A stretch of DNA of 64,000 bases from the IMG/VR virus record IMGVR_UViG_3300027906_000002, positions 115,403-179,402 of that record; one strand, written 5' to 3'. The notes under the pieces were generated by a model that had not been told where the DNA came from, ran no database searches, and worked only from the letters and a program-made list of their open reading frames with translations. The translations under genes were made by a program, and so were the position numbers. Shown piece after piece: positions 1 through 64,000 of the stretch. Numbering within the stretch: the stretch's first letter is position 1; each line of letters starts with the position of its first letter. Origin of the DNA: a virus.

Positions 1-1418
1 CTCTAATTCTTACCAATGTAACTGGTAGCTTTACTGCCTCAGAAACTATTAGTGAGTCTGGTGGATTCACTGGTAGTGTAAGTAATGTAACTTACTCTGG
101 AGATGCTCGTGGTGCTTATCTAGCAAGTGTTCCTACATTCGCAGCAGATGATAAAGAGGTATTGATATACCATAGAAACCATTGTATGCACAACAGAACA
201 AATAATGTTACTGTTGAAGGTGCTGTATCAGAGATTGCTAATACAACATTAACAAGTGCGTTATCAATAGGAACTACTACCATTAACGTTGAAGATGGAA
301 CTAATTTCCATACTGTTGTTAATGGTGCAGCAATTAGTGCTAGTAATCCTGGATATCTTAAGATCGGTGATGAGATTGTTCAGTACGCTGCAGTTGCATC
401 TGATGGTAAATCTATTACAGTAGCTACTGGTGGTAGAGGTGCTAATAGTACTACTGAAGTTGCACACTCTTCAGGTGATATCGTAGAGTGTTATAACCTA
501 GATGGTATTCCACTTATTGATATTAATAAGACCCATACAAGTATATCTTGTCCTTGGTTAGATACTTATATGCTTCACATAACTGGTGTAGCAACAAATG
601 GTATACGTGGTGGTGGTGATCTAATTTGGGCTAGTCAGAATACACAATTTGAAACTATGACACCAAATGTTTCAGTAATGGATTTACCAGAAACTGACAT
701 TACTACTACTGTGAATACCACAAGTGCAACTTCTATTGGTAATGGAAGTACTAGTGTTGATCAAGCTTCATTTGTTAATGATGGAACATATGTTCCTATC
801 ACTCTTAATAATATGAACTTCTTTGATAACCCAAGAATGATTTGTTCTGAAGTTAATGAACTTGCTAAGTTGAGTGGTACTAAGTCACTGACAATGAGGA
901 TTCAATTATCCACAGAGAAGGCTTCATTATCTCCTGTTGTTGACCTTGACAGATGTTCAATGATTACTACAATGAACAGAATCAATAAGTGGCCAGGTGG
1001 TCCTGAAGCATATGGTCAGCAAAACAATATAGATACATCACAGGATGTTTCCGTATTACCATTCGGTGATCAGAATGACGCTGTTTATATAACTCGTCTT
1101 GCAAGATTAGCAAGAGAATCGAGATCTATAAGAGTTGATTTCCAAATGTCACGTCCTCCACAATCTGAAATTAGAGTATACTATAGAGTATTCATGACAG
1201 GAAGTGGTGATGATGTTGATTCAGTTGGTTGGACTTTAATGCCACCACCACTACAATATGATGATGCACCATCAGAAGAAATTCTGTGGAAGGATTATTA
1301 CTATGAAACTAGCGGATTGAACTTCAATGCATTCCAACTTAAGATTGTAATGAGATCTTCAAATCAAGCTAAAGTACCTTTAATCGCAGACTTACGTGCT
1401 ATTTGCCTTGCAACATAA
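1..1418 (+). CDS. Virion structural protein, C-terminal part (5' end outside window)
   Basis: The frame is open from base 3, so the N-terminus lies upstream; about 471 residues are visible and the TTG at 162 is not a credible start. The protein is rich in Thr, Ser, Asn and Gly and looks beta-stranded. Bases 25-115 encode a short module with Glu-Thr-Ile and Gly-rich strands, and bases 240-515 a second one ending in a Gly-Arg-Gly and Ala-His-Ser-Ser-Gly pattern; the first recurs in the fibre and gp14, the second in gp15. Its place ahead of the fibre and gp13 suggests a baseplate- or fibre-associated part, but I cannot name the T4 counterpart. The stop overlaps the next start (TAATG). Confidence 0.7.
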   Translation, partial: LILTNVTGSFTASETISESGGFTGSVSNVTYSGDARGAYLASVPTFAADDKEVLIYHRNHCMHNRTNNVTVEGAVSEIANTTLTSALSIGTTTINVEDGTNFHTVVNGAAISASNPGYLKIGDEIVQYAAVASDGKSITVATGGRGANSTTEVAHSSGDIVECYNLDGIPLIDINKTHTSISCPWLDTYMLHITGVATNGIRGGGDLIWASQNTQFETMTPNVSVMDLPETDITTTVNTTSATSIGNGSTSVDQASFVNDGTYVPITLNNMNFFDNPRMICSEVNELAKLSGTKSLTMRIQLSTEKASLSPVVDLDRCSMITTMNRINKWPGGPEAYGQQNNIDTSQDVSVLPFGDQNDAVYITRLARLARESRSIRVDFQMSRPPQSEIRVYYRVFMTGSGDDVDSVGWTLMPPPLQYDDAPSEEILWKDYYYETSGLNFNAFQLKIVMRSSNQAKVPLIADLRAICLAT

Positions 1419-1657
1419 TGAATCCAGACGACTTAATACCTGTTGATGGGAAAGAGGGTTGGTATCGGGATCCGAATACCAACGCTATAATCAATGCCAA
1501 TCAATCAGAATATGATAAATACATGGCGACTTACAATAAGCGTCAGAAAGAAATTTCGGAAAAGAAGGCTTTACAAAATGATGTTTCTGAGTTAAAATCA
1601 GAGATAAGTGAGATAAAGTCACTCTTGAAAACGTTAGCTAACAAAACCGTATCATGA
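1418..1657 (+). CDS. Small coiled-coil protein, probable virion-associated
   Basis: 79 residues. The ATG at 1418 is chosen because it overlaps the preceding stop as TAATG; an in-frame ATG at 1403 would only add five residues inside the upstream gene. The N-terminal half is polar with Trp-Tyr-Arg-Asp-Pro, and the second half (about residues 40-75) is a Lys/Glu/Leu heptad-like coiled coil. It is translationally coupled on both sides in the tail gene block, so a structural or assembly role is inferred. No function is recognised. Confidence 0.7.
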   Translation: MNPDDLIPVDGKEGWYRDPNTNAIINANQSEYDKYMATYNKRQKEISEKKALQNDVSELKSEISEIKSLLKTLANKTVS

Positions 1658-1890
1658 CAGACCCAGTAGAAAAGGTATCGCAAGAAACGATGCTTGCTCA
1701 ATTTAAAGAGCGTTTGCAAAATTTGGTGAATGAAAACCAAGAAGCAGCAAAGAAGATTAAAGATAATGAAGTAGTTGCTTTGAAACTACAAGGTGCTATT
1801 GAGGCACTGGAATATTATCAAGAAAATCCACCAACACCCGAAGTGGATAACGTAGATATACCTGGTGATGATATCACCGACCAAGAATAA
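1654..1890 (+). CDS. Small acidic coiled-coil protein
   Basis: 78 residues, starting in an ATGA overlap with the previous gene. Residues 10-55 are predicted helical, with Gln/Glu/Lys/Leu periodicity typical of a coiled coil; the tail is Pro- and Asp/Glu-rich. It ends directly at a strong intrinsic terminator, so it is the last gene of the upstream tail operon. It may pair with the preceding coiled-coil protein; function unknown. Confidence 0.7.
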   Translation: MTDPVEKVSQETMLAQFKERLQNLVNENQEAAKKIKDNEVVALKLQGAIEALEYYQENPPTPEVDNVDIPGDDITDQE

Positions 1891-1920
1891 TTAAAGGGGG
1901 ATTAAGTTCCCCCTTTTTAA
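1891..1920 (+). terminator. Rho-independent terminator
   Basis: Inverted repeat with an AAAGGGGGA arm, a six-base loop and a TCCCCCTTT arm, running into a T tract. It begins immediately after the stop at 1890 and separates the upstream tail genes from the fibre gene. Confidence 0.88.
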
Positions 1921-1923
1921 TGA

Positions 1924-1931
1924 CATAAATA
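1924..1931 (+). promoter_or_regulatory. Candidate T4-like late promoter (CATAAATA)
   Basis: CATAAATA is one base from the T4 late consensus TATAAATA. It lies between the terminator and the fibre start, about 36 bases upstream of the ATG, the position expected for a gp55-dependent late promoter. Confidence 0.6.
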
Positions 1932-1967
1932 ACTTGGAAGCATGTTTTATAGAGTTGTTCCAATAAA

Positions 1968-4900
1968 ATGGCAAATAGAATACAGTTAAGACGAGGTGGT
2001 GCTCAGGAATGGGCAAACTCAAACCCTACATTGGCACAAGGTGAATTAGGGATAGAATTAGACACTGGTCGATTTAAAATTGGAGATGGCGTTACAGCGT
2101 GGAACTCTTTGAGGTACGAGAGACCCGTTGAATCAACATCTAATACCGCAAATACTTTAGTACAAAGAGACGCAGACGGTAATTTCGCTGCAGGTACTAT
2201 AACATCAACTCTAATTGGTAATGCTTCAACTTCAACAAGACTTGCTTCAACTCGTCAGATTCAACTCTCCGACGACATTCAAGCTTCTGGTGTATTTGAT
2301 GGTTCTACAAACTTAAACTTATCAACATCTTTAGAGCTGATTTCAACCTTACCACATTATGATGGTACTGGTACTGCAGAAGGAACGTATACTAAAGTTA
2401 CTGTAGATGCTAAAGGAAGAATTAAAACAGCAACCAATCCAACTACTCTTGCCGCATATGGTTTAGATACAAGTATAGAAGGGTCTGGTGCTCAACCATA
2501 TGATAATGATCTTAATGCGATAGCAAGTCTTACTACAACTGGATTTATTTCTAGAACTAGTTCTGGTGCTACGAGTACTAGAACAATTACTGGTACTGCT
2601 ACAAGGATAGCTATTACTGAAGGTGCTGGTATTAATGATAACCCATCAATTGATCTTATCACGACTGCTGTTACTGCTGCTGAATATAATGCAGCATCAC
2701 TAACATCAATTGCAGGTTCAGAAACTGTTAACACTAATAACTATATTGTTGATTCTTATGGTAGATTAACATCATCTGTAACTCTACCAATTGCAACGGC
2801 AACTCAGGGAACTACTGCAGCTGCATATAATAATGGATCAACATATTCTAGAAATGATCAGATAACAAATGCATCTAATCTCTATCAAGCTATTGCAGAT
2901 GTAACTGCTGGAGCTGGAGCACCTACACATACAGATGCTACTGATGCTGGATCATGGAGATGGTTAGGTGCTAGTGCATCACCTCAGAAAGGACTTGCTT
3001 CATTTGACCAAGAAGATTTTGATGTATCTGCAGCAGGTCATGTTACATTCGCTGCTGGTGCTATTGATAATGATCAATTACAAAATAGTAGAATTTCCTT
3101 TGCTGACGGTAACTCTAAAGAGGACTTCGACCTAGATCAAGAACTAACTGCTACTACAGGATACCGTGGATTCAACTATCTCAACTATCTCAAGGTTAAT
3201 GATACAAGTGGTAATCTACTGTTTGGGGCAAATAATACGGGTGATGGTGGTGCTGGAGAAGTTGATATTAACGCAAGACTTTATTTTAGTGATGCAGACA
3301 TTACCCTCGATGGGGCGGTTGCACAAACTTTAGACAAGACTGGAGATGGTAATCTAACATTCCAGACTACACAGAACTCAACATCTGCTAGATCTTTAAG
3401 TATACTTGCAACTAACTCTGGTTCTGGTACAAGTACAGTAACTATTTCTGCAGAAGATGTAGTTGATATAGATGCATCAGATGCTGCTGGTAAAGTTCAT
3501 GTAGAGAACTTAAGGTTCCAAGGTAACTACATGGGTGGTACTGGTGATATTTTAATTGACCCTAATGATGATAGGGATATCACTGGATTGGTAACTATAC
3601 GAGGTAATTTACAAGTAGATGGAACAACGACAACCGTTAATTCAACAGTTACAACGTTGGATGATCCTATTATTACTCTTGGTGGCGATAGTGCTCCAGG
3701 TAGTGATGACAATAAGGATCGTGGAGTTGAGTTCCGTTACTATGACAGCTCAGCAAAAGTTGGATTCTTTGGCTACGATGATTCGTATTCAGATCTTGCA
3801 GGACATTCAGGGGGATTTAGATTCCTCTACGATGCCACAAATACCTCAGAAGTATTTGCTGGAACAGATGCAGGGGTCATCGGTGGAAACTTAAAACTTA
3901 CAACTGGTACAGCATCTACTACTAATACTACTGGTGACTTAGTGGTCGCAGGTGGTGCTGGAATCGGTGGTAGTGTCAATATTGGTGGTTCAGTAGATAT
4001 TGATACTAATCTCACTGTTCATGGTACAACTCTCCATGATGACAATATTGTTATCCAAGGTGCTTCTAAGGTTCTACAACTTAATAATGGTAGTGGAACT
4101 ACTAGAGTAGAACTACAATCAACAACTGGTAATGCATCATTCTATGGTGTTGTTGATATAACTAACAACCTTAATATTAATGCAACCAAGTTTAATGTTG
4201 TAGCAGCATCTGGTAATACTGCTATTGCTGGTACTCTAACAGTATCTGATGAAACTATAGTTAAAGCAGACAATAAGACCTTCAAAGTTCAGACTGCTGC
4301 TGGAGTAGATAAGTTTGTTGTTGATACCGATAATGGTGATACTAATACTGAAGGTAAATTAAATGTTGCTGACCTAGTTCATTTTGAATCAACAGACAAT
4401 CCTAATATTGTATCTGGTGCTCCACATACAATTGGGTCTGCTGACTACGGTGCATTAAGAGTAGATGGTGGTGGATACTTTGATAAGGACGTTCTGTTTA
4501 ATGGTGACTTATATCTAAACGGTGACTTTAACCAGCAAGAAGACGCAACTGAGAACTATGGTTTAAGGAACTACCTATCTGTAAGATACAAACTCCGTAC
4601 TGGTTCTGTTGCTGCATACACACCAAGTTATTCAAACCACAACACTTCTAACTTAAGAGTCTTTGGTGGTGCTGGTGTTAACACTTCATTACATGTTGGT
4701 GGTACTGGTTCTGGAGAAGGTTTCTTTGTAGGTAAGAAGAACTCTGGAGATTCAGTTAAGTTCCAAGTTCTAGGTGCTTCAGGAGATATCACATCTGAAG
4801 GTGATCTAGTACAAAATGGTAATTCGGAATTTAATGGTACTGTTGATGTTGATGCAGACTTTGCTGTTCGTTCTGGTACAACAGATAAATTCTTTGTTGA

Positions 4901-7900
4901 TAATGCTACTGGTGATACGAATATAGAAGGTACATTAACTGCTGATGGACATGTAGAATTTAATACAACACTTAATGTTGATGGTGCTACTACATTACAA
5001 GATAACGTAACTATCAATGCTGACAATAAGGCGTTTAAGATACAGAACAATAGTAATGTAGATAAGTTTGTTGTTGATACAGATAATGGTAATACAGAAA
5101 CACAAGGTACATTAACTGTACAAGGTCAAACAAATATTATTGATTCACTTGTAATTAATGCTGCTAACGAAAGTTTTGATGTTCAAAATGGATCTGCTGT
5201 ATCTAAGTTCTCAATTGATACTGATAATGGTAACACAAATATCATTGGTACATTAACCGTTGGTGATGCTACACAGATTAATGATACATTCCAAACATCT
5301 GGTGTTAATACATTTACTGCTAACACGCAACAAACATTAACAGGATCATACGCTGCTGATGGTGCTATTAGATTAACTGGTGGTGCTGCTATTGGTAAGA
5401 ATCTTGCGATTGGTGAAGGTTTAAGAGTATATGGTAATACAGAACTTAGTAGTGCATTAGATCTTAATGCTAGTGCTGATGTTTCAGGTAATTTTGTAAT
5501 TAGTAATACTGATGAAGCAACATCTCTTGCAGATAATTCAGTTGCTCTTCAAGTTTCTGGTGGTGCAACGATTGATAAGAACACCTATATTGGTGGAAAC
5601 TTTGTAGTTTATGATGGGACTAATACACGTTCAGCATTCACTGTAACTAATAGTTCAGGTGATGGTGAATTCCATAATGACCTTACAGTTGGAGGTAACT
5701 TAATAGTTAATGGATCAACAACTACTGTCAATAGTACGGTCACAACTCTCGATGACCCTATTATTACTCTGGGTGGTGACACAGCACCATCGTCTAACGA
5801 TGCTAAGGATAGGGGTGTTGAGTTCCGTTACTACGACGGCTCTGCTAAAATTGGGTTCTTCGGATACGACAGATCAGCAAACCAATTCGCATTCCTAACA
5901 ACTGTTACTAATACTGCTGAAGTAATGGCAGGAACAGATGGTGCTCTAAGAATTGGATCACTTAATGTAACTGGTGCTGGTACATCAGTTGATATTGACA
6001 ACAACTTAAATGTTGATGGCACTGCAACAGTAGATGGTCAGATTATATCTAATCTTACTACTGGTACTGCTCCATTCTCTATTGCTTCTACTACTAAGGT
6101 TAACAACTTAAACGTTGATTACCTTGATAACATGACAACTGCAAGTGCTAATACAGCATCTACTGTTGTTAATCGTGATGGATCTGGAGACTTTGCTGCT
6201 AATCAAATCACTGCTGCGAGTGCTGCAGGTGCAGGTGCAGGTTTCTTAGGTAATGCATCTTCTGCTGATATATGGAAGACTGCTAGAGTATTAACAATTG
6301 ATGGTGTTGTAAATGGTAATGTATCCATTGATGGTAGTGCTGCTGTTACTCTTACAACTACTTACGATGATGCTGATATAACTGCACTTGCTGCACAGTC
6401 TGGTACTGGGTACATGGTCAGGACTGCTGCAAACACTTATGCTCATAGAACATTTGGTGTAACAGCATCTTCTGGTATTACACTTACCAATGCTGATGGT
6501 ATATCAGGTAACACAACAATTAACGTTGCTTCTGCATCATCCAACGCTGCAAATAACTTAGTCATACGTGACGCATCTGGTGACTTTGCTGCTAATGAGA
6601 TTACTTCAGATTTAGTTGGTAACCTTACAGGTGCTACTTCTACTACTAAGGATCTTAATCCTGCTGCTGATAGCACATACGATCTTGGAACTAATACAGT
6701 TAGATGGCAAGGAATCTTTGCAGATGCTGCAAACATAACTGCTATTACTGGTGCGTTAACTGGTAACGTAACTGGTCAAGTTTCAGATATTTCTAATCAT
6801 AATACTGGTGCTTTAACAGAAGGATCTAATCTTTACTACACTAATGAGCGTGTAGATGATAGAGTCAATGCTCTTATAGTTGCTGGTACAGGTATAACTA
6901 AGGTTTATGATGATGCTGCTGGAACGTATACTCTTACAGTTACACAGGCAGATGTTAATACCGATAATGTAACAGAAGGTTCTACTAACCTCTTTACTAC
7001 TGCTGCAAGAACCAGAACACACTTCACATATGGTACTGGTATCACACATGATGGTTCAGGTGCTCTTTCTGTAACACAGGCAGACATTAACACAGATAAT
7101 GTAACTGAAGGTTCAACCAATCTCTTTACAACTGCTGCTAGAACTAGAACTCACTTCACATATGGTACAGGTATTAAACTTGCTACTGCTGACATAGCAA
7201 TAGACTTTACTGAGTTTAATACTGATAGCATAACTGAAGGATCATCTAATCTTTATTACACTGATGCTAGGGCAGACGCACGTATTGCTGCTGCTGATAC
7301 TGGAGATCTTACTGAGGGTAGTAACCTTTACTACACAGACGCTAGAGCAGATGCACGTATTGCTGCTGCTGATACTGATGATTTATCTGAAGGTTCAACA
7401 AATCTTTATTATACAGACGCAAGAGCAAATGTAAGAGTTGCAGCTGCTACTGGAGCAAACTTAGATCTATCAAGTAAATCTACAACTAACCTTTCTGAAG
7501 GAACTAATCAATATTATACAGAAGCAAGAGTACAAGCAAAACTTGATAATGCATTTGAGCAATTGAGTGCAATGCTTAATAACCTTGCAACTTCAACTAC
7601 ATTGGTACTAAATCTATCTGGAGATCCTACTCCTGGATCTGTTGTAACACTTGGATCAATTGTTACTAATGGTGTTGGTGGATTTACTAATGCAACTGGA
7701 GTTGCTACGAGTGGAGGTACTGGTTCTGGGTTAACTGTTGATACTACTACAGTAGGTGGAGTGGTTAGTGCAATCGCTCTGAATGCTGCTGGTTCTGGAT
7801 ATGAAGTTGGTGATACTTTAACACTTACTAACCCCAACCTTGGTGGTGTTTCTACACTTAACCTTGGTACTTTGGTAGGTGGTACTGGATACGTCACAGC

Positions 7901-8780
7901 AACTGGAGTTGCTACATCATCCTCTGGATCAGGAACAGGTGCTACTGTTAACATTACTGCTACAAACGGTGTTCTTACCAACGTCTCAGTTAATGCTGCT
8001 GGATCTGGATATGCAAACGGTGAGACATTAACTATTGCTAACGCTAATTCATCTGGTGTCAAGACTCTTGGATCAATTGCTACTGCTGGTACTGGATACT
8101 CTGCAGGAACTGTTGCTACAGGAGCAAGTGGATCTGGTGCTGGACTAACAGTTTCTATTAGTGTTGATGGTTCGGGTGCTGTAACTGGTGCGACTATCGT
8201 TAACGATGGTTTGAACTATGCTGCTTCTGAAGTTATTACACTAACAAATGCTAATGCATCTGGTGTTAAAACTCTTGGAACTATCTCTGCTGCTGGTACT
8301 GGATATACTGAAGGAACTACAACTGGAGTTGCTACATCATCCTCTGGATCAGGAACAGGATTGACAGTTGATGTAACTGCTAATGCTAGTGGAAATGTTA
8401 CTGCTGTTGCTATCAATGTTGATGGATTGAATTATGCAGCATCCGAAGTTATAACTATTACAGGTGGTGGTGGGGATGCTACTATCCCAGTTTCTGCTAT
8501 ACATGGTAATGGAGCAACAATCCCTGTTTCTGCTATACATGGCACAGGAGCTTCACTTAATACTTCAACTACCTTTACCAATGCTACATTCGCTCTATCT
8601 GACATCACAACGATGGAAGTTGGTGCAACTGTAACTGGTGGTACTTCAGGTTCAACAGGAGTTATCACTGCTCTAGGTGCTACTTCAGTTACCGTTGATA
8701 ATGTTGATGGATTCTTCAAGAAAGGAGAAACCGTTGGTGCTAATGATGTTACTAACTTGACTATCCAATCATTCGCTTAA
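1968..8780 (+). CDS. Giant tail-fibre-like / host-contact protein
   Basis: 2270 residues. The first 50 resemble the N-terminal module of many phage fibres and tropism determinants (Arg-Arg-Gly, Ala-Gln-Gly-Glu-Leu-Gly, Thr-Gly-Arg-Phe-Lys-Ile-Gly-Asp-Gly). The body is Gly/Ser/Thr/Asn/Asp-rich beta repeats, including a duplicated block of about 60 residues (bases 3600-3790 and 5700-5880), several Phe-Val-Val-Asp-Thr-Asp-Asn-Gly repeats, repeated Glu-Gly-Ser-Asn-Leu-Tyr-Tyr-Thr units (6810-7530) and Gly-rich repeats near 7680-8450. The final 70 residues hold a Gly-Ala-Thr-Val-Thr-Gly-Gly-Thr-Ser module shared with gp14. It precedes gp13, where T4 has gp12/wac. Host recognition is inferred from architecture. 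Confidence 0.78.
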   Translation: MANRIQLRRGGAQEWANSNPTLAQGELGIELDTGRFKIGDGVTAWNSLRYERPVESTSNTANTLVQRDADGNFAAGTITSTLIGNASTSTRLASTRQIQLSDDIQASGVFDGSTNLNLSTSLELISTLPHYDGTGTAEGTYTKVTVDAKGRIKTATNPTTLAAYGLDTSIEGSGAQPYDNDLNAIASLTTTGFISRTSSGATSTRTITGTATRIAITEGAGINDNPSIDLITTAVTAAEYNAASLTSIAGSETVNTNNYIVDSYGRLTSSVTLPIATATQGTTAAAYNNGSTYSRNDQITNASNLYQAIADVTAGAGAPTHTDATDAGSWRWLGASASPQKGLASFDQEDFDVSAAGHVTFAAGAIDNDQLQNSRISFADGNSKEDFDLDQELTATTGYRGFNYLNYLKVNDTSGNLLFGANNTGDGGAGEVDINARLYFSDADITLDGAVAQTLDKTGDGNLTFQTTQNSTSARSLSILATNSGSGTSTVTISAEDVVDIDASDAAGKVHVENLRFQGNYMGGTGDILIDPNDDRDITGLVTIRGNLQVDGTTTTVNSTVTTLDDPIITLGGDSAPGSDDNKDRGVEFRYYDSSAKVGFFGYDDSYSDLAGHSGGFRFLYDATNTSEVFAGTDAGVIGGNLKLTTGTASTTNTTGDLVVAGGAGIGGSVNIGGSVDIDTNLTVHGTTLHDDNIVIQGASKVLQLNNGSGTTRVELQSTTGNASFYGVVDITNNLNINATKFNVVAASGNTAIAGTLTVSDETIVKADNKTFKVQTAAGVDKFVVDTDNGDTNTEGKLNVADLVHFESTDNPNIVSGAPHTIGSADYGALRVDGGGYFDKDVLFNGDLYLNGDFNQQEDATENYGLRNYLSVRYKLRTGSVAAYTPSYSNHNTSNLRVFGGAGVNTSLHVGGTGSGEGFFVGKKNSGDSVKFQVLGASGDITSEGDLVQNGNSEFNGTVDVDADFAVRSGTTDKFFVDNATGDTNIEGTLTADGHVEFNTTLNVDGATTLQDNVTINADNKAFKIQNNSNVDKFVVDTDNGNTETQGTLTVQGQTNIIDSLVINAANESFDVQNGSAVSKFSIDTDNGNTNIIGTLTVGDATQINDTFQTSGVNTFTANTQQTLTGSYAADGAIRLTGGAAIGKNLAIGEGLRVYGNTELSSALDLNASADVSGNFVISNTDEATSLADNSVALQVSGGATIDKNTYIGGNFVVYDGTNTRSAFTVTNSSGDGEFHNDLTVGGNLIVNGSTTTVNSTVTTLDDPIITLGGDTAPSSNDAKDRGVEFRYYDGSAKIGFFGYDRSANQFAFLTTVTNTAEVMAGTDGALRIGSLNVTGAGTSVDIDNNLNVDGTATVDGQIISNLTTGTAPFSIASTTKVNNLNVDYLDNMTTASANTASTVVNRDGSGDFAANQITAASAAGAGAGFLGNASSADIWKTARVLTIDGVVNGNVSIDGSAAVTLTTTYDDADITALAAQSGTGYMVRTAANTYAHRTFGVTASSGITLTNADGISGNTTINVASASSNAANNLVIRDASGDFAANEITSDLVGNLTGATSTTKDLNPAADSTYDLGTNTVRWQGIFADAANITAITGALTGNVTGQVSDISNHNTGALTEGSNLYYTNERVDDRVNALIVAGTGITKVYDDAAGTYTLTVTQADVNTDNVTEGSTNLFTTAARTRTHFTYGTGITHDGSGALSVTQADINTDNVTEGSTNLFTTAARTRTHFTYGTGIKLATADIAIDFTEFNTDSITEGSSNLYYTDARADARIAAADTGDLTEGSNLYYTDARADARIAAADTDDLSEGSTNLYYTDARANVRVAAATGANLDLSSKSTTNLSEGTNQYYTEARVQAKLDNAFEQLSAMLNNLATSTTLVLNLSGDPTPGSVVTLGSIVTNGVGGFTNATGVATSGGTGSGLTVDTTTVGGVVSAIALNAAGSGYEVGDTLTLTNPNLGGVSTLNLGTLVGGTGYVTATGVATSSSGSGTGATVNITATNGVLTNVSVNAAGSGYANGETLTIANANSSGVKTLGSIATAGTGYSAGTVATGASGSGAGLTVSISVDGSGAVTGATIVNDGLNYAASEVITLTNANASGVKTLGTISAAGTGYTEGTTTGVATSSSGSGTGLTVDVTANASGNVTAVAINVDGLNYAASEVITITGGGGDATIPVSAIHGNGATIPVSAIHGTGASLNTSTTFTNATFALSDITTMEVGATVTGGTSGSTGVITALGATSVTVDNVDGFFKKGETVGANDVTNLTIQSFA

Positions 8781-8785
8781 GATAA

Positions 8786-9592
8786 ATGTCAGCTACAAGA
8801 CCAGCAACTAAAACTGAGATAAAAGATTATGCTCTTCGTAGGTTAGGATATCCTACGATAGACATCAACGTTGCTACTGAGCAACTAGATGATCTTATTG
8901 AAGAAGCAATCGATTACTATCAGGAATATCATTATAATGGAAGTTATAAAACTTTCATGAGAGTTGAAGTTACACAGGCTATGTTGGATCAGGCAGAGGG
9001 ATTTACTCAGGAAGGTTCAACTTCGTGGTATGGTGCAGACAATTATATTGATACACCTCCAGGAATGTTAGGTATCAATCATGTGTATACCAATATTGGT
9101 ATGTCGAAAATGTCTGGTGGTAATATATTCAATATTAAATATCAACTCTTCTTGAATGATATGTACAATATGACGCATGGTCGTATTTTACATTACTTTA
9201 TGACTTCTCAATATCTTGAGACTTTAGATTGGGTGACCAACTCTCAAGCAAATCGTAGAATTAAATGGAACGAGCAACAAGGTCGACTTTATATGGACTT
9301 TGATTGGAAAGATATATCACCAGGTGATTATATTATGGTTGATTGTAACATGCGTCAAGACCCAGAAACTTATACTTCTATGTACAATGATAACTGGTTG
9401 AAGGATTATGTGGAAGCACTTTTCCAACAACAGTGGGGTCGTAACTTAAGTAAGTATGATGGCATTCAAATGCTAGGTGGTGTTACACTTAATGGTCGTC
9501 AGATTCTTGAGGATGCATCAACCTTTAAAGTGGATCTTGAAAAAGAACTGCGTGATCGTTATGAGTTACCACCATTAGATCTAGTAGGTTAA
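8786..9592 (+). CDS. gp13: Neck protein gp13
   Basis: 268 residues, slightly shorter than T4 gp13 (about 309). With gp14 it forms the neck that seals the filled head and joins it to the tail. Support: the helical N-terminus with a Leu-Asp-Asp-Leu-Ile-Glu-Glu-Ala-Ile-Asp-Tyr-Tyr pattern followed by a Tyr-Tyr-Gln-Glu-Tyr-His segment as in the T4-like family, and its place ahead of gp14, gp15, gp16 and gp17 in T4 order. It starts five bases after the fibre stop, so it is probably co-transcribed with the fibre. Confidence 0.88.
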   Translation: MSATRPATKTEIKDYALRRLGYPTIDINVATEQLDDLIEEAIDYYQEYHYNGSYKTFMRVEVTQAMLDQAEGFTQEGSTSWYGADNYIDTPPGMLGINHVYTNIGMSKMSGGNIFNIKYQLFLNDMYNMTHGRILHYFMTSQYLETLDWVTNSQANRRIKWNEQQGRLYMDFDWKDISPGDYIMVDCNMRQDPETYTSMYNDNWLKDYVEALFQQQWGRNLSKYDGIQMLGGVTLNGRQILEDASTFKVDLEKELRDRYELPPLDLVG

Positions 9593-9595
9593 TGT

Positions 9596-10522
9596 ATGGC
9601 ATATTCAAATACACCAGCACAGGATTACGTTCAGTCAGACTATACTAATTCTGCAAGATTGAACATTAATGGTTCTGCTCAAGAGCAGAAGTTCATGGAA
9701 AACTTAGTTGTAGAGAGCATTGAAATTTACGGGCAAGATATTTACTACGTGCCGAGAACTATTGTCAACCGTGATACAGTCTTCGGAGAGGACTCTGATG
9801 GCAAATTTGAAAGTGCCAAAGCTATTCGTGCCTATGTCAATAATGTTGAAGGATGGGAAGGCCAAGGCGAGCTTCTTACGAAGTTTGGAATCCGCATCGA
9901 GGATAAGACAACGTTTATATTCTCCCGTGAAAAGTTTAAAGAAAAGGTTGATGACTCGACTGTACTCAATGTCGAAGGAAGACCCAACGAAGGGGATTTA
10001 ATTTGGTTCCCACTAACAAAACATTTATTTGAAATTAAGTTTGTAGAAGTCGAACGTCCTTTCTATCAGTTAGGTAAAGGGTATGTTTGGGAATGTCAGT
10101 GCGAACTCTTCGAGTATAGTGACGAAGAGATTGATACTGGTCTCGCTGCTCTTGATGCTATAGAGACTAACTTTGCTAATGCTATTACAGTTGGTCTTGT
10201 TGCTGGTGGGTCAGGAGACTTTACTGTTGGTGAGACTGTAACTGGTGGAACATCTAATGTTACTGCTGAAGTTAAGTCTTGGGATTCTGGTACAAGGACA
10301 CTTATTGTTATTAATCGCTCTGGTACGTTTACTATACCAGAGACAATTACAGGAGGTACATCCAGTGCATCTTGGACAACGGCTACATATAATACAGTAG
10401 ATAATAAGAATATTACCTACGATCAAAACTACGAGTTTGAAACAGCTGACAACGATATTATCGACTTTAGCGAATCTAATCCATTTGGTACAGTTGCATC
10501 ATCCACTGACTTGACAATCTAA
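9596..10522 (+). CDS. gp14: Neck protein gp14 with an extra beta module
   Basis: 308 residues against about 256 in T4. It is the gp13 partner in the head-tail neck, identified from residues such as Asp-Ile-Tyr-Tyr-Val-Pro-Arg (about 45-51) and the conserved order. The added length lies near residues 200-265, which contain two Gly-Glu-Thr-Val-Thr-Gly-Gly-Thr-Ser-like units also found at the fibre C-terminus. The original C-terminal stretch rich in Asp, Asn and Phe resumes afterwards, so this looks like an insertion. The stop overlaps the gp15 start by one base. Confidence 0.88.
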   Translation: MAYSNTPAQDYVQSDYTNSARLNINGSAQEQKFMENLVVESIEIYGQDIYYVPRTIVNRDTVFGEDSDGKFESAKAIRAYVNNVEGWEGQGELLTKFGIRIEDKTTFIFSREKFKEKVDDSTVLNVEGRPNEGDLIWFPLTKHLFEIKFVEVERPFYQLGKGYVWECQCELFEYSDEEIDTGLAALDAIETNFANAITVGLVAGGSGDFTVGETVTGGTSNVTAEVKSWDSGTRTLIVINRSGTFTIPETITGGTSSASWTTATYNTVDNKNITYDQNYEFETADNDIIDFSESNPFGTVASSTDLTI

Positions 10523-11553
10523 TGCTAGGAACCTATTCATATCACGAGATATTTAGAAAGACTATTGTAGCTTTCGGAACAATGTTTAACAACATTGAAA
10601 TACGTCGCCAAGATGAGGTGATGAAAGTTCCATTGGCATATGGTCCTAAGCAGAAATTTTTAGCTCGTTTGGATCAGAACCCAGATCCTACAAACAAAAG
10701 GGTTCAAATTACTTTACCTAGATTATCATTTGAAATATCAGGTGTGTCTTATGATCCAGGTAGAAAGGTTTCACCTACACAAAAGATTAAATTTAAAAAG
10801 GATGTAAATGAAAACAAGAATGCTTTCATGCCCGTTCCATATAATATTAATTTTGAGTTAGCAATTATATCTAAAAATCAAGATGACGGATTACAAATCA
10901 TTGAGCAAATTCTTCCGTACTTTCAACCTCATTATAATCTCTCAGTTAAACTCGCAACGACAATCGGGGAGACCAAGGATGTCCCAGTAGTTTTACAGGA
11001 TATATCTTATGAGGATGACTATGAGGGAGACTTTGCAAATCGTAGAGCAATAATATATACACTTCAGTTTACTGCGAAAACTTATCTATACGGTCCTATT
11101 ACGGATGCGAAGACTATCAAGAAGTCTATTACAGATTACTATACCAGTACAGATACAACCAAAGCACCAAGAGAGAAACGTTACACCGTTACTCCTACTG
11201 CGTTAACAGATCAGGATGGAGTGGGACTTACTACTCTTACTGCTGCAATGGATATAAATGATGGTATAATATCTGTAGCTAGTGTATCATCTCTAGAACA
11301 AGGAGTTGATATTCAGATTGGTACTGAGGTTATGCATATCAACAGAGTTGTTGGTAGCACCCTTCATGTCAGTCGAGGATGGAATAACACAACCATTGCA
11401 GGGCATCAGAACGGTGCAGCTATTCTCAAGATAGATGAGGATGATGCAGCACTACTTGATTCTGATGATGACTTTGGGTTTGGTGAGTTATTCTCAGACT
11501 ATACTGATAATAAGAAACGCAATCCTGTTAGCGGTCAAGACGAAACAATTTAA
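10522..11553 (+). CDS. gp15: Tail sheath stabiliser / tail completion protein gp15
   Basis: 343 residues against 272 in T4. gp15 caps the finished tail and connects it to the neck. The N-terminus (Ser-Tyr-His-Glu-Ile-Phe-Arg-Lys) and a near-identical Glu-Gln-Ile-Leu-Pro-Tyr-Phe-Gln-Pro-His at about residues 126-135 match T4 gp15. The C-terminal extension (about 235-310, bases 11225-11450) is a module with Ile-Gly-Thr-Glu-Val and Ser-Arg-Gly-Trp followed by Ala-Gly-His, shared with the partial virion protein at the window start. Confidence 0.92.
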   Translation: MLGTYSYHEIFRKTIVAFGTMFNNIEIRRQDEVMKVPLAYGPKQKFLARLDQNPDPTNKRVQITLPRLSFEISGVSYDPGRKVSPTQKIKFKKDVNENKNAFMPVPYNINFELAIISKNQDDGLQIIEQILPYFQPHYNLSVKLATTIGETKDVPVVLQDISYEDDYEGDFANRRAIIYTLQFTAKTYLYGPITDAKTIKKSITDYYTSTDTTKAPREKRYTVTPTALTDQDGVGLTTLTAAMDINDGIISVASVSSLEQGVDIQIGTEVMHINRVVGSTLHVSRGWNNTTIAGHQNGAAILKIDEDDAALLDSDDDFGFGELFSDYTDNKKRNPVSGQDETI

Positions 11554-11555
11554 TT

Positions 11556-12137
11556 ATGGCAAAAATTGAAACTCTTTATCCCACAGCCATGTATGTGGAA
11601 GATAGGATAGAGAACTTTGATGATGTTCAAAAAGAAATGGAAGAATGTCTAAAGGATGTTGAATATTCATTTCATGAAAGTTGGGGAACTCACTGGCTTT
11701 CTAATTTAGAATTTACTGAGAATAAACTATTACAATCTATGCCTTTATTTGCTGCAGAGTTATCTAAGCATATAGAGGCATATTGTAATACAATGAAGTT
11801 TTTTGATAAGACTTATGTTGAAATAATATCTTCATGGTTCTCTAAATTTGAAAAAGGTAACCATGCTCACATACACAATCATAAGGGTTCTGATATAAGT
11901 GGTGTGTATTATTTTAAAACTACTGGTGATGATGGTCATATATTCTTTACTACACCCAATCAGTATACTGAGATGAGTGATGTGTGGTCATCTGATAGGT
12001 TTAGTCATTCATCTGATGAAGGTAAATTACTTATATTTCCTTCATATTTAAAACATGGGGTTACTACTAACCTAACTAGTAGTACAAGAATAAGTTTTTC
12101 TTTTAATCTCAAAGTACATGAGTGGGTAAATGAATAA
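11556..12137 (+). CDS. 2OG-Fe(II) oxygenase family protein (TIGR02466-like)
   Basis: 193 residues. Likely Fe(II)/2-oxoglutarate ligands are visible: a His-rich cluster GNHAHIHNH at about residues 103-111, a distal His in SYLKHGV and an Arg eleven residues later in STRISFSFN. These fit the putative 2OG-Fe(II) oxygenase family seen in cyanophages; the substrate is unknown. It sits between gp15 and gp16, adjacent genes in T4, so it is an insertion. It overlaps gp16 by eight bases. Confidence 0.78.
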   Translation: MAKIETLYPTAMYVEDRIENFDDVQKEMEECLKDVEYSFHESWGTHWLSNLEFTENKLLQSMPLFAAELSKHIEAYCNTMKFFDKTYVEIISSWFSKFEKGNHAHIHNHKGSDISGVYYFKTTGDDGHIFFTTPNQYTEMSDVWSSDRFSHSSDEGKLLIFPSYLKHGVTTNLTSSTRISFSFNLKVHEWVNE

Positions 12138-12549
12138 AGATTTCTCTGGATTAGACCAGGTATTTGGGGATGAACCAACCGATCTAGAACAACATGTAGA
12201 AAAAACAAAAGTTCTAAGAAAGAGTCAAACACCTGATGTGCAACAGGATTATGAAATTTCTCGTGCTCAGTTGCACAATCTAGTAATGAAAGGACAGGAG
12301 GCAGTAGATGGTATACTTGATGTGGCACGAGCAAGTGATCATCCTCGTGCTTATGAAGTTGCTGCAACGACAATCAAAGCAGTGGGAGATGTAGCAGATA
12401 AGTTGATAGACCTTCAAGGTAAGATGAAAGAGTTGGATAAGGAAGATAAGAAAGGTCCAACTAATGTAACCAATGCAATGTTTGTTGGGAGTACATCCGA
12501 CTTACAGAAGATGTTAAAAAACATAAATAAGACAGAAGAAACAACATAG
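12130..12549 (+). CDS. gp16: Terminase small subunit gp16
   Basis: 139 residues (T4: 164). gp16 regulates the large terminase during headful DNA packaging. Family signs are the Thr-Pro-Asp-Val-Gln-Gln-Asp-Tyr motif near residue 36, the helical middle with Ser-Asp-His-Pro-Arg-Ala-Tyr-Glu-Val, and the Phe-Val-Gly-Ser-Thr-Ser-Asp-Leu segment near the C-terminus, all resembling T4 gp16. The large subunit follows only 4.2 kb later because accessory genes are inserted between them. Confidence 0.85.
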   Translation: MNKDFSGLDQVFGDEPTDLEQHVEKTKVLRKSQTPDVQQDYEISRAQLHNLVMKGQEAVDGILDVARASDHPRAYEVAATTIKAVGDVADKLIDLQGKMKELDKEDKKGPTNVTNAMFVGSTSDLQKMLKNINKTEETT

Positions 12550-12556
12550 ACACGAC

Positions 12557-13093
12557 ATGACAGTTCTCAACGTATTAAGTACCAACAGTGTGGCTGCTGG
12601 TGCTACCGAGTATCAAACGGTACAAACAGGATATTATAGAGTTGGTTCCACAGCAGGAGCTGCTACAGTTTCCTTTAATGGTGGTGCTGCAATTACTTTA
12701 GTTCAAAATGAATTCATTTTAATTAAAGGTGGTAAACCTGGTACAGCAAAGATCGTCAAGGCTATTGATGATGCAACTGCTGATTATTACGTTGGTGAGC
12801 ACATTCAAGATACATCACATAATCACCCATTCTCTGTGGGAGATTTTATTGCGATTGTAGATGATAGTACATCTCCAACAATTGATAGTAACTTCCTTTC
12901 TGCTGGCACTGCTGGTAAAAAGATTACTGCAATTTCAACCAATAATGTATTAACTACTGATGTAGATTCTTCTAGTGCTAGTGCTGATTACACCTGGGCA
13001 TCAGGTAGGAAAGCATTAATACAACGTGCTGTTAAGATAGTTGCTGCTACAAGTGCAGTTATTGTCGAAGAAGTTCAAGTGGTTGGAGGCTAA
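12557..13093 (+). CDS. Hypothetical protein, possible virion protein
   Basis: 178 residues, Ala/Thr/Ser/Gly/Val-rich with alternating short strands and no signal peptide, metal or nucleotide motif. Composition resembles phage decoration or tail proteins. It starts eight bases after gp16 and lies among late genes, so it is probably expressed late. The structural role is inferred only from composition and context. Confidence 0.65.
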   Translation: MTVLNVLSTNSVAAGATEYQTVQTGYYRVGSTAGAATVSFNGGAAITLVQNEFILIKGGKPGTAKIVKAIDDATADYYVGEHIQDTSHNHPFSVGDFIAIVDDSTSPTIDSNFLSAGTAGKKITAISTNNVLTTDVDSSSASADYTWASGRKALIQRAVKIVAATSAVIVEEVQVVGG

Positions 13094-13094
13094 G

Positions 13095-13763
13095 ATGCCT
13101 CTGGTTAATCAAAAGGCAGAGAAAATTGTTAGGGGTATGAAAAGACGTACCTCCGATTTTAAAAGACTCTATGGGAAACGTGACAAGGAAGTCATGTATG
13201 CGACTGCCAATAAGTTAGCTCAAAAAGAAAATCTTAAAGTTATGTACTATAAAGACTTTATCAAACTCGTTGAGGGTAACCCTACTACACGAATGCTCAC
13301 CAAGTCTAAGACTAAGGTGACTGGTAATATTTCTGCGGATCGTGGTAGTTCAGAATCCAAGAATCGAGAGAAACGTAAAGGACTTGAAAAGGATTTAAAA
13401 AAGAAAGGTATTGGATATAAGAAGGGTGTAGGTGAATACAAATATAAATCTGATGATGGAAAAGAAGGGACTGGAAGAGAGGTCTCTTACCAAACAAGTA
13501 AACCTGATAAGATGAGTAAGCGTAGGTTTGGTAAAACGATGAGAAGATTAGGACGTAAGCATGGACAGGAATCAGTTATCACTAAGGATAAAAAGAAACC
13601 TGCAAGACTACATGACACCCAATCCAAGAAACCAGGTAAATCAATTAATCTAGGTAAGTCTGCACCAGGCAAACATCCCAAAGGAGATGGAGAAACTTCA
13701 GGGACTAAAGTCAGGTCAGGTAAACTATCTAAAACTTCTAAAGCAGCATACCATTACAAATAA
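13095..13763 (+). CDS. Basic conserved cyanophage protein, unknown function
   Basis: 222 residues from the ATG at 13095, which lies next to the preceding stop; an in-frame ATG at 13041 would begin inside the previous gene. The N-terminus has Met-Lys-Arg-Arg-Thr-Ser-Asp-Phe-Lys and Val-Met-Tyr-Ala-Thr-Ala-Asn-Lys-Leu-Ala, a pattern I recall from marine T4-like phage proteins. The rest is very Lys/Arg/Gly/Ser-rich and probably disordered, ending in Ala-Ala-Tyr-His-Tyr-Lys. The charge suggests nucleic-acid binding or an internal head protein, but that is inference. Confidence 0.7.
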   Translation: MPLVNQKAEKIVRGMKRRTSDFKRLYGKRDKEVMYATANKLAQKENLKVMYYKDFIKLVEGNPTTRMLTKSKTKVTGNISADRGSSESKNREKRKGLEKDLKKKGIGYKKGVGEYKYKSDDGKEGTGREVSYQTSKPDKMSKRRFGKTMRRLGRKHGQESVITKDKKKPARLHDTQSKKPGKSINLGKSAPGKHPKGDGETSGTKVRSGKLSKTSKAAYHYK

Positions 13764-13787
13764 GTAAATTTCTGGTAGGCAAATTAA

Positions 13788-13943
13788 ATGACTGATTCTG
13801 AAAAGAAGTACAGGGAAGAGCTTGATCGCTATAGACAACTCTTAAATCGTCAAGCTAAGCAACAAGAGGAGAAGGGATTAAAACCATATAGTCACCCAGA
13901 CCACTATGATAAATTGTGTTCAAAGGAGGATAATAGTAGTTAA
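13788..13943 (+). CDS. Small hypothetical protein (51 aa)
   Basis: ATG at 13788 to TAA at 13941-13943. The N-terminal two thirds is a charged helix (Glu, Lys, Arg, Gln); the end contains Tyr-Ser-His-Pro-Asp-His-Tyr and one Cys. It fills the gap between two larger genes with the same codon use. Function unknown. Confidence 0.55.
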   Translation: MTDSEKKYREELDRYRQLLNRQAKQQEEKGLKPYSHPDHYDKLCSKEDNSS

Positions 13944-13960
13944 TTATACTTACGTGCTAT

Positions 13961-13968
13961 AATAAATA
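13961..13968 (+). promoter_or_regulatory. Candidate late promoter (AATAAATA)
   Basis: AATAAATA matches seven of eight bases of the T4 late consensus and lies 26 bases ahead of the ATG at 13994, at the start of the group containing plastocyanin. A CTATAAT overlapping its upstream side could also serve as a host-type -10. Confidence 0.45.
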
Positions 13969-13993
13969 AGTACATCATTGGGATTGAAAGATC

Positions 13994-14200
13994 ATGCCCC
14001 AGACTCATTATACCGTAGGGTATCACGATGTTAATCGAAAGCATCACGAAATCTGCGAGTACGCTACAGATTCATACGAAGCAATAAAGCATTCACAAGA
14101 GGATGTTCCTATGTTAAAGGAGCATCCTTCTTTTGTTGACTACTGTACTAATAATACAGGGTTAGATTATCTTATGGGCATTGTGCCTATGGGACGTTAA
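13994..14200 (+). CDS. Small hypothetical protein ahead of plastocyanin
   Basis: 68 residues, soluble, rich in His, Tyr and Asp, with Tyr-Thr-Val-Gly-Tyr-His-Asp-Val near the N-terminus and Asp-Tyr-Leu-Met-Gly-Ile-Val near the end. It ends three bases before the plastocyanin start and so shares its transcript. No family recognised. Confidence 0.65.
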   Translation: MPQTHYTVGYHDVNRKHHEICEYATDSYEAIKHSQEDVPMLKEHPSFVDYCTNNTGLDYLMGIVPMGR

Positions 14201-14203
14201 CTT

Positions 14204-14584
14204 ATGACTACATTAATAATACGTCACAAGCATGAGATTATGTGGTGGATGAGTAGAATAACTATTATGCTTACCGCATTATTCTTATCATTTTCATTAG
14301 CACAATCTGCATATGCTACTGAGATACAAATGGGTTACAATGGCAATCTAGTCTTTGAACCCAATGAGGTTACAGTTAATGCAGGTGAGACAGTTACCTT
14401 TGTTAATAACGCATTACCTCCTCATAATATCATTGTAGATGGTAGAGCAGATCTATCAAGAGAAGCATTGATGTTTAGTCCTGGTGAGACACAAGAGATT
14501 GTATTTGCTGATACTGGAGACTTTAATTTTAAGTGTGCACCTCATGAAGGAGCTGGTATGAAAGGCGTTATACATGTTAAATAA
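14204..14584 (+). CDS. petE: Plastocyanin
   Basis: 126 residues. Plastocyanin is the luminal type I copper protein that carries electrons from cytochrome b6f to photosystem I. A hydrophobic signal segment ends in Ser-Ala-Tyr-Ala, giving a mature protein of about 88 residues. All four copper ligands are present: His in Leu-Pro-Pro-His-Asn and Cys, His and Met in KCAPHEGAGM. The mature chain is a little shorter than cyanobacterial plastocyanins (about 97-99). In-frame ATGs at 14240 and 14249 are alternative starts that keep the signal segment. Ferredoxin follows, giving a photosynthetic electron-transport pair. Confidence 0.92.
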   Translation: MTTLIIRHKHEIMWWMSRITIMLTALFLSFSLAQSAYATEIQMGYNGNLVFEPNEVTVNAGETVTFVNNALPPHNIIVDGRADLSREALMFSPGETQEIVFADTGDFNFKCAPHEGAGMKGVIHVK

Positions 14585-14588
14585 ATAA
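14581..14588 (+). promoter_or_regulatory. Candidate late promoter ahead of ferredoxin
   Basis: ATAAATAA overlaps the plastocyanin stop codon and lies about 20 bases before the ferredoxin ATG. It keeps the ATAAATA core of T4 late promoters; whether it is used independently of the upstream promoter is unknown. Confidence 0.4.
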
Positions 14589-14608
14589 CATTGCCTTGTA
14601 TAAATTAA

Positions 14609-14899
14609 ATGGCTACTGTAACACTTAAGTCATCAGACGGTTCAATAGAAACTTTTGAATGTGATGAAGAAACTCCTATATTAGAAGCTGCAGAAGAAGC
14701 AGGTATAGATCATCCATATTCTTGTCGTGCTGGTTCATGTTCTTCATGTTGTATGAAGCTTGAGGATGGTACAGTCAATCAGGAAGATCAATTCTTCTTA
14801 GATGATGATCAATTAGAATCTGGATTTGTTCTTACTTGCGTTGCACTACCAACTAGTGCTACAATAACCTTATTAACAGAGCAAGAAGAAAATCTTTAA
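14609..14899 (+). CDS. petF: [2Fe-2S] plant-type ferredoxin
   Basis: 96 residues, the usual length. It carries low-potential electrons from photosystem I to acceptors including bilin reductases. The cluster ligands are visible: Cys-Arg-Ala-Gly-Ser-Cys-Ser-Ser-Cys (residues about 39-47, C-x4-C-x2-C) and a fourth Cys in Leu-Thr-Cys-Val-Ala. The window also encodes two ferredoxin-dependent bilin reductases, so supplying their electrons is a plausible role. The stop overlaps the purM start. Confidence 0.94.
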   Translation: MATVTLKSSDGSIETFECDEETPILEAAEEAGIDHPYSCRAGSCSSCCMKLEDGTVNQEDQFFLDDDQLESGFVLTCVALPTSATITLLTEQEENL

Positions 14900-15888
14900 T
14901 GGCACAATTAAATGATTTCGAGCCCCTCGATTTTAAAAAAGAAGGTATTGTACTTGACTATAAAACTGCTGGCGTTGATATTGATGCTGGTAATAGTTTT
15001 GTAGAAGATCTTAAAACTAAAGTTCCTGGCCTTGGTGGCTTTGGAGGAATGATAAAGGTTCCCGTAGGATACGAGGAACCTATTTTAGTATCTGGAGCTG
15101 ACGGTGTTGGAACTAAATTAAACATAGCACAGGTTGCGAATGACTTCACAACCATAGGTCAAGACTTAGTTGCTATGTGTGTTAACGATGTTATTACTTG
15201 TGGTGCTAATCCGTTATATTTTTTAGACTATATTTCTACTCAGAAATTAGATAATAATATAGCAGATATTATGATAGGAGTTTTAAAAGGATGTGAGATA
15301 GCAGGTATGGATCTCTTAGGTGGAGAGACTGCTGAACATCCAAGACAACTTCATTATGATATGGCAGGGTTCTGTACTGGTATAGTAGATAAGAAGGATA
15401 TTGTAGATGGGTCTGCTATTAAACCAAGTGATAAAGTTATTGGTTTGGCAAGTAGTGGTCTTCATAGTAATGGATATAGTCTTGTTAACTATCTCTTGAC
15501 TAGGCATCAGATATTTTATTCTGAACATCCTGAACTACTTACTCCCACTACCATCTATGCACCTGTAGTTAAGAAACTGTTGAAAGAGTTTGATGATATA
15601 TTTGGTATGGCACATATCACAGGTGGTGGTATTCCTGAGAACTTACCCAGATGCTTACCAAAAGGATTGAAAGTAAATGTAGATTATAATGCATGGTCTG
15701 TACCAGAAATCTTTAAGAAGATTCAACTTAAAGGTAATGTTGAAGAATCTGAAATGAGAAGAGTATTTAACCTTGGTATTGGATACTGTGTAGTTGTTCC
15801 TGATAATATTAAGTATTATGTGATGGATGTTATTAGACAGGAAGGTATTGATTGTTGGGAGATAGGGGAAGTATATGAAGGGATATAG
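14899..15888 (+). CDS. purM: Phosphoribosylaminoimidazole (AIR) synthetase PurM
   Basis: 329 residues, close to bacterial PurM (about 345). It catalyses ATP-dependent closure of FGAM to AIR in purine synthesis. Visible signatures are Ser-Gly-Ala-Asp-Gly-Val-Gly-Thr-Lys at about residues 67-75, the Cys-Val-Asn-Asp-Val and Leu-Asp-Tyr-Ile segments, Gly-Gly-Glu-Thr-Ala-Glu, and Ile-Thr-Gly-Gly-Gly-Ile-Pro-Glu-Asn. purS and purC lie elsewhere in the window, so this phage invests in purine supply. Start overlaps the ferredoxin stop (TAATG). Confidence 0.95.
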   Translation: MAQLNDFEPLDFKKEGIVLDYKTAGVDIDAGNSFVEDLKTKVPGLGGFGGMIKVPVGYEEPILVSGADGVGTKLNIAQVANDFTTIGQDLVAMCVNDVITCGANPLYFLDYISTQKLDNNIADIMIGVLKGCEIAGMDLLGGETAEHPRQLHYDMAGFCTGIVDKKDIVDGSAIKPSDKVIGLASSGLHSNGYSLVNYLLTRHQIFYSEHPELLTPTTIYAPVVKKLLKEFDDIFGMAHITGGGIPENLPRCLPKGLKVNVDYNAWSVPEIFKKIQLKGNVEESEMRRVFNLGIGYCVVVPDNIKYYVMDVIRQEGIDCWEIGEVYEGI

Positions 15889-16141
15889 TAAAGAAGATAT
15901 TAAAAGGATCTTGGGATCTTCTTGGCCTACTATGCCTGAAGACTATGAGACTGGTAATGAGATGAGAAAGAGAAAGGGTAGAGAGATGAGAGCAGGGAAA
16001 ATACCTTATCCCACATACCCTGCAAAGAAGGTAGGTCCAAACTTTGATGAGAATGGAAAATATATTTACCCTGAAGGTAGTGGGTTTAATTATATGGAGA
16101 GACTGGATCCTAATTCTGAATGGGGTGGTAAAGTATCATGA
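15875..16141 (+). CDS. Hypothetical protein downstream of purM
   Basis: 88 residues, overlapping the purM 3' end by 14 bases. Basic in the middle with several Tyr-Pro pairs and Gly; no hydrophobic segment. The C-terminal part (Gly-Pro-Asn-Phe-Asp-Glu-Asn-Gly-Lys-Tyr) is probably a short beta segment. Unknown function. Confidence 0.65.
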   Translation: MKGYSKEDIKRILGSSWPTMPEDYETGNEMRKRKGREMRAGKIPYPTYPAKKVGPNFDENGKYIYPEGSGFNYMERLDPNSEWGGKVS

Positions 16142-16317
16142 CTCAAGTAGTATGGTCAGTAATAATACTATTAACAATACTACTTGCAACTGTCACTTGG
16201 TATATCTACTATATACTTCGTATGGCCTATGCGGAGATGAATGATGGGAGCGATGACACCACCGAGTCGGAAGAGTTGTTACAACTTTCGAGTGACGAAA
16301 ATAGACAAGGTGCTTGA
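16138..16317 (+). CDS. Small single-pass membrane protein (59 aa)
   Basis: ATG at 16138 in an ATGA overlap with the previous stop; stop at 16315-16317. Residues 4-28 form one hydrophobic segment rich in Val, Ile, Leu and Tyr; the rest is acidic (Asp, Glu, Ser). Its 3' end overlaps the nuclease-like gene by 77 bases in another frame. Likely an inner-membrane peptide of unknown role. Confidence 0.55.
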   Translation: MTQVVWSVIILLTILLATVTWYIYYILRMAYAEMNDGSDDTTESEELLQLSSDENRQGA

Positions 16318-16705
16318 TGGTGATACTATCGATGTTACTATTGACCTCGGCTTTGATCTATACAAGAAAGAAAGAGTTAGAATTGCAGGAGTTGATACGC
16401 CAGAGAAGAGAACGAGAGATAAGGAAGAGAAGGCACTGGGAATAGATGCTACCAACTGGTTAAAAGAAAAACTTACTGAGACTATTAAAGGTGATGATGA
16501 ACTCACTATTAGAACTGAACTTAAGGGTGGGGTTGGGAAGTATGGTAGGCTTCTTGGTTGGCTCTATGTTGGCGAATCTACTCTTTCACTAAATGAACAA
16601 ATGATTACAGAGGGTTATGCTTGGGAATATGATGGCGGCACTAAACAGAAAGATTTTGAGGTCTTACGTGAAATTAGGAGATCGTTTGGGACTCTGGTCG
16701 AGTAA
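16241..16705 (+). CDS. Staphylococcal-nuclease-like (thermonuclease) protein
   Basis: 154 residues. SNase-fold proteins cleave DNA or RNA using Ca2+. Motifs: Val-Leu-Asp-Gly-Asp-Thr-Ile-Asp-Val (about 24-32), Arg-Ile-Ala-Gly-Val-Asp-Thr-Pro-Glu (about 47-55, with catalytic Arg/Asp/Glu candidates) and Gly-Lys-Tyr-Gly-Arg-Leu-Leu-Gly (about 99-106). A start a few codons after the ATG, nearer the SNase fold, is possible because the upstream part overlaps the membrane peptide gene. Host DNA breakdown is plausible. No signal peptide. Confidence 0.85.
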   Translation: MMGAMTPPSRKSCYNFRVTKIDKVLDGDTIDVTIDLGFDLYKKERVRIAGVDTPEKRTRDKEEKALGIDATNWLKEKLTETIKGDDELTIRTELKGGVGKYGRLLGWLYVGESTLSLNEQMITEGYAWEYDGGTKQKDFEVLREIRRSFGTLVE

Positions 16706-16796
16706 CGATCAAGTAACACTCAACATAGAAGGTGTGACCACCAGACGTTTATATGCTGAGTGGATTATAACTAAAGAAGAATACGAGAATGAGTAA
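16668..16796 (+). CDS. Small hypothetical protein between nuclease and terminase
   Basis: 42 residues from a GTG at 16668 with a GAGG six bases upstream, ending inside the start of gp17. An in-frame ATG at 16632 would give 54 residues. The sequence reads like real protein (Ala-Glu-Trp-Ile-Ile-Thr-Lys-Glu-Glu-Tyr) and fills the gap before gp17; it is too short to identify. Confidence 0.4.
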   Translation: MKLGDRLGLWSSNDQVTLNIEGVTTRRLYAEWIITKEEYENE

Positions 16797-18441
16797 AACA
16801 CAAGAGATATACTTAGGTAATCCTAATCTTAAAAAGGCTAATGTCGCATATGATTTTAGTAAAGATGATGTTGCCGAGTATTTAAAGTGTGCTAAGAATC
16901 CTGTATACTTTATAAGAAACTATATCAAAATTGTTTCTTTGGATGAAGGTGTCATACCCTTTACCATGTATGATTTTCAGGAAACAATGGTAGAAAGTTT
17001 TCATAAACATAGATTTAATATTGCTAAACTACCTAGACAGTCTGGTAAATCTACAATTGTAACAGCATATCTATTATGGTATGTACTCTTTAATGATAAT
17101 GTAAATGTCGCAATCCTCGCAAACAAAGCAGCCACTGCAAGAGAAATGCTGGGCCGCTTACAACTTTCTTATGAGAATCTCCCTAAATGGATGCAACAGG
17201 GTATTGTCGGATGGAACAAAGGGAGCTTGGAGTTGGAGAACGGTAGTAAGATCTTGGCTGCTTCTACTTCTGCTAGTGCTGTACGGGGTATGTCCTTTAA
17301 CATTATATTTCTGGACGAATTCGCATTCGTTCCGAATCATATTGCAGAGCAGTTTTTTAGTTCTGTGTATCCTACTATATCTTCTGGTCAAAAAACAAAA
17401 GTTATTATTATTTCTACCCCTCATGGGATGAATATGTTTTACAAACTCTGGCATGATGCAGAACGTAAAGCAAATGAATATATTCCTACAGAAGTACATT
17501 GGTCTCAAGTTCCTGGTAGGGATGAGGTATGGAAGGAACAAACTATTAGAAATACTTCTGAACAACAGTTCAGAGTTGAGTTTGATTGTGAGTTCTTAGG
17601 ATCAGTTGATACTCTTATTAGTCCAAGTAAGTTGAGGATCATGCCCTATGAGGATCCCATTAAACAAAATAGGGGGTTGGCAGTTTATGAACAAACAGTT
17701 GAAGATCATAACTATATTGTTACTGTTGATGTATCACGTGGTATTGGTGGGGATTACTCTGCGTTTTGTGTCATGGATACAACTACACTACCGTATACTT
17801 TAGTTGCAAGATATAAAAATAATGAAATTAAACCTATTATATTACCTAACATTATAGTTGATGTAGCTAAGAATTATAATAATGCTTACATACTCTGTGA
17901 GGTAAATGATATTGGAGGACAGGTAGCAGACATCATTCAGTACGATTTAGAATATGAAAATTTATTGATGGTTGCTATGAGAGGTAGAGCAGGGCAACAA
18001 CTTGGACAGGGATTCTCAGGTAAGAAGACACAACTTGGTGTGAAGATGAGTACTGCTGTTAAACAAGTTGGATGCTCTAACCTTAAAGCATTAATAGAAG
18101 ATGATAAATTAATCATTAAAGATTATGATACTATTGCAGAATTGACTACCTTTATTCAGAAGGGTCAATCATTCCAAGCAGAAGACGGATGTCATGACGA
18201 TCTTGCTATGTGTTTGGTTATGTTTGCGTGGATGGCTATGCAAGAGTACTTTAAAGAGATGCACGATAATGATGTAAGAGCTAGAATATATGCGGATCAA
18301 AGAGATTCAATAGAACAAGACATGGCCCCATTTGGGTTTATCAATGACGGTCAAGAGGAAGATGTCATCGTAGATGCTCAAGGAGAACGATGGGAAGTTG
18401 CGGAATATGGTGACGTACAACACATGCTAGACTTTAGGTGA
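16789..18441 (+). CDS. gp17: Terminase large subunit gp17
   Basis: 550 residues (T4: 610). It is the ATPase motor and headful nuclease that packages DNA through the portal. Walker A is Arg-Gln-Ser-Gly-Lys-Ser-Thr at about 83-89; Walker B with catalytic Glu is IIFLDEFAF at about 173-181; the coupling motif is Ile-Ser-Thr-Pro-His-Gly. The C-terminal nuclease has Asp in VTVDVSRG (about 311-318), Glu in Cys-Glu-Val-Asn-Asp and the acidic His-Asp-Asp-Leu-Ala near 468. All key residues are present. Confidence 0.96.
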   Translation: MSKTQEIYLGNPNLKKANVAYDFSKDDVAEYLKCAKNPVYFIRNYIKIVSLDEGVIPFTMYDFQETMVESFHKHRFNIAKLPRQSGKSTIVTAYLLWYVLFNDNVNVAILANKAATAREMLGRLQLSYENLPKWMQQGIVGWNKGSLELENGSKILAASTSASAVRGMSFNIIFLDEFAFVPNHIAEQFFSSVYPTISSGQKTKVIIISTPHGMNMFYKLWHDAERKANEYIPTEVHWSQVPGRDEVWKEQTIRNTSEQQFRVEFDCEFLGSVDTLISPSKLRIMPYEDPIKQNRGLAVYEQTVEDHNYIVTVDVSRGIGGDYSAFCVMDTTTLPYTLVARYKNNEIKPIILPNIIVDVAKNYNNAYILCEVNDIGGQVADIIQYDLEYENLLMVAMRGRAGQQLGQGFSGKKTQLGVKMSTAVKQVGCSNLKALIEDDKLIIKDYDTIAELTTFIQKGQSFQAEDGCHDDLAMCLVMFAWMAMQEYFKEMHDNDVRARIYADQRDSIEQDMAPFGFINDGQEEDVIVDAQGERWEVAEYGDVQHMLDFR

Positions 18442-18452
18442 GTATTCAAAAA

Positions 18453-18460
18453 TATAAATA
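18453..18460 (+). promoter_or_regulatory. T4-like late promoter (TATAAATA)
   Basis: Perfect match to the T4 late promoter octamer, in the 62-base gap between gp17 and the sheath gene, about 44 bases ahead of the sheath ATG. The best-placed late promoter for the sheath transcript. Confidence 0.8.
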
Positions 18461-18503
18461 ATCTTAGTCTAACCAAATCGGGATTTAATCGGAGTTTATA
18501 AAC

Positions 18504-20750
18504 ATGGCAGCCAATCAATCATCGCCAGGTATAGTTGTTCAGGAAAGAGACCTGACCACTATTACCAGCTTAGCAACAGCAAATGTGGGTGTATTAGCAG
18601 CTCCATTTGAATTAGGTCCTGTTGAAGAGGTAGTTCAGGTCTCGTCTGAAAGAGGTTTGGCAGAAATATTTGGAGAGCCTAACGAGTATAACTATGAGTA
18701 TTGGTTTACTGCGTCACAGTATCTTGCATACGGTGGTGTTCTTAAAACAATTAGGGTTGCATCTACTGCACTGAAGAATGGTGTTAATACAGGTACTGCT
18801 CCACTGATTAAAAATATTGATGATTATGAAGCAAATTACGAGGCTAGTGCTAACGGTTGGGAATTTGCTGCAAGAACTCCTGGTAGTAAAGGTAACTCGA
18901 TTGGTGTATTTGTAACAGATGCTGGTGCTGACCAGATTGCTGTTCTCCCTGCTCCTGGTTCAGGTAACGAGCATGAGTTTGTAGCAGACGCTGCAGTATC
19001 TGCTGCTTCTGGTGCTGCTGGTAAAGTATTTAAATATAGTATATTATTAACAGTTGATACTGTTGTTGGATCATTTACTCCTGGAGCAACTACAACAATT
19101 AACATTGGTGGTTCTCAAGAATCAGTTGATGTTCTTGCTTATGACGCTGCTAATAAGAAACTTGAAATTGGTCTTCCTAGTGGTGGTGTAACAGGTATTC
19201 TTACTGATGATCAAGTAATCACACAGGGTACTAACACTGCTGCAATTAATGCAACTATCGAACGTCGTCTATACGTTGGTTTAGATAACGCTAGTATTGA
19301 GTTTGTTGCTACTGATAGCATTCAAGATACTAACTCAACCGCAATTGCAATAGATTCAGTTCGTGGTGAGTACGCAGAGCGTGAGTATCTTCCTGGATTT
19401 AAGTGGATTAATGCTGGTGTCCGTCCTGGAACTTCTCAGTATGCAACAGCTGCTGGTGGTAGAAACGATGAAATTCATGTTCTTGTAATTGACGTTGATG
19501 GTAAAATCACTGGTACTGCTGGTGCAGTTCTTGAGAAATTTGTTGGTCTATCTAAAGCAGTTGATGCTAAGACTTCAGTTGGTGAAACAAACTACTACCC
19601 AACAGTAATTAAGCAAAGATCTGGTTACATCTATTGGGGATCACACGAAGCAACAGGATTTGCTGCAACTGGTACTTCATCTGATGGAGATTGGGGTCAG
19701 GATGCTGCACGTCAGTTTAACTTACTACGTTCATCTGGTGGTACTACAGATTTCCCTGGTGGAGTTACAACAGTTGGTTCTAAAAATAATGCAACATGGT
19801 ACTATCGTTTAGTAAGTGGTGCTGACTATACAGTTGCTGGAACTAACTATACTGTAGGTAGTTCTGATGTTCAATCAGCATATGAATTAGTTTCTGACCC
19901 TGAGTCACAAACAATCGACTTCATCCTTACTGGACCTTCTGGTGCTGATGATGCTTCCGCTATCGCTAAGATAACTTCACTGGTTAACATCGTTGAAGAG
20001 CGTAGAGATTGCATGTTATTTGTTTCTCCACGTAGAGCAAACGTTGTTGGTGTAAGTAACACAGGTACTGCAACAAATAACCTTGTTGATTTCTTTGATC
20101 AACTTCCAAGTTCTTCTTACGTTGTATTCGATTCTGGATACAAGTACATGTATGACAAGTACAATGATGTATATCGCTACGTTCCATGTAACGGTGACAT
20201 TGCTGGACTATGTTTACAGACAACAGAAGTTGCAGAACCTTGGTTCTCACCTGCTGGTTTCCAACGTGGTGGTATAAGAAATGCAATCAAACTTGCATAC
20301 ACACCTAACAAGACTCAGCGTGATACACTATACAGTTCAAGGATTAACCCAATAGTCGCATTCCCAGGACAAGGAATTGTTCTTTACGGTGATAAGACTG
20401 CACAATCATTTGCTAGTGCATTCGACAGAATTAACGTTCGTCGTCTGTTCCTTACAATTGAGCGTGTTATTGGTGGTGCTGCTAAGTCACAACTCTTCGA
20501 GCAAAACGATGAAGCACAAAGAGGTTTATTCCTTAACATCGTCGAACCATACATGAGAGATGTACAAGGTCGTCGTGGTGTAACTGACTTCTTAGTCAAG
20601 TGTGACGAGAGTAATAACCCAGCTGATGCAGTTGATCGTGGTGAATTCTACGCAGAAGTATATGTTAAGCCAACACGTACTATCAACTTCATTACACTAA
20701 CATTTGTTGCTACACGTACAGGTGTTTCCTTCGCTGAGGTTGCAAGCTAA
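18504..20750 (+). CDS. gp18: Tail sheath protein gp18
   Basis: 748 residues (T4: 659). It forms the contractile sheath around the tail tube. Family signs are the N-terminal Ser-Ser-Pro-Gly-Ile-Val-Val-Gln-Glu-Arg-Asp, the Phe-Gly-Glu-Pro-Asn motif with Trp-Phe-Thr-Ala around residues 55-75, and the C-terminal Pro-Thr-Arg-Thr-Ile-Asn-Phe-Ile segment typical of sheath proteins. The extra length lies in the Thr/Gly-rich middle (about 150-320), likely the exposed variable domain. Own late promoter upstream and terminator downstream. Confidence 0.95.
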   Translation: MAANQSSPGIVVQERDLTTITSLATANVGVLAAPFELGPVEEVVQVSSERGLAEIFGEPNEYNYEYWFTASQYLAYGGVLKTIRVASTALKNGVNTGTAPLIKNIDDYEANYEASANGWEFAARTPGSKGNSIGVFVTDAGADQIAVLPAPGSGNEHEFVADAAVSAASGAAGKVFKYSILLTVDTVVGSFTPGATTTINIGGSQESVDVLAYDAANKKLEIGLPSGGVTGILTDDQVITQGTNTAAINATIERRLYVGLDNASIEFVATDSIQDTNSTAIAIDSVRGEYAEREYLPGFKWINAGVRPGTSQYATAAGGRNDEIHVLVIDVDGKITGTAGAVLEKFVGLSKAVDAKTSVGETNYYPTVIKQRSGYIYWGSHEATGFAATGTSSDGDWGQDAARQFNLLRSSGGTTDFPGGVTTVGSKNNATWYYRLVSGADYTVAGTNYTVGSSDVQSAYELVSDPESQTIDFILTGPSGADDASAIAKITSLVNIVEERRDCMLFVSPRRANVVGVSNTGTATNNLVDFFDQLPSSSYVVFDSGYKYMYDKYNDVYRYVPCNGDIAGLCLQTTEVAEPWFSPAGFQRGGIRNAIKLAYTPNKTQRDTLYSSRINPIVAFPGQGIVLYGDKTAQSFASAFDRINVRRLFLTIERVIGGAAKSQLFEQNDEAQRGLFLNIVEPYMRDVQGRRGVTDFLVKCDESNNPADAVDRGEFYAEVYVKPTRTINFITLTFVATRTGVSFAEVAS

Positions 20751-20775
20751 ATAATTTCGAGTTCGAGATGGATTC

Positions 20776-20804
20776 AAATAGCGGAGTTTTCTCCGCTATT
20801 TTTA
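20776..20804 (+). terminator. Rho-independent terminator after sheath gene
   Basis: Perfect stem AAATAGCGGAG / CTCCGCTATTT with a TTTT loop, continuing into T bases. Lies 25 bases after the sheath stop and isolates it from the tube gene. Confidence 0.92.
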
Positions 20805-20825
20805 TGTCTAAAAATATTAATAATA

Positions 20826-20832
20826 CTAAATA
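20826..20832 (+). promoter_or_regulatory. Candidate late promoter variant (CTAAATA) for tail tube
   Basis: CTAAATA followed by TATAAAC, about 35 bases ahead of the tube ATG and just past the terminator, where a new promoter is needed. The same CTAAATA element recurs ahead of the portal and synthetase-like genes. Confidence 0.45.
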
Positions 20833-20865
20833 TAAACGAAAGGTTTTAACGTTAGGAATTTTCTC

Positions 20866-21483
20866 ATGGCTCAAAGAGGTAATATTGATACATTCAAATC
20901 GAATGTATACTCAGATTTCGCAAGACCCAATCTGTTCCAGGTGGATATAAATTTTCCTACTGACATTGGAGTAACTAATGCAGCAGCATTAAAAACATTA
21001 GGAAACTTTGTTGTTAGAGCAGCGAACTTACCAGCATCACAGATAGGTGTTGTTGAAGTTCCTTTTAGAGGACGTGTTTTGAAACTTGCTGGAGATCGTA
21101 CATTTGAACCTTGGACAATTACAATTCAGAACGATAGCGACTTTCAATTGAGAACTGCATTTGAAACTTGGATGCAGAAGATACAAGAGTATGATGAAAA
21201 CTATACTGCTGTTGCAACATCTACTACTAGTACTAGTAATACAGTTGGTTACTTTGCAGATATGGATGTTCATCAGTTATCTAGAAATGAAAAAGGTACT
21301 GCTAGTGGAACTACTGGAGGACAAGATACATCACATAAAGTGATTAAGTCTTATAAGTTCTTCCAATGCTTCCCAAGCAATATTGCAGCAATAGATTTGG
21401 ACTTCGGAAATAATGATGCTGTTGAAGAATTCACTGTAGAGTTACAAGTCCAGTACTGGAAGCCAACAGCAGTTGCTTCATAA
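20866..21483 (+). CDS. gp19: Tail tube protein gp19
   Basis: 205 residues (T4: 163). It polymerises into the inner tail tube. Recognised from Ala-Arg-Pro-Asn-Leu-Phe-Gln-Val near the N-terminus, Ala-Ala-Asn-Leu-Pro-Ala-Ser, Val-Pro-Phe-Arg-Gly-Arg and Glu-Pro-Trp-Thr-Ile, all typical of the family, and from its place between sheath and portal. A Thr/Ser-rich insertion near residues 115-150 accounts for the extra length. Confidence 0.93.
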   Translation: MAQRGNIDTFKSNVYSDFARPNLFQVDINFPTDIGVTNAAALKTLGNFVVRAANLPASQIGVVEVPFRGRVLKLAGDRTFEPWTITIQNDSDFQLRTAFETWMQKIQEYDENYTAVATSTTSTSNTVGYFADMDVHQLSRNEKGTASGTTGGQDTSHKVIKSYKFFQCFPSNIAAIDLDFGNNDAVEEFTVELQVQYWKPTAVAS

Positions 21484-21502
21484 GTAGCGTTCTGGAAATT
21501 GT

Positions 21503-21509
21503 CTAAATA
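21503..21509 (+). promoter_or_regulatory. Candidate late promoter variant (CTAAATA) for portal
   Basis: CTAAATA followed by G in the 51-base gap between tube and portal genes, about 26 bases ahead of the portal ATG. Similar in form and spacing to the element ahead of the tube gene. Confidence 0.4.
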
Positions 21510-21534
21510 GAGTAGGAACAATAAGTTTTAAATA

Positions 21535-23151
21535 ATGTCGCAGCTCTTTGGATTTAGTTTAGAGAGGGCAAAGAAGGTTCCCAAGGGGCCTTCTTTTGTT
21601 CAAAAGGATAGTCTAGATGGATCACAACCTATCGTAGGTGGTGGTTACTATGGCTATTCGGTTGATTTTGATGGTACAGTTCGTAATGATTATGAACTCA
21701 TCACCCGATATAGGGAGATGGTTTTACAACCAGAATGTGATAGTGCAGTTGATGATGTAGTTAACGAGACTATCTGTGGTAATTTCGATGATGTTCCTAT
21801 AGCAGTAGAGCTATCAAATCTAAAACAATCAGAAAAAATTAAGAAGTTGATACGTGAGGAGTTCGATGAAATCCTCCGTCTTCTTGATTTTGATAATAGA
21901 TCTTACGAAATCTTCCGTCGATGGTATGTTGATGGGAGATTATTTTTTCATAAAGTAATCGATCCTAAAAACCCTAGAGGTGGGATGATCGAACTTAGAT
22001 ATATTGACCCTCGTAAGATTCGCAAGGTAACTGAGTATGAGGAAAAGAAACCTGGTGAGTTAAGAGGTGTTGATCTTAATACTCAACTTACACAGAAGTC
22101 AGCATCATATTTCTTATACAATCCAAAAGGATTGAAGAATAGTACCAACCAAGGTATGAGGATTGCTCCTGATTCTGTGACATATTGTCACTCTGGTATA
22201 CAAGATCTCAACAAGAATATGGTCTTGTCTCATTTGCATAAAGCAATTAAGGCAGTCAATCAGTTAAGAATGATTGAAGACTCTCTTGTTATCTACAGAT
22301 TATCAAGAGCACCAGAAAGAAGAATTTTTTATATTGATGTAGGTAACCTTCCAAAGAATAAAGCGGAACAATACTTACGTGAAGTAATGGGTCGTTACAG
22401 GAACAAACTTGTATACGATGCAAACACTGGTGAGATAAAGGATGACAAGAAGTTCATGTCCATGTTGGAAGACTTCTGGTTACCTAGAAGAGAAGGTGGA
22501 AGAGGAACTGAGATTACTACATTACCTGGTGGTCAGAACCTTGGAGAACTAGAAGACGTTAAGTACTTCCAGAAGAAACTATACAAATCACTGAACGTTC
22601 CTAACTCAAGATTAGAGACAGAGACTACATTTAACATTGGTCGTGCTGCTGAGATCACAAGAGATGAGGTTAAGTTCCAGAAGTTTGTAGCAAGACTGCG
22701 TAAGAGATTTGGTGAATTATTCATAGATCTCCTTAAAACACAATTAGTTTTAAAGGGTATTGTTTCCATTGAAGAATGGGAAGAGATGAAAGAGCACATT
22801 CAATTCGATTATATTGCTGATAACTATTTCACAGAACTAAAAGAGATAGAAATCCGTAACGAAAGAATGAATGAAGTTAACCAAATAGATCCTTATGTTG
22901 GTAAATACTTCTCTATTGAGTATGTCAGGAAGCAGGTTCTTAAACAAACTGATATCGAAGTTAAAGAAATTGATAAGCAAATCGAAAGGGAAATGGCAGA
23001 AGGTTTAATATCCGATCCTGCAATGGAAATGGAGATGATGCAAGCTGGTGAAGTTGGTCCTGGAGGTACTCCTGCAGCTCCAGATGGTGCTCTTGCACCA
23101 GACTCATCTTCCGTAGTTACACCTGCTGATCAGCGCAAAGGTGAATTTTAG
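21535..23151 (+). CDS. gp20: Portal vertex protein gp20
   Basis: 538 residues (T4: 524). The dodecameric ring through which DNA enters and leaves the head; the widely used cyanomyovirus marker gene. Signs include Asp-Gly-Arg-Leu-Phe-Phe-His-Lys, Tyr-Ile-Asp-Pro-Arg-Lys-Ile-Arg, Arg-Ala-Pro-Glu-Arg-Arg-Ile-Phe-Tyr-Ile-Asp and Glu-Thr-Glu-Thr-Thr-Phe-Asn. The C-terminus is Pro/Ala/Asp-rich and probably flexible. Complete. Confidence 0.97.
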   Translation: MSQLFGFSLERAKKVPKGPSFVQKDSLDGSQPIVGGGYYGYSVDFDGTVRNDYELITRYREMVLQPECDSAVDDVVNETICGNFDDVPIAVELSNLKQSEKIKKLIREEFDEILRLLDFDNRSYEIFRRWYVDGRLFFHKVIDPKNPRGGMIELRYIDPRKIRKVTEYEEKKPGELRGVDLNTQLTQKSASYFLYNPKGLKNSTNQGMRIAPDSVTYCHSGIQDLNKNMVLSHLHKAIKAVNQLRMIEDSLVIYRLSRAPERRIFYIDVGNLPKNKAEQYLREVMGRYRNKLVYDANTGEIKDDKKFMSMLEDFWLPRREGGRGTEITTLPGGQNLGELEDVKYFQKKLYKSLNVPNSRLETETTFNIGRAAEITRDEVKFQKFVARLRKRFGELFIDLLKTQLVLKGIVSIEEWEEMKEHIQFDYIADNYFTELKEIEIRNERMNEVNQIDPYVGKYFSIEYVRKQVLKQTDIEVKEIDKQIEREMAEGLISDPAMEMEMMQAGEVGPGGTPAAPDGALAPDSSSVVTPADQRKGEF

Positions 23152-23162
23152 ATAAATAAATA
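23152..23162 (+). promoter_or_regulatory. Candidate late promoter (ATAAATAAATA)
   Basis: Two overlapping ATAAATA cores directly after the portal stop, 17-27 bases before the next ATG. Likely drives the prohead core/protease genes, though the distance to the start codon is short. Confidence 0.5.
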
Positions 23163-23178
23163 AGAAAGTGGAGTTATT

Positions 23179-23538
23179 ATGCCTAGTGAAATAGCACAAT
23201 CTATTGTGAATAGTATCTTTGCCGATGAGAAATCTAAGGCAATAGAGACAACTAATGATGCTTTGAGTGCAGCTACCTATGATGCAATTCAAGCAAAGAA
23301 GCTTGAGTTTGCTAAGGACTGGGGTTTCGACCTTGGTGATACAGGACAAGCTGCTGCAGATGATATTGCTGCCAAAGTTTCTGATGGTCAAGAACCACCA
23401 GAGCTTGCACCTACTGCTGGTGAAATAGCAAATCAAGAAGCAGAACAGGAAGAAGTTCCTGATCCACTACCACCAAATACCGCAGTGGTAGATTCTATCG
23501 AACCTATAGAGGAACCAACAGATGAGACTAATAGCTGA
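23179..23538 (+). CDS. Prohead core protein candidate (gp67/gp68 position)
   Basis: 119 residues between portal and protease, the place held by the small prohead core proteins gp67 and gp68 in T4. The N-terminal half is helical (Ser-Ile-Val-Asn-Ser-Ile-Phe, then Ala-Ile-Glu-Thr-Thr-Asn-Asp-Ala-Leu), vaguely like T4 gp68; the C-terminal half is acidic and Pro-rich, suited to being processed by gp21. Identity rests mainly on position. It overlaps the protease gene by 17 bases. Confidence 0.65.
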   Translation: MPSEIAQSIVNSIFADEKSKAIETTNDALSAATYDAIQAKKLEFAKDWGFDLGDTGQAAADDIAAKVSDGQEPPELAPTAGEIANQEAEQEEVPDPLPPNTAVVDSIEPIEEPTDETNS

Positions 23539-24166
23539 AGAAATAACCGAAGTTAACTTTTTATCCGAAGAAAAGGATGGGAAGAAGTCACACTTTATAG
23601 AAGGTGTCTTTCTACAGGCAGAGATATCAAATAAGAATGGTCGCAGGTATCCATTCAAAACTCTCGAAAGAGAAGTTGCTAAATATGATGAGGGTTATAT
23701 CCGTAAGGGTCGTGCTCTTGGTGAGTTAGGACATCCCGATGGACCTTCCATCAATCTGGATAAAGTATCTCACAAAATAGAATCTCTTAAAGCAGAAGGT
23801 AATAACTTTATTGGACGTGCAAAGATTCTTGATACACCTATGGGCAACATTGCCAAGTCATTACTCGATGAGGGTGTGAGTCTTGGTGTTTCTAGTCGTG
23901 GTATGGGTTCTCTTCGTAAAGAAGGTAACACTAATATAGTACAGGATGACTTTATGCTTGCAACTGCTGCCGATATAGTAGCAGATCCATCAGCACCAGA
24001 TGCTTTTGTTGATGGAATTATGGAAGGAAAGGAATGGGTTTGGGATAATGGACTACTAAAAGAGTCTGCAGTTACTCAAATCAAGAAAGAAATTGATCAA
24101 GCAACTCTTATAAACATTCAAGAACGGAAGGTTTCCGCATTTGACAAGTTTTTAAGAAGTTTGTAA
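23522..24166 (+). CDS. gp21: Prohead core scaffold protease gp21
   Basis: 214 residues (T4: 212). The serine protease that removes the scaffold and trims head proteins during maturation. Likely catalytic His is in Gly-Glu-Leu-Gly-His-Pro-Asp-Gly-Pro (about 74-82) and Ser in Leu-Gly-Val-Ser-Ser-Arg-Gly (about 120-126), as in T4-type prohead proteases. A conserved Asn-Gly-Arg-Arg-Tyr-Pro lies near residue 40. Followed by a late promoter and the scaffold gene. Confidence 0.94.
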   Translation: MRLIAEEITEVNFLSEEKDGKKSHFIEGVFLQAEISNKNGRRYPFKTLEREVAKYDEGYIRKGRALGELGHPDGPSINLDKVSHKIESLKAEGNNFIGRAKILDTPMGNIAKSLLDEGVSLGVSSRGMGSLRKEGNTNIVQDDFMLATAADIVADPSAPDAFVDGIMEGKEWVWDNGLLKESAVTQIKKEIDQATLINIQERKVSAFDKFLRSL

Positions 24167-24168
24167 TT

Positions 24169-24176
24169 TATAAATA
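24169..24176 (+). promoter_or_regulatory. T4-like late promoter (TATAAATA)
   Basis: Exact TATAAATA octamer two bases after the protease stop, about 38 bases before the scaffold ATG. Probably gives high late expression of scaffold and capsid genes. Confidence 0.8.
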
Positions 24177-24213
24177 AACATAGACAAACGCTAATACGAC
24201 GGAGTTTAAACAA

Positions 24214-25299
24214 ATGTCTGAGACCTCTACTAAAGAGTTAGATTCAATGGAAAACGTGACTGAAGACGCAGCTACTGGTTCTACAGCAATCAAGAAAGGC
24301 GCAACTGCAGGAGAAAAAATCGATACTTCTGGAGCAAAACATACTAATATTGGTGGAACAGATAGTTCATCGGAAGAAGGTGCTAAGGGTACGAAGAACC
24401 TTGGTGCATCTGCTGCTGGATCTACTTCTGTTGAAGGAGATAAGTCAATTAAGACTAAGCCTTCTGACGCAGGTACTGGTAACGTAGGTGCTGCTTTGTC
24501 TAATAAGATCTTCGATTCGGAAGAGAAAGATGGGGAAACAATCCAAGAAGAGCCAAGCACTGAAGAAGCCAAGTACGACTTTAGTGAAGATGTTGACGCT
24601 CTTGTCGCTGGTGAAGAACTCTCAGAAGACTTCCGAGTAAAAGCGAAGACACTTTTTGAGGCGGTTGTTACTCAAAGAGTTAACGAAGAGACTAAAACTC
24701 TTCAAGAGGCTTATGAATCTGCCTTGACTGAAGAAGTCGAAAAGGTTAAAACAGAATTGGCCGAGAAGGTTGATGACTACATCTCTTATGCTGCAAAGCA
24801 GTGGTTGGAAGAAAACGCACTTGCTGTAGAGCATGGTATCAGAGTGGAGATGGCAGAATCATTTACTGAAGGGCTCAAAAAGTTATTCGTGGAACAGAAC
24901 TTTACTGTTCCCGAAGAAAAATTCAACCTACTTGACGGTATGGCTGAAGAGTTAAATGGTATGGAAACAAAGCTCAACGAACAGATCGACACCAACGTCT
25001 CATTGAATAAGAGAATTGGTGAGTTTGTTAAAATGGAAATTGTGAACGAATGTGCTACTGGACTTGCTGAAACCCAAAAGGAGAAGCTTGTTTCATTGGC
25101 AGAAGGGGTTGAGTTTGAAAATGAATCAGACTTTAAAAAGAAAGTCGAAACTATCAAGGAATCATACTTCACTAGGAAGGCTGAGTCTGCAGAAACTGCA
25201 GTCGAACCCACCGAAGAAGCTTCTGCACCTTTGGTAGAAAACAACGAAACTGGCACGATGTCTAAGTACGTCGATGCGATTTCTCGTTGGTCCAAATAA
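24214..25299 (+). CDS. gp22: Prohead core scaffold protein gp22
   Basis: 361 residues (T4: 269). It forms the inner core on which the capsid assembles and is degraded by gp21. The N-terminal third is low-complexity Ser/Thr/Gly/Glu/Lys; the remainder is highly charged helix and coiled coil (Val-Glu-Lys-Val-Lys-Thr-Glu-Leu-Ala-Glu-Lys-Val and similar). Many Glu residues supply gp21 cleavage points. Identity comes from position between gp21 and gp23 and composition. The longer N-terminus is unlike T4. Confidence 0.88.
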   Translation: MSETSTKELDSMENVTEDAATGSTAIKKGATAGEKIDTSGAKHTNIGGTDSSSEEGAKGTKNLGASAAGSTSVEGDKSIKTKPSDAGTGNVGAALSNKIFDSEEKDGETIQEEPSTEEAKYDFSEDVDALVAGEELSEDFRVKAKTLFEAVVTQRVNEETKTLQEAYESALTEEVEKVKTELAEKVDDYISYAAKQWLEENALAVEHGIRVEMAESFTEGLKKLFVEQNFTVPEEKFNLLDGMAEELNGMETKLNEQIDTNVSLNKRIGEFVKMEIVNECATGLAETQKEKLVSLAEGVEFENESDFKKKVETIKESYFTRKAESAETAVEPTEEASAPLVENNETGTMSKYVDAISRWSK

Positions 25300-25327
25300 T
25301 AAATCACTTTAAGGAATTATAAAACTA

Positions 25328-26728
25328 ATGTCTAACATTAAACAACTCCAAGAAAAGTGGGCCCCTGTTCTTAATCACGATGCTCTTCCAGAGATCGAGG
25401 ATACTTATAAGAAAGGCGTTGTAGCCCAACTTCTTGAAAACCAGGAAAAAGCACAGATCGAAGAAGGAAACATTCTTAACGAAACTCTTCAGACTGTAGG
25501 TACAGGTGGATATGGTGCTGGTAGTACCGCCACAGGTCCAGTTGCTGGTTTCGACCCCGTTCTAATCAGTCTTATCCGTCGTTCAATGCCTAAGCTAATT
25601 GCTTATGACATTGCTGGTGTTCAACCAATGACAGGTCCAACAGGACTTATCTTTGCGATGAGAACCAACTACGGTACAGAAAGAGATGCTACAGACTCTG
25701 ATTACAGAGAGGCATTCTTCAATGAGCCTAACGCTGGATTCTCTGGTGGCCCAGGTAATCGTCTTGCTGACTATGATCCTAGTGCTTCTGGTTCTGCAAT
25801 CAACGATGCTGAAGGTACTAACCCTGCATTGCTTAACGACTCTTCACCAGGAACTTACGAGTTAACAGGTGATGCCACTGGAATGGCAACAACCACTGCT
25901 GAAGCACTGGATGACAGCTCTGCTGCAACAGCCTTCAGAGAAATGGGTTTCTCAATCGAGAAAGTAACAGTTACTGCGAAGTCACGTGCTTTAAAGGCTG
26001 AGTACTCAATCGAACTAGCTCAAGACTTGAAAGCAATTCATGGTCTAGATGCCGAGCAAGAGTTATCAAACATTCTCTCAACAGAGATACTTGCTGAAAT
26101 CAACAGAGAAGTTGTTCGTACTATCTACGTTAATGCTGTAGAAGGTGCTCAGAACAATACTGCTGATGCTGGTATATTTGACCTAGACGTTGACTCCAAT
26201 GGTAGATGGTCAGTTGAGAAGTTCAAAGGACTACTCTTCCAAATCGAAAGAGATGCTAACGCTATCGGACAGCAAACTCGTCGTGGAAAGGGCAACATCT
26301 TGGTCTGTTCTGCAGACGTTGCTTCTGCTCTAGGAATGGCTGGTGTACTTGATTACACTCCTGCTCTTAATGGCAACAACGCTCTTACTGGTGTTGATGA
26401 TACTGCAAGCACACTTGTTGGTACTCTTAACGGTAAGATCAAGGTTTATGTTGATCCTTATTCTGCTAACGTTGCTGACAAGCACTTCTACGTTGCTGGA
26501 TACAAAGGTACTTCACCTTATGACGCTGGATTATTCTATTGCCCATATGTACCTCTACAGCAGGTCAGAGCAATTAATCCTAACACCTTCCAACCAAAAA
26601 TTGGCTTTAAGACTCGTTACGGAATGGTTTCTAACCCATTTGCTCAAGGTCTTACACAAGGTTCTGGTGCTCTTACAGCTAACACCAACAAGTACTACAG
26701 ACGTGTACAAGTTGCAAACATAATGTAA
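25328..26728 (+). CDS. gp23: Major capsid protein gp23
   Basis: 466 residues. The hexameric shell protein of T4-like heads. Recognisable segments are Gln-Glu-Lys-Trp-Ala-Pro-Val-Leu, Leu-Ile-Arg-Arg-Ser-Met-Pro, Val-Gln-Pro-Met-Thr-Gly-Pro-Thr-Gly-Leu-Ile, Glu-Met-Gly-Phe-Ser-Ile-Glu-Lys-Val and the C-terminal Lys-Thr-Arg-Tyr-Gly-Met-Val-Ser-Asn-Pro. Ile-Glu-Glu-Gly near residue 41 fits the gp21 cleavage pattern (inference). A strong terminator follows. Confidence 0.97.
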   Translation: MSNIKQLQEKWAPVLNHDALPEIEDTYKKGVVAQLLENQEKAQIEEGNILNETLQTVGTGGYGAGSTATGPVAGFDPVLISLIRRSMPKLIAYDIAGVQPMTGPTGLIFAMRTNYGTERDATDSDYREAFFNEPNAGFSGGPGNRLADYDPSASGSAINDAEGTNPALLNDSSPGTYELTGDATGMATTTAEALDDSSAATAFREMGFSIEKVTVTAKSRALKAEYSIELAQDLKAIHGLDAEQELSNILSTEILAEINREVVRTIYVNAVEGAQNNTADAGIFDLDVDSNGRWSVEKFKGLLFQIERDANAIGQQTRRGKGNILVCSADVASALGMAGVLDYTPALNGNNALTGVDDTASTLVGTLNGKIKVYVDPYSANVADKHFYVAGYKGTSPYDAGLFYCPYVPLQQVRAINPNTFQPKIGFKTRYGMVSNPFAQGLTQGSGALTANTNKYYRRVQVANIM

Positions 26729-26750
26729 TGTGATTCTTTTCACACATTTT

Positions 26751-26779
26751 AAAGAGACCCCAAAGGGGTCTCTTTTTTT
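26751..26779 (+). terminator. Rho-independent terminator after major capsid gene
   Basis: Perfect 11-bp stem AAAGAGACCCC / GGGGTCTCTTT with an AAA loop and a run of seven Ts. Ends the head-gene transcript. The AAAGAGACC / GGTCTCTTT arms recur in the terminator at 55600. Confidence 0.95.
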
Positions 26780-26782
26780 ATG

Positions 26783-26789
26783 CTAAATA
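26783..26789 (+). promoter_or_regulatory. Candidate late promoter variant (CTAAATA)
   Basis: CTAAATA followed by G lies just past the capsid terminator and about 21 bases before the synthetase-like ATG, where a fresh promoter is required. Same element as at 21503 and 28231. Confidence 0.4.
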
Positions 26790-26809
26790 GATTAGTTTGA
26801 CTAAAAATA

Positions 26810-27601
26810 ATGACAAGCTTGATTGATCCAAAGAAATATACTGAGACAGTGGGGCGTTTACGCTCCTTTTTTTTAGCCAAAGGATTCTATGAAGTACATA
26901 CACAAAACCGTTTAAGTATACTTGCTGCTTGTGAAGATCCAGAAACAGTAGCAACATATAATTACGGTGGTAATATATGGCCACTACCACAAACAGGTCA
27001 GATGTGGCTTGAACATGAATTACTTTCTAACCCTTCAGCAGAAGGGTTTTTCTGTGTCTCAACGTCTTATAGGGCAGAACCAAACCCAGTACCAGGAAGA
27101 CATGAAACGATCTTCCCTATGTTTGAGTTTGAAATGAAGGGGGATGTAGAAGATCTTAAGAGCATGGAGATTGATCTATGCAAATATCTAGGACTTCCTG
27201 AGTTAGATATAGAAACTTATGAAGACTGGTCTAATAAATTCAACACGAAAGAACTAGACCATGACCATGAAAAGGCAATTGGTTCTGGTATGATTACAGA
27301 GTTCCCTGAATGGACATCACCTTTCTGGAACATGTCTAGGAACGATGATGGAACCAGTAGAAAGATTGATGTTATCTTAGGTGGCATGGAAACCATTGGT
27401 AGTGCAGAACGCAGTACTGATAAAGAACAGATGCGTAATACCTTCTACACCATATCTGATGGTGGGTATGCTCAACTTATTATCGATAAGTTTGGTAGAA
27501 GTAGAGTAGAGAAAGAACTAGAAGACTTCCTCTCATTTGATTTCTTCCCTCGTTCTGGAGGTGGGATAGGAGTCCAACGTCTAATGTCAGCCCTTTCATA
27601 G
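26810..27601 (+). CDS. AsnRS/AspRS-like class II synthetase core without anticodon-binding domain (asparagine synthetase-like)
   Basis: 263 residues. Class II motifs are visible: a motif 1-like Phe-Leu-Ala-Lys-Gly-Phe-Tyr-Glu-Val-His-Thr (about 21-31), motif 2 as SYRAEPN then GRHETIFPMFEFEM (about 86-108), an active-site stretch ending Gly-Gly-Met-Glu-Thr-Ile-Gly-Ser-Ala-Glu-Arg-Ser, and motif 3 GGGIGVQRLM near 250-259. The middle (Glu-Phe-Pro-Glu-Trp-Thr-Ser-Pro-Phe-Trp) corresponds to the Tyr-Pro...Phe-Tyr segment of AsnRS. The N-terminal OB-fold that binds anticodons is absent and no start lies upstream to supply it. This matches the layout of archaeal AsnRS-derived asparagine synthetases, so the product could be asparagine rather than Asn-tRNA. 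A tRNA with a GUU anticodon follows eight bases later. Confidence 0.75.
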   Translation: MTSLIDPKKYTETVGRLRSFFLAKGFYEVHTQNRLSILAACEDPETVATYNYGGNIWPLPQTGQMWLEHELLSNPSAEGFFCVSTSYRAEPNPVPGRHETIFPMFEFEMKGDVEDLKSMEIDLCKYLGLPELDIETYEDWSNKFNTKELDHDHEKAIGSGMITEFPEWTSPFWNMSRNDDGTSRKIDVILGGMETIGSAERSTDKEQMRNTFYTISDGGYAQLIIDKFGRSRVEKELEDFLSFDFFPRSGGGIGVQRLMSALS

Positions 27602-27609
27602 GGCTACAT

Positions 27610-27695
27610 TGTGAGGTGACGAAATTGGTAAACGTGTCAGTCTGTTTAACTGATGTTCCTGGCGGGACTTGAAGGTTCGACTCCTTCCCTCACAG
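27610..27695 (+). tRNA. tRNA with class II (long variable arm) fold and GUU anticodon
   Basis: 86 bases fold fully: acceptor TGTGAGG/CCTCACA (7 bp), D stem ACG/CGT around a loop with the conserved GG, anticodon stem TCAGT/ACTGA with loop CTGTTTA, a 17-base variable region with stem GTTCC/GGGAC, T stem GAAGG/CCTTC with TTCGACT, discriminator G. No CCA is encoded. Anticodon bases 27644-27646 are GTT (Asn). U1-A72 and G73 fit Asn, but the long variable arm and D-arm layout are Leu/Ser type, and position 37 is U instead of a purine. Either an unusual functional tRNA or a degenerate one; aminoacid identity is uncertain. Confidence 0.82.
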
Positions 27696-27727
27696 TTTAT
27701 GCATATATAATATACTTGATATTTATT

Positions 27728-28234
27728 ATGAATCATAGGGTAGTTGATAATTTTTTAACCCATCATGAGTTGGCACATCTACAAGAAGTATATCTTGAAG
27801 ATGACTTTCCTTGGTTTTGGGGACCAACAACTGTACCTTATGAGGGATCCAATTGTGAAAATGAATTAGATAACTATCAATTCTACCATCCATTTTATGT
27901 TCCAGGAATGTATAATAATACACCGTACTGGAACATACTCGATCCTATAATAAAAAAACTTGGTGTTAGATCTCTTCTAAGAATAAAGGGAAACTTAACT
28001 ACAAGAACTACAGAAATAGTTGAACATGGATATCATGTAGATTTTAAATGGGATGATTCTTTAACAGCAATTTACTATGTTAATAGTAATGATGGGTATA
28101 CCATATTTGAAGATGGTACTAAAATAGAAAGTGTAGAGAACCGTATTGTCATCTTCCCAGTCCATCATAAACATAGTGGTACTAGTTGTACTAACGAAAA
28201 AAGAAGAGTTATTATTAATTTCAATTACTTCTAA
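27728..28234 (+). CDS. 2OG-Fe(II) oxygenase-like protein
   Basis: 168 residues from the ATG at 27728; an in-frame ATG at 27653 is rejected because it lies inside the tRNA. The N-terminus (Val-Val-Asp-Asn-Phe-Leu-Thr-His) is typical of prolyl-hydroxylase-like proteins. Ligands: His-Val-Asp in GYHVDFKWD, distal His in VHHKHSG and Arg ten residues later in KRRVIINF. Substrate unknown; a protein or small-molecule hydroxylase is inferred. Confidence 0.78.
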   Translation: MNHRVVDNFLTHHELAHLQEVYLEDDFPWFWGPTTVPYEGSNCENELDNYQFYHPFYVPGMYNNTPYWNILDPIIKKLGVRSLLRIKGNLTTRTTEIVEHGYHVDFKWDDSLTAIYYVNSNDGYTIFEDGTKIESVENRIVIFPVHHKHSGTSCTNEKRRVIINFNYF

Positions 28235-28237
28235 ATA
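28231..28237 (+). promoter_or_regulatory. Candidate late promoter variant (CTAAATA)
   Basis: CTAAATA followed by G overlaps the preceding stop codon and lies about 23 bases before the ATG at 28260. Weak evidence alone, but it fits the recurring element seen at other operon starts. Confidence 0.3.
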
Positions 28238-28259
28238 GTCCGTAACCTTTCTCAACATT

Positions 28260-28523
28260 ATGATATTTTTAATCTCAATAATGTCATTTGCAAACTTTGT
28301 ATTTTATCCTTTAGTGATAGGATGTATAGTTGCATTCGTTATTGAATCTATTTTCAGAGCACAAGATAAAGCACCTCAAGTGCTTCGATCTATGGCAGTT
28401 AGAAAGTACTTCTGGAGACAAGCATGGTTATTCAACATCATTTGGTTTGTTGGATATTTTATATTGTTGATAACAAATAGACCAGGCACACAAGCAATGC
28501 CTGATATGATATGGCAGGGTTAA
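28260..28523 (+). CDS. Small membrane protein, two predicted helices
   Basis: 87 residues with hydrophobic segments at about 2-28 and 56-74 separated by a basic stretch (Arg-Lys-Tyr-Phe-Trp-Arg). An internal ATG at 28281 could also start it. No conserved functional motif seen. Adjacent to the next gene with no gap. Confidence 0.6.
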   Translation: MIFLISIMSFANFVFYPLVIGCIVAFVIESIFRAQDKAPQVLRSMAVRKYFWRQAWLFNIIWFVGYFILLITNRPGTQAMPDMIWQG

Positions 28524-28718
28524 ATGATGCAATTTCATGAAAAGGATATATCACGTATACTACATGCATGTGAGTATTACAGAAGCATTGTGAGAAGTCA
28601 GGATGAGGATCTTGCTTCTAAGTATGATAAGGTTATACATAAAATACATAGTTATAAAGAAGAAATGGAATGCCCAAACTGTTGGGATCCAGAATCGGTA
28701 TGTAATTTACACTTATGA
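28524..28718 (+). CDS. Small Cys-containing hypothetical protein
   Basis: 64 residues. Helical N-terminus, then Cys-Pro-Asn-Cys-Trp-Asp-Pro and a Cys-Asn-Leu-His end that could bind zinc. Overlaps the following gene as ATGA. Function unknown. Confidence 0.6.
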   Translation: MMQFHEKDISRILHACEYYRSIVRSQDEDLASKYDKVIHKIHSYKEEMECPNCWDPESVCNLHL

Positions 28719-29014
28719 AATACACAGATTTTAAAGAACCTAAGTACGGTTCTAATAAAGAGGGGATAGAAGTTATAGGTGGTGGAAAAGAGAAAGATTT
28801 CACCTTAGACATACTATCAGATAAAATTCATTATTACCATGCTGCTATATCAGCAAAGGAAGCTAGGTCTCTTTTAGAAAAGGAAGTTAAAGAATGGGAA
28901 GTTAAAAAAAATATATCCGATGTAGATTTTTGGCTGAACTACTTACCAGAATTAACAATATTCCTTTCTAGACAACCTTTATCTAAGGTAAGGAAGTGGA
29001 TTGAAGATAAATAA
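28715..29014 (+). CDS. Hypothetical protein
   Basis: 99 residues, soluble, mixed charge with a helical middle (Ala-Lys-Glu-Ala-Arg-Ser-Leu-Leu-Glu-Lys-Glu) and Trp near the end. ATGA overlap upstream; its stop overlaps the next tiny gene. No family recognised. Confidence 0.6.
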   Translation: MKYTDFKEPKYGSNKEGIEVIGGGKEKDFTLDILSDKIHYYHAAISAKEARSLLEKEVKEWEVKKNISDVDFWLNYLPELTIFLSRQPLSKVRKWIEDK

Positions 29015-29100
29015 TGTTTGTAACCTTGTTTCCATTTTTGTTAACTGCACTGTTAGTAACAGGAATGCACATGGCATGGCCGCTTAAGCATCGAGGATAA
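29014..29100 (+). CDS. Tiny membrane peptide (28 aa)
   Basis: ATG overlaps the previous stop (TAATG) and its own stop overlaps the gp3 start (TAATG), so it sits exactly in the coupling chain. The sequence is a single hydrophobic helix (Phe, Leu, Val, Ala) with a short basic tail. The exact coupling on both sides supports translation; function unknown. Confidence 0.5.
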   Translation: MFVTLFPFLLTALLVTGMHMAWPLKHRG

Positions 29101-29675
29101 TGGCAAATTGGTATCAGGACCAACTTACAAATAAGAATTTCTTATCACCTATAGGATTTGTCTTCTTGCTTGAGAAAGCGAGGAAGACTTCTTTCTTGTG
29201 TCAGAAAGCAGAGATACCATCAATAACTTTAGGTAAAGTTGATATTCCTACTAGGGGTATGGTTTCAATTCCTATAGAAGGTAATGTACAATATGGGGAA
29301 TTGAATATAGAATTTATTGTTGATGAGGATCTTAGAAATTATATGGAACTCCATAATTGGATAAGAGCTCTTGGTGTTCCACAAGGAGATGCTGTATCAA
29401 CTGAAGCATTTAAAAATGCCCATAGAAATCCAAGGATACCAACAGGTCAATATAAGGGATATAATGATTATAGATATTCAGATGCAACGTTACAAGTATT
29501 GAATAATAATAATTTAGTTAACTTTGATGTAGTATTTAAAGATGTATTTCCAGTAGCATTATCCACTATGCCCTTTGATGTTACTGGAACGGATAATGAT
29601 TATTTAACAGCTACAGCAACCTTCGAGTATGTACTGTACGAAGTCAGAGAAACGAACCAACAGAAATTGAGGTAG
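29100..29675 (+). CDS. gp3: Tail tube terminator / tail completion protein gp3
   Basis: 191 residues (T4: 176). gp3 caps the head-proximal end of the tail tube before gp15 joins. Similarity to T4 gp3 is clear at Phe-Ile-Val-Asp-Glu-Asp-Leu-Arg-Asn-Tyr-Met-Glu and the following Trp-Ile, and in an Ile-Pro-Ser-Ile-Thr-Leu-Gly-Lys-Val segment. It is the last late-type gene before the recombination cluster. Confidence 0.85.
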   Translation: MANWYQDQLTNKNFLSPIGFVFLLEKARKTSFLCQKAEIPSITLGKVDIPTRGMVSIPIEGNVQYGELNIEFIVDEDLRNYMELHNWIRALGVPQGDAVSTEAFKNAHRNPRIPTGQYKGYNDYRYSDATLQVLNNNNLVNFDVVFKDVFPVALSTMPFDVTGTDNDYLTATATFEYVLYEVRETNQQKLR

Positions 29676-29704
29676 TTGCAAAATTTCTAGATCTGTGGTA
29701 CTAT
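29676..29704 (+). promoter_or_regulatory. Candidate host-type (early) promoter with extended -10
   Basis: TTGCAA (29676-29681), 17-base spacer, TACTAT (29699-29704) preceded by TGG, an extended -10 form. It overlaps the gp3 stop codon and lies 40 bases ahead of the gene at 29744, where the map changes from late structural to early recombination genes. Confidence 0.45.
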
Positions 29705-29743
29705 TGAAAGACTATACATATTGTGGTATGGGAGGTCTAGGGA

Positions 29744-30025
29744 ATGGCATTAAGAAAAGGAGATCGGTTGCCTAAGCAACCAAAGAAAAAACCTATCACA
29801 GAATGGGATGATTCTAACTGGAGACAGGAAGCAAAGGGTTACACCACCAACACTCTCCATCTAGAGTTGCTTGAGAATGGACCTAAGAGTCTATCTCAAT
29901 CATGGATAATGAATGCTTTAAAGCAAAAGTGGATGAAGATGAAAGGGTATGCTCATCCAGAACCACCTGATGTATCATCATCGATGAAAGAATTTTTTGC
30001 AAAAACTAAAGATCAAGGTATATGA
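29744..30025 (+). CDS. Conserved cyanophage hypothetical protein
   Basis: 93 residues, basic N-terminus with Pro/Lys repeats, then Trp-Asp-Asp-Ser-Asn-Trp and a Met/Lys-rich helix; the end contains Pro-Glu-Pro-Pro-Asp. No membrane segment. First gene of the uvsY-uvsW transcript and coupled by overlap (ATGA) to the next. Function unknown. Confidence 0.65.
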   Translation: MALRKGDRLPKQPKKKPITEWDDSNWRQEAKGYTTNTLHLELLENGPKSLSQSWIMNALKQKWMKMKGYAHPEPPDVSSSMKEFFAKTKDQGI

Positions 30026-30303
30026 TATTCTGGATTGGTTTCACCCTCATGTTTTTCAATGAGGGTTTTGTTATGATGAGACATGTATCACCGTGGTTCT
30101 CAAAGCAAAGAGATAAGTTTATTGATAAGTATGGTGCTAATGTATGGTACAGATTTCACGGTACATTAGATTATACTTGGATAGGACTTGTGACAATTGG
30201 ATTGATAGTTAATCCTAATAAGTTATTACACATAGCAGCATTAGTAGCATTTTGGACTACTTCATTTTTAATATTCTATGCACCAAGGTGGATTAAAAGA
30301 TAA
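30022..30303 (+). CDS. Membrane protein, three predicted helices
   Basis: 93 residues. Hydrophobic segments near residues 2-20, 50-62 and 68-88 with a basic C-terminus (Arg-Trp-Ile-Lys-Arg), suggesting an inner-membrane protein. Its 3' end overlaps uvsY by one base. Contains a hairpin-plus-T-run at 30043-30070 inside its coding region. Confidence 0.6.
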   Translation: MIFWIGFTLMFFNEGFVMMRHVSPWFSKQRDKFIDKYGANVWYRFHGTLDYTWIGLVTIGLIVNPNKLLHIAALVAFWTTSFLIFYAPRWIKR

Positions 30304-30731
30304 TGAATTTAGAAAATCTTCAGGAGATGTGGAAGACTGATAGTATCATAGATACTGAGAAGTATGGTGAAGAATCAGTAAGGATACCTCAACTCCATAT
30401 GAGATATATGGAGTTTTTTAATACCTTCTCTCTAATGAAAAAAGATAGAGAGTCTGAAATGAGAATGATGGTTAGAGATAAATGGGTATTTTATAAAGGG
30501 AAAGCACCAGCAAGTGTATACAAAGAAGTACCGTTTGATTTAAAACTTACTACAAACGATGAGATTAAAATGTTTATTGCTGCTGATGATGAGGTCAGAA
30601 AGCTACAACTGAAGATCGACTATATAGAACAAACGATCTTCTTTCTTGATGGTGTGTTACGTCAAATTAATGGCCGTAACTACCAAATTAAAAATGCTAT
30701 TGAGTGGGAGAGATTTCAAAGTGGAATGTAA
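30303..30731 (+). CDS. uvsY: Recombination mediator UvsY
   Basis: 142 residues (T4: 137). UvsY loads UvsX recombinase onto single-stranded DNA covered by gp32. Support: Asn-Leu-Gln-Glu-Met-Trp-Lys near the start, Phe-Tyr-Lys-Gly-Lys-Ala in the middle, the Ile-Glu-Gln-Thr-Ile helix and Ile-Lys-Asn-Ala-Ile-Glu-Trp-Glu-Arg-Phe at the end, plus the usual uvsY-uvsW adjacency. Confidence 0.9.
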   Translation: MNLENLQEMWKTDSIIDTEKYGEESVRIPQLHMRYMEFFNTFSLMKKDRESEMRMMVRDKWVFYKGKAPASVYKEVPFDLKLTTNDEIKMFIAADDEVRKLQLKIDYIEQTIFFLDGVLRQINGRNYQIKNAIEWERFQSGM

Positions 30732-30734
30732 ATC

Positions 30735-32207
30735 ATGGCAGATCTCGTTATTCAGAAGAAGAACGAAGTTTATTTAAAGATACAAGCAGAGCCTCATCTC
30801 CACAAAGAGGCAGCAGAATATTTTACATTTGAAATACCTTCTGCAAAATACATGCAGAAGACAAGAAGATATAAAGGTTGGGACGGTAAAGTAAGATTAT
30901 ACTCACCTGCTACTGGAGAGATCTATTGCGGTTTAATAAATTATCTAACTGACTGGGCAAAGGAAAAGGGATATCATTATGAGTATTTGGAATCTCAACA
31001 CTTTGGTCATCCCAAGGATCAGAATGATCTAATAACTCCTGAGTCTGTAGTTGGATTTGTAAAAGCTTTACGTCTTCCTGTAAAGGTTCGGGACTACCAG
31101 TACGCAGCAATATACGAGTCCCTACGATACAACAGAGCACTCCTATTGTCGCCAACTGCAAGCGGGAAAAGCCTAATGATTTATTCATTGGTTCGATTTC
31201 ATGTGAATGTTAAAAGGAATGTACTTATTATAGTACCAACTACCTCTCTTGTCGAACAAATGTATAAAGACTTTAAAGAGTATGGTTGGAATGTTAAAGA
31301 TCATTGCCATAGAATTTATGGTGGTAAAGAAAAGTATACAGACCATGATGTAGTTATATCAACTTGGCAATCAATTTATAAGGAACCACGTAAATGGTTT
31401 GAAAGGTTTGATGTTGTGATTGGTGATGAGGCTCATTTATTTAAAGCTAAATCGCTTACTGCAATTATGAATAAGTTGCATAGTTGTAAATATCGTATTG
31501 GATTTACTGGTACTTTAGATGGTACTGAATGTAATCAGTTAGTGTTGGAAGGTGTGTTTGGTAAATGTTCTAAGATTACTAGGACATCTGATCTAATGAA
31601 GAAGGGGTATGTTGCTAAGTTAAAGGTGGAGGTTATTGTATTAAAACATGATGAACAAATCTTTGAAGGGTATCAAGATGAAATGGAATATCTTTGTGAG
31701 CATGAACAACGTAATCATTTTATCCGTAACCTAGTATGTGATCTTAAGGGAAACACATTGGTACTATTCAACTACGTGGAGAAGCACGGGCTACCTTTGT
31801 ATGAGATGATAAATAGTCATACCGACAGACCAGTACATTTAGTTTATGGTGGAGTGGATGTCGATGACCGAGAACAAATTCGTAAATTAGTAGAACATGA
31901 AAACAACTCAATTATTGTTGCCTCTTATGGCACTTTCAGTACTGGGATTAACATTAGGCGGTTGCACAACCTCGTCTTCGCCAGTCCCTCCAAGTCCAGA
32001 GTCCGTAATCTCCAATCAATTGGAAGGGTTCTCAGGAATTCCAGAGACAAAGTAGAAGCAACTTTATATGATATAGCTGACGATATTAGTAGAGATAATG
32101 GGAAGAACTATACTCTTCTCCATCTCTTTGAAAGATTGAAAATATATAAAGAAGAAAATTTTAATTATGAAATTGTAGAGATTAAACTCAAACCTCATGG
32201 CAATTAA
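30735..32207 (+). CDS. uvsW: UvsW helicase
   Basis: 490 residues (T4: about 500). An SF2 RNA-DNA and branched-DNA helicase that removes R-loops and switches replication to recombination-dependent starts. Walker A is SPTASGKS near 138-145, the DEAH box is in Gly-Asp-Glu-Ala-His near 230, followed by Gly-Phe-Thr-Gly-Thr (motif III) and Gln-Ser-Ile-Gly-Arg-Val-Leu-Arg (motif VI). The 3' end overlaps the next gene by 11 bases. Confidence 0.95.
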   Translation: MADLVIQKKNEVYLKIQAEPHLHKEAAEYFTFEIPSAKYMQKTRRYKGWDGKVRLYSPATGEIYCGLINYLTDWAKEKGYHYEYLESQHFGHPKDQNDLITPESVVGFVKALRLPVKVRDYQYAAIYESLRYNRALLLSPTASGKSLMIYSLVRFHVNVKRNVLIIVPTTSLVEQMYKDFKEYGWNVKDHCHRIYGGKEKYTDHDVVISTWQSIYKEPRKWFERFDVVIGDEAHLFKAKSLTAIMNKLHSCKYRIGFTGTLDGTECNQLVLEGVFGKCSKITRTSDLMKKGYVAKLKVEVIVLKHDEQIFEGYQDEMEYLCEHEQRNHFIRNLVCDLKGNTLVLFNYVEKHGLPLYEMINSHTDRPVHLVYGGVDVDDREQIRKLVEHENNSIIVASYGTFSTGINIRRLHNLVFASPSKSRVRNLQSIGRVLRNSRDKVEATLYDIADDISRDNGKNYTLLHLFERLKIYKEENFNYEIVEIKLKPHGN

Positions 32208-32634
32208 TTACGCTAGACATGAAGAAGAATTTCATGGAGTTTTCAAACTCGTCAGTGGAGAGGAAGTGCTTGCCAAGGCTGTATTAACAAATGAAAATGA
32301 AGAGACTCTATGTTTTCTTCAAGACCCTGTATGTATACAAGTGGTCAATCAGGATATGGGTAAAGGGAAAATGATGAGAGGTATGGGATTTCACAAGTGG
32401 ATGCAATTATCTGATGAAGACTTTTTTATAGTTAGAGAAAAGGATGTGTTAAGTGTTGCCTCTATGTCTAAAGAAGTTATGTTTATGTATGAAGGATTTT
32501 TAGCGAACGAGGAAGCACCACATAAAACAGCCGAGCGTACGGCTCGTAGAGAAACAGAATTAAAAAAGACTCAAGGATACATAGGATCCATTAAACAAGC
32601 TAGACAAATATTTGAAAAACTATATTACTCATAG
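32197..32634 (+). CDS. Sm-like small beta-barrel protein (conserved cyanophage)
   Basis: 145 residues. The N-terminal part (Gly-Val-Phe-Lys-Leu-Val-Ser-Gly-Glu-Glu-Val-Leu-Ala) followed by a Pro-Val-Cys-Ile strand and Glu-Lys-Asp-Val-Leu-Ser-Val resembles LSm-type folds; the C-terminal third is a charged helix. Two further genes (55835 and 56160) share this plan. RNA binding or transcription control is inferred from fold resemblance only. Confidence 0.6.
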   Translation: MAINYARHEEEFHGVFKLVSGEEVLAKAVLTNENEETLCFLQDPVCIQVVNQDMGKGKMMRGMGFHKWMQLSDEDFFIVREKDVLSVASMSKEVMFMYEGFLANEEAPHKTAERTARRETELKKTQGYIGSIKQARQIFEKLYYS

Positions 32635-32673
32635 TATATCCCTGAACCCTTAACATGGTTAGTCTATATAAAT

Positions 32674-32702
32674 TTGACAACTTTGTCAAGCTCTATTATA
32701 AT
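32674..32702 (+). promoter_or_regulatory. Consensus sigma-70-type promoter for gp55, overlapped by a palindrome
   Basis: Exact TTGACA (32674-32679) and TATAAT (32697-32702) with an ideal 17-base spacer, 23 bases upstream of the gp55 ATG. The -35 and part of the spacer form TTGACAA-CT-TTGTCAA (32674-32689), a 7-bp inverted repeat suited to a dimeric repressor. CTATATAAA just upstream is a possible second, late element. The best host-type promoter in the window. Confidence 0.85.
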
Positions 32703-32724
32703 GTAATCATAATCGAACACCGAT

Positions 32725-33195
32725 ATGAAAAGAGTTGCTAAGAAGAAAGAACACTATGTTAATAATGCAGACTTCCTAGCTGCCATTGTTAAGTATAAGG
32801 ATAAGGTTGAGATTGCTGAGAAGCAAGGTCTGCCTAAACCTCGTGTCAATAATTATATTGGGGGATGCTTTTTAAAGATAGCAACACACCTATCTTATAG
32901 ACCAAACTTTATCAACTACATGTATAAAGATGATATGGTTTGTGATGGCATAGAAAATTGTATACAGTACATAGATAATTTTGATCCAGCAAAGAGTAAA
33001 AATCCATTTGCATATTTTACACAGATAGTGTATTATGCGTTCCTACGTCGTATTGCTAAAGAGAAACGCCAGATGGACATCAAAGATAAAATTTTAGAGA
33101 AGTCTGGATACGAGCATGTATTCTCAACTGATGGTGATACTAGTGCTGATTATGGTGGCATAAAGAATCGTGTTGAAATGAATCAGAAGAGATGA
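32725..33195 (+). CDS. gp55: Late-transcription sigma factor gp55
   Basis: 156 residues (T4: 185). gp55 replaces the host sigma factor and directs RNA polymerase to late promoters such as TATAAATA. It shows the helical, sigma-region-2-like stretch Asp-Gly-Ile-Glu-Asn-Cys-Ile-Gln-Tyr-Ile-Asp-Asn-Phe-Asp and Phe-Ala-Tyr-Phe-Thr-Gln-Ile-Val-Tyr-Tyr-Ala-Phe, as in T4 gp55. It has its own consensus promoter and overlaps gp47. Confidence 0.93.
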   Translation: MKRVAKKKEHYVNNADFLAAIVKYKDKVEIAEKQGLPKPRVNNYIGGCFLKIATHLSYRPNFINYMYKDDMVCDGIENCIQYIDNFDPAKSKNPFAYFTQIVYYAFLRRIAKEKRQMDIKDKILEKSGYEHVFSTDGDTSADYGGIKNRVEMNQKR

Positions 33196-34223
33196 AGATC
33201 TTACTGATAACAGATCAACACTTCGGTGTCCGTAATGACAATCTTCATTTTGTTGAGCACTATAGAAAGTTCTATAGTAAAATTGTAATACCCTTTCTTA
33301 AAGCATCGGGTATTAAAGAGATTATAAATTTAGGTGATACGTTTGATAGACGTAAGTATGTTAACTTTATGTCTCTTGAAGCAGCGAAGGAGATGTGGTT
33401 TGATCCTGTTAAAGAATTAGGATGTAAGATGACTGCCTTGGTTGGTAATCATGACATATATTATAAGAACACATTAAGGATTAACTCACCAGATGAGTTG
33501 TTAGGAGGATATGATATAGATGTTATCACTGAACCCAGTACCCGTAATTTTGACGGTACTGACATTCTATTACTTCCTTGGATATGTGATGAGAACTACG
33601 ACAGAACCTTACGAAGCATCGCAGAAAGTACTGCACCTGTCTGTATGGGCCATCTTGAGCTTAACGGCTTTGAAGCTCATCCAGGTCATGTCATGAATAC
33701 TGGTATTGATATGACTATGTTTAAACAGTTTGAGAAGGTATTCTCAGGACACTATCACACTAAATCTAATAGGGATAATTGTTATTATCTCGGTAACCCA
33801 TATCAATTATATTGGAATGACTACGGACAAAAAAGAGGGTTCCATGTCTTTGATACAGAGACTCTACGAACTACTTTCTATAGAAATCCCTTTGACACTT
33901 TTCATAAGTTGTATTATAATGGTGGAGTTACTATCCCGCCTGAAGAAGAAATTAAAGGAACCTTCGTCAAACTCATAGTAGAGGACAAGGGTGATTATGC
34001 TAAGTTTGATTATGTAGTGAGGCAACTCCAAGATATTGGTTTAGCCGATCTTAAGATTGTAGAAGATTTGAGTGTTGATTTAGAAAGGGGTGATTCGGTT
34101 GTAGAGACTGAGGACACCATGACATTACTAGACAACTACGTCGATGAAATTGATCTTAAGGTTAATCGAAATAATGTTAAAAACATTATGAGATCATTGT
34201 ACTTAGAAGCTTCTGAACTTTAA
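33192..34223 (+). CDS. gp47: Recombination nuclease subunit gp47 (Mre11/SbcD-like)
   Basis: 343 residues (T4: 339). Nuclease partner of gp46 that processes DNA ends for recombination and degrades host DNA. Metallophosphatase motifs: Thr-Asp-Gln-His-Phe-Gly-Val-Arg (about 6-13), Leu-Gly-Asp-Thr-Phe-Asp-Arg-Arg, Val-Gly-Asn-His-Asp, Gly-His-Leu-Glu and Ser-Gly-His-Tyr-His. Overlaps gp55 upstream and the next small gene downstream. Confidence 0.95.
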   Translation: MKILLITDQHFGVRNDNLHFVEHYRKFYSKIVIPFLKASGIKEIINLGDTFDRRKYVNFMSLEAAKEMWFDPVKELGCKMTALVGNHDIYYKNTLRINSPDELLGGYDIDVITEPSTRNFDGTDILLLPWICDENYDRTLRSIAESTAPVCMGHLELNGFEAHPGHVMNTGIDMTMFKQFEKVFSGHYHTKSNRDNCYYLGNPYQLYWNDYGQKRGFHVFDTETLRTTFYRNPFDTFHKLYYNGGVTIPPEEEIKGTFVKLIVEDKGDYAKFDYVVRQLQDIGLADLKIVEDLSVDLERGDSVVETEDTMTLLDNYVDEIDLKVNRNNVKNIMRSLYLEASEL

Positions 34224-34483
34224 TGTTTATTTTAACTGAGAAAGATACTGGTGGCGTATACGCTCTTCCAAATAATGATAACGTTAAAACCGTTCATATG
34301 TTTGAGCAAGAGGATGACGCTGTAAGATATCTTGAACAGTTACAAGCTATCGATTACAAAAGAACACTAGAATTAATGGAAATAGATGTTGATGCTGTTG
34401 CCATTAATTGTGATAAATTTGGATATGCTTATTCAATAGTCACTAAAAATGATTTAATTTTACCTCCAACTAAATCGGAATGA
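34223..34483 (+). CDS. DUF3110-like small protein
   Basis: 86 residues between gp47 and gp46. The pattern Met-Phe-Glu-Gln-Glu-Asp-Asp-Ala-Val-Arg-Tyr followed by Ile-Asp, Cys and Phe-Gly-Tyr resembles the cyanobacterial and plant DUF3110 family, whose function is unknown. Coupled to both neighbours by one- to four-base overlaps. Confidence 0.6.
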   Translation: MFILTEKDTGGVYALPNNDNVKTVHMFEQEDDAVRYLEQLQAIDYKRTLELMEIDVDAVAINCDKFGYAYSIVTKNDLILPPTKSE

Positions 34484-36195
34484 TTACATTTGAAAGTATT
34501 AAGTGGAAGAATTTTCTTTCCACTGGTGATCAATGGACTGAAATACAACTTAATGACATTCCTTCCACTTTAATTGTTGGGACTAATGGTGCTGGAAAGA
34601 GTACCATGTTAGATGCTTTATGTTTTGGCCTTTTCAATAAACCATTTAGAAAAATTAATCGAGGGCAATTAGTTAACAGTATAAATGAAAAGGGTTTAAA
34701 AGTTGAAGTATGTTTTTCTATTGGTAAAGATGAATACAGAGTTTTCCGAGGTGCGAAACCAAACCTATTTGAGGTTTATAAAAATAACAAGATGGTTGAC
34801 CAAGACGCTGCTGCCAAAGACACGCAGAAGTATCTGGAACAATCAGTCCTTAAACTCAACTACAAAAGTTTTACCCAAGTTGTCATACTTGGTTCATCCA
34901 CATTTGTACCCTTCATGCAATTGGGAGCAAGTGTCAGGAGAGAAGTTATCGAAGATCTACTCGATATCCAGATCTTCTCACACATGAATACTCTGTTAAA
35001 AGACAGAGTTAGAAGTCAAATTTCAAAAAATAGAGACACTATTTATTTAAAAGAAATTGCAGAAGAGAGAGTTTTATCTCAGGAAAGATTAATTAATTCT
35101 TTAAAAGAAGTTAATACAAATAGGAAGGATGAAAAGAAAGAGAAATATGAACTAAATGAAACTAAAATAAAAGAAAAAAGTAAACAAAAAAAATCAAAGC
35201 AACGGAAGTTAAAGAAATTAGAAGACGGTTGTCAGGGGATTGAAACACAGCGTACGTTATTACAGGGGTTGCGTGATAAACAAACTGAAAACAAAACTGA
35301 ATTAAAGAGACTTACTAAAGAGATTACCTTTCTTGAGACTAATGATGAGTGTCCTACATGTACTCAGGTTATTAGTGATGAGTTTAAAGGAGTTAGGATG
35401 TCATCGTTAACTAATAGTGGATCTATATTAACTAAAGATGCTGAAGGTTTAACAAAAAATATTGATGAGGCTGTAGATATTATTAATAAGATAGAAAAAA
35501 TATGTGAGGAAATGTATAATGTTAGAAGTGAAGTGTCATCTTTAGAGAGGGATGTAGTTAGATTAGAAAAGGAAAATTTGAATATAGATAAAGAATTAGA
35601 GAATTTAACTAGTCCTAAGATTGATGAAGAGAGTGAGGAATTAGACAAATTAACTGAACAACTTAACTTAATAGAAAATGATTGTGCAAACTCTAGTCAG
35701 ACATTGGATGAGTATAATATTATTGGAAAGTTACTGAAAGATTCTGGTATTAAGAAGCAGATCATAAAGAAATATATTCCTATATTTAATGGACTCATCA
35801 ATAAATATCTTCATACAATGGATTTCTTTGTTAACTTCACTCTCGACGAGGAGTTTAATGAAGTAATTAAAAGTAGATTTAGAGATGAGTTTAGTTACGC
35901 TTCTTTCTCCGAAGGTGAGAAACAGAAGATTGACTTGGCTCTTCTTTTTACATGGAGAGAAGTTGCACGTATGAAAAACTCTGCTGCAACTAATCTTCTC
36001 ATACTTGATGAAGTATTTGATAGTTCCTTAGATGCTTCTGCTACTAGTGAATTACTTTCTATACTTTTGAAGTTGGGAGGAGGAACTAATCTATTTGTTA
36101 TATCACATAAGGGTGATATACTTATGGACAAATTTAAGAGATGTCTTAGATTTGAAAAGGTCAATGATTTTTCAAAACTATTAGAGGAGGAATGA
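34480..36195 (+). CDS. gp46: Recombination nuclease subunit gp46 (Rad50/SbcC-like)
   Basis: 571 residues (T4: 560). ATPase partner of gp47. Walker A Gly-Thr-Asn-Gly-Ala-Gly-Lys-Ser-Thr at about 33-41, long charged coiled coils around a zinc-hook Cys-Pro-Thr-Cys near 290, ABC signature Phe-Ser-Glu-Gly-Glu-Lys-Gln near 475 and Walker B LLILDEVFD near 507. Complete with all expected motifs. Confidence 0.95.
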   Translation: MITFESIKWKNFLSTGDQWTEIQLNDIPSTLIVGTNGAGKSTMLDALCFGLFNKPFRKINRGQLVNSINEKGLKVEVCFSIGKDEYRVFRGAKPNLFEVYKNNKMVDQDAAAKDTQKYLEQSVLKLNYKSFTQVVILGSSTFVPFMQLGASVRREVIEDLLDIQIFSHMNTLLKDRVRSQISKNRDTIYLKEIAEERVLSQERLINSLKEVNTNRKDEKKEKYELNETKIKEKSKQKKSKQRKLKKLEDGCQGIETQRTLLQGLRDKQTENKTELKRLTKEITFLETNDECPTCTQVISDEFKGVRMSSLTNSGSILTKDAEGLTKNIDEAVDIINKIEKICEEMYNVRSEVSSLERDVVRLEKENLNIDKELENLTSPKIDEESEELDKLTEQLNLIENDCANSSQTLDEYNIIGKLLKDSGIKKQIIKKYIPIFNGLINKYLHTMDFFVNFTLDEEFNEVIKSRFRDEFSYASFSEGEKQKIDLALLFTWREVARMKNSAATNLLILDEVFDSSLDASATSELLSILLKLGGGTNLFVISHKGDILMDKFKRCLRFEKVNDFSKLLEEE

Positions 36196-36758
36196 AGAAA
36201 CTATTAACTGCAGTAATTGCAGCATCGATGTTACTACCTACTGGGGTACTAGCATCATCTATTAGACCAGGCTCGAATGTAAAACGACCAGCACCTAAAG
36301 GACCAACTTGCCTTGTGCTAGTAGATGATGGTGAATTTGTGGAAGAGAAGTGGAAGAAATGTGAGGTAGTAATAGATGAGACAGGTGTAACACATCCAAT
36401 AGGTAAGATAATAAACGTAGTACAATGGAGTACCGAAGAAGAAAAATTTGAAGTGGGAGGAGCAATCGTTGGTGGTGTTGCTGGCACAGGTGTAGGATTT
36501 GCTGCTGGATTGGGTAGTTGTGCTTTTCTAGGACCATTCTGTTTGATTGCAGCACCAGCAATAATGCAAACTGGTACAATGGCAGGAGCAGGTGCTGGTG
36601 GTAAACGTTTTGGAAAGTTCTTTACTGTCATTGGTGATGATATTGATGGTAGAAGATTGATTCAAGAGTTTCGACACCCCTCAAAGAAATTAACTAAGAT
36701 TACAGAGAGGCAACTACTAGATACAACTAAATTAGCAGAGGGTGAAACAAGAAAATGA
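36192..36758 (+). CDS. Exported protein with Gly-rich membrane segment
   Basis: 188 residues. A clean signal peptide (Lys-Lys, hydrophobic core, Val-Leu-Ala-Ser) spans about 1-22. A middle domain has two Cys (about 40 and 58), and residues 88-135 form a Gly/Ala-rich, glycine-zipper-like membrane segment. ATGA overlap with gp46 and with purS. Function not recognised; an envelope-acting protein is inferred. Confidence 0.68.
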   Translation: MKKLLTAVIAASMLLPTGVLASSIRPGSNVKRPAPKGPTCLVLVDDGEFVEEKWKKCEVVIDETGVTHPIGKIINVVQWSTEEEKFEVGGAIVGGVAGTGVGFAAGLGSCAFLGPFCLIAAPAIMQTGTMAGAGAGGKRFGKFFTVIGDDIDGRRLIQEFRHPSKKLTKITERQLLDTTKLAEGETRK

Positions 36759-37075
36759 GATTTAAAGCAACTGTTAATGTGAAGCTCAGAGGATCTGTAT
36801 CAGATGCTGCTGGTAATGCTGTTATGAATAACACTAAGCGAGTGGCTCCTAGTCTTAAATCAAACTTGTTAAGGATTGGTAAGGTTATTGATTATTGGTT
36901 TGAAGCACCAGATAAGGAGACAGCAGAAAAAGAATTGCATACTCTCACTGATTTATTTTTGGCTAATACTGTGGTAGAAGATTGGGAATATGAATTCCAT
37001 GAAACCGAAGAGACTGGCATTGGAAATATATCAAATGATAATGCTGGTACATCTAAGCACAGTTTATTTGAGTGA
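36755..37075 (+). CDS. purS: FGAM synthase subunit PurS
   Basis: 106 residues. PurS is the small subunit of phosphoribosylformylglycinamidine synthase, linking PurQ and PurL. The family pattern is visible: Lys-Ala-Thr-Val-Asn-Val-Lys-Leu, Asp-Ala-Ala-Gly-Asn-Ala-Val, Leu-Arg-Ile-Gly-Lys, and Leu-Ala-Asn-Thr-Val-Val-Glu-Asp-Trp-Glu-Tyr-Glu. PurS normally has about 80-85 residues; the 20-residue tail is extra. It feeds the step just before PurM, also encoded here. Confidence 0.85.
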   Translation: MRFKATVNVKLRGSVSDAAGNAVMNNTKRVAPSLKSNLLRIGKVIDYWFEAPDKETAEKELHTLTDLFLANTVVEDWEYEFHETEETGIGNISNDNAGTSKHSLFE

Positions 37076-37332
37076 CTAAACTATGGAGGATTTGGAAGTA
37101 TGCATTGGGTAGTTTTTCTGACGAAAAAACTGAACCCTACGACAACTACGTTGTTCTGGTACGTTCTATTATTTTCGTTTCTTATCTCGTTACTAATTGT
37201 TTTATTACTGCAGGGGTCATAAGACACTGGGGTGACAGTAAACAAACTGTCACACTGTCACATCACACACCCAAAGAGTTTGCTATACTAGATGCATACG
37301 AGAGGGATTATGACAATCAACGCAGAAGTTAA
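37072..37332 (+). CDS. Conserved cyanophage membrane protein
   Basis: 86 residues with one hydrophobic helix (about 27-47: Val-Leu-Val-Arg-Ser-Ile-Ile-Phe-Val), a Trp-rich basic N-terminus and a soluble C-terminus. Coupled to purS (GAGTGACT) and overlapping the CobT-like start by 23 bases. I recall similar proteins in other cyanophages; function unknown. Confidence 0.65.
   Translation: MTKLWRIWKYALGSFSDEKTEPYDNYVVLVRSIIFVSYLVTNCFITAGVIRHWGDSKQTVTLSHHTPKEFAILDAYERDYDNQRRS
37232..37253. repeat. Perfect 8-bp inverted repeat GTGACAGT / ACTGTCAC
   Basis: Arms at 37232-37239 and 37246-37253 with a six-base AT-rich loop, followed by a further ACTGTCAC copy. It lies inside the small membrane gene, about 57 bases ahead of the CobT-like start, so it may be an operator or RNA hairpin for that gene. 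Confidence 0.5.
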
Positions 37333-39430
37333 AGGGATCCTTGCAAAGCTCCTAGCAACAGAGAATCTCACAGTAGAGCATCGTCAAGTACAGACGGCTT
37401 CATTCGATGTGAATAATCGTGTTCTTACCTTACCTATATGGAAGGATGCTTCTGGTACGATCTACGATCTTCTAGTTGGACATGAGGTTGGTCATGCTTT
37501 ATATACTCCCAATATACCTGTTGATGCTCCCAAGGGATTTGTTAACGTTATAGAAGATGCTCGTATTGAGCGTATGATGAAGCATACATATCCTGGTCTT
37601 AAGAAGTCATTCTTTGAAGGGTATAGAGAACTATGGCATAAGGATTTCTTTGGTGTTGCAGATGAGGAGATATCAGAACTAGCATTCATTGATCGTATCA
37701 ATCTATTCTTCAAAGGTAATAATGAAATAGAATTTACTGAAGAAGAGGGAGACTGGGTTCATCGTGTAGCAACTACAAAGACATTTGAAGATGTTCTAGA
37801 ACTCTCTAGAGAATTGTATGAGTGGGCAGAAAGTAAAGAACAAGATAAAAAACCAGATCTACCTGAACAGATTAATATTGATTGGAATAATCCTGTTGCT
37901 GGTAATGAGATAGAGCAAGAGATTGATTCTGAAAATAAAGAAGATGGACAAGGTGAAGGTGAAGATCAAAGACCTAACAATCAAAAGTCAATTGAAGATA
38001 GACTTGATGAATTGGAAGATGCTATGTATGAGGATGATATAACTGGTGGTACTGAAGCTTCTCCTGATGAGACTGAGTGTGTTACAGATAAAGCATTGCA
38101 AGAATCATTAGAAACTTTAGTGGATGATGATGCTAGAGAGTGGGTTTATTTAAACCTTCCTAAGATAGATCTTAATAAAACAATTGTTGGACATAAGAAA
38201 ATCCAAGAAGATCTTCACTTTGGTTTATATGGACAAGCTTGTAGGGATAAGCAGTTCCATGATTACTATTATGATAGTCTTAATTATGCTGAGAAGCACT
38301 ATGAATCATATAAAAAAGAAGCACAACGTAGTGTTAATTATCTTTTAAAACAGTTTGAGATGAAGAAGTCTGCTGCTGAGTATAAGAGAGCAGCAACATC
38401 TAAGACTGGTGTTATTGATACACAGTCTTTATACAAGTACAAGATAAGTGATGATATCTTTAGAAGGATTACAGTAGTTCCAGAAGGTAAGAATCATGGA
38501 TTAGTATTCTACCTTGATTGGTCTGGGTCTATGAATCATGTATTGTTAGATACTCTTAAGCAGACTTACAATTTAGTATGGTTCTGTAGGAAAGCACAAA
38601 TACCATTTAGAGTATATGGATTCCAAAATGGATGGGACAATCATTCATCTCATCCTGCTATAAAGGAAGAAGCAAATGTTTTAGGATTCTGTAGTGGATT
38701 TAAACTTCTAGAATTCTTTTCATCACAGCAGAATAAGAAGTCACTAGAGAGATCAATGCAGTATGTATACATGCAAGCATTTGCTATGAACAATCATAGG
38801 ATAGGATATGTTCAAGAGTACGGTCTTGGTGGTACTCCTCTTGGTGAGGCAGTCTTATGTTCAAGACAAATAGTAGAGCAAATCAGAAGGGTTGAGAGAG
38901 TTGATAAGGTTAATGTAGTTTGTTTAACTGATGGTGAATCCAATCCATTAACTGCTGTATTAGAATGTGATTATAATGGATTGAGTACAAGGCAATTACG
39001 TCCTTCAAAAGTTTATGTACTAAGAGATCCTAGAACTGGATACACTCGTGAATTAAAATCAAGTCCATACTTAACAACGAAAGAGATTGTTAGTTTCTTT
39101 AAAGAGATTACTGATTTCAATTGGATAGGTATGCGTATCTGCTCTAAGAATGAACTTAAGAGAAGTCTTCGCATTCTAGATTATGAAGAGTCTGATAGAA
39201 TGGAGAAGCAATGGACTAAACAAAAGTTTGCATCTTCTCTACTTTTAGGTTATACTGAAGCATTCTTCATACCTTATCAAGGCATGGGTGAAGGCACTCA
39301 AGACCTTGAAGTTAAACAGAAGGGTGAAGAAGCAACCAGAGCAGAACTAACACGTGCATTTAAAAAGCACATGGGTTCTAAGATGACAAACAAAACTATC
39401 TTAAACAAATTTGTGGAGCAAATAGCATGA
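37310..39430 (+). CDS. cobT: CobT-like protein: HExxH metallopeptidase motif plus VWA domain
   Basis: 706 residues from the ATG at 37310, chosen for the GAGAGGG upstream; an in-frame ATG at 37292 adds six residues. Residues 57-61 are His-Glu-Val-Gly-His, a zinc metallopeptidase signature. An acidic linker (about 185-260) precedes a C-terminal von Willebrand A domain with Asp-Trp-Ser-Gly-Ser (about 402-406), the MIDAS metal site. Cyanophage proteins of this type are often called CobT from resemblance to cobaltochelatase CobT, a partner of the AAA+ protein CobS, also encoded here. No CobN is seen, so a role in cobalamin synthesis is doubtful. Confidence 0.75.
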   Translation: MTINAEVKGILAKLLATENLTVEHRQVQTASFDVNNRVLTLPIWKDASGTIYDLLVGHEVGHALYTPNIPVDAPKGFVNVIEDARIERMMKHTYPGLKKSFFEGYRELWHKDFFGVADEEISELAFIDRINLFFKGNNEIEFTEEEGDWVHRVATTKTFEDVLELSRELYEWAESKEQDKKPDLPEQINIDWNNPVAGNEIEQEIDSENKEDGQGEGEDQRPNNQKSIEDRLDELEDAMYEDDITGGTEASPDETECVTDKALQESLETLVDDDAREWVYLNLPKIDLNKTIVGHKKIQEDLHFGLYGQACRDKQFHDYYYDSLNYAEKHYESYKKEAQRSVNYLLKQFEMKKSAAEYKRAATSKTGVIDTQSLYKYKISDDIFRRITVVPEGKNHGLVFYLDWSGSMNHVLLDTLKQTYNLVWFCRKAQIPFRVYGFQNGWDNHSSHPAIKEEANVLGFCSGFKLLEFFSSQQNKKSLERSMQYVYMQAFAMNNHRIGYVQEYGLGGTPLGEAVLCSRQIVEQIRRVERVDKVNVVCLTDGESNPLTAVLECDYNGLSTRQLRPSKVYVLRDPRTGYTRELKSSPYLTTKEIVSFFKEITDFNWIGMRICSKNELKRSLRILDYEESDRMEKQWTKQKFASSLLLGYTEAFFIPYQGMGEGTQDLEVKQKGEEATRAELTRAFKKHMGSKMTNKTILNKFVEQIA

Positions 39431-40050
39431 GCATTTGGGATGGATATCGGGAGGCAGTATTCAATACGTTTCCTGATTTGATATACAACTTCAATCATAC
39501 AGATTGGACTAACAAAAGAGGTGTTAATCTGACTGCTGATCTATATTCTGGTAAGCATTTTATCAAGTCTAGGCACGTTGATATATGGGATGGTACTGTT
39601 GATATCCATAACAATATAATGTATCCTAAGACTGGACATAACCTTCCTTGCTTTGGTATGGATTTGATGGGATTCAATAAGAAGAAATGTATCATAGTAT
39701 TTGACTTCCAACATCCAGTAGAAAATTATCTATTGAAAGTTCCACCATTACCTCAGACAACAGAGACCTATCGTTTCTTTGAGAAGGGTAATCATTTCTC
39801 TGATAATATCTTTGTAAGGTATTGTGAGATGGATGGAGTTGATACATTCCTACCAACATTCAAATACTATCTGTCACTCTATAAGGAAATGATAGATAAA
39901 GCAAAACCAACTGAAGAAGATACAACAGTCTATAAAGACTTTGATTCTTATATGATTAAGTTAGACCCTATCTCAGGTTATCTTTCTAGTCAATTTGGTA
40001 AAGATGAATCTGAAAAATTAATCAAGGAGTTCTTTTTTAGCTATGCCTGA
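39427..40050 (+). CDS. pebS: Phycoerythrobilin synthase PebS
   Basis: 207 residues; ferredoxin-dependent bilin reductase that reduces biliverdin IX-alpha by four electrons to phycoerythrobilin. It closely resembles the phage P-SSM2 PebS: Tyr-Pro-Lys-Thr-Gly, Leu-Pro-Cys-Phe-Gly-Met-Asp-Leu-Met (carrying the Asp known to matter), Phe-Asp-Phe-Gln-His-Pro, Gly-Asn-His-Phe-Ser, Phe-Val-Arg-Tyr-Cys and Leu-Asp-Pro-Ile-Ser-Gly-Tyr (the second Asp). The N-terminus is shorter than P-SSM2 PebS (233). Overlaps cobT by four bases and pcyA by eight. Confidence 0.9.
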   Translation: MSIWDGYREAVFNTFPDLIYNFNHTDWTNKRGVNLTADLYSGKHFIKSRHVDIWDGTVDIHNNIMYPKTGHNLPCFGMDLMGFNKKKCIIVFDFQHPVENYLLKVPPLPQTTETYRFFEKGNHFSDNIFVRYCEMDGVDTFLPTFKYYLSLYKEMIDKAKPTEEDTTVYKDFDSYMIKLDPISGYLSSQFGKDESEKLIKEFFFSYA

Positions 40051-40744
40051 TTTAGTACAAGATATAGCAGTCTTACTTTCATACACTATGCAGGACATTA
40101 AGGGTGTTAAACCATTAGAGTGTCCTATACCAGAAGTAAAGAAAGATGATCTGACTATTAAGAATACAATGTATACAGCACCTGGTCTCAGGAAGATACA
40201 TTTAGAGTTGGCAGAATTAAAAGGAATGAAGATACTACATTGTGTATTCTTCCCTGATCCAAATTATAATCTTCCTATCTTTGGATGTGATATTGTTGCT
40301 ACGGAGAAAGTAATCACTGCTGCTATCGTTGATATATCTCCTGTACGAGGTTTCGATGATTGGGATGAGGTACGAGAGATTAGTAATGAATTTAATATTG
40401 GTGAGAGGAGACCTCTTCCATTATGGGGTGATGAAATATTCTCTCCTTATTGTAAGTTCATGCGTCTTACTGAAGAGATTGATATGGCAAATTTCTACTG
40501 TCTTGTTTTAAACTATCTTGGTATATATTGTAAGTTACATAGTAAGGCTATAAGGGATCCAGATTGGTGTGCAGCAATGCTTAGGTATGATGATCAGATT
40601 TATTATTGTGATCAGCAAAGAAAGAATGATAAGACTCGTGGCATTTTAGAGAAATGGTTTGATAACGAATGGACAAACGATTATATAGATAAGGTACTAT
40701 TTGATAAACCATCATCCGATGATATAAAATATGGAAGCAATTAA
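40043..40744 (+). CDS. pcyA: Phycocyanobilin:ferredoxin oxidoreductase PcyA
   Basis: 233 residues. PcyA reduces biliverdin to phycocyanobilin with four electrons from ferredoxin. Matches to cyanobacterial PcyA are Tyr-Thr-Ala-Pro-Gly-Leu-Arg-Lys-Ile-His-Leu-Glu-Leu-Ala, Ile-Leu-His-Cys-Val-Phe-Phe-Pro (catalytic His), Phe-Gly-Cys-Asp-Ile-Val (catalytic Asp), Ala-Ala-Ile-Val-Asp-Ile-Ser-Pro-Val and Asn-Asp-Lys-Thr-Arg-Gly-Ile-Leu-Glu-Lys. Both key residues are intact. Translationally coupled to pebS. Confidence 0.93.
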   Translation: MPDLVQDIAVLLSYTMQDIKGVKPLECPIPEVKKDDLTIKNTMYTAPGLRKIHLELAELKGMKILHCVFFPDPNYNLPIFGCDIVATEKVITAAIVDISPVRGFDDWDEVREISNEFNIGERRPLPLWGDEIFSPYCKFMRLTEEIDMANFYCLVLNYLGIYCKLHSKAIRDPDWCAAMLRYDDQIYYCDQQRKNDKTRGILEKWFDNEWTNDYIDKVLFDKPSSDDIKYGSN

Positions 40745-40898
40745 ATGGGAAGCTTATATACTATTACCTTCTAATAGATTACAGAAGGTTGAGTTTATGT
40801 GTGAGTCAAATCTTAGACAAGATGCTGAGAATAGATGTAGATCAATGTTCGGTGTGTCTGACGTTAGGCAGTTGAAAAGGATATGGACAGATCATTAA
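40731..40898 (+). CDS. Small hypothetical protein (55 aa)
   Basis: ATG at 40731, overlapping the pcyA 3' end by 14 bases; TAA at 40896-40898. Contains Trp-Glu-Ala-Tyr-Ile-Leu-Leu, two Cys and a basic C-terminal half. Ends before the cobS promoter. Codon use like its neighbours; function unknown. Confidence 0.55.
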   Translation: MEAIKWEAYILLPSNRLQKVEFMCESNLRQDAENRCRSMFGVSDVRQLKRIWTDH

Positions 40899-40912
40899 GT
40901 GTCCATAGGTTA

Positions 40913-40940
40913 TTGATTTGAAGTTCAATTCTGCTATAAT
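40913..40940 (+). promoter_or_regulatory. Host-type promoter with extended -10 for cobS
   Basis: TTGATT (40913-40918), 16-base spacer, perfect TATAAT (40935-40940) preceded by TGC, an extended -10. It lies 25 bases ahead of the cobS ATG, after a 3' gene end, and AAAGGGG provides the ribosome site. Suggests early expression. Confidence 0.72.
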
Positions 40941-40964
40941 AAGCATATAAAACAAAGGGGTCGT

Positions 40965-42041
40965 ATGCCAATCAAGTCAGAAGTTACTACTGAACAAATT
41001 ATTTCCTTCCTTAAGGATAAGCATGGGTCTAATGCTAAAGTTGATACTATCGACTTGAGAGCAGCAGGTAACAAGTTTAAGTTATCTTACCCCACTGTTA
41101 ACAAAAGACTTAAAGCATATAAGTCAGATAGAGGTACTTGGGATTTAACTGCCTTAGATATTGAGAAGGTATATAAAGCACCTTCTGCAGAACCTGCTGT
41201 AAGAGTTACATATGTTCCAGAAAATGATCCGAACTATGTACCCTTTGGGAACTCTAAAGCTCTTAAGAAGGTTGTTGGTTCTAGACAGTTTTACCCTGTG
41301 TTTATTACTGGTCTTAGTGGTAACGGTAAGACATTGGGAGTAGAACAAACTTGTGCTGCTCTAAATAGAGAATTGATACGTGTTAATATAACAATTGAAA
41401 CAGACGAGGATGATCTTATTGGTGGCTTCCGTCTTGTCAATGGTGATACTGTTTTTCATAACGGACCAGTGGTCGAGGCTTTGGAGAGGGGAGCTGTACT
41501 TCTTCTAGATGAGATTGACTTAGCATCTAATAAGATTCTATGTTTGCAATCAGTACTAGAAGGTAAGGGTGTATACCTTAAGAAGACTGGTAGGTATGTT
41601 AAACCTGCTGCTGGATTCACTGTCATTGCTACTGCTAATACAAAAGGTAAGGGTTCTGATGATGGGCGTTTCGTAGGAACTAATGTTCTTAATGAAGCTT
41701 TCCTCGAAAGATTCCCTGTAACCTTTGAGCAAGATTATCCATCACCTGTTATTGAACAGAAGATTCTAAAGAATGTTGGTTGCGACTTGCAATTTTCTGA
41801 AAATCTGGTAAAATGGGCAGGAGTGATAAGAAAGACATTCTTCGATGGAGGAGTGGATGAAGTTATCACAACACGTCGTCTTGTACATATCGCACAAGCA
41901 TACAATATATTTGGTGACCGCCTTGTTGCTATCACCAATTGTGTTAACAGATTTGATGATGATACTAAACAATCATTCTTAGATCTTTATACTAAAGTTG
42001 ATGCTGGTGAAGAAACCGAAACCCCCGAAGGAGAATTTTAA
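40965..42041 (+). CDS. cobS: CobS-like / MoxR-type AAA+ ATPase
   Basis: 358 residues. The N-terminal 60 look like a small helical DNA-binding-type domain. Residues about 116-123 are Gly-Leu-Ser-Gly-Asn-Gly-Lys-Thr (Walker A), about 178-185 Leu-Leu-Leu-Asp-Glu-Ile-Asp-Leu (Walker B), then Ala-Thr-Ala-Asn-Thr (sensor 1) and Phe-Leu-Glu-Arg-Phe (arginine finger). Widespread in cyanomyoviruses as cobS. MoxR-type ATPases act with VWA proteins, and the CobT-like VWA protein is close by. Own promoter upstream. Confidence 0.88.
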   Translation: MPIKSEVTTEQIISFLKDKHGSNAKVDTIDLRAAGNKFKLSYPTVNKRLKAYKSDRGTWDLTALDIEKVYKAPSAEPAVRVTYVPENDPNYVPFGNSKALKKVVGSRQFYPVFITGLSGNGKTLGVEQTCAALNRELIRVNITIETDEDDLIGGFRLVNGDTVFHNGPVVEALERGAVLLLDEIDLASNKILCLQSVLEGKGVYLKKTGRYVKPAAGFTVIATANTKGKGSDDGRFVGTNVLNEAFLERFPVTFEQDYPSPVIEQKILKNVGCDLQFSENLVKWAGVIRKTFFDGGVDEVITTRRLVHIAQAYNIFGDRLVAITNCVNRFDDDTKQSFLDLYTKVDAGEETETPEGEF

Positions 42042-42248
42042 ATGCACGGAGATTTAGAACCAGAAGAACATCATCCAGATAGGGATTGGGAACACCATCC
42101 CCACGTGAATGATCTCTGGGAAGACATGGACAGACTCAATGCTTTATATGAAGAATTGATGTGGCCATATGATGATGTGTTAGAATTTATACCCGACCAT
42201 GAGAATGATCGGATCATTATTCAGAACAAGTCTAGAAAAGGTTTATGA
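42042..42248 (+). CDS. Small acidic His-rich protein
   Basis: 68 residues beginning directly after the cobS stop. N-terminus is rich in His, Asp, Glu and Pro with paired His, possibly metal-binding; the C-terminal half has a Glu-Phe-Ile-Pro-Asp-His segment. Coupled to the following gene (ATGA). Function unknown. Confidence 0.62.
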   Translation: MHGDLEPEEHHPDRDWEHHPHVNDLWEDMDRLNALYEELMWPYDDVLEFIPDHENDRIIIQNKSRKGL

Positions 42249-42553
42249 AGTACAATGAAAATGAGATTCTCAAAGAGGTCTCAGACTATATTAGTCAGAC
42301 TTACAGGGGTCACTACTCTTCAAACAATGTTCAGACTCTGGACTTGATTGATTCAGTAGGTGACGCAGAGGCATTCTGTAGGTCTAACATATTGAAATAT
42401 GCCTCAAGGTATGATAGAAAGGGTTCAGCACGTAAGGACATCATCAAGATTATCCACTATGCTGTACTCCTTCTACACTTTAACGACAAGACTGCAGCAT
42501 CCAATGCTCTCCAGTCTGGTTCCACCGCTTTTTCCGTTGATTATGACAAGTAA
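42245..42553 (+). CDS. DUF3310-like (SaV-type) protein
   Basis: 102 residues. The pattern Gly-His-Tyr, Leu-Asp-Leu-Ile-Asp, Ala-Phe-Cys-Arg-Ser-Asn-Ile-Leu-Lys-Tyr and the Arg-Lys-Asp-Ile-Ile-Lys helix matches the DUF3310 family common in phages, sometimes annotated as nucleotide kinase-related without firm evidence. Immediately upstream of the clamp gene. Function unproven. Confidence 0.7.
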   Translation: MKYNENEILKEVSDYISQTYRGHYSSNNVQTLDLIDSVGDAEAFCRSNILKYASRYDRKGSARKDIIKIIHYAVLLLHFNDKTAASNALQSGSTAFSVDYDK

Positions 42554-43213
42554 ATGACTGTATTATCCAAACCAACAATTGAAGTATTAAAGAACTTTTG
42601 TTCTATTAACAAATCTATTGTTATCAATCCTGGTAACAAGTTAAGCACATTGAGTATTAATAAAAACATTCTTGCTATAGCTGATATAGAAGAACAGTTT
42701 GAATCTCAATTGTCGATTTATGATCTTGGTGTATTCCTTGGTGGGTTATCTTTGTTTGAACAACCAACCATTGATACATCAAAGGATAACTATGTCACTG
42801 TGAGTGACACTAAGGGTAGATCTAAGACCAGGTTCTTTTATGCTGATCCTGATATTATTACTCAACCACCTGAGAAAGAGATATCTCTTCCTTCAGATGA
42901 TGTTAAGTTTAGATTAGAGTCTAGTACCTTACAGCAATTACAACGTGCTGCTAGTGTATATCAGTTACCAGATCTATGTTTGTATGGTGATGGTAGTGAG
43001 ATGAGTTTACGTGTAACGGATAAGAAGAATGAAACATCCAATAGTTATTCAGTAACAGTTGGTGAAACAGAAGATGATTTCTGTTATTGTTTTAAGGTCG
43101 AGAACCTGAAGTTGCTTATTGGTGACTACAATGTAACGTTGAGTAAGTCTAACGTTGCTCTCTTTCAAGGTGAAGGAATCAAGTACTTCATTGCTCTGGA
43201 ACCTAATACATGA
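42554..43213 (+). CDS. gp45: Sliding clamp gp45
   Basis: 219 residues (T4: 228). Trimeric clamp that tethers the polymerase gp43 and also activates late transcription with gp55. N-terminus Thr-Ile-Glu-Val-Leu-Lys-Asn-Phe, Gly-Gly-Leu-Ser-Leu-Phe-Glu, and Phe-Tyr-Ala-Asp-Pro match the family. Overlaps the next gene (ATGA). Confidence 0.92.
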   Translation: MTVLSKPTIEVLKNFCSINKSIVINPGNKLSTLSINKNILAIADIEEQFESQLSIYDLGVFLGGLSLFEQPTIDTSKDNYVTVSDTKGRSKTRFFYADPDIITQPPEKEISLPSDDVKFRLESSTLQQLQRAASVYQLPDLCLYGDGSEMSLRVTDKKNETSNSYSVTVGETEDDFCYCFKVENLKLLIGDYNVTLSKSNVALFQGEGIKYFIALEPNT

Positions 43214-43470
43214 AACGTTGGATCGATCTAAAGCATCCTACTCCTTGGCATAAGAACCCAGAAGATGAGGATTACATCCCATCAGGTCCAGAGTATTATA
43301 AGAAGGGAAGTTTTCATAATAAGGTTGGAATGACCTTGATGTGGATTTTCTACGGTATTGTTATTGTACAAGTGATTCATGCAATGACAGTCTTACCATT
43401 CTTTCCAATTCCATTTACAATCCTATTAGGATTAGCCACCATCGTATACGTAGCATGGAGAGCAACATGA
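43210..43470 (+). CDS. Small membrane protein between clamp and purC
   Basis: 86 residues. Soluble Pro/His/Asp-rich first half, then two close hydrophobic segments (about 39-58 and 64-83) in the C-terminal half. Overlaps gp45 and purC by four bases each. No recognised family. Confidence 0.6.
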   Translation: MKRWIDLKHPTPWHKNPEDEDYIPSGPEYYKKGSFHNKVGMTLMWIFYGIVIVQVIHAMTVLPFFPIPFTILLGLATIVYVAWRAT

Positions 43471-44156
43471 CAACAATCCTACAAGGAAAAGTGAAGACTG
43501 TGTTCAGTACATCTGAACCTGATAAAGTTCTCATACAATATGAGGATAAGGTTACTGCAGGTAATGGTAGGAAAGTAGATTTTCCTGAAGGTAAAGGTGA
43601 AGTATGCTGTAGGATATCTCAATTGCTTTTTGAGCATTTAGAGAAGTATGGTATTAGGACTCATTACCTTAATACATTTCCAAGAGCTATTATGTCTTGT
43701 AAGACAGTGGAGATTATTCCGATAGAGGTGGTAGTAAGAAATGTTGCTGCTGGTTCTATAGTCAGAGAGACAAACATTAAAGAAGGTACGGACTTTGGTT
43801 GGCCATTGGTTGAGTGGTATTTGAAGGATGATGAGAAGAATGATCCATTACTAACAGAGGCTCGTATATGGGCAATGGGCAACTTTCCCTTAAGGGATAT
43901 GGAACAGACTGCTAGAGAAGTGAATGGTATTGTAGGGAAATTATTTGACCAGATTGGTCTTACACTTGTTGATTTTAAATTGGAGTTCGGTTATGATCTT
44001 GACCAAAATTTACTCCTTGCTGATGAATTATCACCTGACTCGATGCGACTCTGGAAAGATGGTAAGAGTTTTGACAAGGACTTGTTTAGAAAAGGAGAAG
44101 GTGATATAGTAGAAGCATACACATACATCCTTGAAGAATTGAGGAAGATTACGTGA
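43467..44156 (+). CDS. purC: SAICAR synthase PurC
   Basis: 229 residues from the ATG at 43467, in an ATGA overlap; longer in-frame starts would sit inside the previous gene. PurC joins CAIR and aspartate in purine synthesis. Signature segments: Gly-Lys-Val-Lys-Thr-Val-Phe, Ile-Pro-Ile-Glu-Val-Val-Val-Arg-Asn, Ala-Ala-Gly-Ser, Asp-Phe-Lys-Leu-Glu-Phe-Gly and Asp-Glu-Leu-Ser-Pro-Asp-Ser-Met-Arg. Complete; third purine gene of the window. Confidence 0.95.
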   Translation: MTTILQGKVKTVFSTSEPDKVLIQYEDKVTAGNGRKVDFPEGKGEVCCRISQLLFEHLEKYGIRTHYLNTFPRAIMSCKTVEIIPIEVVVRNVAAGSIVRETNIKEGTDFGWPLVEWYLKDDEKNDPLLTEARIWAMGNFPLRDMEQTAREVNGIVGKLFDQIGLTLVDFKLEFGYDLDQNLLLADELSPDSMRLWKDGKSFDKDLFRKGEGDIVEAYTYILEELRKIT

Positions 44157-45094
44157 ATGATTTTTTATGGGTAGAGAAGTATAGACCTCAGAAAGTTGAG
44201 GACTGTATACTTCCTACAGAAGTGAAGACCACCTTTAAGAGTTTCATAGAGCAAGGAGAGATACCAAATCTCCTACTCTCTGGAACTGCTGGAGTTGGCA
44301 AGACAACCATTGCGAAAGCATTATGTAAAGAGTTAGGAGTAGATTCTTATGTCATTAATGGGTCTGATGAGGGTAGATTCCTGGACACTGTACGCAATCA
44401 GGCAAAGACCTTTGCTGCTACTGTTTCTCTTACATCTAGCAGTCGTCACAAAGTTCTCATTATTGATGAGGCAGATAATACAACGCCAGATGTCCAACTC
44501 CTCTTACGTGCGTCAATTGAGGAATTCCAGAAGAATTGTAGGTTCATATTCACGTGTAACTTTAAGAATAAAATAATAGAACCATTACATAGTAGAACAA
44601 CAGTAATTGATTTCAATGTCCGTGGAAAAACTAAACAAAATCTTGCAGCACAGTTCTTTGAACGGTGTAGAGACATCCTTACCAGAGAGGAGATACGGTA
44701 CAATGACAAAGTGGTTGCCACAGTTGTCCAAAAGTACTTCCCAGATTTCAGAAGAACACTCAATGAACTCCAAAGATATAGTTCAACAGGTTCTATCGAT
44801 ACTGGAATCCTCGCAGCATTAGGTGATGTTAAGATTGATACTCTTGTAGATCATCTTAGGAATAAGAAGTTTAATGATGTCAAGAAGTGGGTAACACAGA
44901 ATTTAGATAGTGATCCTACTGCTATAATGAGGAATCTATACGACAGTCTATCCTCTGTGATGGATGGTCCTAGTGTTGCTGCAGCAGTATTAATTATTGC
45001 TGAGTATCAATACAAGTCTGCCTTCGTGGTGGATCAAGAGATTAATTTGTTAGCATGTCTCACACAGATTATGTTGGAGTGTAATTTTAAATGA
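44153..45094 (+). CDS. gp44: Clamp loader large subunit gp44
   Basis: 313 residues (T4: 319). AAA+ ATPase that, with gp62, opens gp45 and places it on DNA. N-terminal Trp-Val-Glu-Lys-Tyr-Arg-Pro, Walker A Gly-Thr-Ala-Gly-Val-Gly-Lys-Thr at about 44-51, Walker B Leu-Ile-Ile-Asp-Glu-Ala-Asp at about 101-107. Separated from gp62 by about 1.9 kb of accessory genes, unlike T4. Confidence 0.95.
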   Translation: MNDFLWVEKYRPQKVEDCILPTEVKTTFKSFIEQGEIPNLLLSGTAGVGKTTIAKALCKELGVDSYVINGSDEGRFLDTVRNQAKTFAATVSLTSSSRHKVLIIDEADNTTPDVQLLLRASIEEFQKNCRFIFTCNFKNKIIEPLHSRTTVIDFNVRGKTKQNLAAQFFERCRDILTREEIRYNDKVVATVVQKYFPDFRRTLNELQRYSSTGSIDTGILAALGDVKIDTLVDHLRNKKFNDVKKWVTQNLDSDPTAIMRNLYDSLSSVMDGPSVAAAVLIIAEYQYKSAFVVDQEINLLACLTQIMLECNFK

Positions 45095-45651
45095 GACAAT
45101 TAGATAATCCAAAAACAAAATTGTATTATCAATTTAAGAATTTTGTTTTGTCTAAATCTTTTCCTTGGTACATGTATGAACAGCAACAGAGTGATGATTT
45201 TCATAAATCTGATCCTTTGGCAAAGACTAAGTTCTATCATCCATCTATGAATTTAGATAGGATGGGACATGCTAGAACTTTTATACATGGTTTATTAGGA
45301 AGACCAACATTCAATGAACCTTATTCTCAACCAGAAAGATATTTTGATCATGCTTTAGATGTGTGTAAAGAAATTTTTGATCACAATGAGTTTAGAATAA
45401 ATTCCTTTTTAAGGATGGCTGTTAACATGGTCTTCCCTGATCCCAATATTGATACTACATATATTCATGTAGATCATCGTCATGAGCATCATAATATGTT
45501 AATATACTTAACAGATGCTGGTGGTGAAACCATAGCGGAAAGTGGATACCATGATCCTAAAGAAGATGACATTGTTATCTTTGATGGATATCATACTCAC
45601 AATGTACCAAAGACAAAACCTAGAGTGGTTCTTGTCGCAACCTTTATTTAA
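45091..45651 (+). CDS. 2OG-Fe(II) oxygenase-like protein
   Basis: 186 residues. Ligands: His-Val-Asp in HVDHRHEHHN (about 131-140), distal His in YHTHNVP and Arg ten residues after it in PRVVLVATF. Conserved Gly-Gly-Glu-Thr between them fits the double-stranded beta-helix fold. It overlaps gp44 by four bases. Substrate unknown. Confidence 0.8.
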   Translation: MRQLDNPKTKLYYQFKNFVLSKSFPWYMYEQQQSDDFHKSDPLAKTKFYHPSMNLDRMGHARTFIHGLLGRPTFNEPYSQPERYFDHALDVCKEIFDHNEFRINSFLRMAVNMVFPDPNIDTTYIHVDHRHEHHNMLIYLTDAGGETIAESGYHDPKEDDIVIFDGYHTHNVPKTKPRVVLVATFI

Positions 45652-45653
45652 TT

Positions 45654-45857
45654 ATGACAACACAATCTGAAAAACAAAGAGCACAAGTTAAGTCAAGATT
45701 TTATTATCTTTTCTGGGGTGCTGCAACAGTATCTGTATTAGCAGGACAACTATATGTTGGATCTGGGTATAGAGCATATGCAGGAGCATTGCTTAGAATA
45801 TTTGATGCTGTTGAGTTAGAAGTAAATAGAGGTATAGATAGCGAGAGGTACTACTAA
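45654..45857 (+). CDS. Small membrane protein upstream of psbN-like gene
   Basis: 67 residues with a basic N-terminus and one hydrophobic helix (about 17-36: Tyr-Tyr-Leu-Phe-Trp-Gly-Ala-Ala). The remainder is soluble and acidic. Its stop overlaps the next start (TAATG). Similar cyanophage proteins are recalled; a thylakoid role would be speculation. Confidence 0.6.
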   Translation: MTTQSEKQRAQVKSRFYYLFWGAATVSVLAGQLYVGSGYRAYAGALLRIFDAVELEVNRGIDSERYY

Positions 45858-46030
45858 TGGTTTTAGTATACATTATTATTGGTCTTCTTTTATTTTTACT
45901 TGGTTGGGGTATATATCTTACCTTTGGACCTGGTGCAGAAGGAGTAAGAGACCCTATTGACGAGCATGCTAAGATGCATGAGCTAGGAATAGCACATGGT
46001 CATACTCCTAAAGGGGTTATTAAAAAATGA
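45857..46030 (+). CDS. psbN: PsbN-like photosystem II assembly protein
   Basis: 57 residues, ATG overlapping the previous stop. A single transmembrane helix (about 3-22) is followed by Gly-Trp-Gly-Ile-Tyr-Leu-Thr-Phe-Gly-Pro and Val-Arg-Asp-Pro-Ile-Asp-Glu-His, which matches the PsbN pattern Tyr-x-x-Phe-Gly-Pro, then Leu-Arg-Asp-Pro-Phe-Glu-Glu-His. PsbN (usually 43 residues) helps assemble photosystem II reaction centres. The 18-residue tail is an extension. Confidence 0.72.
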   Translation: MVLVYIIIGLLLFLLGWGIYLTFGPGAEGVRDPIDEHAKMHELGIAHGHTPKGVIKK

Positions 46031-46206
46031 TATTAAAACAAGAAGTCATTGACAAAATTCAATTGGCAATGCTACACACCAAAAAGAATGGTGATATGAA
46101 TTGGTTAGATGGTGATGAGATTGATGTATGTCTTGCTGGTACATTTGCAGGAGATAAATTCATTACTATAATAAACAGAACACGAAGTAACACTACTAAA
46201 AAATGA
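46027..46206 (+). CDS. Small hypothetical protein (59 aa)
   Basis: ATG at 46027 (ATGA overlap) to TGA at 46204-46206, itself overlapping the methylase start. Soluble; an amphipathic N-terminal helix, then Asp-Gly-Asp-Glu-Ile-Asp-Val-Cys-Leu and a short beta segment. Coupled on both sides, which supports translation. Function unknown. Confidence 0.55.
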   Translation: MILKQEVIDKIQLAMLHTKKNGDMNWLDGDEIDVCLAGTFAGDKFITIINRTRSNTTKK

Positions 46207-47030
46207 AATCATTGAAAACCCCTCTTCGTTATCCTGGTGGTAAGTCACGTGCTATCACAAAGATGGCACATTACTTACCAGAGATGAGTATGTACAATGA
46301 GTACAGAGAACCTTTTCTTGGAGGTGGTTCTGTTGCTCTATACATGACAAAGCAGTTCCCTCATTTGAAAGTGTGGGTGAATGATTTATATAAACCTTTG
46401 GCAAACTTTTGGCAAACCCTACAACATGAAGGAGATGAAATTACGACCAGGCTCAGAACTTTTAAAACAGCATACTCAACACCAGAAAAAGCAAAAGACC
46501 TTTTTTTGGAAAGTAAAGAATTGGTTAACGATGCCTCAGCCAGTGTCATTACCCGTGCTGTTAGTTTTTATATTGTTAATAAGTGTTCTTTCTCTGGTCT
46601 CACCGAATCGAGTTCCTTCTCCAAACAAGCCAGTGAATCCAACTTCAGTCTTCGAGGTATAGAAAAGTTACCAGAGTATTCTAAGTTGATAGAGAATTGG
46701 AAGATAACTAATCTTTCTTATGAAGAGTTGAAAACTGATAATAAGAATATCTTTACCTATTTCGATCCTCCTTATGAGATTGGAATACCTATCTATGGTA
46801 AGAGGGGTGATATGCATAAGTATTTTGATCATGATAAGTTTGCATCAGATTGTGATGGACAGACTAACCATCAGATGATATCATATAATAGTACTCAGGT
46901 CATACGAAATAGATTTAAAAATTGGTATGCTTCTGAGTTTGATTTGACATATAGTATGCGTTCTACAGGTGACTATATGAAAGAGCAAGCAGAACGTAAA
47001 GAACTTGTGTTAACTAACTATGCCATATGA
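46203..47030 (+). CDS. dam: DNA adenine methylase (Dam, D12 class)
   Basis: 275 residues, typical of Dam enzymes. Motifs: Arg-Tyr-Pro-Gly-Gly-Lys-Ser (about 8-14), Glu-Pro-Phe-Leu-Gly-Gly-Gly-Ser (about 36-43, SAM binding), Asn-Asp-Leu-Tyr, and catalytic Asp-Pro-Pro-Tyr near 187-190. It probably methylates adenine in a short site such as GATC, which may protect phage DNA or time packaging. Overlaps gp62 by 11 bases. Confidence 0.92.
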   Translation: MKSLKTPLRYPGGKSRAITKMAHYLPEMSMYNEYREPFLGGGSVALYMTKQFPHLKVWVNDLYKPLANFWQTLQHEGDEITTRLRTFKTAYSTPEKAKDLFLESKELVNDASASVITRAVSFYIVNKCSFSGLTESSSFSKQASESNFSLRGIEKLPEYSKLIENWKITNLSYEELKTDNKNIFTYFDPPYEIGIPIYGKRGDMHKYFDHDKFASDCDGQTNHQMISYNSTQVIRNRFKNWYASEFDLTYSMRSTGDYMKEQAERKELVLTNYAI

Positions 47031-47418
47031 TGATCGTTATCCTTTAAAGGATTACTTGAATAGTATTAATTTTAACAAGGAAGATCTTATGCAAGATGAT
47101 CCTGGTTGGGAAAAGAACTACTCTCCTTATGTCATTAACAAATGTCTGTCACACCATATGGACACACTAGCATTTGCTAATGAGATGAATTGTTATCCTA
47201 ACTTGGATAAGAAATTACAATATTCTTTTTATCTAAATACAGTGAGACCGAAGAAGAGATTCTCTCCTTGGGGCAAAAAAGAAAAAGTGAAAGATCTTGA
47301 CCTTGTGAAAAAATACTATGGTTATAGTAATGAAAAAGCAATTCAAGCCTTAAGGATCTTAACTCCAAAACAACTAGATTACATTAAAGAAAAACTGAAT
47401 AAAGGAGGTAAGAAATGA
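47020..47418 (+). CDS. gp62: Clamp loader small subunit gp62
   Basis: 132 residues, shorter than T4 gp62 (187) but usual for cyanophages. Signs: Tyr-Val-Ile-Asn-Lys-Cys-Leu-Ser, Asn-Glu-Met-Asn, and Lys-Lys-Arg-Phe-Ser-Pro-Trp-Gly-Lys-Lys followed by the Val-Lys-Lys-Tyr-Tyr-Gly-Tyr-Ser helix, plus its place just before regA as in T4. ATGA-type overlap with regA. Confidence 0.88.
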   Translation: MPYDDRYPLKDYLNSINFNKEDLMQDDPGWEKNYSPYVINKCLSHHMDTLAFANEMNCYPNLDKKLQYSFYLNTVRPKKRFSPWGKKEKVKDLDLVKKYYGYSNEKAIQALRILTPKQLDYIKEKLNKGGKK

Positions 47419-47840
47419 ATGAAGTCGAAGTCCAATGGACCAAAGACGACATGGTGGAGGTGAGTTTGAAAGAACCAGACGATTTTCTGAAGGTTCGTGA
47501 AACTCTTACTCGCATAGGTGTTGCTTCTCGTAAGGAAAAGAAATTATACCAATCGTGTCACATCCTTCATAAGAAGGGACAGTATTACATAGTACATTTT
47601 AAAGAACTGTTTGCTTTAGATGGTAAGAAAGCAAACTTATCTGAGAATGATTTGCAGAGACGGAATAGAATTATAAAACTATTATCTGATTGGGGATTAG
47701 TTAACGTTGTTAAAGAATCTACTATTACTGATGCAGCACCACTTAGTCAGATAAAGGTTATTGCATACAAAGAGAAGAGTGAATGGACTCTTGAATCTAA
47801 GTATAATATTGGTAAGAAGAAGCAACCTACAACTTTATAA
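47415..47840 (+). CDS. regA: Translational repressor RegA
   Basis: 141 residues (T4: 122). RegA binds ribosome-binding sites of early mRNAs and blocks their translation. Near-identical stretches to T4 RegA are Leu-Lys-Glu-Pro-Asp-Asp-Phe-Leu-Lys-Val and Leu-Tyr-Gln-Ser-Cys-His-Ile-Leu, then Tyr-Tyr-Ile-Val-His-Phe-Lys-Glu. About ten additional residues lie at the N-terminus. A late promoter overlaps its stop codon. Confidence 0.95.
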   Translation: MNEVEVQWTKDDMVEVSLKEPDDFLKVRETLTRIGVASRKEKKLYQSCHILHKKGQYYIVHFKELFALDGKKANLSENDLQRRNRIIKLLSDWGLVNVVKESTITDAAPLSQIKVIAYKEKSEWTLESKYNIGKKKQPTTL

Positions 47841-47843
47841 ATA
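47836..47843 (+). promoter_or_regulatory. T4-like late promoter (TATAAATA)
   Basis: Exact TATAAATA overlapping the regA stop and 22 bases before the ATG at 47865. It separates early clamp-loader genes from a group of small membrane proteins, implying these are expressed late. Confidence 0.8.
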
Positions 47844-47864
47844 GGGCCAGTTAGAATTACTTTC

Positions 47865-48341
47865 ATGGCTGAAGAGATTAAAGATGATGTAGTAGAGGAG
47901 GTAGTAGAGGAGAAGAAGAAAGGTTTCTTTGGTAAAGCAAAGGCTGCTATTCTTCCCGATGCTGACGAACAAGCTGCTATCATCAGCACAATGGTCAGAA
48001 TTACCGTCCTTGCCTGGTCGGGTGGAATATTGACTCTTAATTATGTTGCCATACCAGGAGTACCACAACAAAAAATAGATCCAACTTTTATAGCGTCGGT
48101 GTTTACTGGGGTTTTAGCTAGCTTTGGGATTCAGACTGCTTCTAAGAAGGGTGATGGTACTATGAAGATGGATAAGAACGGCAATGCTGTCAATGGTAAT
48201 GGCACTCCACCTGTCACTGCAAAGGATATTGAAGCTATCATAGCAAAGGCTGGTCCTACTCAGACTATTCGTATTGAACAAGCACCTCTCAAAATAATAG
48301 GTGTATCCGATACAGATAACAAAGAACCATATAAATTATAG
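47865..48341 (+). CDS. Two-helix membrane protein, holin candidate
   Basis: 158 residues. Acidic N-terminus, amphipathic Lys-rich stretch, then two hydrophobic segments (about 42-62 and 70-90) separated by a short Pro/Gly/Lys turn, and a soluble tail. The topology and late promoter fit class II holins, but I recognise no specific holin family and no endolysin lies adjacent. Could instead be a virion membrane or internal protein. Confidence 0.6.
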   Translation: MAEEIKDDVVEEVVEEKKKGFFGKAKAAILPDADEQAAIISTMVRITVLAWSGGILTLNYVAIPGVPQQKIDPTFIASVFTGVLASFGIQTASKKGDGTMKMDKNGNAVNGNGTPPVTAKDIEAIIAKAGPTQTIRIEQAPLKIIGVSDTDNKEPYKL

Positions 48342-48351
48342 GAGAAAAACT

Positions 48352-48627
48352 ATGTGTCAGAAAATTGTAAATGGAATTGCTATTGCATCTGGTGTTGTAT
48401 CTATCGCCTTGGTTGGTACTGTTGGGGTTGTATACCTCAACAAGGATGCTATTATCGATAACATCAAAAAGCAAGCGATTGAAGCAGTAACAGGAGGTAT
48501 GGGTGGTGCTCTAGGTGGTGGTGCTCTTACAGGAGACATAGGTCTTCCTGGAGATACTGCTGATGCTGGTGCTCCAGGTACTAGTGGTCAGAGTATGGGA
48601 CTTCCTGTTCCAGGATCACCGTTCTAA
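48352..48627 (+). CDS. Small membrane protein with Gly-rich tail
   Basis: 91 residues from the ATG at 48352, chosen for GGAGA eight bases upstream; an in-frame ATG at 48301 lies inside the preceding gene. One N-terminal hydrophobic helix (about 5-27), then a Gly/Ala/Pro-rich, probably disordered tail. Stop and next start touch (TAATG). Function unknown. Confidence 0.58.
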   Translation: MCQKIVNGIAIASGVVSIALVGTVGVVYLNKDAIIDNIKKQAIEAVTGGMGGALGGGALTGDIGLPGDTADAGAPGTSGQSMGLPVPGSPF

Positions 48628-48884
48628 TGGACTTTCAAAAGATTGCATCTACTGGAACCGCAGTAGTTGTAGTCGGTACTGGTGCAGTTGTTGGTGGCAA
48701 TCAAGCCATTGACAACTATACTGGTGGTCCTCAGAAAAGACAAGACGCAAAGACAGAAGAGATCAGACAGATAGTGGCTGAAGAAGTATACTATCAATTG
48801 ATTAAAGCATATCCTAAGACTACTGGACCTGTTAAGGGTATGGTTAAGAAACCCATAGATTATAAAAAGGAGATACCTAAATGA
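48627..48884 (+). CDS. Small protein with hydrophobic N-terminus
   Basis: 85 residues. Residues 6-25 are Val/Ala/Gly-rich and hydrophobic; the rest is charged helix (Glu-Glu-Ile-Arg-Gln-Ile-Val-Ala-Glu-Glu) with a basic end. Linked by overlaps to both neighbours. Function unknown. Confidence 0.58.
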   Translation: MDFQKIASTGTAVVVVGTGAVVGGNQAIDNYTGGPQKRQDAKTEEIRQIVAEEVYYQLIKAYPKTTGPVKGMVKKPIDYKKEIPK

Positions 48885-49084
48885 TTAACTTATTAGCAGC
48901 CGCTTCACTGGATCTTAATGAAGCATGGAACCTGTCATGGGGTGAAGGCATTCAATTTATTATTGTACTTGCCTTTGTATATTGGTTGAAGGTAAAGATA
49001 GACACACGTGCTGGTCTAGGTAAGAAGAAATTGAGACAGTTGAAGACTGTAATAAAAGAAGCTATTGAAGAAACTAAAGGTTAA
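48881..49084 (+). CDS. Small membrane protein
   Basis: 67 residues. One hydrophobic helix at about 21-37 (Gly-Ile-Gln-Phe-Ile-Ile-Val-Leu), then a basic amphipathic helix. Fourth consecutive small membrane-type gene behind the late promoter at 47836. Function unknown. Confidence 0.58.
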   Translation: MINLLAAASLDLNEAWNLSWGEGIQFIIVLAFVYWLKVKIDTRAGLGKKKLRQLKTVIKEAIEETKG

Positions 49085-49098
49085 ATGGATACTTACTT

Positions 49099-49995
49099 AT
49101 GGATCCTATTCGTGACATACCTAATATTACTACTAGTGGACTTGGTATTCCTAACATCACTATTCGGCAACAATCAATCAATATTGGTGGGATTTGGGTA
49201 AGGAAACCTCAAATAAGAGAGATAGGAATTGGTACTATAGCTGATAGAAGTTGGATGATGAATTCTCCAACTGCTACACCACCAGATGTTCCTGTTACTC
49301 AAAGGGTAGGTACACCTATTGTTAATATGCCTGGTTGTGTTAAGGTTCATAAGGAGAACGCAAAGAATCCAACCAACAAGAATAAGATGTTGGTTAATGA
49401 TGACCCTAAGCAGAACGTGGTGTTATGTGATGCTGGTATGCCTTACTATCAACCACCCGAATATGATTATAGAGAATTAAGTTGGCAGACAATTAACCCA
49501 AATGAAGAGGAAGTTGATGAAGGTGTTGATACTGGAGATGAAGTTCCTCCACCAGATCTAGACACTCCAGAACCTCCTGTAACACCTCCTACAGGAAGTA
49601 AGGAGATAGAATGCCCTGAACCTAATGCACAGAGGATTGGAGACCTATCTCAGAGTGGTAAGGAGAGAGTTAAAGGATATAAGTTAAGTGTCGATAAAAA
49701 AATATGCATAAAAGAATGGGAGGATGTTCCTTTCGTGGACGCATACCTCCCAAGTGCTAGTATTGTAACTACTACGGCTGGGATTGCAGCAGTGGCGACG
49801 ACATCAGCCCTACTTGCCAAACCCCTAGCAGACTTGCTCCTGAAGGTTGTGAAGCCTGTGATAAAGAAAGTGATTGGGAAGGTGAAGGAGAAGTTAGGGA
49901 AGAAACCTCCTGTTCTGTCGAAGAGGGAACGACTTCTGAAGCAGAAGGAGGCGAATGCTGCTGTGAAGGCTGCTCGGATGTTGAAGGGGGGTTAA
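49099..49995 (+). CDS. Hypothetical protein, probable structural role
   Basis: 298 residues. N-terminal half is Ile/Thr/Gly/Pro-rich, resembling a virion protein; middle is acidic and Pro-rich (about 135-170); about 215-245 is hydrophobic Ala/Thr/Leu; the C-terminus is strongly basic (Lys-Lys-Val-Ile-Gly-Lys-Val-Lys-Glu-Lys). Last + strand gene before a convergent minus-strand gene, whose 3' end overlaps it by 224 bases. Function unknown. Confidence 0.65.
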   Translation: MDPIRDIPNITTSGLGIPNITIRQQSINIGGIWVRKPQIREIGIGTIADRSWMMNSPTATPPDVPVTQRVGTPIVNMPGCVKVHKENAKNPTNKNKMLVNDDPKQNVVLCDAGMPYYQPPEYDYRELSWQTINPNEEEVDEGVDTGDEVPPPDLDTPEPPVTPPTGSKEIECPEPNAQRIGDLSQSGKERVKGYKLSVDKKICIKEWEDVPFVDAYLPSASIVTTTAGIAAVATTSALLAKPLADLLLKVVKPVIKKVIGKVKEKLGKKPPVLSKRERLLKQKEANAAVKAARMLKGG

Positions 49996-50758
49996 ACTGA
50001 GGATCTGGTAATACGTGTGTGTGCGGTAGTATCTTTCCACCTGGAGTTGTTACTACTACATCAGCACATACAGATGCATAGGGTGATTTGGGGTGGAACA
50101 TTATTCCAGCCTTCATCAATTCACCACAATTTTTAAGTCTTGCGATCTCAAAGTCTAATCTTTTGTTGGCAGTTAACTGAGTCTGCATTGTTATCTGAGC
50201 ATTTGCTGCTTCATGACATTGCCGTTGGAATTTTCTATTCAGTGGTATTGATAGTGTTGCAGATATACCAGCATTAAAGGACTGGTTTGCTTTCATATCA
50301 GTACGGATAGGTTTCATCCATGTAGGTGTCATAGTACCACCACTATTAACTATGTCAGGTACACCATCTGCACCATCAACGTCTATTTCTATTTGTATAT
50401 CTTCTCCATCAGGGAACCATCTAGTTCCATCTGCTTTAGTACGATCATCATACCATTCTTCCCAAGGATAGTTCTTTACAGTGACTGTTTGTTTAGTTGT
50501 CTTTCCTGAGACATCAGTCATATTGTACTGTGGCTCATCATAGAAGTCCTCCCAAGGGTCTTTACGTGAATCAGCAAACTGTATATAGGGAGTGAGGTTG
50601 AACGTACTACCTTGACATGACACACCACCACCGTAGGTGTTAGTCACGTATGGACCTTGTAAAACTTGTATTGCCTGGTTCGTTACTGAGCCCGAACTGT
50701 TGGCGATTGGATTAGCAGTAGCACTTACACCACCAACACCTTCTGCTAAGGCTTTCAT
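49772..50758 (-). CDS. Minus-strand hypothetical protein, probably exported; start uncertain
   Basis: 328 residues from the first plausible ATG (at 50758 on the minus strand). Codons just upstream encode a hydrophobic run ending Met-Lys-Ala-Leu-Ala-Glu, a good signal peptide with Ala-x-Ala, but they lack ATG, GTG or TTG near their beginning. Middle contains repeated Pro-Trp-Glu-Asp/Glu segments, and two Cys near the C-terminal half. The last 70 residues are Ser/Pro/Gln-rich and encoded antisense to the 49099 gene. A longer reading back to 51115 is rejected because it overlaps another gene in a low-quality frame. Confidence 0.55.
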   Translation of the reverse strand: MKALAEGVGGVSATANPIANSSGSVTNQAIQVLQGPYVTNTYGGGVSCQGSTFNLTPYIQFADSRKDPWEDFYDEPQYNMTDVSGKTTKQTVTVKNYPWEEWYDDRTKADGTRWFPDGEDIQIEIDVDGADGVPDIVNSGGTMTPTWMKPIRTDMKANQSFNAGISATLSIPLNRKFQRQCHEAANAQITMQTQLTANKRLDFEIARLKNCGELMKAGIMFHPKSPYASVCADVVVTTPGGKILPHTHVLPDPQFNPPSTSEQPSQQHSPPSASEVVPSSTEQEVSSLTSPSPSQSLSLSQASQPSGASLLGVWQVGLMSSPLLQSQP

Positions 50759-50793
50759 TGGTAGTAAAGAATTAAGTACGAGACCCGTTGCTA

Positions 50794-51315
50794 TTACTGG
50801 GTAAAGGTACTTGTTGTGTCTGTTACCGATTGTATGCTTGTTACTCTTTGTATTATTGTTTGGTTGGTTAGCCCTGGTCCTTGATAACTCTGTACGAATT
50901 GAAATGCCTCGCCTGGAGTTGTTATTGTGAAGGTTGGAGACGTTGAGAAGTCCAATGAGTCGTAGGAACTTGTTACGTTTCCTGTTATGGATGCTCCGTT
51001 GGTTCCCGTTGCCGAGCCCACGCTTGGTGTCACTGTCACCGTTGATGTGTTCACGTTGGGGTTGAGTGCGTTTCCGTCTGCCGAAATGCCTACCCCACTC
51101 ACTGTGTATTCCCATCCTGTCCTATAATCAATTGAGTTTATTGTCTCCGTGACTGTGCTTTCAGTCTCGGTATGACTCGTCATCGAGCCCTGCTGGAAGT
51201 TCGGGACCACAGGGACCGCCAGGACAGGTACAGCATTTACAAGTGCACCAACCGCAGCGATCACATATGGGGCAATCATCCACCTCATCTTTTTTAAACC
51301 AAGAGATGATAACAT
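50794..51315 (-). CDS. Minus-strand exported hypothetical protein
   Basis: 173 residues. Signal-type N-terminus: Lys-Lys-Met-Arg then a hydrophobic Ile/Ala/Val run to about residue 36. The mature part is Thr/Ser/Val/Gly-rich, likely beta-stranded and extracytoplasmic or fibre-like. Middle gene of a three-gene minus-strand block. No family recognised. Confidence 0.6.
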   Translation of the reverse strand: MLSSLGLKKMRWMIAPYVIAAVGALVNAVPVLAVPVVPNFQQGSMTSHTETESTVTETINSIDYRTGWEYTVSGVGISADGNALNPNVNTSTVTVTPSVGSATGTNGASITGNVTSSYDSLDFSTSPTFTITTPGEAFQFVQSYQGPGLTNQTIIQRVTSIQSVTDTTSTFTQ

Positions 51316-51327
51316 TATGTAGCATCC

Positions 51328-51855
51328 CTAGCGTATGGTCACTTCTGTGACAAATTGTCCCGTAGCCGAAGTTCCAGCTCCACCAGCTGTTAACGTCATA
51401 GCACCTGACGACAATATAGTTCCTGCAAGGCTTCCTGCACTTCCTGGTCCTGTCGATACTATGTTGGAGTAACCTTGCACATCACCTACATCAGCAGCAG
51501 TAGTGACTATACTGTCACCTAACGACACTGATTGTGTAAATGAGTATGCATTTCCTTGAGTTGTCTGTGCTGCATCAGGTAGAGCAAAAGTTGCTGCACC
51601 AGAAGTTGCCACAGATTGAATGCCACCTAGATCACTAGTAGCACTACCACCTGAAGGAGTAATAGTTGTAGATACACCAGACCCACTGGTGCTGTATGAA
51701 TTAGCTGCTCTTGAAACCTGTGTGTAACCAGCATCTACTTGCAGTTGAGTTGAACTACTAAGTCTATGTGTAAGGTCTGCTTTTGCAGGGGATACAGCAA
51801 TACCACTCATCATAAGCATAATAATAGGTAGTAATTTCTTCATTCCTTTTGACAC
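51328..51855 (-). CDS. Minus-strand exported hypothetical protein with signal peptide
   Basis: 175 residues from a GTG at the 51855 end; an ATG four codons later (Met-Lys-Lys-Leu-Leu-Pro-Ile) is the other choice and gives a classical signal peptide cut after Pro-Ala-Lys-Ala. Mature chain rich in Ser, Thr, Gly and Ala with a Gln-Leu-Gln-Val-Asp-Ala-Gly pattern. Resembles secreted fibre-forming proteins only in composition. First gene of the minus-strand block. Confidence 0.62.
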   Translation of the reverse strand: MSKGMKKLLPIIMLMMSGIAVSPAKADLTHRLSSSTQLQVDAGYTQVSRAANSYSTSGSGVSTTITPSGGSATSDLGGIQSVATSGAATFALPDAAQTTQGNAYSFTQSVSLGDSIVTTAADVGDVQGYSNIVSTGPGSAGSLAGTILSSGAMTLTAGGAGTSATGQFVTEVTIR

Positions 51856-51876
51856 TGTTACCTAGATCTATATAGG

Positions 51877-51899
51877 TGTTTATAACCCCCCAAATTATA
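51877..51899 (-). promoter_or_regulatory. Candidate minus-strand promoter elements
   Basis: Read on the minus strand, TATAAT (51899-51894) and TATAAACA (51884-51877) lie upstream of the start at 51855. The second is close to the late octamer; no convincing -35 accompanies the first. The divergent gap 51856-51994 also serves hsp20 on the other strand. Confidence 0.4.
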
Positions 51900-51994
51900 C
51901 GGTACTGCACACTTCATAAAATCTTAAGATGGTGATTAAATAGTAGTGTCGCCTTATAGGGACACAATTTACACTCGCTTATTAAAGGAGAATT

Positions 51995-52435
51995 ATGACT
52001 AACATTCAAAGGTATCATGCAGCCGATCTTCCAGAATTAATGGATAAGATCACTAAAAACAGTATTGGATTAGATGATTATTTCAATGACTTTTTTAAAC
52101 TCAATACAACATCTAACTACCCACCCTTCAATTTAGTACAACTAAATAATCATGAATCGAAATTGGAGGTAGCACTTGCGGGCTTTAAGAAAGATGAAGT
52201 TAAAGTCTATACAGAGTTTGGAAAACTACATGTGGAAGGCATCAAAGAAGAAAAGGAAACAGATGCAGAGTATACACACAGGGGCTTGGCACAACGTTCA
52301 TTCAAACGCTCTTGGCAACTCAGCGATGATTGCGAAGTACGACAGGTCGTATTTGCCGATGGACTCCTCACCGTGGATTTAGGAAAGATAGTTCCTGAAA
52401 AGCATGCTCGTAAGGATTACTTGACAGACGATTAA
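51995..52435 (+). CDS. hsp20: Small heat shock protein Hsp20
   Basis: 146 residues. ATP-independent chaperone of the alpha-crystallin type, a common cyanomyovirus gene. The crystallin domain spans about 48-140: Asn-Leu-Val-Gln-Leu-Asn, Glu-Val-Ala-Leu-Ala-Gly-Phe-Lys-Lys-Asp-Glu-Val, and the Gly-Leu-Leu-Thr-Val-Asp-Leu motif near the end (family Gly-x-Leu). Good AAAGGAG site upstream. Confidence 0.92.
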   Translation: MTNIQRYHAADLPELMDKITKNSIGLDDYFNDFFKLNTTSNYPPFNLVQLNNHESKLEVALAGFKKDEVKVYTEFGKLHVEGIKEEKETDAEYTHRGLAQRSFKRSWQLSDDCEVRQVVFADGLLTVDLGKIVPEKHARKDYLTDD

Positions 52436-52481
52436 GATTGGATTAAACTGCTCTATATAAAGAGCCCTTAAGCGGATCCTA

Positions 52482-53444
52482 ATGAAAAGGCTTATCGCAT
52501 TAGCAGCACTTGCTGCCCTAGTACCTGGTTGTGCAGAAGCACGAACAAGACTTAGTGGAGCAGGTGCTTCTTTTCCGTCTAAAATATACAGTAGATGGTT
52601 TTCTGACTACGCAAAGTCAGGTGGTAACAGAGTAAACTATCAAGCAGTTGGTAGTGGTTCAGGTCGAAAAGCATTCTTAGATGAGACAGTGGACTTCGGA
52701 GCATCCGATGATCCTATGAAGCAAGGTGATATTGCTAAAGCAAAACGAGGACTAGTCCAGATACCTATGACTGGAGGCACGATTGCTTTCGGTTATAATA
52801 TGCCTGGTTGTGATTTGAAACTTACACAAGAGCAAGCAGTTCAAGTTGCTATTGGTGAGATAAACAACTGGTCACAGGTAGGATGTGATGACCAAGCAAT
52901 GACTTGGGTATATAGATCTGATGGGTCTGGTACTACTGCTGCATTTACAAACTCAATGCAAGCATTCAGTAAGAAGTGGAAACTGGGTGTAGGTAAGTCT
53001 GTTGCTTGGCCAGTGGGCATAGGTAACAAAGGTAATGCTGGTGTTGCTGGTAATATCAGAAACCAAGTAGGTGCTATCGGTTATGTAAATCAATCTTATG
53101 TTAAAGGTGAAGTCAGAGCTGCTGCTCTTCAGAATAAATCTGGTGAGTTCATTACACCATCAGTTGAGTCGGGTTCTGTGGCACTCAATGGTATTACACT
53201 CGATGAGAACCTCGCAGGGACAGACCCTAACCCTACAGCAGAAGGTGCTTACCCCATTGCTACGCTTACATGGGTACTTGCTTATGAAACTGGTAATGGT
53301 AACAAGACTGAAGCAGTAAAAGAAACCTTTAGAACGTTACTTAGTGATGAGTATCAAGAGAAGGCATCTGTCTTAGGTTATATACCATTGAGAGGTGACA
53401 TCCTTGAGAAGTCTCGTGCTGCTGTGGAGAGAATTGGTAACTAA
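52482..53444 (+). CDS. pstS: Phosphate ABC transporter substrate-binding protein PstS
   Basis: 320 residues. Periplasmic phosphate-binding protein that feeds the host Pst transporter; common in marine cyanophages. A signal peptide (Lys-Arg, Ala/Leu core; Pro-Gly-Cys-Ala could be a lipobox, though Pro is unusual there) precedes Ser-Gly-Ala-Gly-Ala-Ser-Phe-Pro, Gly-Ser-Gly-Ser-Gly and Arg-Ser-Asp-Gly-Ser-Gly-Thr-Thr, the phosphate-contact loops. A CTATATAAAG element lies 23-32 bases upstream, but no clear host Pho box. Confidence 0.94.
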   Translation: MKRLIALAALAALVPGCAEARTRLSGAGASFPSKIYSRWFSDYAKSGGNRVNYQAVGSGSGRKAFLDETVDFGASDDPMKQGDIAKAKRGLVQIPMTGGTIAFGYNMPGCDLKLTQEQAVQVAIGEINNWSQVGCDDQAMTWVYRSDGSGTTAAFTNSMQAFSKKWKLGVGKSVAWPVGIGNKGNAGVAGNIRNQVGAIGYVNQSYVKGEVRAAALQNKSGEFITPSVESGSVALNGITLDENLAGTDPNPTAEGAYPIATLTWVLAYETGNGNKTEAVKETFRTLLSDEYQEKASVLGYIPLRGDILEKSRAAVERIGN

Positions 53445-54058
53445 TGTCTGCACCTACATTAACTGATCTGATATATCTAAAGAAAAACTATTTGACTAAG
53501 GATCAGTGTGAAATTATTATTAATGAATTTGAGGCAAGCTCACAAAAACCTGATCAGGAACATTGTGGGCATGCCTTTAATAATTTGGATGTATACTCTA
53601 CCTTTAAAGTTAAGGAGTCTAAGGTAGGTACTGATAGTTTTAATATAATACATCAGACTATTGAGAATATGATTAATGAGTATCATGATTACCTTGATAC
53701 CTTTAATGCATTTCATGTTGCTAGGAGAGGTAGTATGTTACATCCTCATAAGTATCGTCTTATGAGATATGATAAAGGTGCTTGGATACATCCTCATATA
53801 GATCATGATGTTACCATATATGGTAGTTGTACTATCAATTTAAATGATGAGTATGAAGGTGGTGACTTTGCGTTCTGGGGTGGTAAGCATAAATTGAAAT
53901 TAGGATTAGGTGATGTGATGATCTGGCCAGCAGATTTCTTTTGGGTGCATGAGGTAGAAGAAATAACAGATGGTACTAGGTACTCTGCAAATACTTTTTT
54001 ATGTTCTACACCAAAAACATTACCTGAAACTGTAAGATATAATGTGAGGGGTGTATGA
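53444..54058 (+). CDS. Prolyl 4-hydroxylase-like 2OG-Fe(II) oxygenase
   Basis: 204 residues. Ligands: His-x-Asp in HPHIDHD (about 117-123), distal His in WVHEVEE and Arg ten residues later in RYSANTFL; GGDFAFWGG between them is typical of prolyl hydroxylase-like proteins. Its start overlaps the pstS stop and its end overlaps the halogenase, so the two may act together. Confidence 0.82.
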   Translation: MSAPTLTDLIYLKKNYLTKDQCEIIINEFEASSQKPDQEHCGHAFNNLDVYSTFKVKESKVGTDSFNIIHQTIENMINEYHDYLDTFNAFHVARRGSMLHPHKYRLMRYDKGAWIHPHIDHDVTIYGSCTINLNDEYEGGDFAFWGGKHKLKLGLGDVMIWPADFFWVHEVEEITDGTRYSANTFLCSTPKTLPETVRYNVRGV

Positions 54059-55590
54059 AAACTATTGCTATTGTTGGTGGTGGTACTGCTGGATGGATTA
54101 CTGCTCATCAATTTCTTAGAAAAATAAATCCAGAAATAAAAATACTTGTAGTGTCTTCCTCACAAGTTCCTGTTATAGGAGTGGGTGAAGGAACTACAGG
54201 TCTTTTTACTGAGTTGATCCATGAACTGTTTGATGAGAAAGAATTTTTAAAAGAAACAGAATCTACTTATAAGATAGGTATTAGACATAGTGATTGGGAT
54301 CAAGTAGGAAAATCTTTTTGGTCACCATTAGGTGATGAATACTCTGGTGAGTCTTCCTTCCCTTCACCAGACTATGATGATGTTAGGGTGTGGCATATTG
54401 CTAATGGATTAGAATATGATAAGTCATTTCAATCTCGTTTGATGGCAGAGAATAGACTCCATATTTCAAATGGTGAAAGTATATACACTAAGATACATGA
54501 GGAACAAGATGGGTATAGTATACCTGTTGCATATCATTTAGATAGTCGTAAGGTTGGGGAGTATTTAAAAAGGAAAGCATTAGAAAAATCTAATTGTTCT
54601 CATGTTGAAGGTAAAGTAGTAGCTCTCGCTCAAGATAGAGATGGTTCTATACATCATCTTGTCTTAGATGATGATAGAGAAGTTGAAGCTGATTTTTATA
54701 TAGATTGTTCTGGGTTCTCTAGAATATTAATTAATAATATTACAGATAATAATTTTATATCATATGATAATAATCTTTTAGTAGATAGTGCTTTAGTTTT
54801 TACTAGAGATTCTCGTGAGATGTGGTATGAAGATCCAAAGAATGACATCAGAAACTACACTCATGCTCATGCATTAAAGAATGGATGGATGTGGGAGATA
54901 CCTACTCAAACTAGGATGGGATGTGGATATACTTTTAGTAGTAAGTTTACTGATAAGGATAAGGCATATGATGAGTTAGGTGATGTGGAGATAACAAAAC
55001 ATATTACATTTAACTCTGGAAGAATAGAAAAGCATTGGTTTAAGAATGTATTATCAACAGGTCTTGCTAGTGGATTCGTTGAACCATTGGAAGCTATTTC
55101 TATTCATGCTACCATCTTACAGAATCAAGAGTTCTTAGATAATTATTTTAAACCTAGTTTAGATCTAACTTGTGATGCTATTCAAGAACAGTATAATGAA
55201 GATGTGAATTATATGTGGGATAATTTTAGAGACTTTCTTGTGTTCCATTACATTTCACATAGAAGAGATACTGATTTCTGGATTGAATCTTCTAGTCCAG
55301 AAAGATGGAGTCCTAGATTAACTAGACTAATGAAAATATGGGGATGTAGAATGCCAAGGGTTACCGATTTTAAAATTGGTAAGAGTAATGATTTTCATGC
55401 TATGGGTAATCCGTTATGGTATAACATTGCTATTGGTATGAACATATTAGATCCATTACTTGCTTTACAAGAGTTGAATGACTATGGCATATATGATGCA
55501 ACAGAAACTCATTGTAAAAATACATTTGATGCTATAGAGAAAGCACTACCATCTATGGTTAAAACAACTGATTATTATGTGCATATATAA
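54055..55590 (+). CDS. prnA: Tryptophan halogenase family protein
   Basis: 511 residues. FAD-dependent halogenases chlorinate or brominate tryptophan or related substrates using reduced flavin, chloride and O2. N-terminal Gly-Gly-Gly-Thr-Ala-Gly-Trp (about 7-13) binds FAD, a Tyr-Lys matching the catalytic Lys region occurs near 82, Gly-Trp-x-Trp-x-Ile-Pro appears as GWMWEIP at about 277-283, and Gly-Phe-Val-Glu-Pro-Leu-Glu near 339. Close to PrnA length (538). Found in several cyanophages; real substrate unknown. Ends at a terminator. Confidence 0.9.
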   Translation: MKTIAIVGGGTAGWITAHQFLRKINPEIKILVVSSSQVPVIGVGEGTTGLFTELIHELFDEKEFLKETESTYKIGIRHSDWDQVGKSFWSPLGDEYSGESSFPSPDYDDVRVWHIANGLEYDKSFQSRLMAENRLHISNGESIYTKIHEEQDGYSIPVAYHLDSRKVGEYLKRKALEKSNCSHVEGKVVALAQDRDGSIHHLVLDDDREVEADFYIDCSGFSRILINNITDNNFISYDNNLLVDSALVFTRDSREMWYEDPKNDIRNYTHAHALKNGWMWEIPTQTRMGCGYTFSSKFTDKDKAYDELGDVEITKHITFNSGRIEKHWFKNVLSTGLASGFVEPLEAISIHATILQNQEFLDNYFKPSLDLTCDAIQEQYNEDVNYMWDNFRDFLVFHYISHRRDTDFWIESSSPERWSPRLTRLMKIWGCRMPRVTDFKIGKSNDFHAMGNPLWYNIAIGMNILDPLLALQELNDYGIYDATETHCKNTFDAIEKALPSMVKTTDYYVHI

Positions 55591-55599
55591 TGTACAACA

Positions 55600-55625
55600 A
55601 AAGAGACCCAAGAGGTCTCTTTTTA
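55600..55625 (+). terminator. Rho-independent terminator after halogenase
   Basis: Stem AAAGAGACC / GGTCTCTTT with a five-base loop, continuing to TT. The arms are the same as in the gp23 terminator at 26751. Closes the pstS-oxygenase-halogenase group. Confidence 0.9.
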
Positions 55626-55638
55626 TATGGAGACTTAA

Positions 55639-55869
55639 ATGAATGTCTATTTGAATTTAAAACCTAATCATCATAATGGCGAATCAGACCTCTTGACACT
55701 TGATGTACCTTCGGGTTATACTGAAGAACTATTACGCTATGTCAGACCTATTGCCGAAGAAAAAAATGTTCCTGAGTCACGTATACTCAAGGATATAATC
55801 AAAGAATCAATTAACGAAATACAAAGGAGAAACTATGAGCGTAAGAGTCGTAAGAACCAGAAGCGGTGA
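55639..55869 (+). CDS. Small hypothetical protein
   Basis: 76 residues. N-terminal strand-rich part (Val-Tyr-Leu-Asn-Leu-Lys-Pro), then helices with Glu/Arg and a strongly basic C-terminus (Arg-Lys-Ser-Arg-Lys-Asn-Gln-Lys-Arg) that might touch nucleic acid. First gene of the transcript to DNA polymerase; overlaps the next gene by 35 bases. Unknown. Confidence 0.6.
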   Translation: MNVYLNLKPNHHNGESDLLTLDVPSGYTEELLRYVRPIAEEKNVPESRILKDIIKESINEIQRRNYERKSRKNQKR

Positions 55870-56242
55870 TGACGTTATCTGTGATTTGTTTGAGGTTACC
55901 ACTAAAGACGATACTGAAAAACCAGTTGCTTTTCAACTAGTTAATCCTTATTATCTTTATTTGGTTGATCCTAATCCTGATATTGAAATCGAAGGTGGTG
56001 GAGAAATAAATAAAATTTCTAAACCAGAAATAAAATTTGAACCTTTTGTTCCTTTCTGTAAGGAGGATAGGGTCATGGTTAAATTAGATGAGGTAGTCAC
56101 TGCATATGAAACGCATGATGAAGTCATCACCAAGTACAATCAATTAGTGGAGGCCACACGTGGAAGAGGAGATGATTCAACAGCAGTTGAAAGTGATACT
56201 GCTGAAACAGAGATCGGAATATCTGTTAGGGAAGGTAACTGA
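55835..56242 (+). CDS. Sm-like small beta-barrel protein (second copy)
   Basis: 135 residues. Val-Arg-Thr-Arg-Ser-Gly-Asp-Asp-Val-Ile-Cys-Asp, a Phe-Gln-Leu-Val-Asn-Pro strand, Pro-Phe-Val-Pro-Phe, and Val-Met-Val-Lys-Leu-Asp-Glu-Val-Val-Thr follow the same plan as the gene at 32197. Suggests an LSm/SH3-like barrel with a C-terminal helix. Role unknown; near the polymerase gene. Confidence 0.6.
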   Translation: MSVRVVRTRSGDDVICDLFEVTTKDDTEKPVAFQLVNPYYLYLVDPNPDIEIEGGGEINKISKPEIKFEPFVPFCKEDRVMVKLDEVVTAYETHDEVITKYNQLVEATRGRGDDSTAVESDTAETEIGISVREGN

Positions 56243-56417
56243 ACTAGATGAAGAACCTTCTATCCTTGTAGAAGGATGTTATGAGATAGTGTCTGATGAG
56301 GAGATCAAACCATTTCCTTCATTTACATCTCAACGTGATGTCTTCTTGACATCTGATACTATTATGAGTATACTAGATCCAAGTCAAAATTTGATTGATC
56401 TATACGGCAAGAAATGA
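56160..56417 (+). CDS. Sm-like small protein (third copy), upstream of polymerase
   Basis: 85 residues from the ATG at 56160 (56172 is an alternative), overlapping the previous gene by 83 bases. The core has Ile-Leu-Val-Glu-Gly-Cys-Tyr-Glu-Ile, Pro-Phe-Pro-Ser-Phe and Val-Phe-Leu-Thr-Ser-Asp-Thr-Ile, aligning with the other two Sm-like genes. Coupled to gp43 by an ATGA overlap. Confidence 0.55.
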   Translation: MEEEMIQQQLKVILLKQRSEYLLGKVTELDEEPSILVEGCYEIVSDEEIKPFPSFTSQRDVFLTSDTIMSILDPSQNLIDLYGKK

Positions 56418-58903
56418 GTCAGTTCTACACCAACGTACAACTAGCTGGTGACACTATCCTCTATAGGGGATATCAAGATGGAACTCCAGTGCAGTTTCGT
56501 GGTAAATTTTCTCCTACATTATATGTTGCTTCTCAAAAGGATGAGAAGTATAAGACACTTGATGGTAGATCAGTTGCTCCTATGGAGTTCTTAACTGCTA
56601 GAGATGCTAGAGAATTTATTAAAACGTATGATGGTGTAGAAGGATTTGAAGTGCATGGGTATGAGCGTTTTGTATATCAGTATATAAGACGTGAGTTTCC
56701 AGGCGAGATTGATTATAATATCAATCAGATGAAGATCTTTGCACTGGACATTGAGGTTCAATGTGAGAATGGATTCCCTGATGTAGAAGCAGCAGCAGAA
56801 GAAATGCTTTCGATTACCATTAAAGATATGGTGACGAAAGAATTTTTCGTATGGGCTGTTAGAGAGTTTGAAGTACCTGATGGTGTCAAAGCATATATCT
56901 ATGACACTGAAAGGGAAATGCTTACCCACTTTATTAAGTGGTGGGTAGAGAATACACCAGACATACTTACAGGATGGAATGTCAATCTATATGATGTACC
57001 ATATATTGCTCGTCGTGTAAATAGGACGTTGGGTGAGAAGTGGATGAAGTCTTTATCACCGTGGAATAGAGCAAACGAAAGAGAAGTCTATGTACAAGGA
57101 AGGAAAAATTATGCTTATGATGTGTCTGGGATCAACATCCTTGACTATCTTGATCTTTACCGTAAGTTTACTTATAGTAACCAGGAATCATATAGACTCG
57201 ATCACATCGCTTTTGTTGAACTAGGTCAGCGTAAGGTTGATCATAGTGAATATGACAACTTTAAAGATTTCTATACATCTGATTGGCAGAAGTTTATTGA
57301 GTACAACATCCAAGACGTTGAGTTGATTGACAGATTGGAAGATAAGATGAAGTTATTAGAACTAGCCATAACAATGGCTTATGATGCCAAGGCAAACTTT
57401 GAGGATGTATATTCTCAGGTTCGCATGTGGGATACTATTATTTACAATTACCTAAGTGATATCAATGTCGTTGTTCCACCCCGTAAGGGATCTAAAAAGG
57501 ATGAAAAATACGCAGGTGCTTATGTCAAGGAACCGATTCCAGGAAAGTATGATTGGGTGGTCAGTTTTGATCTCAATTCTTTGTACCCTCATCTTATTAT
57601 GCAGTACAATATCAGTCCAGAAACCCTCTGGGAGACTAGACATCCCAGCTCGAGCGTTGAACGGATTCTAAATCAAGAGATTGATTTTAGTGATTGTAAA
57701 TTTTCTGTGTGTGCTAATGGTGCTCAGTATCGTAAGGACGTGCATGGATTCTTACCGAAGATCATGCAAAAGATTTACGATGAACGTACCATCTATAAGA
57801 AGTTGATGCTTAAAGCAAAGAGTGCGTATGAGATTAACCCAAGTGAGAAACTGAAGAAGGATATTAGTAAGTATAATAACATTCAGATGGCACGTAAGAT
57901 TCAATTGAACAGTGCTTATGGTGCTATTGGTAATCAATACTTCAGATATTATAACCTAGCAAACGCAGAGGCAATTACTTTGTCGGGTCAGGTTAGTATC
58001 AGATGGATTGAAGGTAAGATGAATCAGTACCTTAATACGGTACTTAAAACTGAGGAGGAAGATTATGTTATTGCTAGTGATACTGATAGTATCTACCTCA
58101 ACCTTGGTCCTTTGGTTGAAAATGTATACAAGGGCAGAGAGAAAACTAATGAGAGCGTTGTTAGGTTCATTGACAAGGTGTGTGAAACTAAACTTGAGCC
58201 TTATATTGAAAGTTCTTATGAAGAACTGGCCGAGTACGTTGGAGCATACGAACAGAAGATGATCATGAAGAGGGAGAACATAGCCGACAAAGGTATATGG
58301 ACTGCCAAGAAGAGATACATTCTTAACGTATGGGATTCGGAAGGTGTTAGGTATACTAAACCTAAACTTAAAGTTATGGGTATTGAGTGTGTTAAATCCT
58401 CCACACCTGGTGCTTGTAGAGATAAGATTAAGGAGTGTCTAACTGTTATTATGAATGAAGATGAAGAAGCAGCACAGAATTTTATTAAAACTTTCAGAGA
58501 TAATTTTTCCGAGTTACCCGTTGAAGATATATCATTTCCCAGAGGTTGTAATAATCTAAATAAGTGGGCGAATCCATCAAGTATATACAGTAAAGGCACA
58601 CCCATACATGTGCGTGGTGCTTTATTGTTTAATCATTACAATAAGAAGAACAAATTAACACATAAGTATCCCTTAATACAGGATGGCGAAAAGATTAAAT
58701 TTGTTTATCTCAAGACTCCAAATAAAATTAGTGAGAATGTAGTCTCTTTTCTGAGTACATTCCCAACAGAGTTTGGGCTTGACAAACATGTAGACTATGA
58801 CCTACAATTCTCTAAGAGTTTCTTAGACCCTATCAAGGTCATCATGGATACTATTGGATGGAAACCCGAAAAAGTTGCTAACCTTGAATTTCTATTCGGA
58901 TGA
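56414..58903 (+). CDS. gp43: DNA polymerase gp43 (family B)
   Basis: 829 residues (T4: 898). Replicative polymerase with 3'-5' exonuclease. Exo I is FALDIEVQ (about 109-116); polymerase motif A FDLNSLYP near 385-392, motif B Lys-Ile-Gln-Leu-Asn-Ser-Ala-Tyr-Gly near 495, motif C Asp-Thr-Asp-Ser near 556. The C-terminus ends in Leu-Glu-Phe-Leu-Phe-Gly, a clamp-binding-type tail (inference). Complete. Confidence 0.97.
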   Translation: MSQFYTNVQLAGDTILYRGYQDGTPVQFRGKFSPTLYVASQKDEKYKTLDGRSVAPMEFLTARDAREFIKTYDGVEGFEVHGYERFVYQYIRREFPGEIDYNINQMKIFALDIEVQCENGFPDVEAAAEEMLSITIKDMVTKEFFVWAVREFEVPDGVKAYIYDTEREMLTHFIKWWVENTPDILTGWNVNLYDVPYIARRVNRTLGEKWMKSLSPWNRANEREVYVQGRKNYAYDVSGINILDYLDLYRKFTYSNQESYRLDHIAFVELGQRKVDHSEYDNFKDFYTSDWQKFIEYNIQDVELIDRLEDKMKLLELAITMAYDAKANFEDVYSQVRMWDTIIYNYLSDINVVVPPRKGSKKDEKYAGAYVKEPIPGKYDWVVSFDLNSLYPHLIMQYNISPETLWETRHPSSSVERILNQEIDFSDCKFSVCANGAQYRKDVHGFLPKIMQKIYDERTIYKKLMLKAKSAYEINPSEKLKKDISKYNNIQMARKIQLNSAYGAIGNQYFRYYNLANAEAITLSGQVSIRWIEGKMNQYLNTVLKTEEEDYVIASDTDSIYLNLGPLVENVYKGREKTNESVVRFIDKVCETKLEPYIESSYEELAEYVGAYEQKMIMKRENIADKGIWTAKKRYILNVWDSEGVRYTKPKLKVMGIECVKSSTPGACRDKIKECLTVIMNEDEEAAQNFIKTFRDNFSELPVEDISFPRGCNNLNKWANPSSIYSKGTPIHVRGALLFNHYNKKNKLTHKYPLIQDGEKIKFVYLKTPNKISENVVSFLSTFPTEFGLDKHVDYDLQFSKSFLDPIKVIMDTIGWKPEKVANLEFLFG

Positions 58904-59049
58904 CCACATACATTGTTGAATATCAGAAAGCCTTCGGTGCTGGTGCAATGCCAGAGGAGAAGGAATTCTTTGATAAAGACGAGGCTAAATGGTTTGAACG
59001 TGCTATGAAACGTTCCAATCACATTACAAAATTACTTAAGAAAAGTTAA
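58900..59049 (+). CDS. Small hypothetical protein between gp43 and uvsX
   Basis: 49 residues, ATG at 58900 in an ATGA overlap with gp43 and a stop overlapping the uvsX start (TAATG). Tyr-Ile-Val-Glu-Tyr-Gln-Lys N-terminus, then a charged amphipathic helix. The exact couplings support translation. Function unknown. Confidence 0.6.
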
Positions 59050-60059
59050 TGAGTTTTTTACAAGATGTAGTAAAGGAGATCGGAAATGAGTACGCTTCTC
59101 TCGTTAGTGATGGTGTTGCTGCTGGTGACACTAATAATTTTATCGATACAGGTTCGTACATCTTTAACGGACTTGTATCAGGAAGCATCTACGGAGGTAT
59201 TCCAGGGAACAAGATCACAGCTATTGCAGGTGAGTCAAGTACTGGCAAAACATTTTTCTGCCTTGGTGTGGTACAGCATTTTCTCGAATCTAATACTGAT
59301 GCTGGCGTTATTTATTTTGAGTCTGAGAGTGCATTAAGTAAACAGCAGATTGAAGAGAGGGGTATAGATTCTTCTCGTATGATGATTGTTCCTGTCACTA
59401 CAGTACAAGAATTTAGAACACAATCCATCAGAATATTAGACAAATATTTAGAACAGCCTGTAGATAAGAGAAAACCCTTAATGTTTGTTTTAGATTCTCT
59501 TGGTATGTTATCCACAACTAAGGAAGTTGAGGATGCTGAAGCAGGTAAAGAGACTCGTGATATGACGAGAGCACAGATTGTTAAGTCAATCTTTAGAGTT
59601 CTAACATTAAAGTTAGGTAAAGCAAACGTCCCAATGTTAGTTACTAATCATACATATGATGTAGTTGGTGCATACATTCCTACAAAGGAAATGGGAGGTG
59701 GAAGTGGACTTAAATACGCAGCAAGCACAATCATATATCTTACGAAGAAGAAAGAGAAGGATGGTAAAGAGGTTGTGGGAAATATTATTAAATGCAAAAC
59801 AGCTAAAGCTAGACTAACCAAAGAAAACAATCAAGTAGAGGTACGACTTTATTATGACACAGGACTTGATAAGTATTACGGACTATTGGAATTGGGTGAG
59901 AAGCATGGAGTATTTGAACGAAAGGGCAATCGCATTAGTATCGGTGGGTCTAATGTTTATCCTTCGGCCATTCTTGCCGACCCAGAAAAATACTTCACCC
60001 CCGAATTAATGCAAGCATTAGATGAATGTGCCTCAAAGGAGTTTAAATATGGCAACTAA
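59049..60059 (+). CDS. uvsX: Recombinase UvsX (RecA-like)
   Basis: 336 residues (T4: 391). Strand-exchange recombinase for recombination-dependent replication, working with UvsY. Walker A Gly-Glu-Ser-Ser-Thr-Gly-Lys-Thr at about 61-68; Tyr-Phe-Glu-Ser-Glu-Ser and Phe-Val-Leu-Asp-Ser-Leu-Gly (Walker B) follow. Shorter C-terminus than T4. Overlaps the next gene by 11 bases. Confidence 0.94.
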
Positions 60060-60618
60060 ATTAACTGACTACATTAAGTGCTATGATAACATGGTCAATG
60101 ATTCTCTTTGTAATGAGATCATTGATGCATTTAAAGAATCAGGTACTACCTATGTTAATAGGGAACAACGACCAACTTTTCACGAACTTAATATATCTAA
60201 GAAGTTCAAAGCAAAGGATCCTCTATGGGAAAAACCCCAGAGTATATTGACAGAAACATTTATTGATGTTGTCAATCTTTATATGGAAGATCTAGAAATT
60301 GCTAGAGATTTTCCTGTAAAGTATACTTTTGAGGAGTACCGTATGAAACGGTATGAGGCTAATGACTATGATCAATTTAAAGATCATGTTGATGTACAGG
60401 ATTATAGTTCTGCACGTCGTTTCGTTGTTATATTTCTCTATTTGAATGATGTTTTGGAAGGTGGTGAGTCAAACTTTCCTAAATTAGACTTGGCAATTAC
60501 ACCAAAACAAGGTAGAATACTTGTGTTCCCTGCTAACTGGCAGTACAGACATGCAGGTCTTCCTGTAAAGTCTAACGACAAATACATTATCGGATCTTAT
60601 CTCCACTATCTAGAATGA
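60049..60618 (+). CDS. Prolyl 4-hydroxylase-like 2OG-Fe(II) oxygenase
   Basis: 189 residues from the ATG at 60049, chosen for the AAAGGAG upstream; an earlier in-frame ATG at 60022 lies inside uvsX. Ligands: DHVDVQD (about 113-119) and distal His in YRHAGLPV; a Lys ten residues after that His replaces Arg, as in true prolyl 4-hydroxylases. GGESNFPKL is also characteristic. Sits between uvsX and gp41. Confidence 0.82.
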
Positions 60619-61982
60619 CTTTAGAAGTTACTATCCTTAGTAATTTAATCTACAATGAAAAGTATACTCGTAAGGTAATACCTTTTCTTAAGTCAGATTA
60701 TTTTACTACGAAGTCTCATAAAGTAATCTTCTTAGAGATACATGAGTATGTTGGTAACTATAATGCGTTACCTTCTTTGAATGCTTTAGGAATTGAATGT
60801 CAAGAACGTACTGATCTATCTGAAGATCAGTTCAAAGATATCATGGAGGTACTAAGTGCGTTATCGAAGGAGGAAACAGACTTTGATTGGATCGTTGATA
60901 CAACAGAGAAGTGGTGTCAAGAGAGAGCGATTTATCTCTCGCTTATGGAGAGTGTCAAGATCGCTGACGGTCAGGATGAGAAGAGAGATAAGGGGGCTAT
61001 TCCACAGATATTAAGTGATGCATTAGGTGTATCATTTGATCAACATGTAGGACATGATTACTTACAGAACTACCAAGAACGATTTGACTTCTATCATAAG
61101 AAAGAGTCCAAGATTCCTTTTGATCTGGAATTCTTTAACCGTATTACAAAAGGTGGCATTCCGAATAAAACACTTAACATTGCTCTCGCTGGTACTGGTG
61201 TTGGTAAGTCTTTGTTTATGTGTCATGTCGCAGCTTCAGTTCTTCTACAAGGAAAGAATGTACTATACATTACGCTTGAGATGGCTGAAGAAAAAATTGC
61301 AGAGAGAATTGATGCTAATCTTTTAAACGTACCTATTCAAAAATTACCTGAGTTACCTCATGTAATGTATGAGAATAAGATTAATAAGTTGATGAAGAAG
61401 ACAAAGGGTAAGTTAATTATTAAAGAGTACCCTACTGCATCAGCACATGTTGGACACTTCAAATCATTATTACAAGAATTGTCATTGAAGAGAAGTATTA
61501 AACCTGATATTATATTCATTGATTACCTAAACATATGTGCCTCTCAAAGGTACAAGGGATCTATTGTTAATTCGTATACTTATGTCAAAGCAATCGCAGA
61601 AGAACTACGGGGTCTCGCAGTTGAGGCGAACGTTCCGATTGTATCTGCCACTCAAACTACTCGTAGCGGCTACGGTAGTAGCGATGTCGACCTTACTGAC
61701 ACCTCTGAATCTTTTGGACTCCCTGCTACTGCTGACCTTATGTTTGCCCTTATTTCTACAGAAGAGTTGGAAGAGCAGAATCAAATAATGGTCAAGCAAT
61801 TAAAGAATAGATACTATGACCCTACTCTAAACAAAAGATTTGTCATAGGTATTGACAGATCTAAGATGAGGCTGTATGATGTCGAAGACGCTCAGAAAGA
61901 TCTAGTTGATTCTGGTGCTGAAGAGAAAGTCGTTAAAACAATACAGGGTAAAAAATCCTTCGCAGAATTAAAGTATGATTGA
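60615..61982 (+). CDS. gp41: Replicative DNA helicase gp41 (DnaB-like)
   Basis: 455 residues (T4: 475). Hexameric helicase that unwinds the fork and works with primase gp61. Walker A Gly-Thr-Gly-Val-Gly-Lys-Ser at about 194-200, Walker B Ile-Phe-Ile-Asp-Tyr near 303, and a Ser-Ala-Thr-Gln-Thr-Thr-Arg-Ser motif. Ends overlapping mazG by eight bases. Confidence 0.95.
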   Translation: MTLEVTILSNLIYNEKYTRKVIPFLKSDYFTTKSHKVIFLEIHEYVGNYNALPSLNALGIECQERTDLSEDQFKDIMEVLSALSKEETDFDWIVDTTEKWCQERAIYLSLMESVKIADGQDEKRDKGAIPQILSDALGVSFDQHVGHDYLQNYQERFDFYHKKESKIPFDLEFFNRITKGGIPNKTLNIALAGTGVGKSLFMCHVAASVLLQGKNVLYITLEMAEEKIAERIDANLLNVPIQKLPELPHVMYENKINKLMKKTKGKLIIKEYPTASAHVGHFKSLLQELSLKRSIKPDIIFIDYLNICASQRYKGSIVNSYTYVKAIAEELRGLAVEANVPIVSATQTTRSGYGSSDVDLTDTSESFGLPATADLMFALISTEELEEQNQIMVKQLKNRYYDPTLNKRFVIGIDRSKMRLYDVEDAQKDLVDSGAEEKVVKTIQGKKSFAELKYD

Positions 61983-62376
61983 TTTTAAACATTATGAAGA
62001 GTTTGTAGATGCTGTCACATCCGATAGTTCTAAAGATTTTGTCAGTCTTGCTGACCGTTTGGGTGACCTTGACCGCCAGGGTGCCAATATTGAACGTCTT
62101 ACCACTGCTGGTGTTGGGCTTGCTGCTGAGTCTGGTGAGTTCCTTGAGATCGTTAAGAAGATGGTATTCCAGGGTAAGCCTTGGAACAACGATAACAGAG
62201 AGCATCTTATTATTGAGTTGGGTGACGTTATGTGGTATGTGGCACAAGCTTGTATGGCATTAGAGATTGACTTTGATGATGTCATTAAAGGTAACATTAA
62301 GAAGTTAGAGAAGAGATATCCTGGTGGTAGTTTTAATATCGGACACTCTGAAAACAGAGCAGCAGGAGATCGCTAA
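61975..62376 (+). CDS. mazG: MazG-like nucleotide pyrophosphohydrolase
   Basis: 133 residues. Hydrolyses nucleoside triphosphates; cyanophage MazG has been linked to dNTP recycling or alarmone control. Metal-binding Glu residues lie in Ala-Ala-Glu-Ser-Gly-Glu-Phe-Leu-Glu-Ile (about 50-59) and Glu-Leu-Gly-Asp-Val-Met-Trp-Tyr (about 80-87), the E-x2-E and E-x2-D motifs of the family. Stop overlaps the following tiny gene. Confidence 0.93.
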   Translation: MIDFKHYEEFVDAVTSDSSKDFVSLADRLGDLDRQGANIERLTTAGVGLAAESGEFLEIVKKMVFQGKPWNNDNREHLIIELGDVMWYVAQACMALEIDFDDVIKGNIKKLEKRYPGGSFNIGHSENRAAGDR

Positions 62377-62465
62377 TGCATTTAGTTTTACCTATCATTT
62401 GTATTGGACTTATCTGTTTGGTTATAGTCTATTCAGTTATTCAACGATACGATCCTCATTCATGA
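62376..62465 (+). CDS. Tiny membrane peptide (29 aa)
   Basis: ATG overlaps the mazG stop (TAATG); its TGA overlaps the next start (ATGA). A single hydrophobic helix (Leu, Ile, Val, Cys) followed by Gln-Arg-Tyr-Asp-Pro-His-Ser. As with the 29014 peptide, perfect coupling supports translation. Function unknown. Confidence 0.45.
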   Translation: MHLVLPIICIGLICLVIVYSVIQRYDPHS

Positions 62466-63136
62466 ATACTGCAGACCGTTACTTACCACTATTCTCATCT
62501 AATGTATTTCAATTACATATAGATTATGATTTGGATGTATTGAAAACCAATAAGAGTTTTATCTATGCAGCTAATCAGAATAAAAAATATGAAGATGAAA
62601 ATTATAGAGCATTGGAAATGTTTCCAAATGTTAGAGATCATCTTACAGAGAGATTTAGTGAACTTGCTAAGGATTTTTTAAAATTAGATTCTAATTTTAC
62701 TATAACTACATCTTGGTTTACTATTACTGAAGAAGGTGATGGAGGTGATTCACAATATCATTTTCATAAGAATAGTTTTTATAGTGGTGTTGTATATTAT
62801 GATGATTATAAAGAAGATAGTGCTCCTATAGAATTCATGACTCCCTTGGAGTTTCATTCTGATTTTTATTTGGAACCAAGAGAATATGATCTAGCTACTT
62901 CAACCTCTTGGAAGATTCAACCTCAGAAAAATATGCTTGTATTATTTCCAAGTTACTTAAAGCATCAGGTAGGAAAACATATGGGAACTGACCCAAGATA
63001 TTCTTTAGCATTTAATATTGTTCCTACAGGATCTTATGGTACATCAGATTCTTCTATACACACTGAATGGTTGAGTGGAAAATCATCTACACATGAGTTG
63101 GAGATGGGGTATAGAACAGGAGGTAGTAGATTATAA
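62462..63136 (+). CDS. 2OG-Fe(II) oxygenase family protein (TIGR02466-like)
   Basis: 224 residues from the ATG at 62462 (ATGA overlap); an earlier in-frame ATG at 62324 is inside mazG. Ligand region is Gln-Tyr-His-Phe-His (about 99-103), distal His in SYLKHQV, Arg eleven residues later in PRYSLAFN, the same spacing as in the gene at 11556. Substrate unknown. Confidence 0.78.
   Translation: MNTADRYLPLFSSNVFQLHIDYDLDVLKTNKSFIYAANQNKKYEDENYRALEMFPNVRDHLTERFSELAKDFLKLDSNFTITTSWFTITEEGDGGDSQYHFHKNSFYSGVVYYDDYKEDSAPIEFMTPLEFHSDFYLEPREYDLATSTSWKIQPQKNMLVLFPSYLKHQVGKHMGTDPRYSLAFNIVPTGSYGTSDSSIHTEWLSGKSSTHELEMGYRTGGSRL
63118..63124 (+). promoter_or_regulatory. Consensus ribosome-binding site AGGAGGT before a non-AUG start
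   Basis: AGGAGGT at 63118-63124 is a full Shine-Dalgarno match. No ATG, GTG or TTG lies within the correct distance, but ATT (63130) and ATA (63133) do, at five and eight bases. It marks the likely start of the next gene. Confidence 0.7.
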
Positions 63137-63633
63137 AGATACTTGATGATTTTTTAACCCATAAAGACTTTGAGAAAGTCTTTATGAAATATTCTGGTAG
63201 GGGTCATGAAAGTGTATGGGGAATACAAAGAGGTGGTAATGATCATCAAGGATCAGAGTTTTTATTTTCTCATATAGAAGATGATTCTTTCTTTAGTGAT
63301 TACTTGTTCTCTAAAGTTGTAGATCAATTAGATAAAGGTTCATATGAATTAGAAAGAGTATACTTTAATGGTCAATGGAGTGGAAGGGAATCGGATTTAC
63401 ATAATGATGGGTGTGATATAACAGCACTACTTTATATGCATAATAGATATCAGTATGGATGGGGTGGATTTACTGAGATTATAACTAAACCAAATCCAAT
63501 TTTAATACATCCTATACCTAACAGACTATTAATATTTCCTGGTATGAATTCACATAAGGCATACTCTTTTGCATACCAAACATGTCCTTTAAGAGTCACT
63601 CTGGCTTTTAAAATAAATAATAACAGCAGGTGA
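63133..63633 (+). CDS. 2OG-Fe(II) oxygenase-like protein with probable ATA (or ATT) start
   Basis: 166 residues if translation starts at ATA 63133. The first ATG, at 63184, would remove the conserved N-terminus Ile-Leu-Asp-Asp-Phe-Leu-Thr-His, which matches Val-Val-Asp-Asn-Phe-Leu-Thr-His in the oxygenase at 27728, and would leave AGGAGGT unused. The ATA overlaps the upstream TAA as ATAA. Ligands: His-Asn-Asp in DLHNDG, distal His in NSHKAYSF, Arg in LRVTLAF. A sequencing error making ATG into ATA is the main alternative. Confidence 0.7.
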   Translation: MKILDDFLTHKDFEKVFMKYSGRGHESVWGIQRGGNDHQGSEFLFSHIEDDSFFSDYLFSKVVDQLDKGSYELERVYFNGQWSGRESDLHNDGCDITALLYMHNRYQYGWGGFTEIITKPNPILIHPIPNRLLIFPGMNSHKAYSFAYQTCPLRVTLAFKINNNSR

Positions 63634-63638
63634 AAATT

Positions 63639-63845
63639 ATGAGAGAAGATTCTATTTCAGACGCTTGGTCTGAGTCAAGAATTGATAAACCAAAAAAGTA
63701 TAACATGCCTATTTGGTTAACTGATGAAGACTTTGATTATATTGTATTAGCACTTTGGAAATGCCGTAAGAATGGTGGTGAATCTAAATGTGCTGAATTA
63801 TATACTAGGTTTAAAGCAATACAAGACACTGCCAAGAATAAATAA
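63639..63845 (+). CDS. Small hypothetical protein
   Basis: 68 residues from the ATG at 63639; a GTG at 63630 would add three residues. Contains Trp-Leu-Thr-Asp-Glu-Asp-Phe-Asp-Tyr and a Lys/Cys/Arg-rich helix. Soluble. Function unknown. Confidence 0.6.
   Translation: MREDSISDAWSESRIDKPKKYNMPIWLTDEDFDYIVLALWKCRKNGGESKCAELYTRFKAIQDTAKNK
63837..63844 (+). promoter_or_regulatory. Candidate late promoter (AATAAATA)
   Basis: AATAAATA overlaps the preceding stop codon and lies about 25 bases ahead of the ATG at 63869. One mismatch from the late consensus. Suggests a new late transcript leaving the window. Confidence 0.4.
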
Positions 63846-63868
63846 TTCAGGAGACCTGTGTCTGACTA

Positions 63869-64000
63869 ATGGCAATAAAACAAGAGAGTGATCTACTTAA
63901 ATTAAACAGAGCACTTCAAGAATTTCAAAGGAATGCTAAGGACATTGATGATGTTGAAGAACAAGTCAAGGTAAAACAAGCTGGAAAGACGGTAGTAAAA
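63869..64000 (+). CDS. Hypothetical protein, 5' part (continues beyond window)
   Basis: ATG at 63869 preceded by AGGAGA; 44 codons are visible with no stop before the window ends. Sequence is a charged helix (Leu-Lys-Leu-Asn-Arg-Ala-Leu-Gln-Glu, then Asp-Ile-Asp-Asp-Val-Glu-Glu). Too short to identify. Confidence 0.55.
   Translation, partial: MAIKQESDLLKLNRALQEFQRNAKDIDDVEEQVKVKQAGKTVVK

Follow-up and report, generated by a model that had tools for sequence, protein, structure and literature searches.

What does a small synthetase-like protein do in a T4-like cyanophage, and what is its relation to the tRNA gene that directly follows it? The window analysed here is the final 64 kb (64,000 nucleotides) of a 179,402-base T4-like cyanophage record. 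It encodes a 263-residue product, which we call X (26810-27601, + strand, ATG start), and after an 8-nt spacer (27602-27609, +) that is similarly short in relatives, a tRNA with the anticodon GUU. The initial annotation suggested that the two might form an asparagine module, in which X either makes asparagine or charges an unusual tRNA.

X is an AsnRS-like catalytic core

X is a member of PHROG_29758, which PHROG lists as of unknown function, and its counterparts in P-SSM2, P-SSM5 and P-SSM7 are annotated as 'tRNA ligase'. The sole Pfam match is to tRNA-synt_2 (D, K, N; PF00152) over residues 14-262 (2.9e-13; 50 bits, cut-off 25). Motif 2 (YRAE...RH...FPMFEFE; motif 2 region 27044-27139, +) and motif 3 (GGGIGVQR; FPRSGGGIGVQRL, 27545-27583, +) are both found and their arginines, R88 and R257, are invariant, which identifies a class II core; motif 1 is recognisable without its usual Pro. 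As the Pfam match starts at residue 14, at the motif 1 helix, a protein of 263 residues has no space for an N-terminal OB-fold, and no N-terminal barrel is seen in an AlphaFold2 model built from 28 relatives (pLDDT 87, pTM 0.86). The first description of X, as a class II core with motifs 2 and 3 and no OB-fold, therefore holds.

Structure and profile searches also agree with the proposed placement in the Asp/Asn/AsnA class. Foldseek ranks AsnRS first, followed by AspRS and archaeal asparagine synthetase A; the top match is the P. horikoshii AsnRS with Asn-AMP (1x54, E 5e-19, TM 0.79), and the archaeal AsnA matches are 3rex, 3reu and 3rl6 (TMt 0.67 for 3rl6). X falls below the cut-off of each NCBIfam family model, with 19.2 bits against the AsnRS equivalog asnS (TIGR00457, cut-off 342.6), a weak match of 25.2 bits to archaeal asparagine synthetase A (PRK06462, cut-off 389), and a score also far under the AspRS equivalog cut-off.

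Residues E42, Q64, R88 and E90 of X are invariant among 28 homologs and align with E279, Q301, R322 and E324 of human AsnRS, of which E279, R322 and E324 contact Asn-AMP, E279 touching the Asn (PMC10831071). R88 and E90 thereby correspond to adenylate-binding residues, and E42 lies within CEDPET (residues 41-46; 26930-26947, +), the counterpart in our alignments of the AsnRS flipping loop, where D43-P44 replace the usual AsnRS G-G and E42, D43 and P44 are invariant in the X family. X has Leu (L67), as AsnRS does, at the position where AspRS has a Lys that reads the Asp side chain, and it has Arg (R248), a feature of the X family, at a position that is His in AsnRS. Because the adenylate and amino-acid contacts of AsnRS, a class IIb enzyme, are kept and Leu occupies the AspRS Lys position, X is most likely active and adenylates Asn or a similar compound. 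X nevertheless differs from AsnRS in its length, its missing anticodon domain, its pyrimidine gene context (see below) and an identity of only about 19%, and the invariant CEDP loop, R34, N174 and R248 are absent from aligned AsnRS. R34, D43 and R248, which are invariant in X and lie next to the AsnRS set, are candidates for holding an altered substrate.

Asn identity bases on a Leu-type tRNA body

ARAGORN reports a GUU tRNA at 27609-27696 (Rfam tRNA, 52.5 bits), with exact ends at 27610 (U1) and 27695 (G73), bearing out the tRNA noticed eight bases after X. Together with an alignment and a covariance model, these tools describe a class II, Leu-bodied tRNA (27610-27695, +) in which CCA is not encoded. 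It is 86 nt long, against 83-98 nt across relatives, and has a long variable arm of 14 nt (27655-27668, +). The helices contain 24 pairs, with 99.8% of cells paired and two-sided changes in 19 of the 24, and none of 500 shuffles matches the alignment on the pairing and covariation measures. Such conservation with compensatory changes indicates that the tRNA is a functional structure.

The best matches of the covariance model in cell genomes are all tRNA-Leu, which points to a Leu-type body. The anticodon G34U35U36 (27644-27646, +) and G73 (27695, +) are invariant in the alignment, and U1-A72 (27610/27694, +) is the only acceptor-stem feature that never varies. This is the set of determinants for Asn charging and for amidation of Asp-tRNA-Asn in bacteria (PMC9976931), and the phage tRNA carries all of it. 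The molecule thus resembles bacterial tRNA-Leu in its body and long variable arm, but with G73 for the A73 of tRNA-Leu, and bacterial tRNA-Asn in its anticodon, G73 and U1-A72, a combination that is not seen in ordinary tRNAs.

The anticodon loop is also unusual. Position 37 (27647, +) is U in all 51 distinct phage variants and position 33 is C in eight of them, whereas a comparison set of 54 distinct tRNAs, cellular and from a few phage contigs, has a purine at 37 throughout and U33 in 53. The phage tRNA does not conform to a canonical elongator tRNA-Asn with short variable loop, U33 and A37. Since U37 is constant and C33 recurs where decoding needs conservation, decoding is probably poor, and we infer from these bases that the tRNA was built for charging and amidation and not tuned for decoding. 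An ordinary phage tRNA cluster can be ruled out: no other tRNA was found in the 179-kb genome, and this one is invariably linked to X.

X and the tRNA form an obligate phage pair

Conservation of the adjacency in related phages had been suggested as a check on the pair, and it is borne out. In 80 IMG/VR loci the tRNA lies 3' of X, some 10-18 nt away, whenever the contig is long enough, tRNAs overlooked by ARAGORN having been recovered by eye or pattern. Conversely, a DNA pattern built on just the tRNA gave 98 matches with at least 300 nt of upstream sequence, and all 98 have X there. Four apparent exceptions in the cyanophage clade (L044, L065, L070 and L080) are ARAGORN misses or contig ends, with the tRNA visible by eye. 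As every cyanophage-clade locus that is long enough shows the arrangement and the tRNA helices covary, the adjacency is far beyond chance, and in this phage clade X and the class II GUU tRNA form an obligate pair. In a tree of the family, the tRNA-bearing X proteins, from the cyanophages and one phage-like contig (L089), form a supported clade (100/97) within a wider tRNA-less family. The huge phages LR756501 and LR756508 encode X but not the tRNA; a search for distant viral relatives with these two as queries returned two short contigs for one and none for the other.

The short spacer, here and in relatives, suggests that X and the tRNA are probably on one transcript. A terminator-like hairpin with a T-run, read from the sequence, lies between the major capsid gene (gp23) and X (26753-26779, +), and is followed by CTAAATA (26783-26789, +), an element that resembles the late promoters of T4-like phages and is conserved in relatives. 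TAAATA is present in all 85 distinct 60-nt regions upstream of X, and CTAAATA in 58 of them, 27-31 nt 5' of the ATG, as compared with 0.7% of random 60-nt genome windows. With this element kept upstream, X and the tRNA have the look of a transcription unit of their own; with their varied locations as well, beside gp23 here and in P-SSM7, directly upstream of a psbA gene in L065, and elsewhere in P-SSM2, they resemble a portable cassette.

The initial annotation knew of no description of such a pair. P-SSM2, P-SSM5 and P-SSM7 in fact carry both genes, annotated 'tRNA ligase' and 'tRNA-Asn', and the former is listed in PMC3037559. The claim stands to the extent that we found no discussion of either gene, and a search of the open-access literature for an AsnRS-like pyrimidine enzyme or for X of P-SSM2 or P-SSM7 gave nothing relevant.

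The P-SSM2 annotation appears to be displaced. In AY939844.2 / NC_006883.2, the annotated tRNA-Asn and the actual gene are some 2 kb apart (164094-164179 against 162082-162172); in AY939844.2 the annotated position falls inside another CDS, with coordinates that look carried over from GU071092.1, and the correct place, directly after 'tRNA ligase', has no annotation.

Several cellular X genes adjoin pyrimidine genes

A scan of genome contigs placed X in 17 MAG contigs at 49-70% identity. The query joined the X family to a 20-residue psbA tag that served to return Prochlorococcus anchor genomes in the same scan, and matches confined to about residues 256-283 are psbA, not X. Several of the contigs are clearly chromosomal, with neighbours such as ATP synthase and proline-synthesis genes. 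Four gammaproteobacterial loci (L094, L096, L097 and L098) have the order X-pyrE-pyrF on the same strand with short gaps, a fifth (L100) has X flanked by pyrF, pyrD and pyrE, and a Myxococcales MAG (Myxococcota; L103) has X-pyrD. X therefore has pyr-gene neighbours in six MAG loci from two phyla; pyrE is a neighbour in phages too, and on L089 a DHODH-like ORF directly precedes X and the tRNA. A pattern for class II GUU tRNAs gave only three tRNA-Leu-like matches in the cellular X-bearing genomes and huge phages, which argues that X is generally independent of the tRNA.

Two of the X genes (L091 and L104) contain in-frame TGA, as expected for the codes of SR1/Gracilibacteria in which TGA is Gly, and so truly belong to such genomes. 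On a Kaiserbacteria-binned contig (L090), X adjoins an indoleamine 2,3-dioxygenase-like gene (2061-3236, - strand; PF01231, 2e-85).

X and the first three steps of UMP synthesis

We compared 15 testable X-bearing MAGs, which are incomplete and without reported completeness, with 14 named control genomes. The carB domain (PF02787) was found in none of the 15, a convincing dihydroorotase pyrC of the TIGR00857 type in none, with three weak matches of 43-58 positions, and the ATCase/OTCase N-domain in one. Each of the three is present in 14/14 controls, and two Prochlorococcus genomes also have carB and weak pyrC matches.

The same pattern is seen within a single order, that of genome G008, in which X is present in five of 36 genomes. 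No X-bearing genome has pyrB over the cut-off, as against 25 of the 31 without X (Fisher p=0.0012), and pyrD without pyrB occurs in 5/5 and 4/31 respectively (p=0.0003). Given the absence of carB, pyrB and pyrC, X behaves, to judge from gene content, like a substitute for steps 1-3 of the UMP pathway. A strong pyrD is found in six of the 15 MAGs; the other nine, several of them small and of Patescibacteria type, have no convincing pyrD, and in such genomes X may also serve another purpose.

Four genomes of the same order (G033, G034, G043 and G044) have a strong pyrD with neither X nor pyrB over the cut-off; they are either incomplete MAGs or use yet another bypass.

Phages with X also carry pyrE

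PyrE is encoded in the phage genome that contains the window (39201-39725 of the record), along with ThyX, ribonucleotide reductase and purine genes recognised by eye from the sequence. All X-bearing phage isolates have pyrE, although there are only three of them, two closely related. Relatives of the phage PyrE at >50% identity come from single-cell marine virus fragments and from six records of Prochlorococcus phages, precisely those six that also encode X, and among 496 phage records bearing this gp23 type, the named cyanophages with pyrE are exactly those with X. In IMG/VR, 11 of the retrieved X loci also contain pyrE, and it adjoins X in five (L049, L057, L066, L234 and L238). Cyanophages are known to carry pyrE as an auxiliary gene, with a share that rises with depth, in a report in which the term 'tRNA ligase' does not occur (PMC9983427).

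In seven Prochlorococcus genomes nothing reaches the AsnRS cut-off, the matches being AspRS- and LysRS-like, and four of these seven also have no AsnB-type synthetase. Much of the Asn in such hosts should therefore arise on tRNA.

A proposed route from asparagine to dihydroorotate

Gene neighbourhoods, phyletic complementarity and phage co-occurrence are three lines of evidence that together make a role for X in de novo pyrimidine synthesis probable. That role is well supported by genomics; the reaction and the part played by the tRNA we infer. The combined reading, in which X has this role and the tRNA serves it in some way, we put at slightly better than even. X would most likely make the dihydroorotate that PyrD oxidises, bypassing CarAB-PyrB-PyrC.

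On this proposal X would be an AsnRS-derived, ATP-using, adenylate-forming enzyme that in cells stands in for CarAB, PyrB and PyrC and feeds PyrD, and in phages raises pyrimidine supply jointly with the phage PyrE. The most economical chemistry would be L-asparagine + HCO3- + ATP -> dihydroorotate + AMP + PPi; in composition, dihydroorotate is asparagine with CO2 added and water removed. With Asn and ATP bound in an AsnRS-type site, a carbamate of the alpha-amine could be activated, after which the side-chain amide nitrogen would close the ring. Ring closure by X would follow the logic of dethiobiotin synthetase, which forms a cyclic urea by way of a carbamate anhydride. A single step from Asn to dihydroorotate would explain the joint loss of CarAB, PyrB and PyrC, and we advance it as a tentative but serious candidate. 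X would then be alike in effect to the classical first three steps in supplying the PyrD substrate, but as an unrelated protein, one small enzyme of synthetase fold in place of four proteins.

The tRNA as Asn donor is a still more tentative suggestion. It would be charged with Asp by the host AspRS and amidated to Asn by GatCAB in a host without AsnRS, such as Prochlorococcus, and a dedicated, poorly decoding tRNA would secure the Asn substrate for X, either released or still bound to the tRNA. The fullest version, a tRNA-dependent pyrimidine synthesis in which X converts tRNA-borne Asn, bicarbonate and ATP to dihydroorotate without carbamoyl phosphate, is doubtful. Glu-tRNA-dependent tetrapyrrole synthesis and tRNA-dependent Asn formation by GatCAB are conceptual precedents for aminoacyl-tRNA as a metabolic substrate, and the phage tRNA shares the U1-A72 amidation determinant with the GatCAB-dependent system, although it is conjecture that X acts on the tRNA directly. 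We know of no pyrimidine route that uses an aminoacyl-tRNA.

The idea of an asparagine module survives in part: Asn probably does take part, though as what a pyrimidine step consumes, in free form or carried on a tRNA; making asparagine or charging an unusual tRNA as the end point leaves the pyr neighbours, the absence of carB, pyrB and pyrC, and the phage pyrE unexplained. X could work as archaeal AsnA does and synthesise asparagine (Asp + NH3 + ATP -> Asn), with the tRNA providing extra Asn decoding in an Asn-poor host. Archaeal asparagine synthetase A is likewise an AsnRS-like core alone, without an anticodon domain, and the shared fold (3rex, 3reu and 3rl6), the weak PRK06462 match, and Prochlorococcus hosts without AsnRS and often without AsnB are all consistent with this. 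We consider it unlikely nonetheless: the match is 25 bits against a cut-off of 389, X travels with pyrE, pyrF and pyrD operons and with carB/pyrB/pyrC loss, pyrE is in the same phages, AsnB is already present in several X-bearing genomes, and U37 and C33 speak against decoding.

If X were a minimal AsnRS and charged the tRNA beside it, the two would form an orthogonal Asn decoding pair, perhaps shielded from host anticodon nucleases by the altered body and loop; this would account for the obligate one-to-one pairing and for Asn identity bases kept on a foreign, Leu-like body. The layout of the pair would be comparable to PylRS/tRNA-Pyl, and nuclease-avoiding anticodon-loop changes have been proposed for phage tRNAs (PMC10264068). 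Cellular X has no such tRNA and adjoins pyr genes, X without an anticodon domain cannot account for the invariant GUU, and a pyrimidine at 37 with C33 is unfavourable for decoding, all of which make this reading improbable.

We regard as quite improbable, too, an ATP-driven dihydroorotase, with N-carbamoyl-aspartate adenylated at its beta-carboxylate in the way that AsnA treats Asp, and with the ureido nitrogen closing the ring. It accounts for the absence of PyrC and for the AsnA-like fold, but the carbamoyl-aspartate would have to be supplied from elsewhere, and the X-bearing genomes also lack carB and the carbamoyltransferase and so have no known source of it. Least probable is that X-bearing cells, many with small genomes (0.5-2.9 Mb) and maybe symbionts, salvage or import pyrimidines or orotate, the pyr link being incidental and phage X an ordinary auxiliary gene beside a degenerating tRNA, because pyrD, E and F are retained beside X with only the first three steps gone, and a tRNA with such strong covariation and constant linkage to X is not decaying.

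To our knowledge, the carbamoyl phosphate plus aspartate route of de novo pyrimidine synthesis is treated as universal. If the proposed role of X is correct, a single-enzyme bypass derived from AsnRS would add a new branch to central metabolism, shared by several bacterial phyla and abundant ocean phages, and would explain UMP synthesis in genomes with pyrD/E/F but no carAB/pyrB/pyrC. It would also give a function to the 'tRNA ligase' annotated for years in model cyanophages, and to a phage tRNA a job perhaps in metabolism instead of decoding.

Other genes in the window

The ORF following the tRNA (27725-28234) matches PHROG_274, 'DNA endonuclease V' (2.5e-50), and also a 2OG-Fe(II) oxygenase family (2.6e-5); it reads like a 2OG oxygenase, and the PHROG_274 label may be wrong. 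Several further 2OG-oxygenase-like ORFs are present in the 64-kb window. One of this kind precedes an ORF at 54055-55590 that by eye has the look of a FAD-dependent tryptophan-halogenase-type protein (GGGTAGW start).

What the first reader, a model, noticed from the sequence alone, without database searches (positions are those of the whole stretch)
27610..27695. Chimeric tRNA: class II body with Asn-type anticodon, first pair and discriminator
All stems pair perfectly, yet the long variable arm and D-arm layout are Leu/Ser-like while the anticodon GUU, U1-A72 and G73 are Asn-like, and position 37 is U rather than purine. If charged with Leu or Ser it would misread Asn codons; if charged with Asn it is a novel form; it may also be a decoy or be damaged.
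Basis: partly seen in the sequence, partly recalled or inferred. Interest (0 to 1): 0.72.

Follow-up and report, generated by a model that had tools for sequence, protein, structure and literature searches.

The report
Phage tRNA wedded to mini-synthetase
The odd tRNA is real and widespread in ocean viruses: it always comes with a stripped-down relative of the enzyme that loads asparagine onto tRNA, and relatives of that enzyme sit among the genes for making the RNA/DNA building block uracil, so this tRNA may serve metabolism rather than ordinary protein making.

Summary
27610-27695 is a complete tRNA: tRNA-Leu-like body with a long variable arm, anticodon GUU, U1-A72, G73 and U37. It is neither damaged nor a lone oddity. 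The gene ending 8 nt upstream (26810-27601) encodes a stand-alone class II catalytic core closest to asparaginyl-tRNA synthetase, without anticodon-binding domain (here 'RS'). In a tRNA-first scan of viral contigs the RS lay just upstream in 72 of 72 evaluable cases. Stems covary strongly (23 of 25 pairs change on both sides). U37 is kept in 88 of 93 distinct pair tRNAs, against 0 of 144 other tRNAs in the same DNA; position 33 may be C or A. GUU never changes.

Cellular RS relatives lack the tRNA but cluster with pyrD/pyrE/pyrF, mostly in genomes without aspartate carbamoyltransferase and carbamoyl-phosphate synthase. Some viruses carry DHODH-RS-tRNA-OPRT operons.

Best explanation: enzyme and tRNA form a dedicated pair, probably handling asparagine and feeding viral pyrimidine synthesis rather than bulk decoding. 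The pairing is well supported; the chemistry, and the tRNA's role in it, are inferred. Main rival: a private Asn-tRNA pair for viral translation. I found no published description beyond the label 'tRNA ligase'.

The parts
27610..27695 (+). Class II (long variable arm) tRNA, anticodon GUU, U37, U1-A72, G73, no encoded CCA
   Evidence: ARAGORN, Rfam 52.5 bits, covariation of homologues; only tRNA found in the held 179-kb phage record
26810..27601 (+). Synthetase-like gene 'RS': 263-aa stand-alone class II catalytic core, AsnRS-like, no anticodon-binding domain; annotated 'tRNA ligase' in P-SSM2/P-SSM7
   Evidence: PF00152 50 bits; PHROG 29758, unknown function; AlphaFold pLDDT 93.1; best fold matches AsnRS cores, Z 25.9, rmsd 2.1
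27602..27609 (+). 8-nt spacer between RS stop codon and tRNA; 7-11 nt in nearly all close homologues
27642..27648 (+). Anticodon loop CUGUUUA: U33, G34-U35-U36, pyrimidine U37
   Evidence: GUUU invariant in 53 of 53 close homologues; U37 in 88 of 93 distinct pair tRNAs against 0 of 144 other tRNAs
27654..27670 (+). Variable region: long arm 27655-27668 plus two unpaired U
   Evidence: stem covaries; length varies from 14 nt to about 30 nt and the arm is lost in L102/L109/L133

Best explanation
RS and tRNA are a dedicated enzyme-tRNA pair carried as one viral unit. The RS is an asparaginyl-tRNA-synthetase catalytic core that lost (or never had) the anticodon-binding domain and most likely adenylates asparagine or a close relative. 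The tRNA is a tRNA-Leu body refitted with the Asn acceptor set (U1-A72, G73) and the anticodon GUU. Because the RS family stands with pyrD/pyrE/pyrF in cells and in several viruses, and replaces aspartate carbamoyltransferase in at least one bacterial family, I propose that the pair supplies the entry step of a viral pyrimidine route (towards dihydroorotate or orotate). The tRNA would be a private acceptor or cofactor for activated Asn/Asp, kept out of normal decoding by U37, C33/A33 and its foreign body. Shown: obligate linkage, conservation, AsnRS-type core, loop anomalies, pyr operons. Inferred: substrate, charging (by the RS or by host AsnRS/AspRS reading GUU), the chemistry, and that the tRNA takes part in it.
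For: Linkage: 72 of 80 tRNA-first loci have the RS upstream on the same strand; the other 8 end within 373 nt upstream. The pair is in different genomic contexts in P-SSM7 and P-SSM2 and is scattered in the RS tree, at least 5 changes forced. Enzyme: AsnRS core by profile, fold and Leu rather than AspRS-type Lys after the Gln of the QTGQ motif. Loop: U37 88/93 against 0/144; position 33 = C in 9, A in 1. Pyrimidine link in cells: OMPDC/OPRT/DHODH within 4 kb in 25 of 78 loci (identities); of 27 RS-bearing genomes only 2 have ATCase and 2 have CarB over cut-off, controls 14/14; within one family ATCase is absent in 3/3 RS+ and present in 72/77 RS- genomes, p 7e-4. In viruses: DHODH-RS-tRNA-OPRT operon L334 and DHODH-RS-tRNA L330/L333/L335; 7 of 8 viral contigs with an L093-type OMPDC carry RS+tRNA, while matching OMPDC occurs in only 5 of 50,697 phage records; 9/34 paired against 0/50 unpaired viral loci have pyr genes nearby.
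Against: Cellular RS genes have no such tRNA, so the family's ancestral reaction need not involve tRNA. In the close cyanophage clade only 3 of 83 loci have an OPRT next to the pair; the window itself has none nearby, though its genome has an OPRT elsewhere. GUU is invariant, which is what decoding would demand. A few pair tRNAs (L102, L109, L133) have normal-looking loops (U33, G37), and L108 has a canonical class I tRNA-Asn. No precedent or obvious chemical need for a tRNA in dihydroorotate synthesis. The viral PRTase and DHODH matches are below Pfam cut-offs. Several contexts are near-copies, so counts overstate independence.
Confidence: 0.45

Rival explanations
1. Private translation pair: the RS charges the tRNA with asparagine and the tRNA decodes AAC/AAU during infection, independent of host tRNA-Asn and host AsnRS (perhaps because the host makes Asn-tRNA by amidation, or its tRNA-Asn is destroyed).
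For: GUU invariant in all pairs; U1-A72 and G73 kept in nearly all; AsnRS-like core; full tRNA architecture; CCA encoded in several; only tRNA in the held phage record.
Against: U37 instead of the purine found in all other tRNAs of the same DNA, and C33/A33 in some; RS family functionally tied to pyrimidine genes in cells and viruses; RS without tRNA is common.
Confidence: 0.3
2. Nuclease-proof spare: the tRNA-Asn substitute escapes a host anticodon nuclease through its altered loop and body, and the RS is needed to charge it.
For: [quoted passage not shown] here 33 and 37 deviate consistently.
Against: No anticodon nuclease linked here; other phage tRNAs of this kind come without a synthetase; does not explain pyr operons.
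Confidence: 0.08
3. The tRNA acts on or with the RS as a regulator or structural partner, without being charged.
For: Strict adjacency; loop unsuited to decoding.
Against: Acceptor end, G73, U1-A72 and, in several, encoded CCA are conserved as in a chargeable tRNA.
Confidence: 0.1
4. Misreading tRNA: charged with Ser or Leu by host enzymes and inserting it at Asn codons.
For: Class II body; G73 is compatible with SerRS (established knowledge); body read directly.
Against: Body is Leu-like, not Ser-like; G73 excludes LeuRS by established identity rules; obligate AsnRS-like partner.
Confidence: 0.04
5. Damaged, point-mutated or misassembled tRNA gene.
Against: 53 distinct close homologues with the same features and compensatory changes in the stems; an independent contig (L006) and cultured phages P-SSM2, P-SSM5, P-SSM7 carry it.
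Confidence: 0.01

Closest known systems
CysRS*-SelC* pair (noncanonical cysteinyl-tRNA synthetase; Mukai et al. 2017, as reviewed in PMC9437257)
   Same: Synthetase lacking an anticodon-binding domain, genetically coupled with an unusual dedicated tRNA.
   Different: Class I CysRS acting at UGA/selenocysteine in bacteria; here class II AsnRS core, sense anticodon GUU, viruses, pyrimidine-gene context.
PylRS-tRNAPyl
   Same: Class II core with a private tRNA of odd build, independent of the anticodon (recalled, not tested).
   Different: Suppressor CUA tRNA for a new amino acid; here GUU and an AsnRS-like pocket motif.
Archaeal asparagine synthetase A (AsnRS paralogue without anticodon domain; PDB 3rex/3p8t)
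   Same: Stand-alone AsnRS-type core of similar size; fold Z about 24; metabolic role without tRNA.
   Different: Not a family member by NCBIfam cut-off (25 of 389 bits); no linked tRNA.
GenX/EpmA (LysRS-like core modifying EF-P)
   Same: Stand-alone class II core, fold Z 23.1.
   Different: Substrate is a protein; not linked to a tRNA.
Phage tRNAs evading anticodon nucleases (PMC10264068)
   Same: Phage tRNA with anticodon-loop departures.
   Different: No partner synthetase reported; ordinary tRNA bodies.
'tRNA ligase' T4-GC 194 of cyanophages P-SSM2/P-SSM7 (PMC3037559)
   Same: This very gene family.
   Different: Only listed in a table there; neither the tRNA pairing nor a function is discussed.

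Membership tests
tRNA (Rfam RF00005) | Cloverleaf at or above gathering score | tested here: met
   52.5 bits against 29; stems covary
Canonical bacterial tRNA-Asn | Anticodon GUU, G73, U1-A72 | tested here: met
   Invariant in 53/53 close homologues; four more distant pairs have A1-U72
Canonical bacterial tRNA-Asn | Class I body (short variable loop) | tested here: not met
   14 to about 30-nt variable region with a stem in most
Elongator tRNA in general | U33 and purine 37 | tested here: not met
   U37 in 88/93, C33 in 9, A33 in 1; other tRNAs of the same DNA 0/144. The window copy itself has U33 and U37.
tRNA-Leu | Leu-type D arm and class II variable arm | tested here: met
   Nearest ordinary tRNAs are tRNA-Leu
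tRNA-Leu | Leu anticodon and A73 | tested here: not met
   GUU and G73 throughout
Asparaginyl-tRNA synthetase (TIGR00457) | Score over curated cut-off / N-terminal anticodon-binding domain | tested here: not met
   19.2 of 342.6 bits; 263 aa, PF00152 core only
Class II synthetase core (PF00152, D/K/N) | Fold and motifs 2 and 3 | tested here: met
   50 bits; Arg88 and Arg257 invariant; AsnRS fold Z 25.9
Archaeal asparagine synthetase A | NCBIfam PRK06462 cut-off | tested here: not met
   25.2 of 389 bits
Dedicated synthetase-tRNA pair (CysRS*-SelC*, PylRS-tRNAPyl kind) | Genetic coupling of enzyme and tRNA | tested here: met
   72/72 evaluable loci
Dedicated synthetase-tRNA pair (CysRS*-SelC*, PylRS-tRNAPyl kind) | Enzyme aminoacylates that tRNA and not host tRNAs | not testable with these tools
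   Needs biochemistry
De novo pyrimidine pathway enzyme | Operon with pyr genes and absence of the step it would replace | tested here: met
   Met for the RS family, not at the window locus itself: neighbours; ATCase/CarB absence
De novo pyrimidine pathway enzyme | Product on the route to UMP | not testable with these tools
   No assay

The most novel reading that the evidence does not exclude
tRNA-linked pyrimidine synthesis: a stand-alone AsnRS-type core replaces carbamoyl-phosphate synthase and aspartate carbamoyltransferase (perhaps also dihydroorotase) as the entry to UMP synthesis in some bacteria, and marine viruses carry it with a private, decoding-impaired tRNA that serves as carrier or cofactor of the reaction.
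Probability: 0.35. Interest if true: 0.97.

Novelty: categorically new. Interest (0 to 1): 0.88.

Why it matters
If the pair works in translation, it is a natural, self-contained Asn synthetase-tRNA pair of minimal size in viruses, useful as an orthogonal pair and a clear case of a tRNA-Leu body converted to Asn identity. If it works in pyrimidine synthesis, it shows a tRNA drafted into nucleotide metabolism and points to an unknown enzyme at the start of one of the most conserved pathways of life, in bacteria that lack aspartate carbamoyltransferase. Either way a tRNA family that keeps U37 breaks a rule held by every other tRNA in the DNA examined here, and the question is directly testable.

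Tried and rejected
Leu/Ser mischarging: body is Leu-like, G73 rules out LeuRS, partner is AsnRS-like. Pseudogene or misassembly: rejected by homologues. Four-base anticodon GUUU (reading AAAC/AAAU): considered because U37 is so constant, but five distinct pair tRNAs have G37 or A37 and the loop has 7 nt. A hidden class II GUU tRNA elsewhere in bacteria and huge phages with the RS: covariance model R1 and a DNA pattern found only ordinary tRNA-Leu, apart from two MAG contigs (L215, L222) that look viral. RS as the sole AsnRS of its cells: 15 of 27 RS genomes also have canonical AsnRS. Residues separating paired from unpaired RS: none in the catalytic motifs, so the two sets probably share chemistry. 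L005 protein as single query in viral contigs: no relatives. Host AsnRS status in marine picocyanobacteria: not reached with the tools. Literature: searches found no description of the pair or of this enzyme in pyrimidine synthesis; subscription papers and preprints are mostly not held.

Full report
Observation. The window holds exactly one tRNA, 27610-27695 (+), by ARAGORN and Rfam (52.5 bits). It has 7-bp acceptor, 3-bp D, 5-bp anticodon, 5-bp variable and 5-bp T stems, anticodon GUU, U37, U1-A72, G73 and no encoded CCA.

Partner gene. The ORF 26810-27601 (263 aa) stops 8 nt before the tRNA. It matches PF00152, tRNA synthetases class II D/K/N, with 50 bits (cut-off 25), and PHROG 29758 of unknown function, but no NCBIfam equivalog over cut-off. 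An AlphaFold model (pLDDT 93.1, pTM 0.90) fits AsnRS cores best (human 8h53 Z 25.9, rmsd 2.1 over 240 residues; P. horikoshii 1x54 Z 25.4), then AspRS, archaeal asparagine synthetase A and GenX. Z differences under 1 are ties, but sequence profiles also rank AsnRS first. The motif QTGQMWLE corresponds to AsnRS QSSQLYLE, not AspRS QSPQLYKQ, which favours Asn over Asp (inference). Arg88, Arg257 and the side-chain-binding Arg201 (role by analogy with AspRS/AsnRS, from general knowledge) are invariant in 52 relatives. There is no room for an anticodon-binding domain.

Linkage. P-SSM7, P-SSM2 and P-SSM5 carry the same pair, at the gp23 region in P-SSM7 and the window but elsewhere in P-SSM2, so the two genes move together. 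All retained viral contigs of the close clade with enough sequence downstream have the tRNA, 7-11 nt after the stop codon. The reverse test is stronger: a DNA pattern for the tRNA, blind to the gene, gave 80 viral loci. In 72 the RS is upstream on the same strand, median about 18 nt, at most 373; in the other 8 the contig ends within 373 nt.

Conservation. Among 53 distinct close homologues U1-A72, G73, GUUU, the GG of the D loop and two unpaired U after the variable arm never change, while the stems do. Twenty-six diverse members pair in 99.4% of cells with both-sided changes at 23 of 25 pairs; slid structures pair in 39-50%. Variable-arm length varies widely and the arm is lost in some distant members, so it is unlikely to be the main identity element. 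U37 is found in 88 of 93 distinct pair tRNAs and in none of 144 other genuine tRNAs in the same DNA (two further 'exceptions' are misread pair tRNAs); position 33 is C in 9 and A in 1. All other tRNAs obey U33 and purine 37. The tRNA is the only one found in the held 179-kb phage record.

Wider family. The RS family is also chromosomal, 45-54% identical to the huge-phage member, in Patescibacteria, DPANN archaea, Gammaproteobacteria, Bacteroidota, Rickettsiales, Dependentiae and others. There it has no such tRNA nearby or elsewhere by model R1 and pattern. On the RS tree tRNA-paired members fall in several places, with at least 5 changes forced by well supported branches, and catalytic motifs do not differ between paired and unpaired members.

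Pyrimidine link. Neighbours of the cellular genes are orotate phosphoribosyltransferase, OMP decarboxylase and dihydroorotate dehydrogenase: 25 of 78 loci within 4 kb (families confirmed). Of 27 RS-bearing genomes, aspartate carbamoyltransferase is over cut-off in 2 and the carbamoyl-phosphate synthase large subunit in 2, while both ring in 14 of 14 control genomes; full-length dihydroorotase over cut-off is in 2, with sub-cut-off relatives in about 9 more. In 80 genomes of the Aureispira family, the 3 with RS all lack ATCase while 72 of 77 without RS have it (p 7e-4); CarB is absent in 2 of 3 against 4 of 77 (p 0.014). Many of these genomes are MAGs without completeness figures; Pasteurella atlantica (L181) is a complete genome.

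The link holds in viruses. L334 reads DHODH, RS, 6 nt, tRNA, OPRT on one strand; L330, L333 and L335 read DHODH-RS-tRNA; L327/L140 have OMPDC, PEP carboxykinase and OPRT before RS-tRNA; L093 and L100 have OMPDC and PRTase beside it. Seven of the eight viral contigs with an L093-type OMPDC carry the pair, while matching OMPDC is found in 5 of 50,697 phage records. In the cyanophage clade three loci have an OPRT beside the pair. Near-copies inflate these counts, but at least six distinct arrangements remain.

Interpretation. That RS and tRNA work together is well supported. That the amino acid is asparagine is likely (motif, fold, GUU/G73/U1-A72) but untested. GUU is invariant although the RS has no anticodon-reading domain, so something else reads it: the ribosome, or host AsnRS/AspRS. 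The loop departures argue against the ribosome, invariant GUU argues for it; host AsnRS reading GUU and G73 would fit both. Since paired and unpaired enzymes share their active site and unpaired ones appear to feed pyrimidine synthesis, the economical reading is that paired ones do too, with the tRNA as private acceptor or cofactor. One speculative chemistry needing no carbamoyl phosphate is ring closure from asparagine plus a CO2-level carbon; it does not by itself need a tRNA, which is the weakest point. The rival, a private Asn decoding pair, remains open at 0.3.

Known or new. Sullivan et al. 2010 list the gene as 'tRNA ligase' T4-GC 194 in P-SSM2 and P-SSM7 only (PMC3037559). Genetically coupled pairs of a synthetase without anticodon domain and an unusual tRNA are known (CysRS*-SelC*, PMC9437257), so the pair as such has a precedent in kind; its union with pyrimidine genes does not, as far as the held library shows. 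I rate it categorically new on that ground and note that a purely translational role would lower it to a new variant of a known kind.

Noticed in passing
L167, L172, L179, L181, L183, L188, L191, L193, L203, L211 (cellular loci): RS-family gene lies in pyrD/pyrE/pyrF clusters of genomes that mostly lack CarB, PyrB and PyrC: candidate unknown entry enzyme of pyrimidine synthesis.
   Followed up: partly
L334 992-3107 (reverse complement), L330, L333, L335, L327: Marine viral operons DHODH-RS-tRNA(-OPRT), or with OMPDC; OMPDC is otherwise almost absent from phage records (5 of 50,697).
   Followed up: partly
L239, L240, L218, L243, L167, L172, L180, L140: PEP carboxykinase-like gene is a recurrent neighbour of the RS gene in bacteria and in one virus.
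   Followed up: no
L202, L210, L214, L220, L221 (Patescibacteria): RS gene next to a Dus-like flavoprotein gene, tRNA-Gln and dnaX rather than pyr genes.
   Followed up: no
L002 5825-5910 (AY939844.2 164094-164179): The tRNA-Asn annotated in the P-SSM2 record is misplaced by about 2 kb; ARAGORN finds it at locus 3813-3900, right after the RS gene. The offset equals that of the GU071092 numbering.
   Followed up: partly
L001 2871-2943 (P-SSM7): tRNA called Leu (UAA) just upstream of the RS is only 73 nt, i.e. without a long variable arm.
   Followed up: no
window 27728-28234: Next gene belongs to a family named 'DNA endonuclease V' (PHROG 274), but Pfam finds a 2OG-Fe(II) oxygenase domain at 26.9 bits (cut-off 27); the name is doubtful.
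   Followed up: no
L004, L005, L087-L089: Huge phages (735 kb and 484 kb) and relatives have the RS gene without the tRNA.
   Followed up: partly
L215 and L222: RS+tRNA pairs on contigs filed as Chloroflexi and Methylophilaceae MAGs; gene content looks viral, so the bins are probably contaminated.
   Followed up: partly
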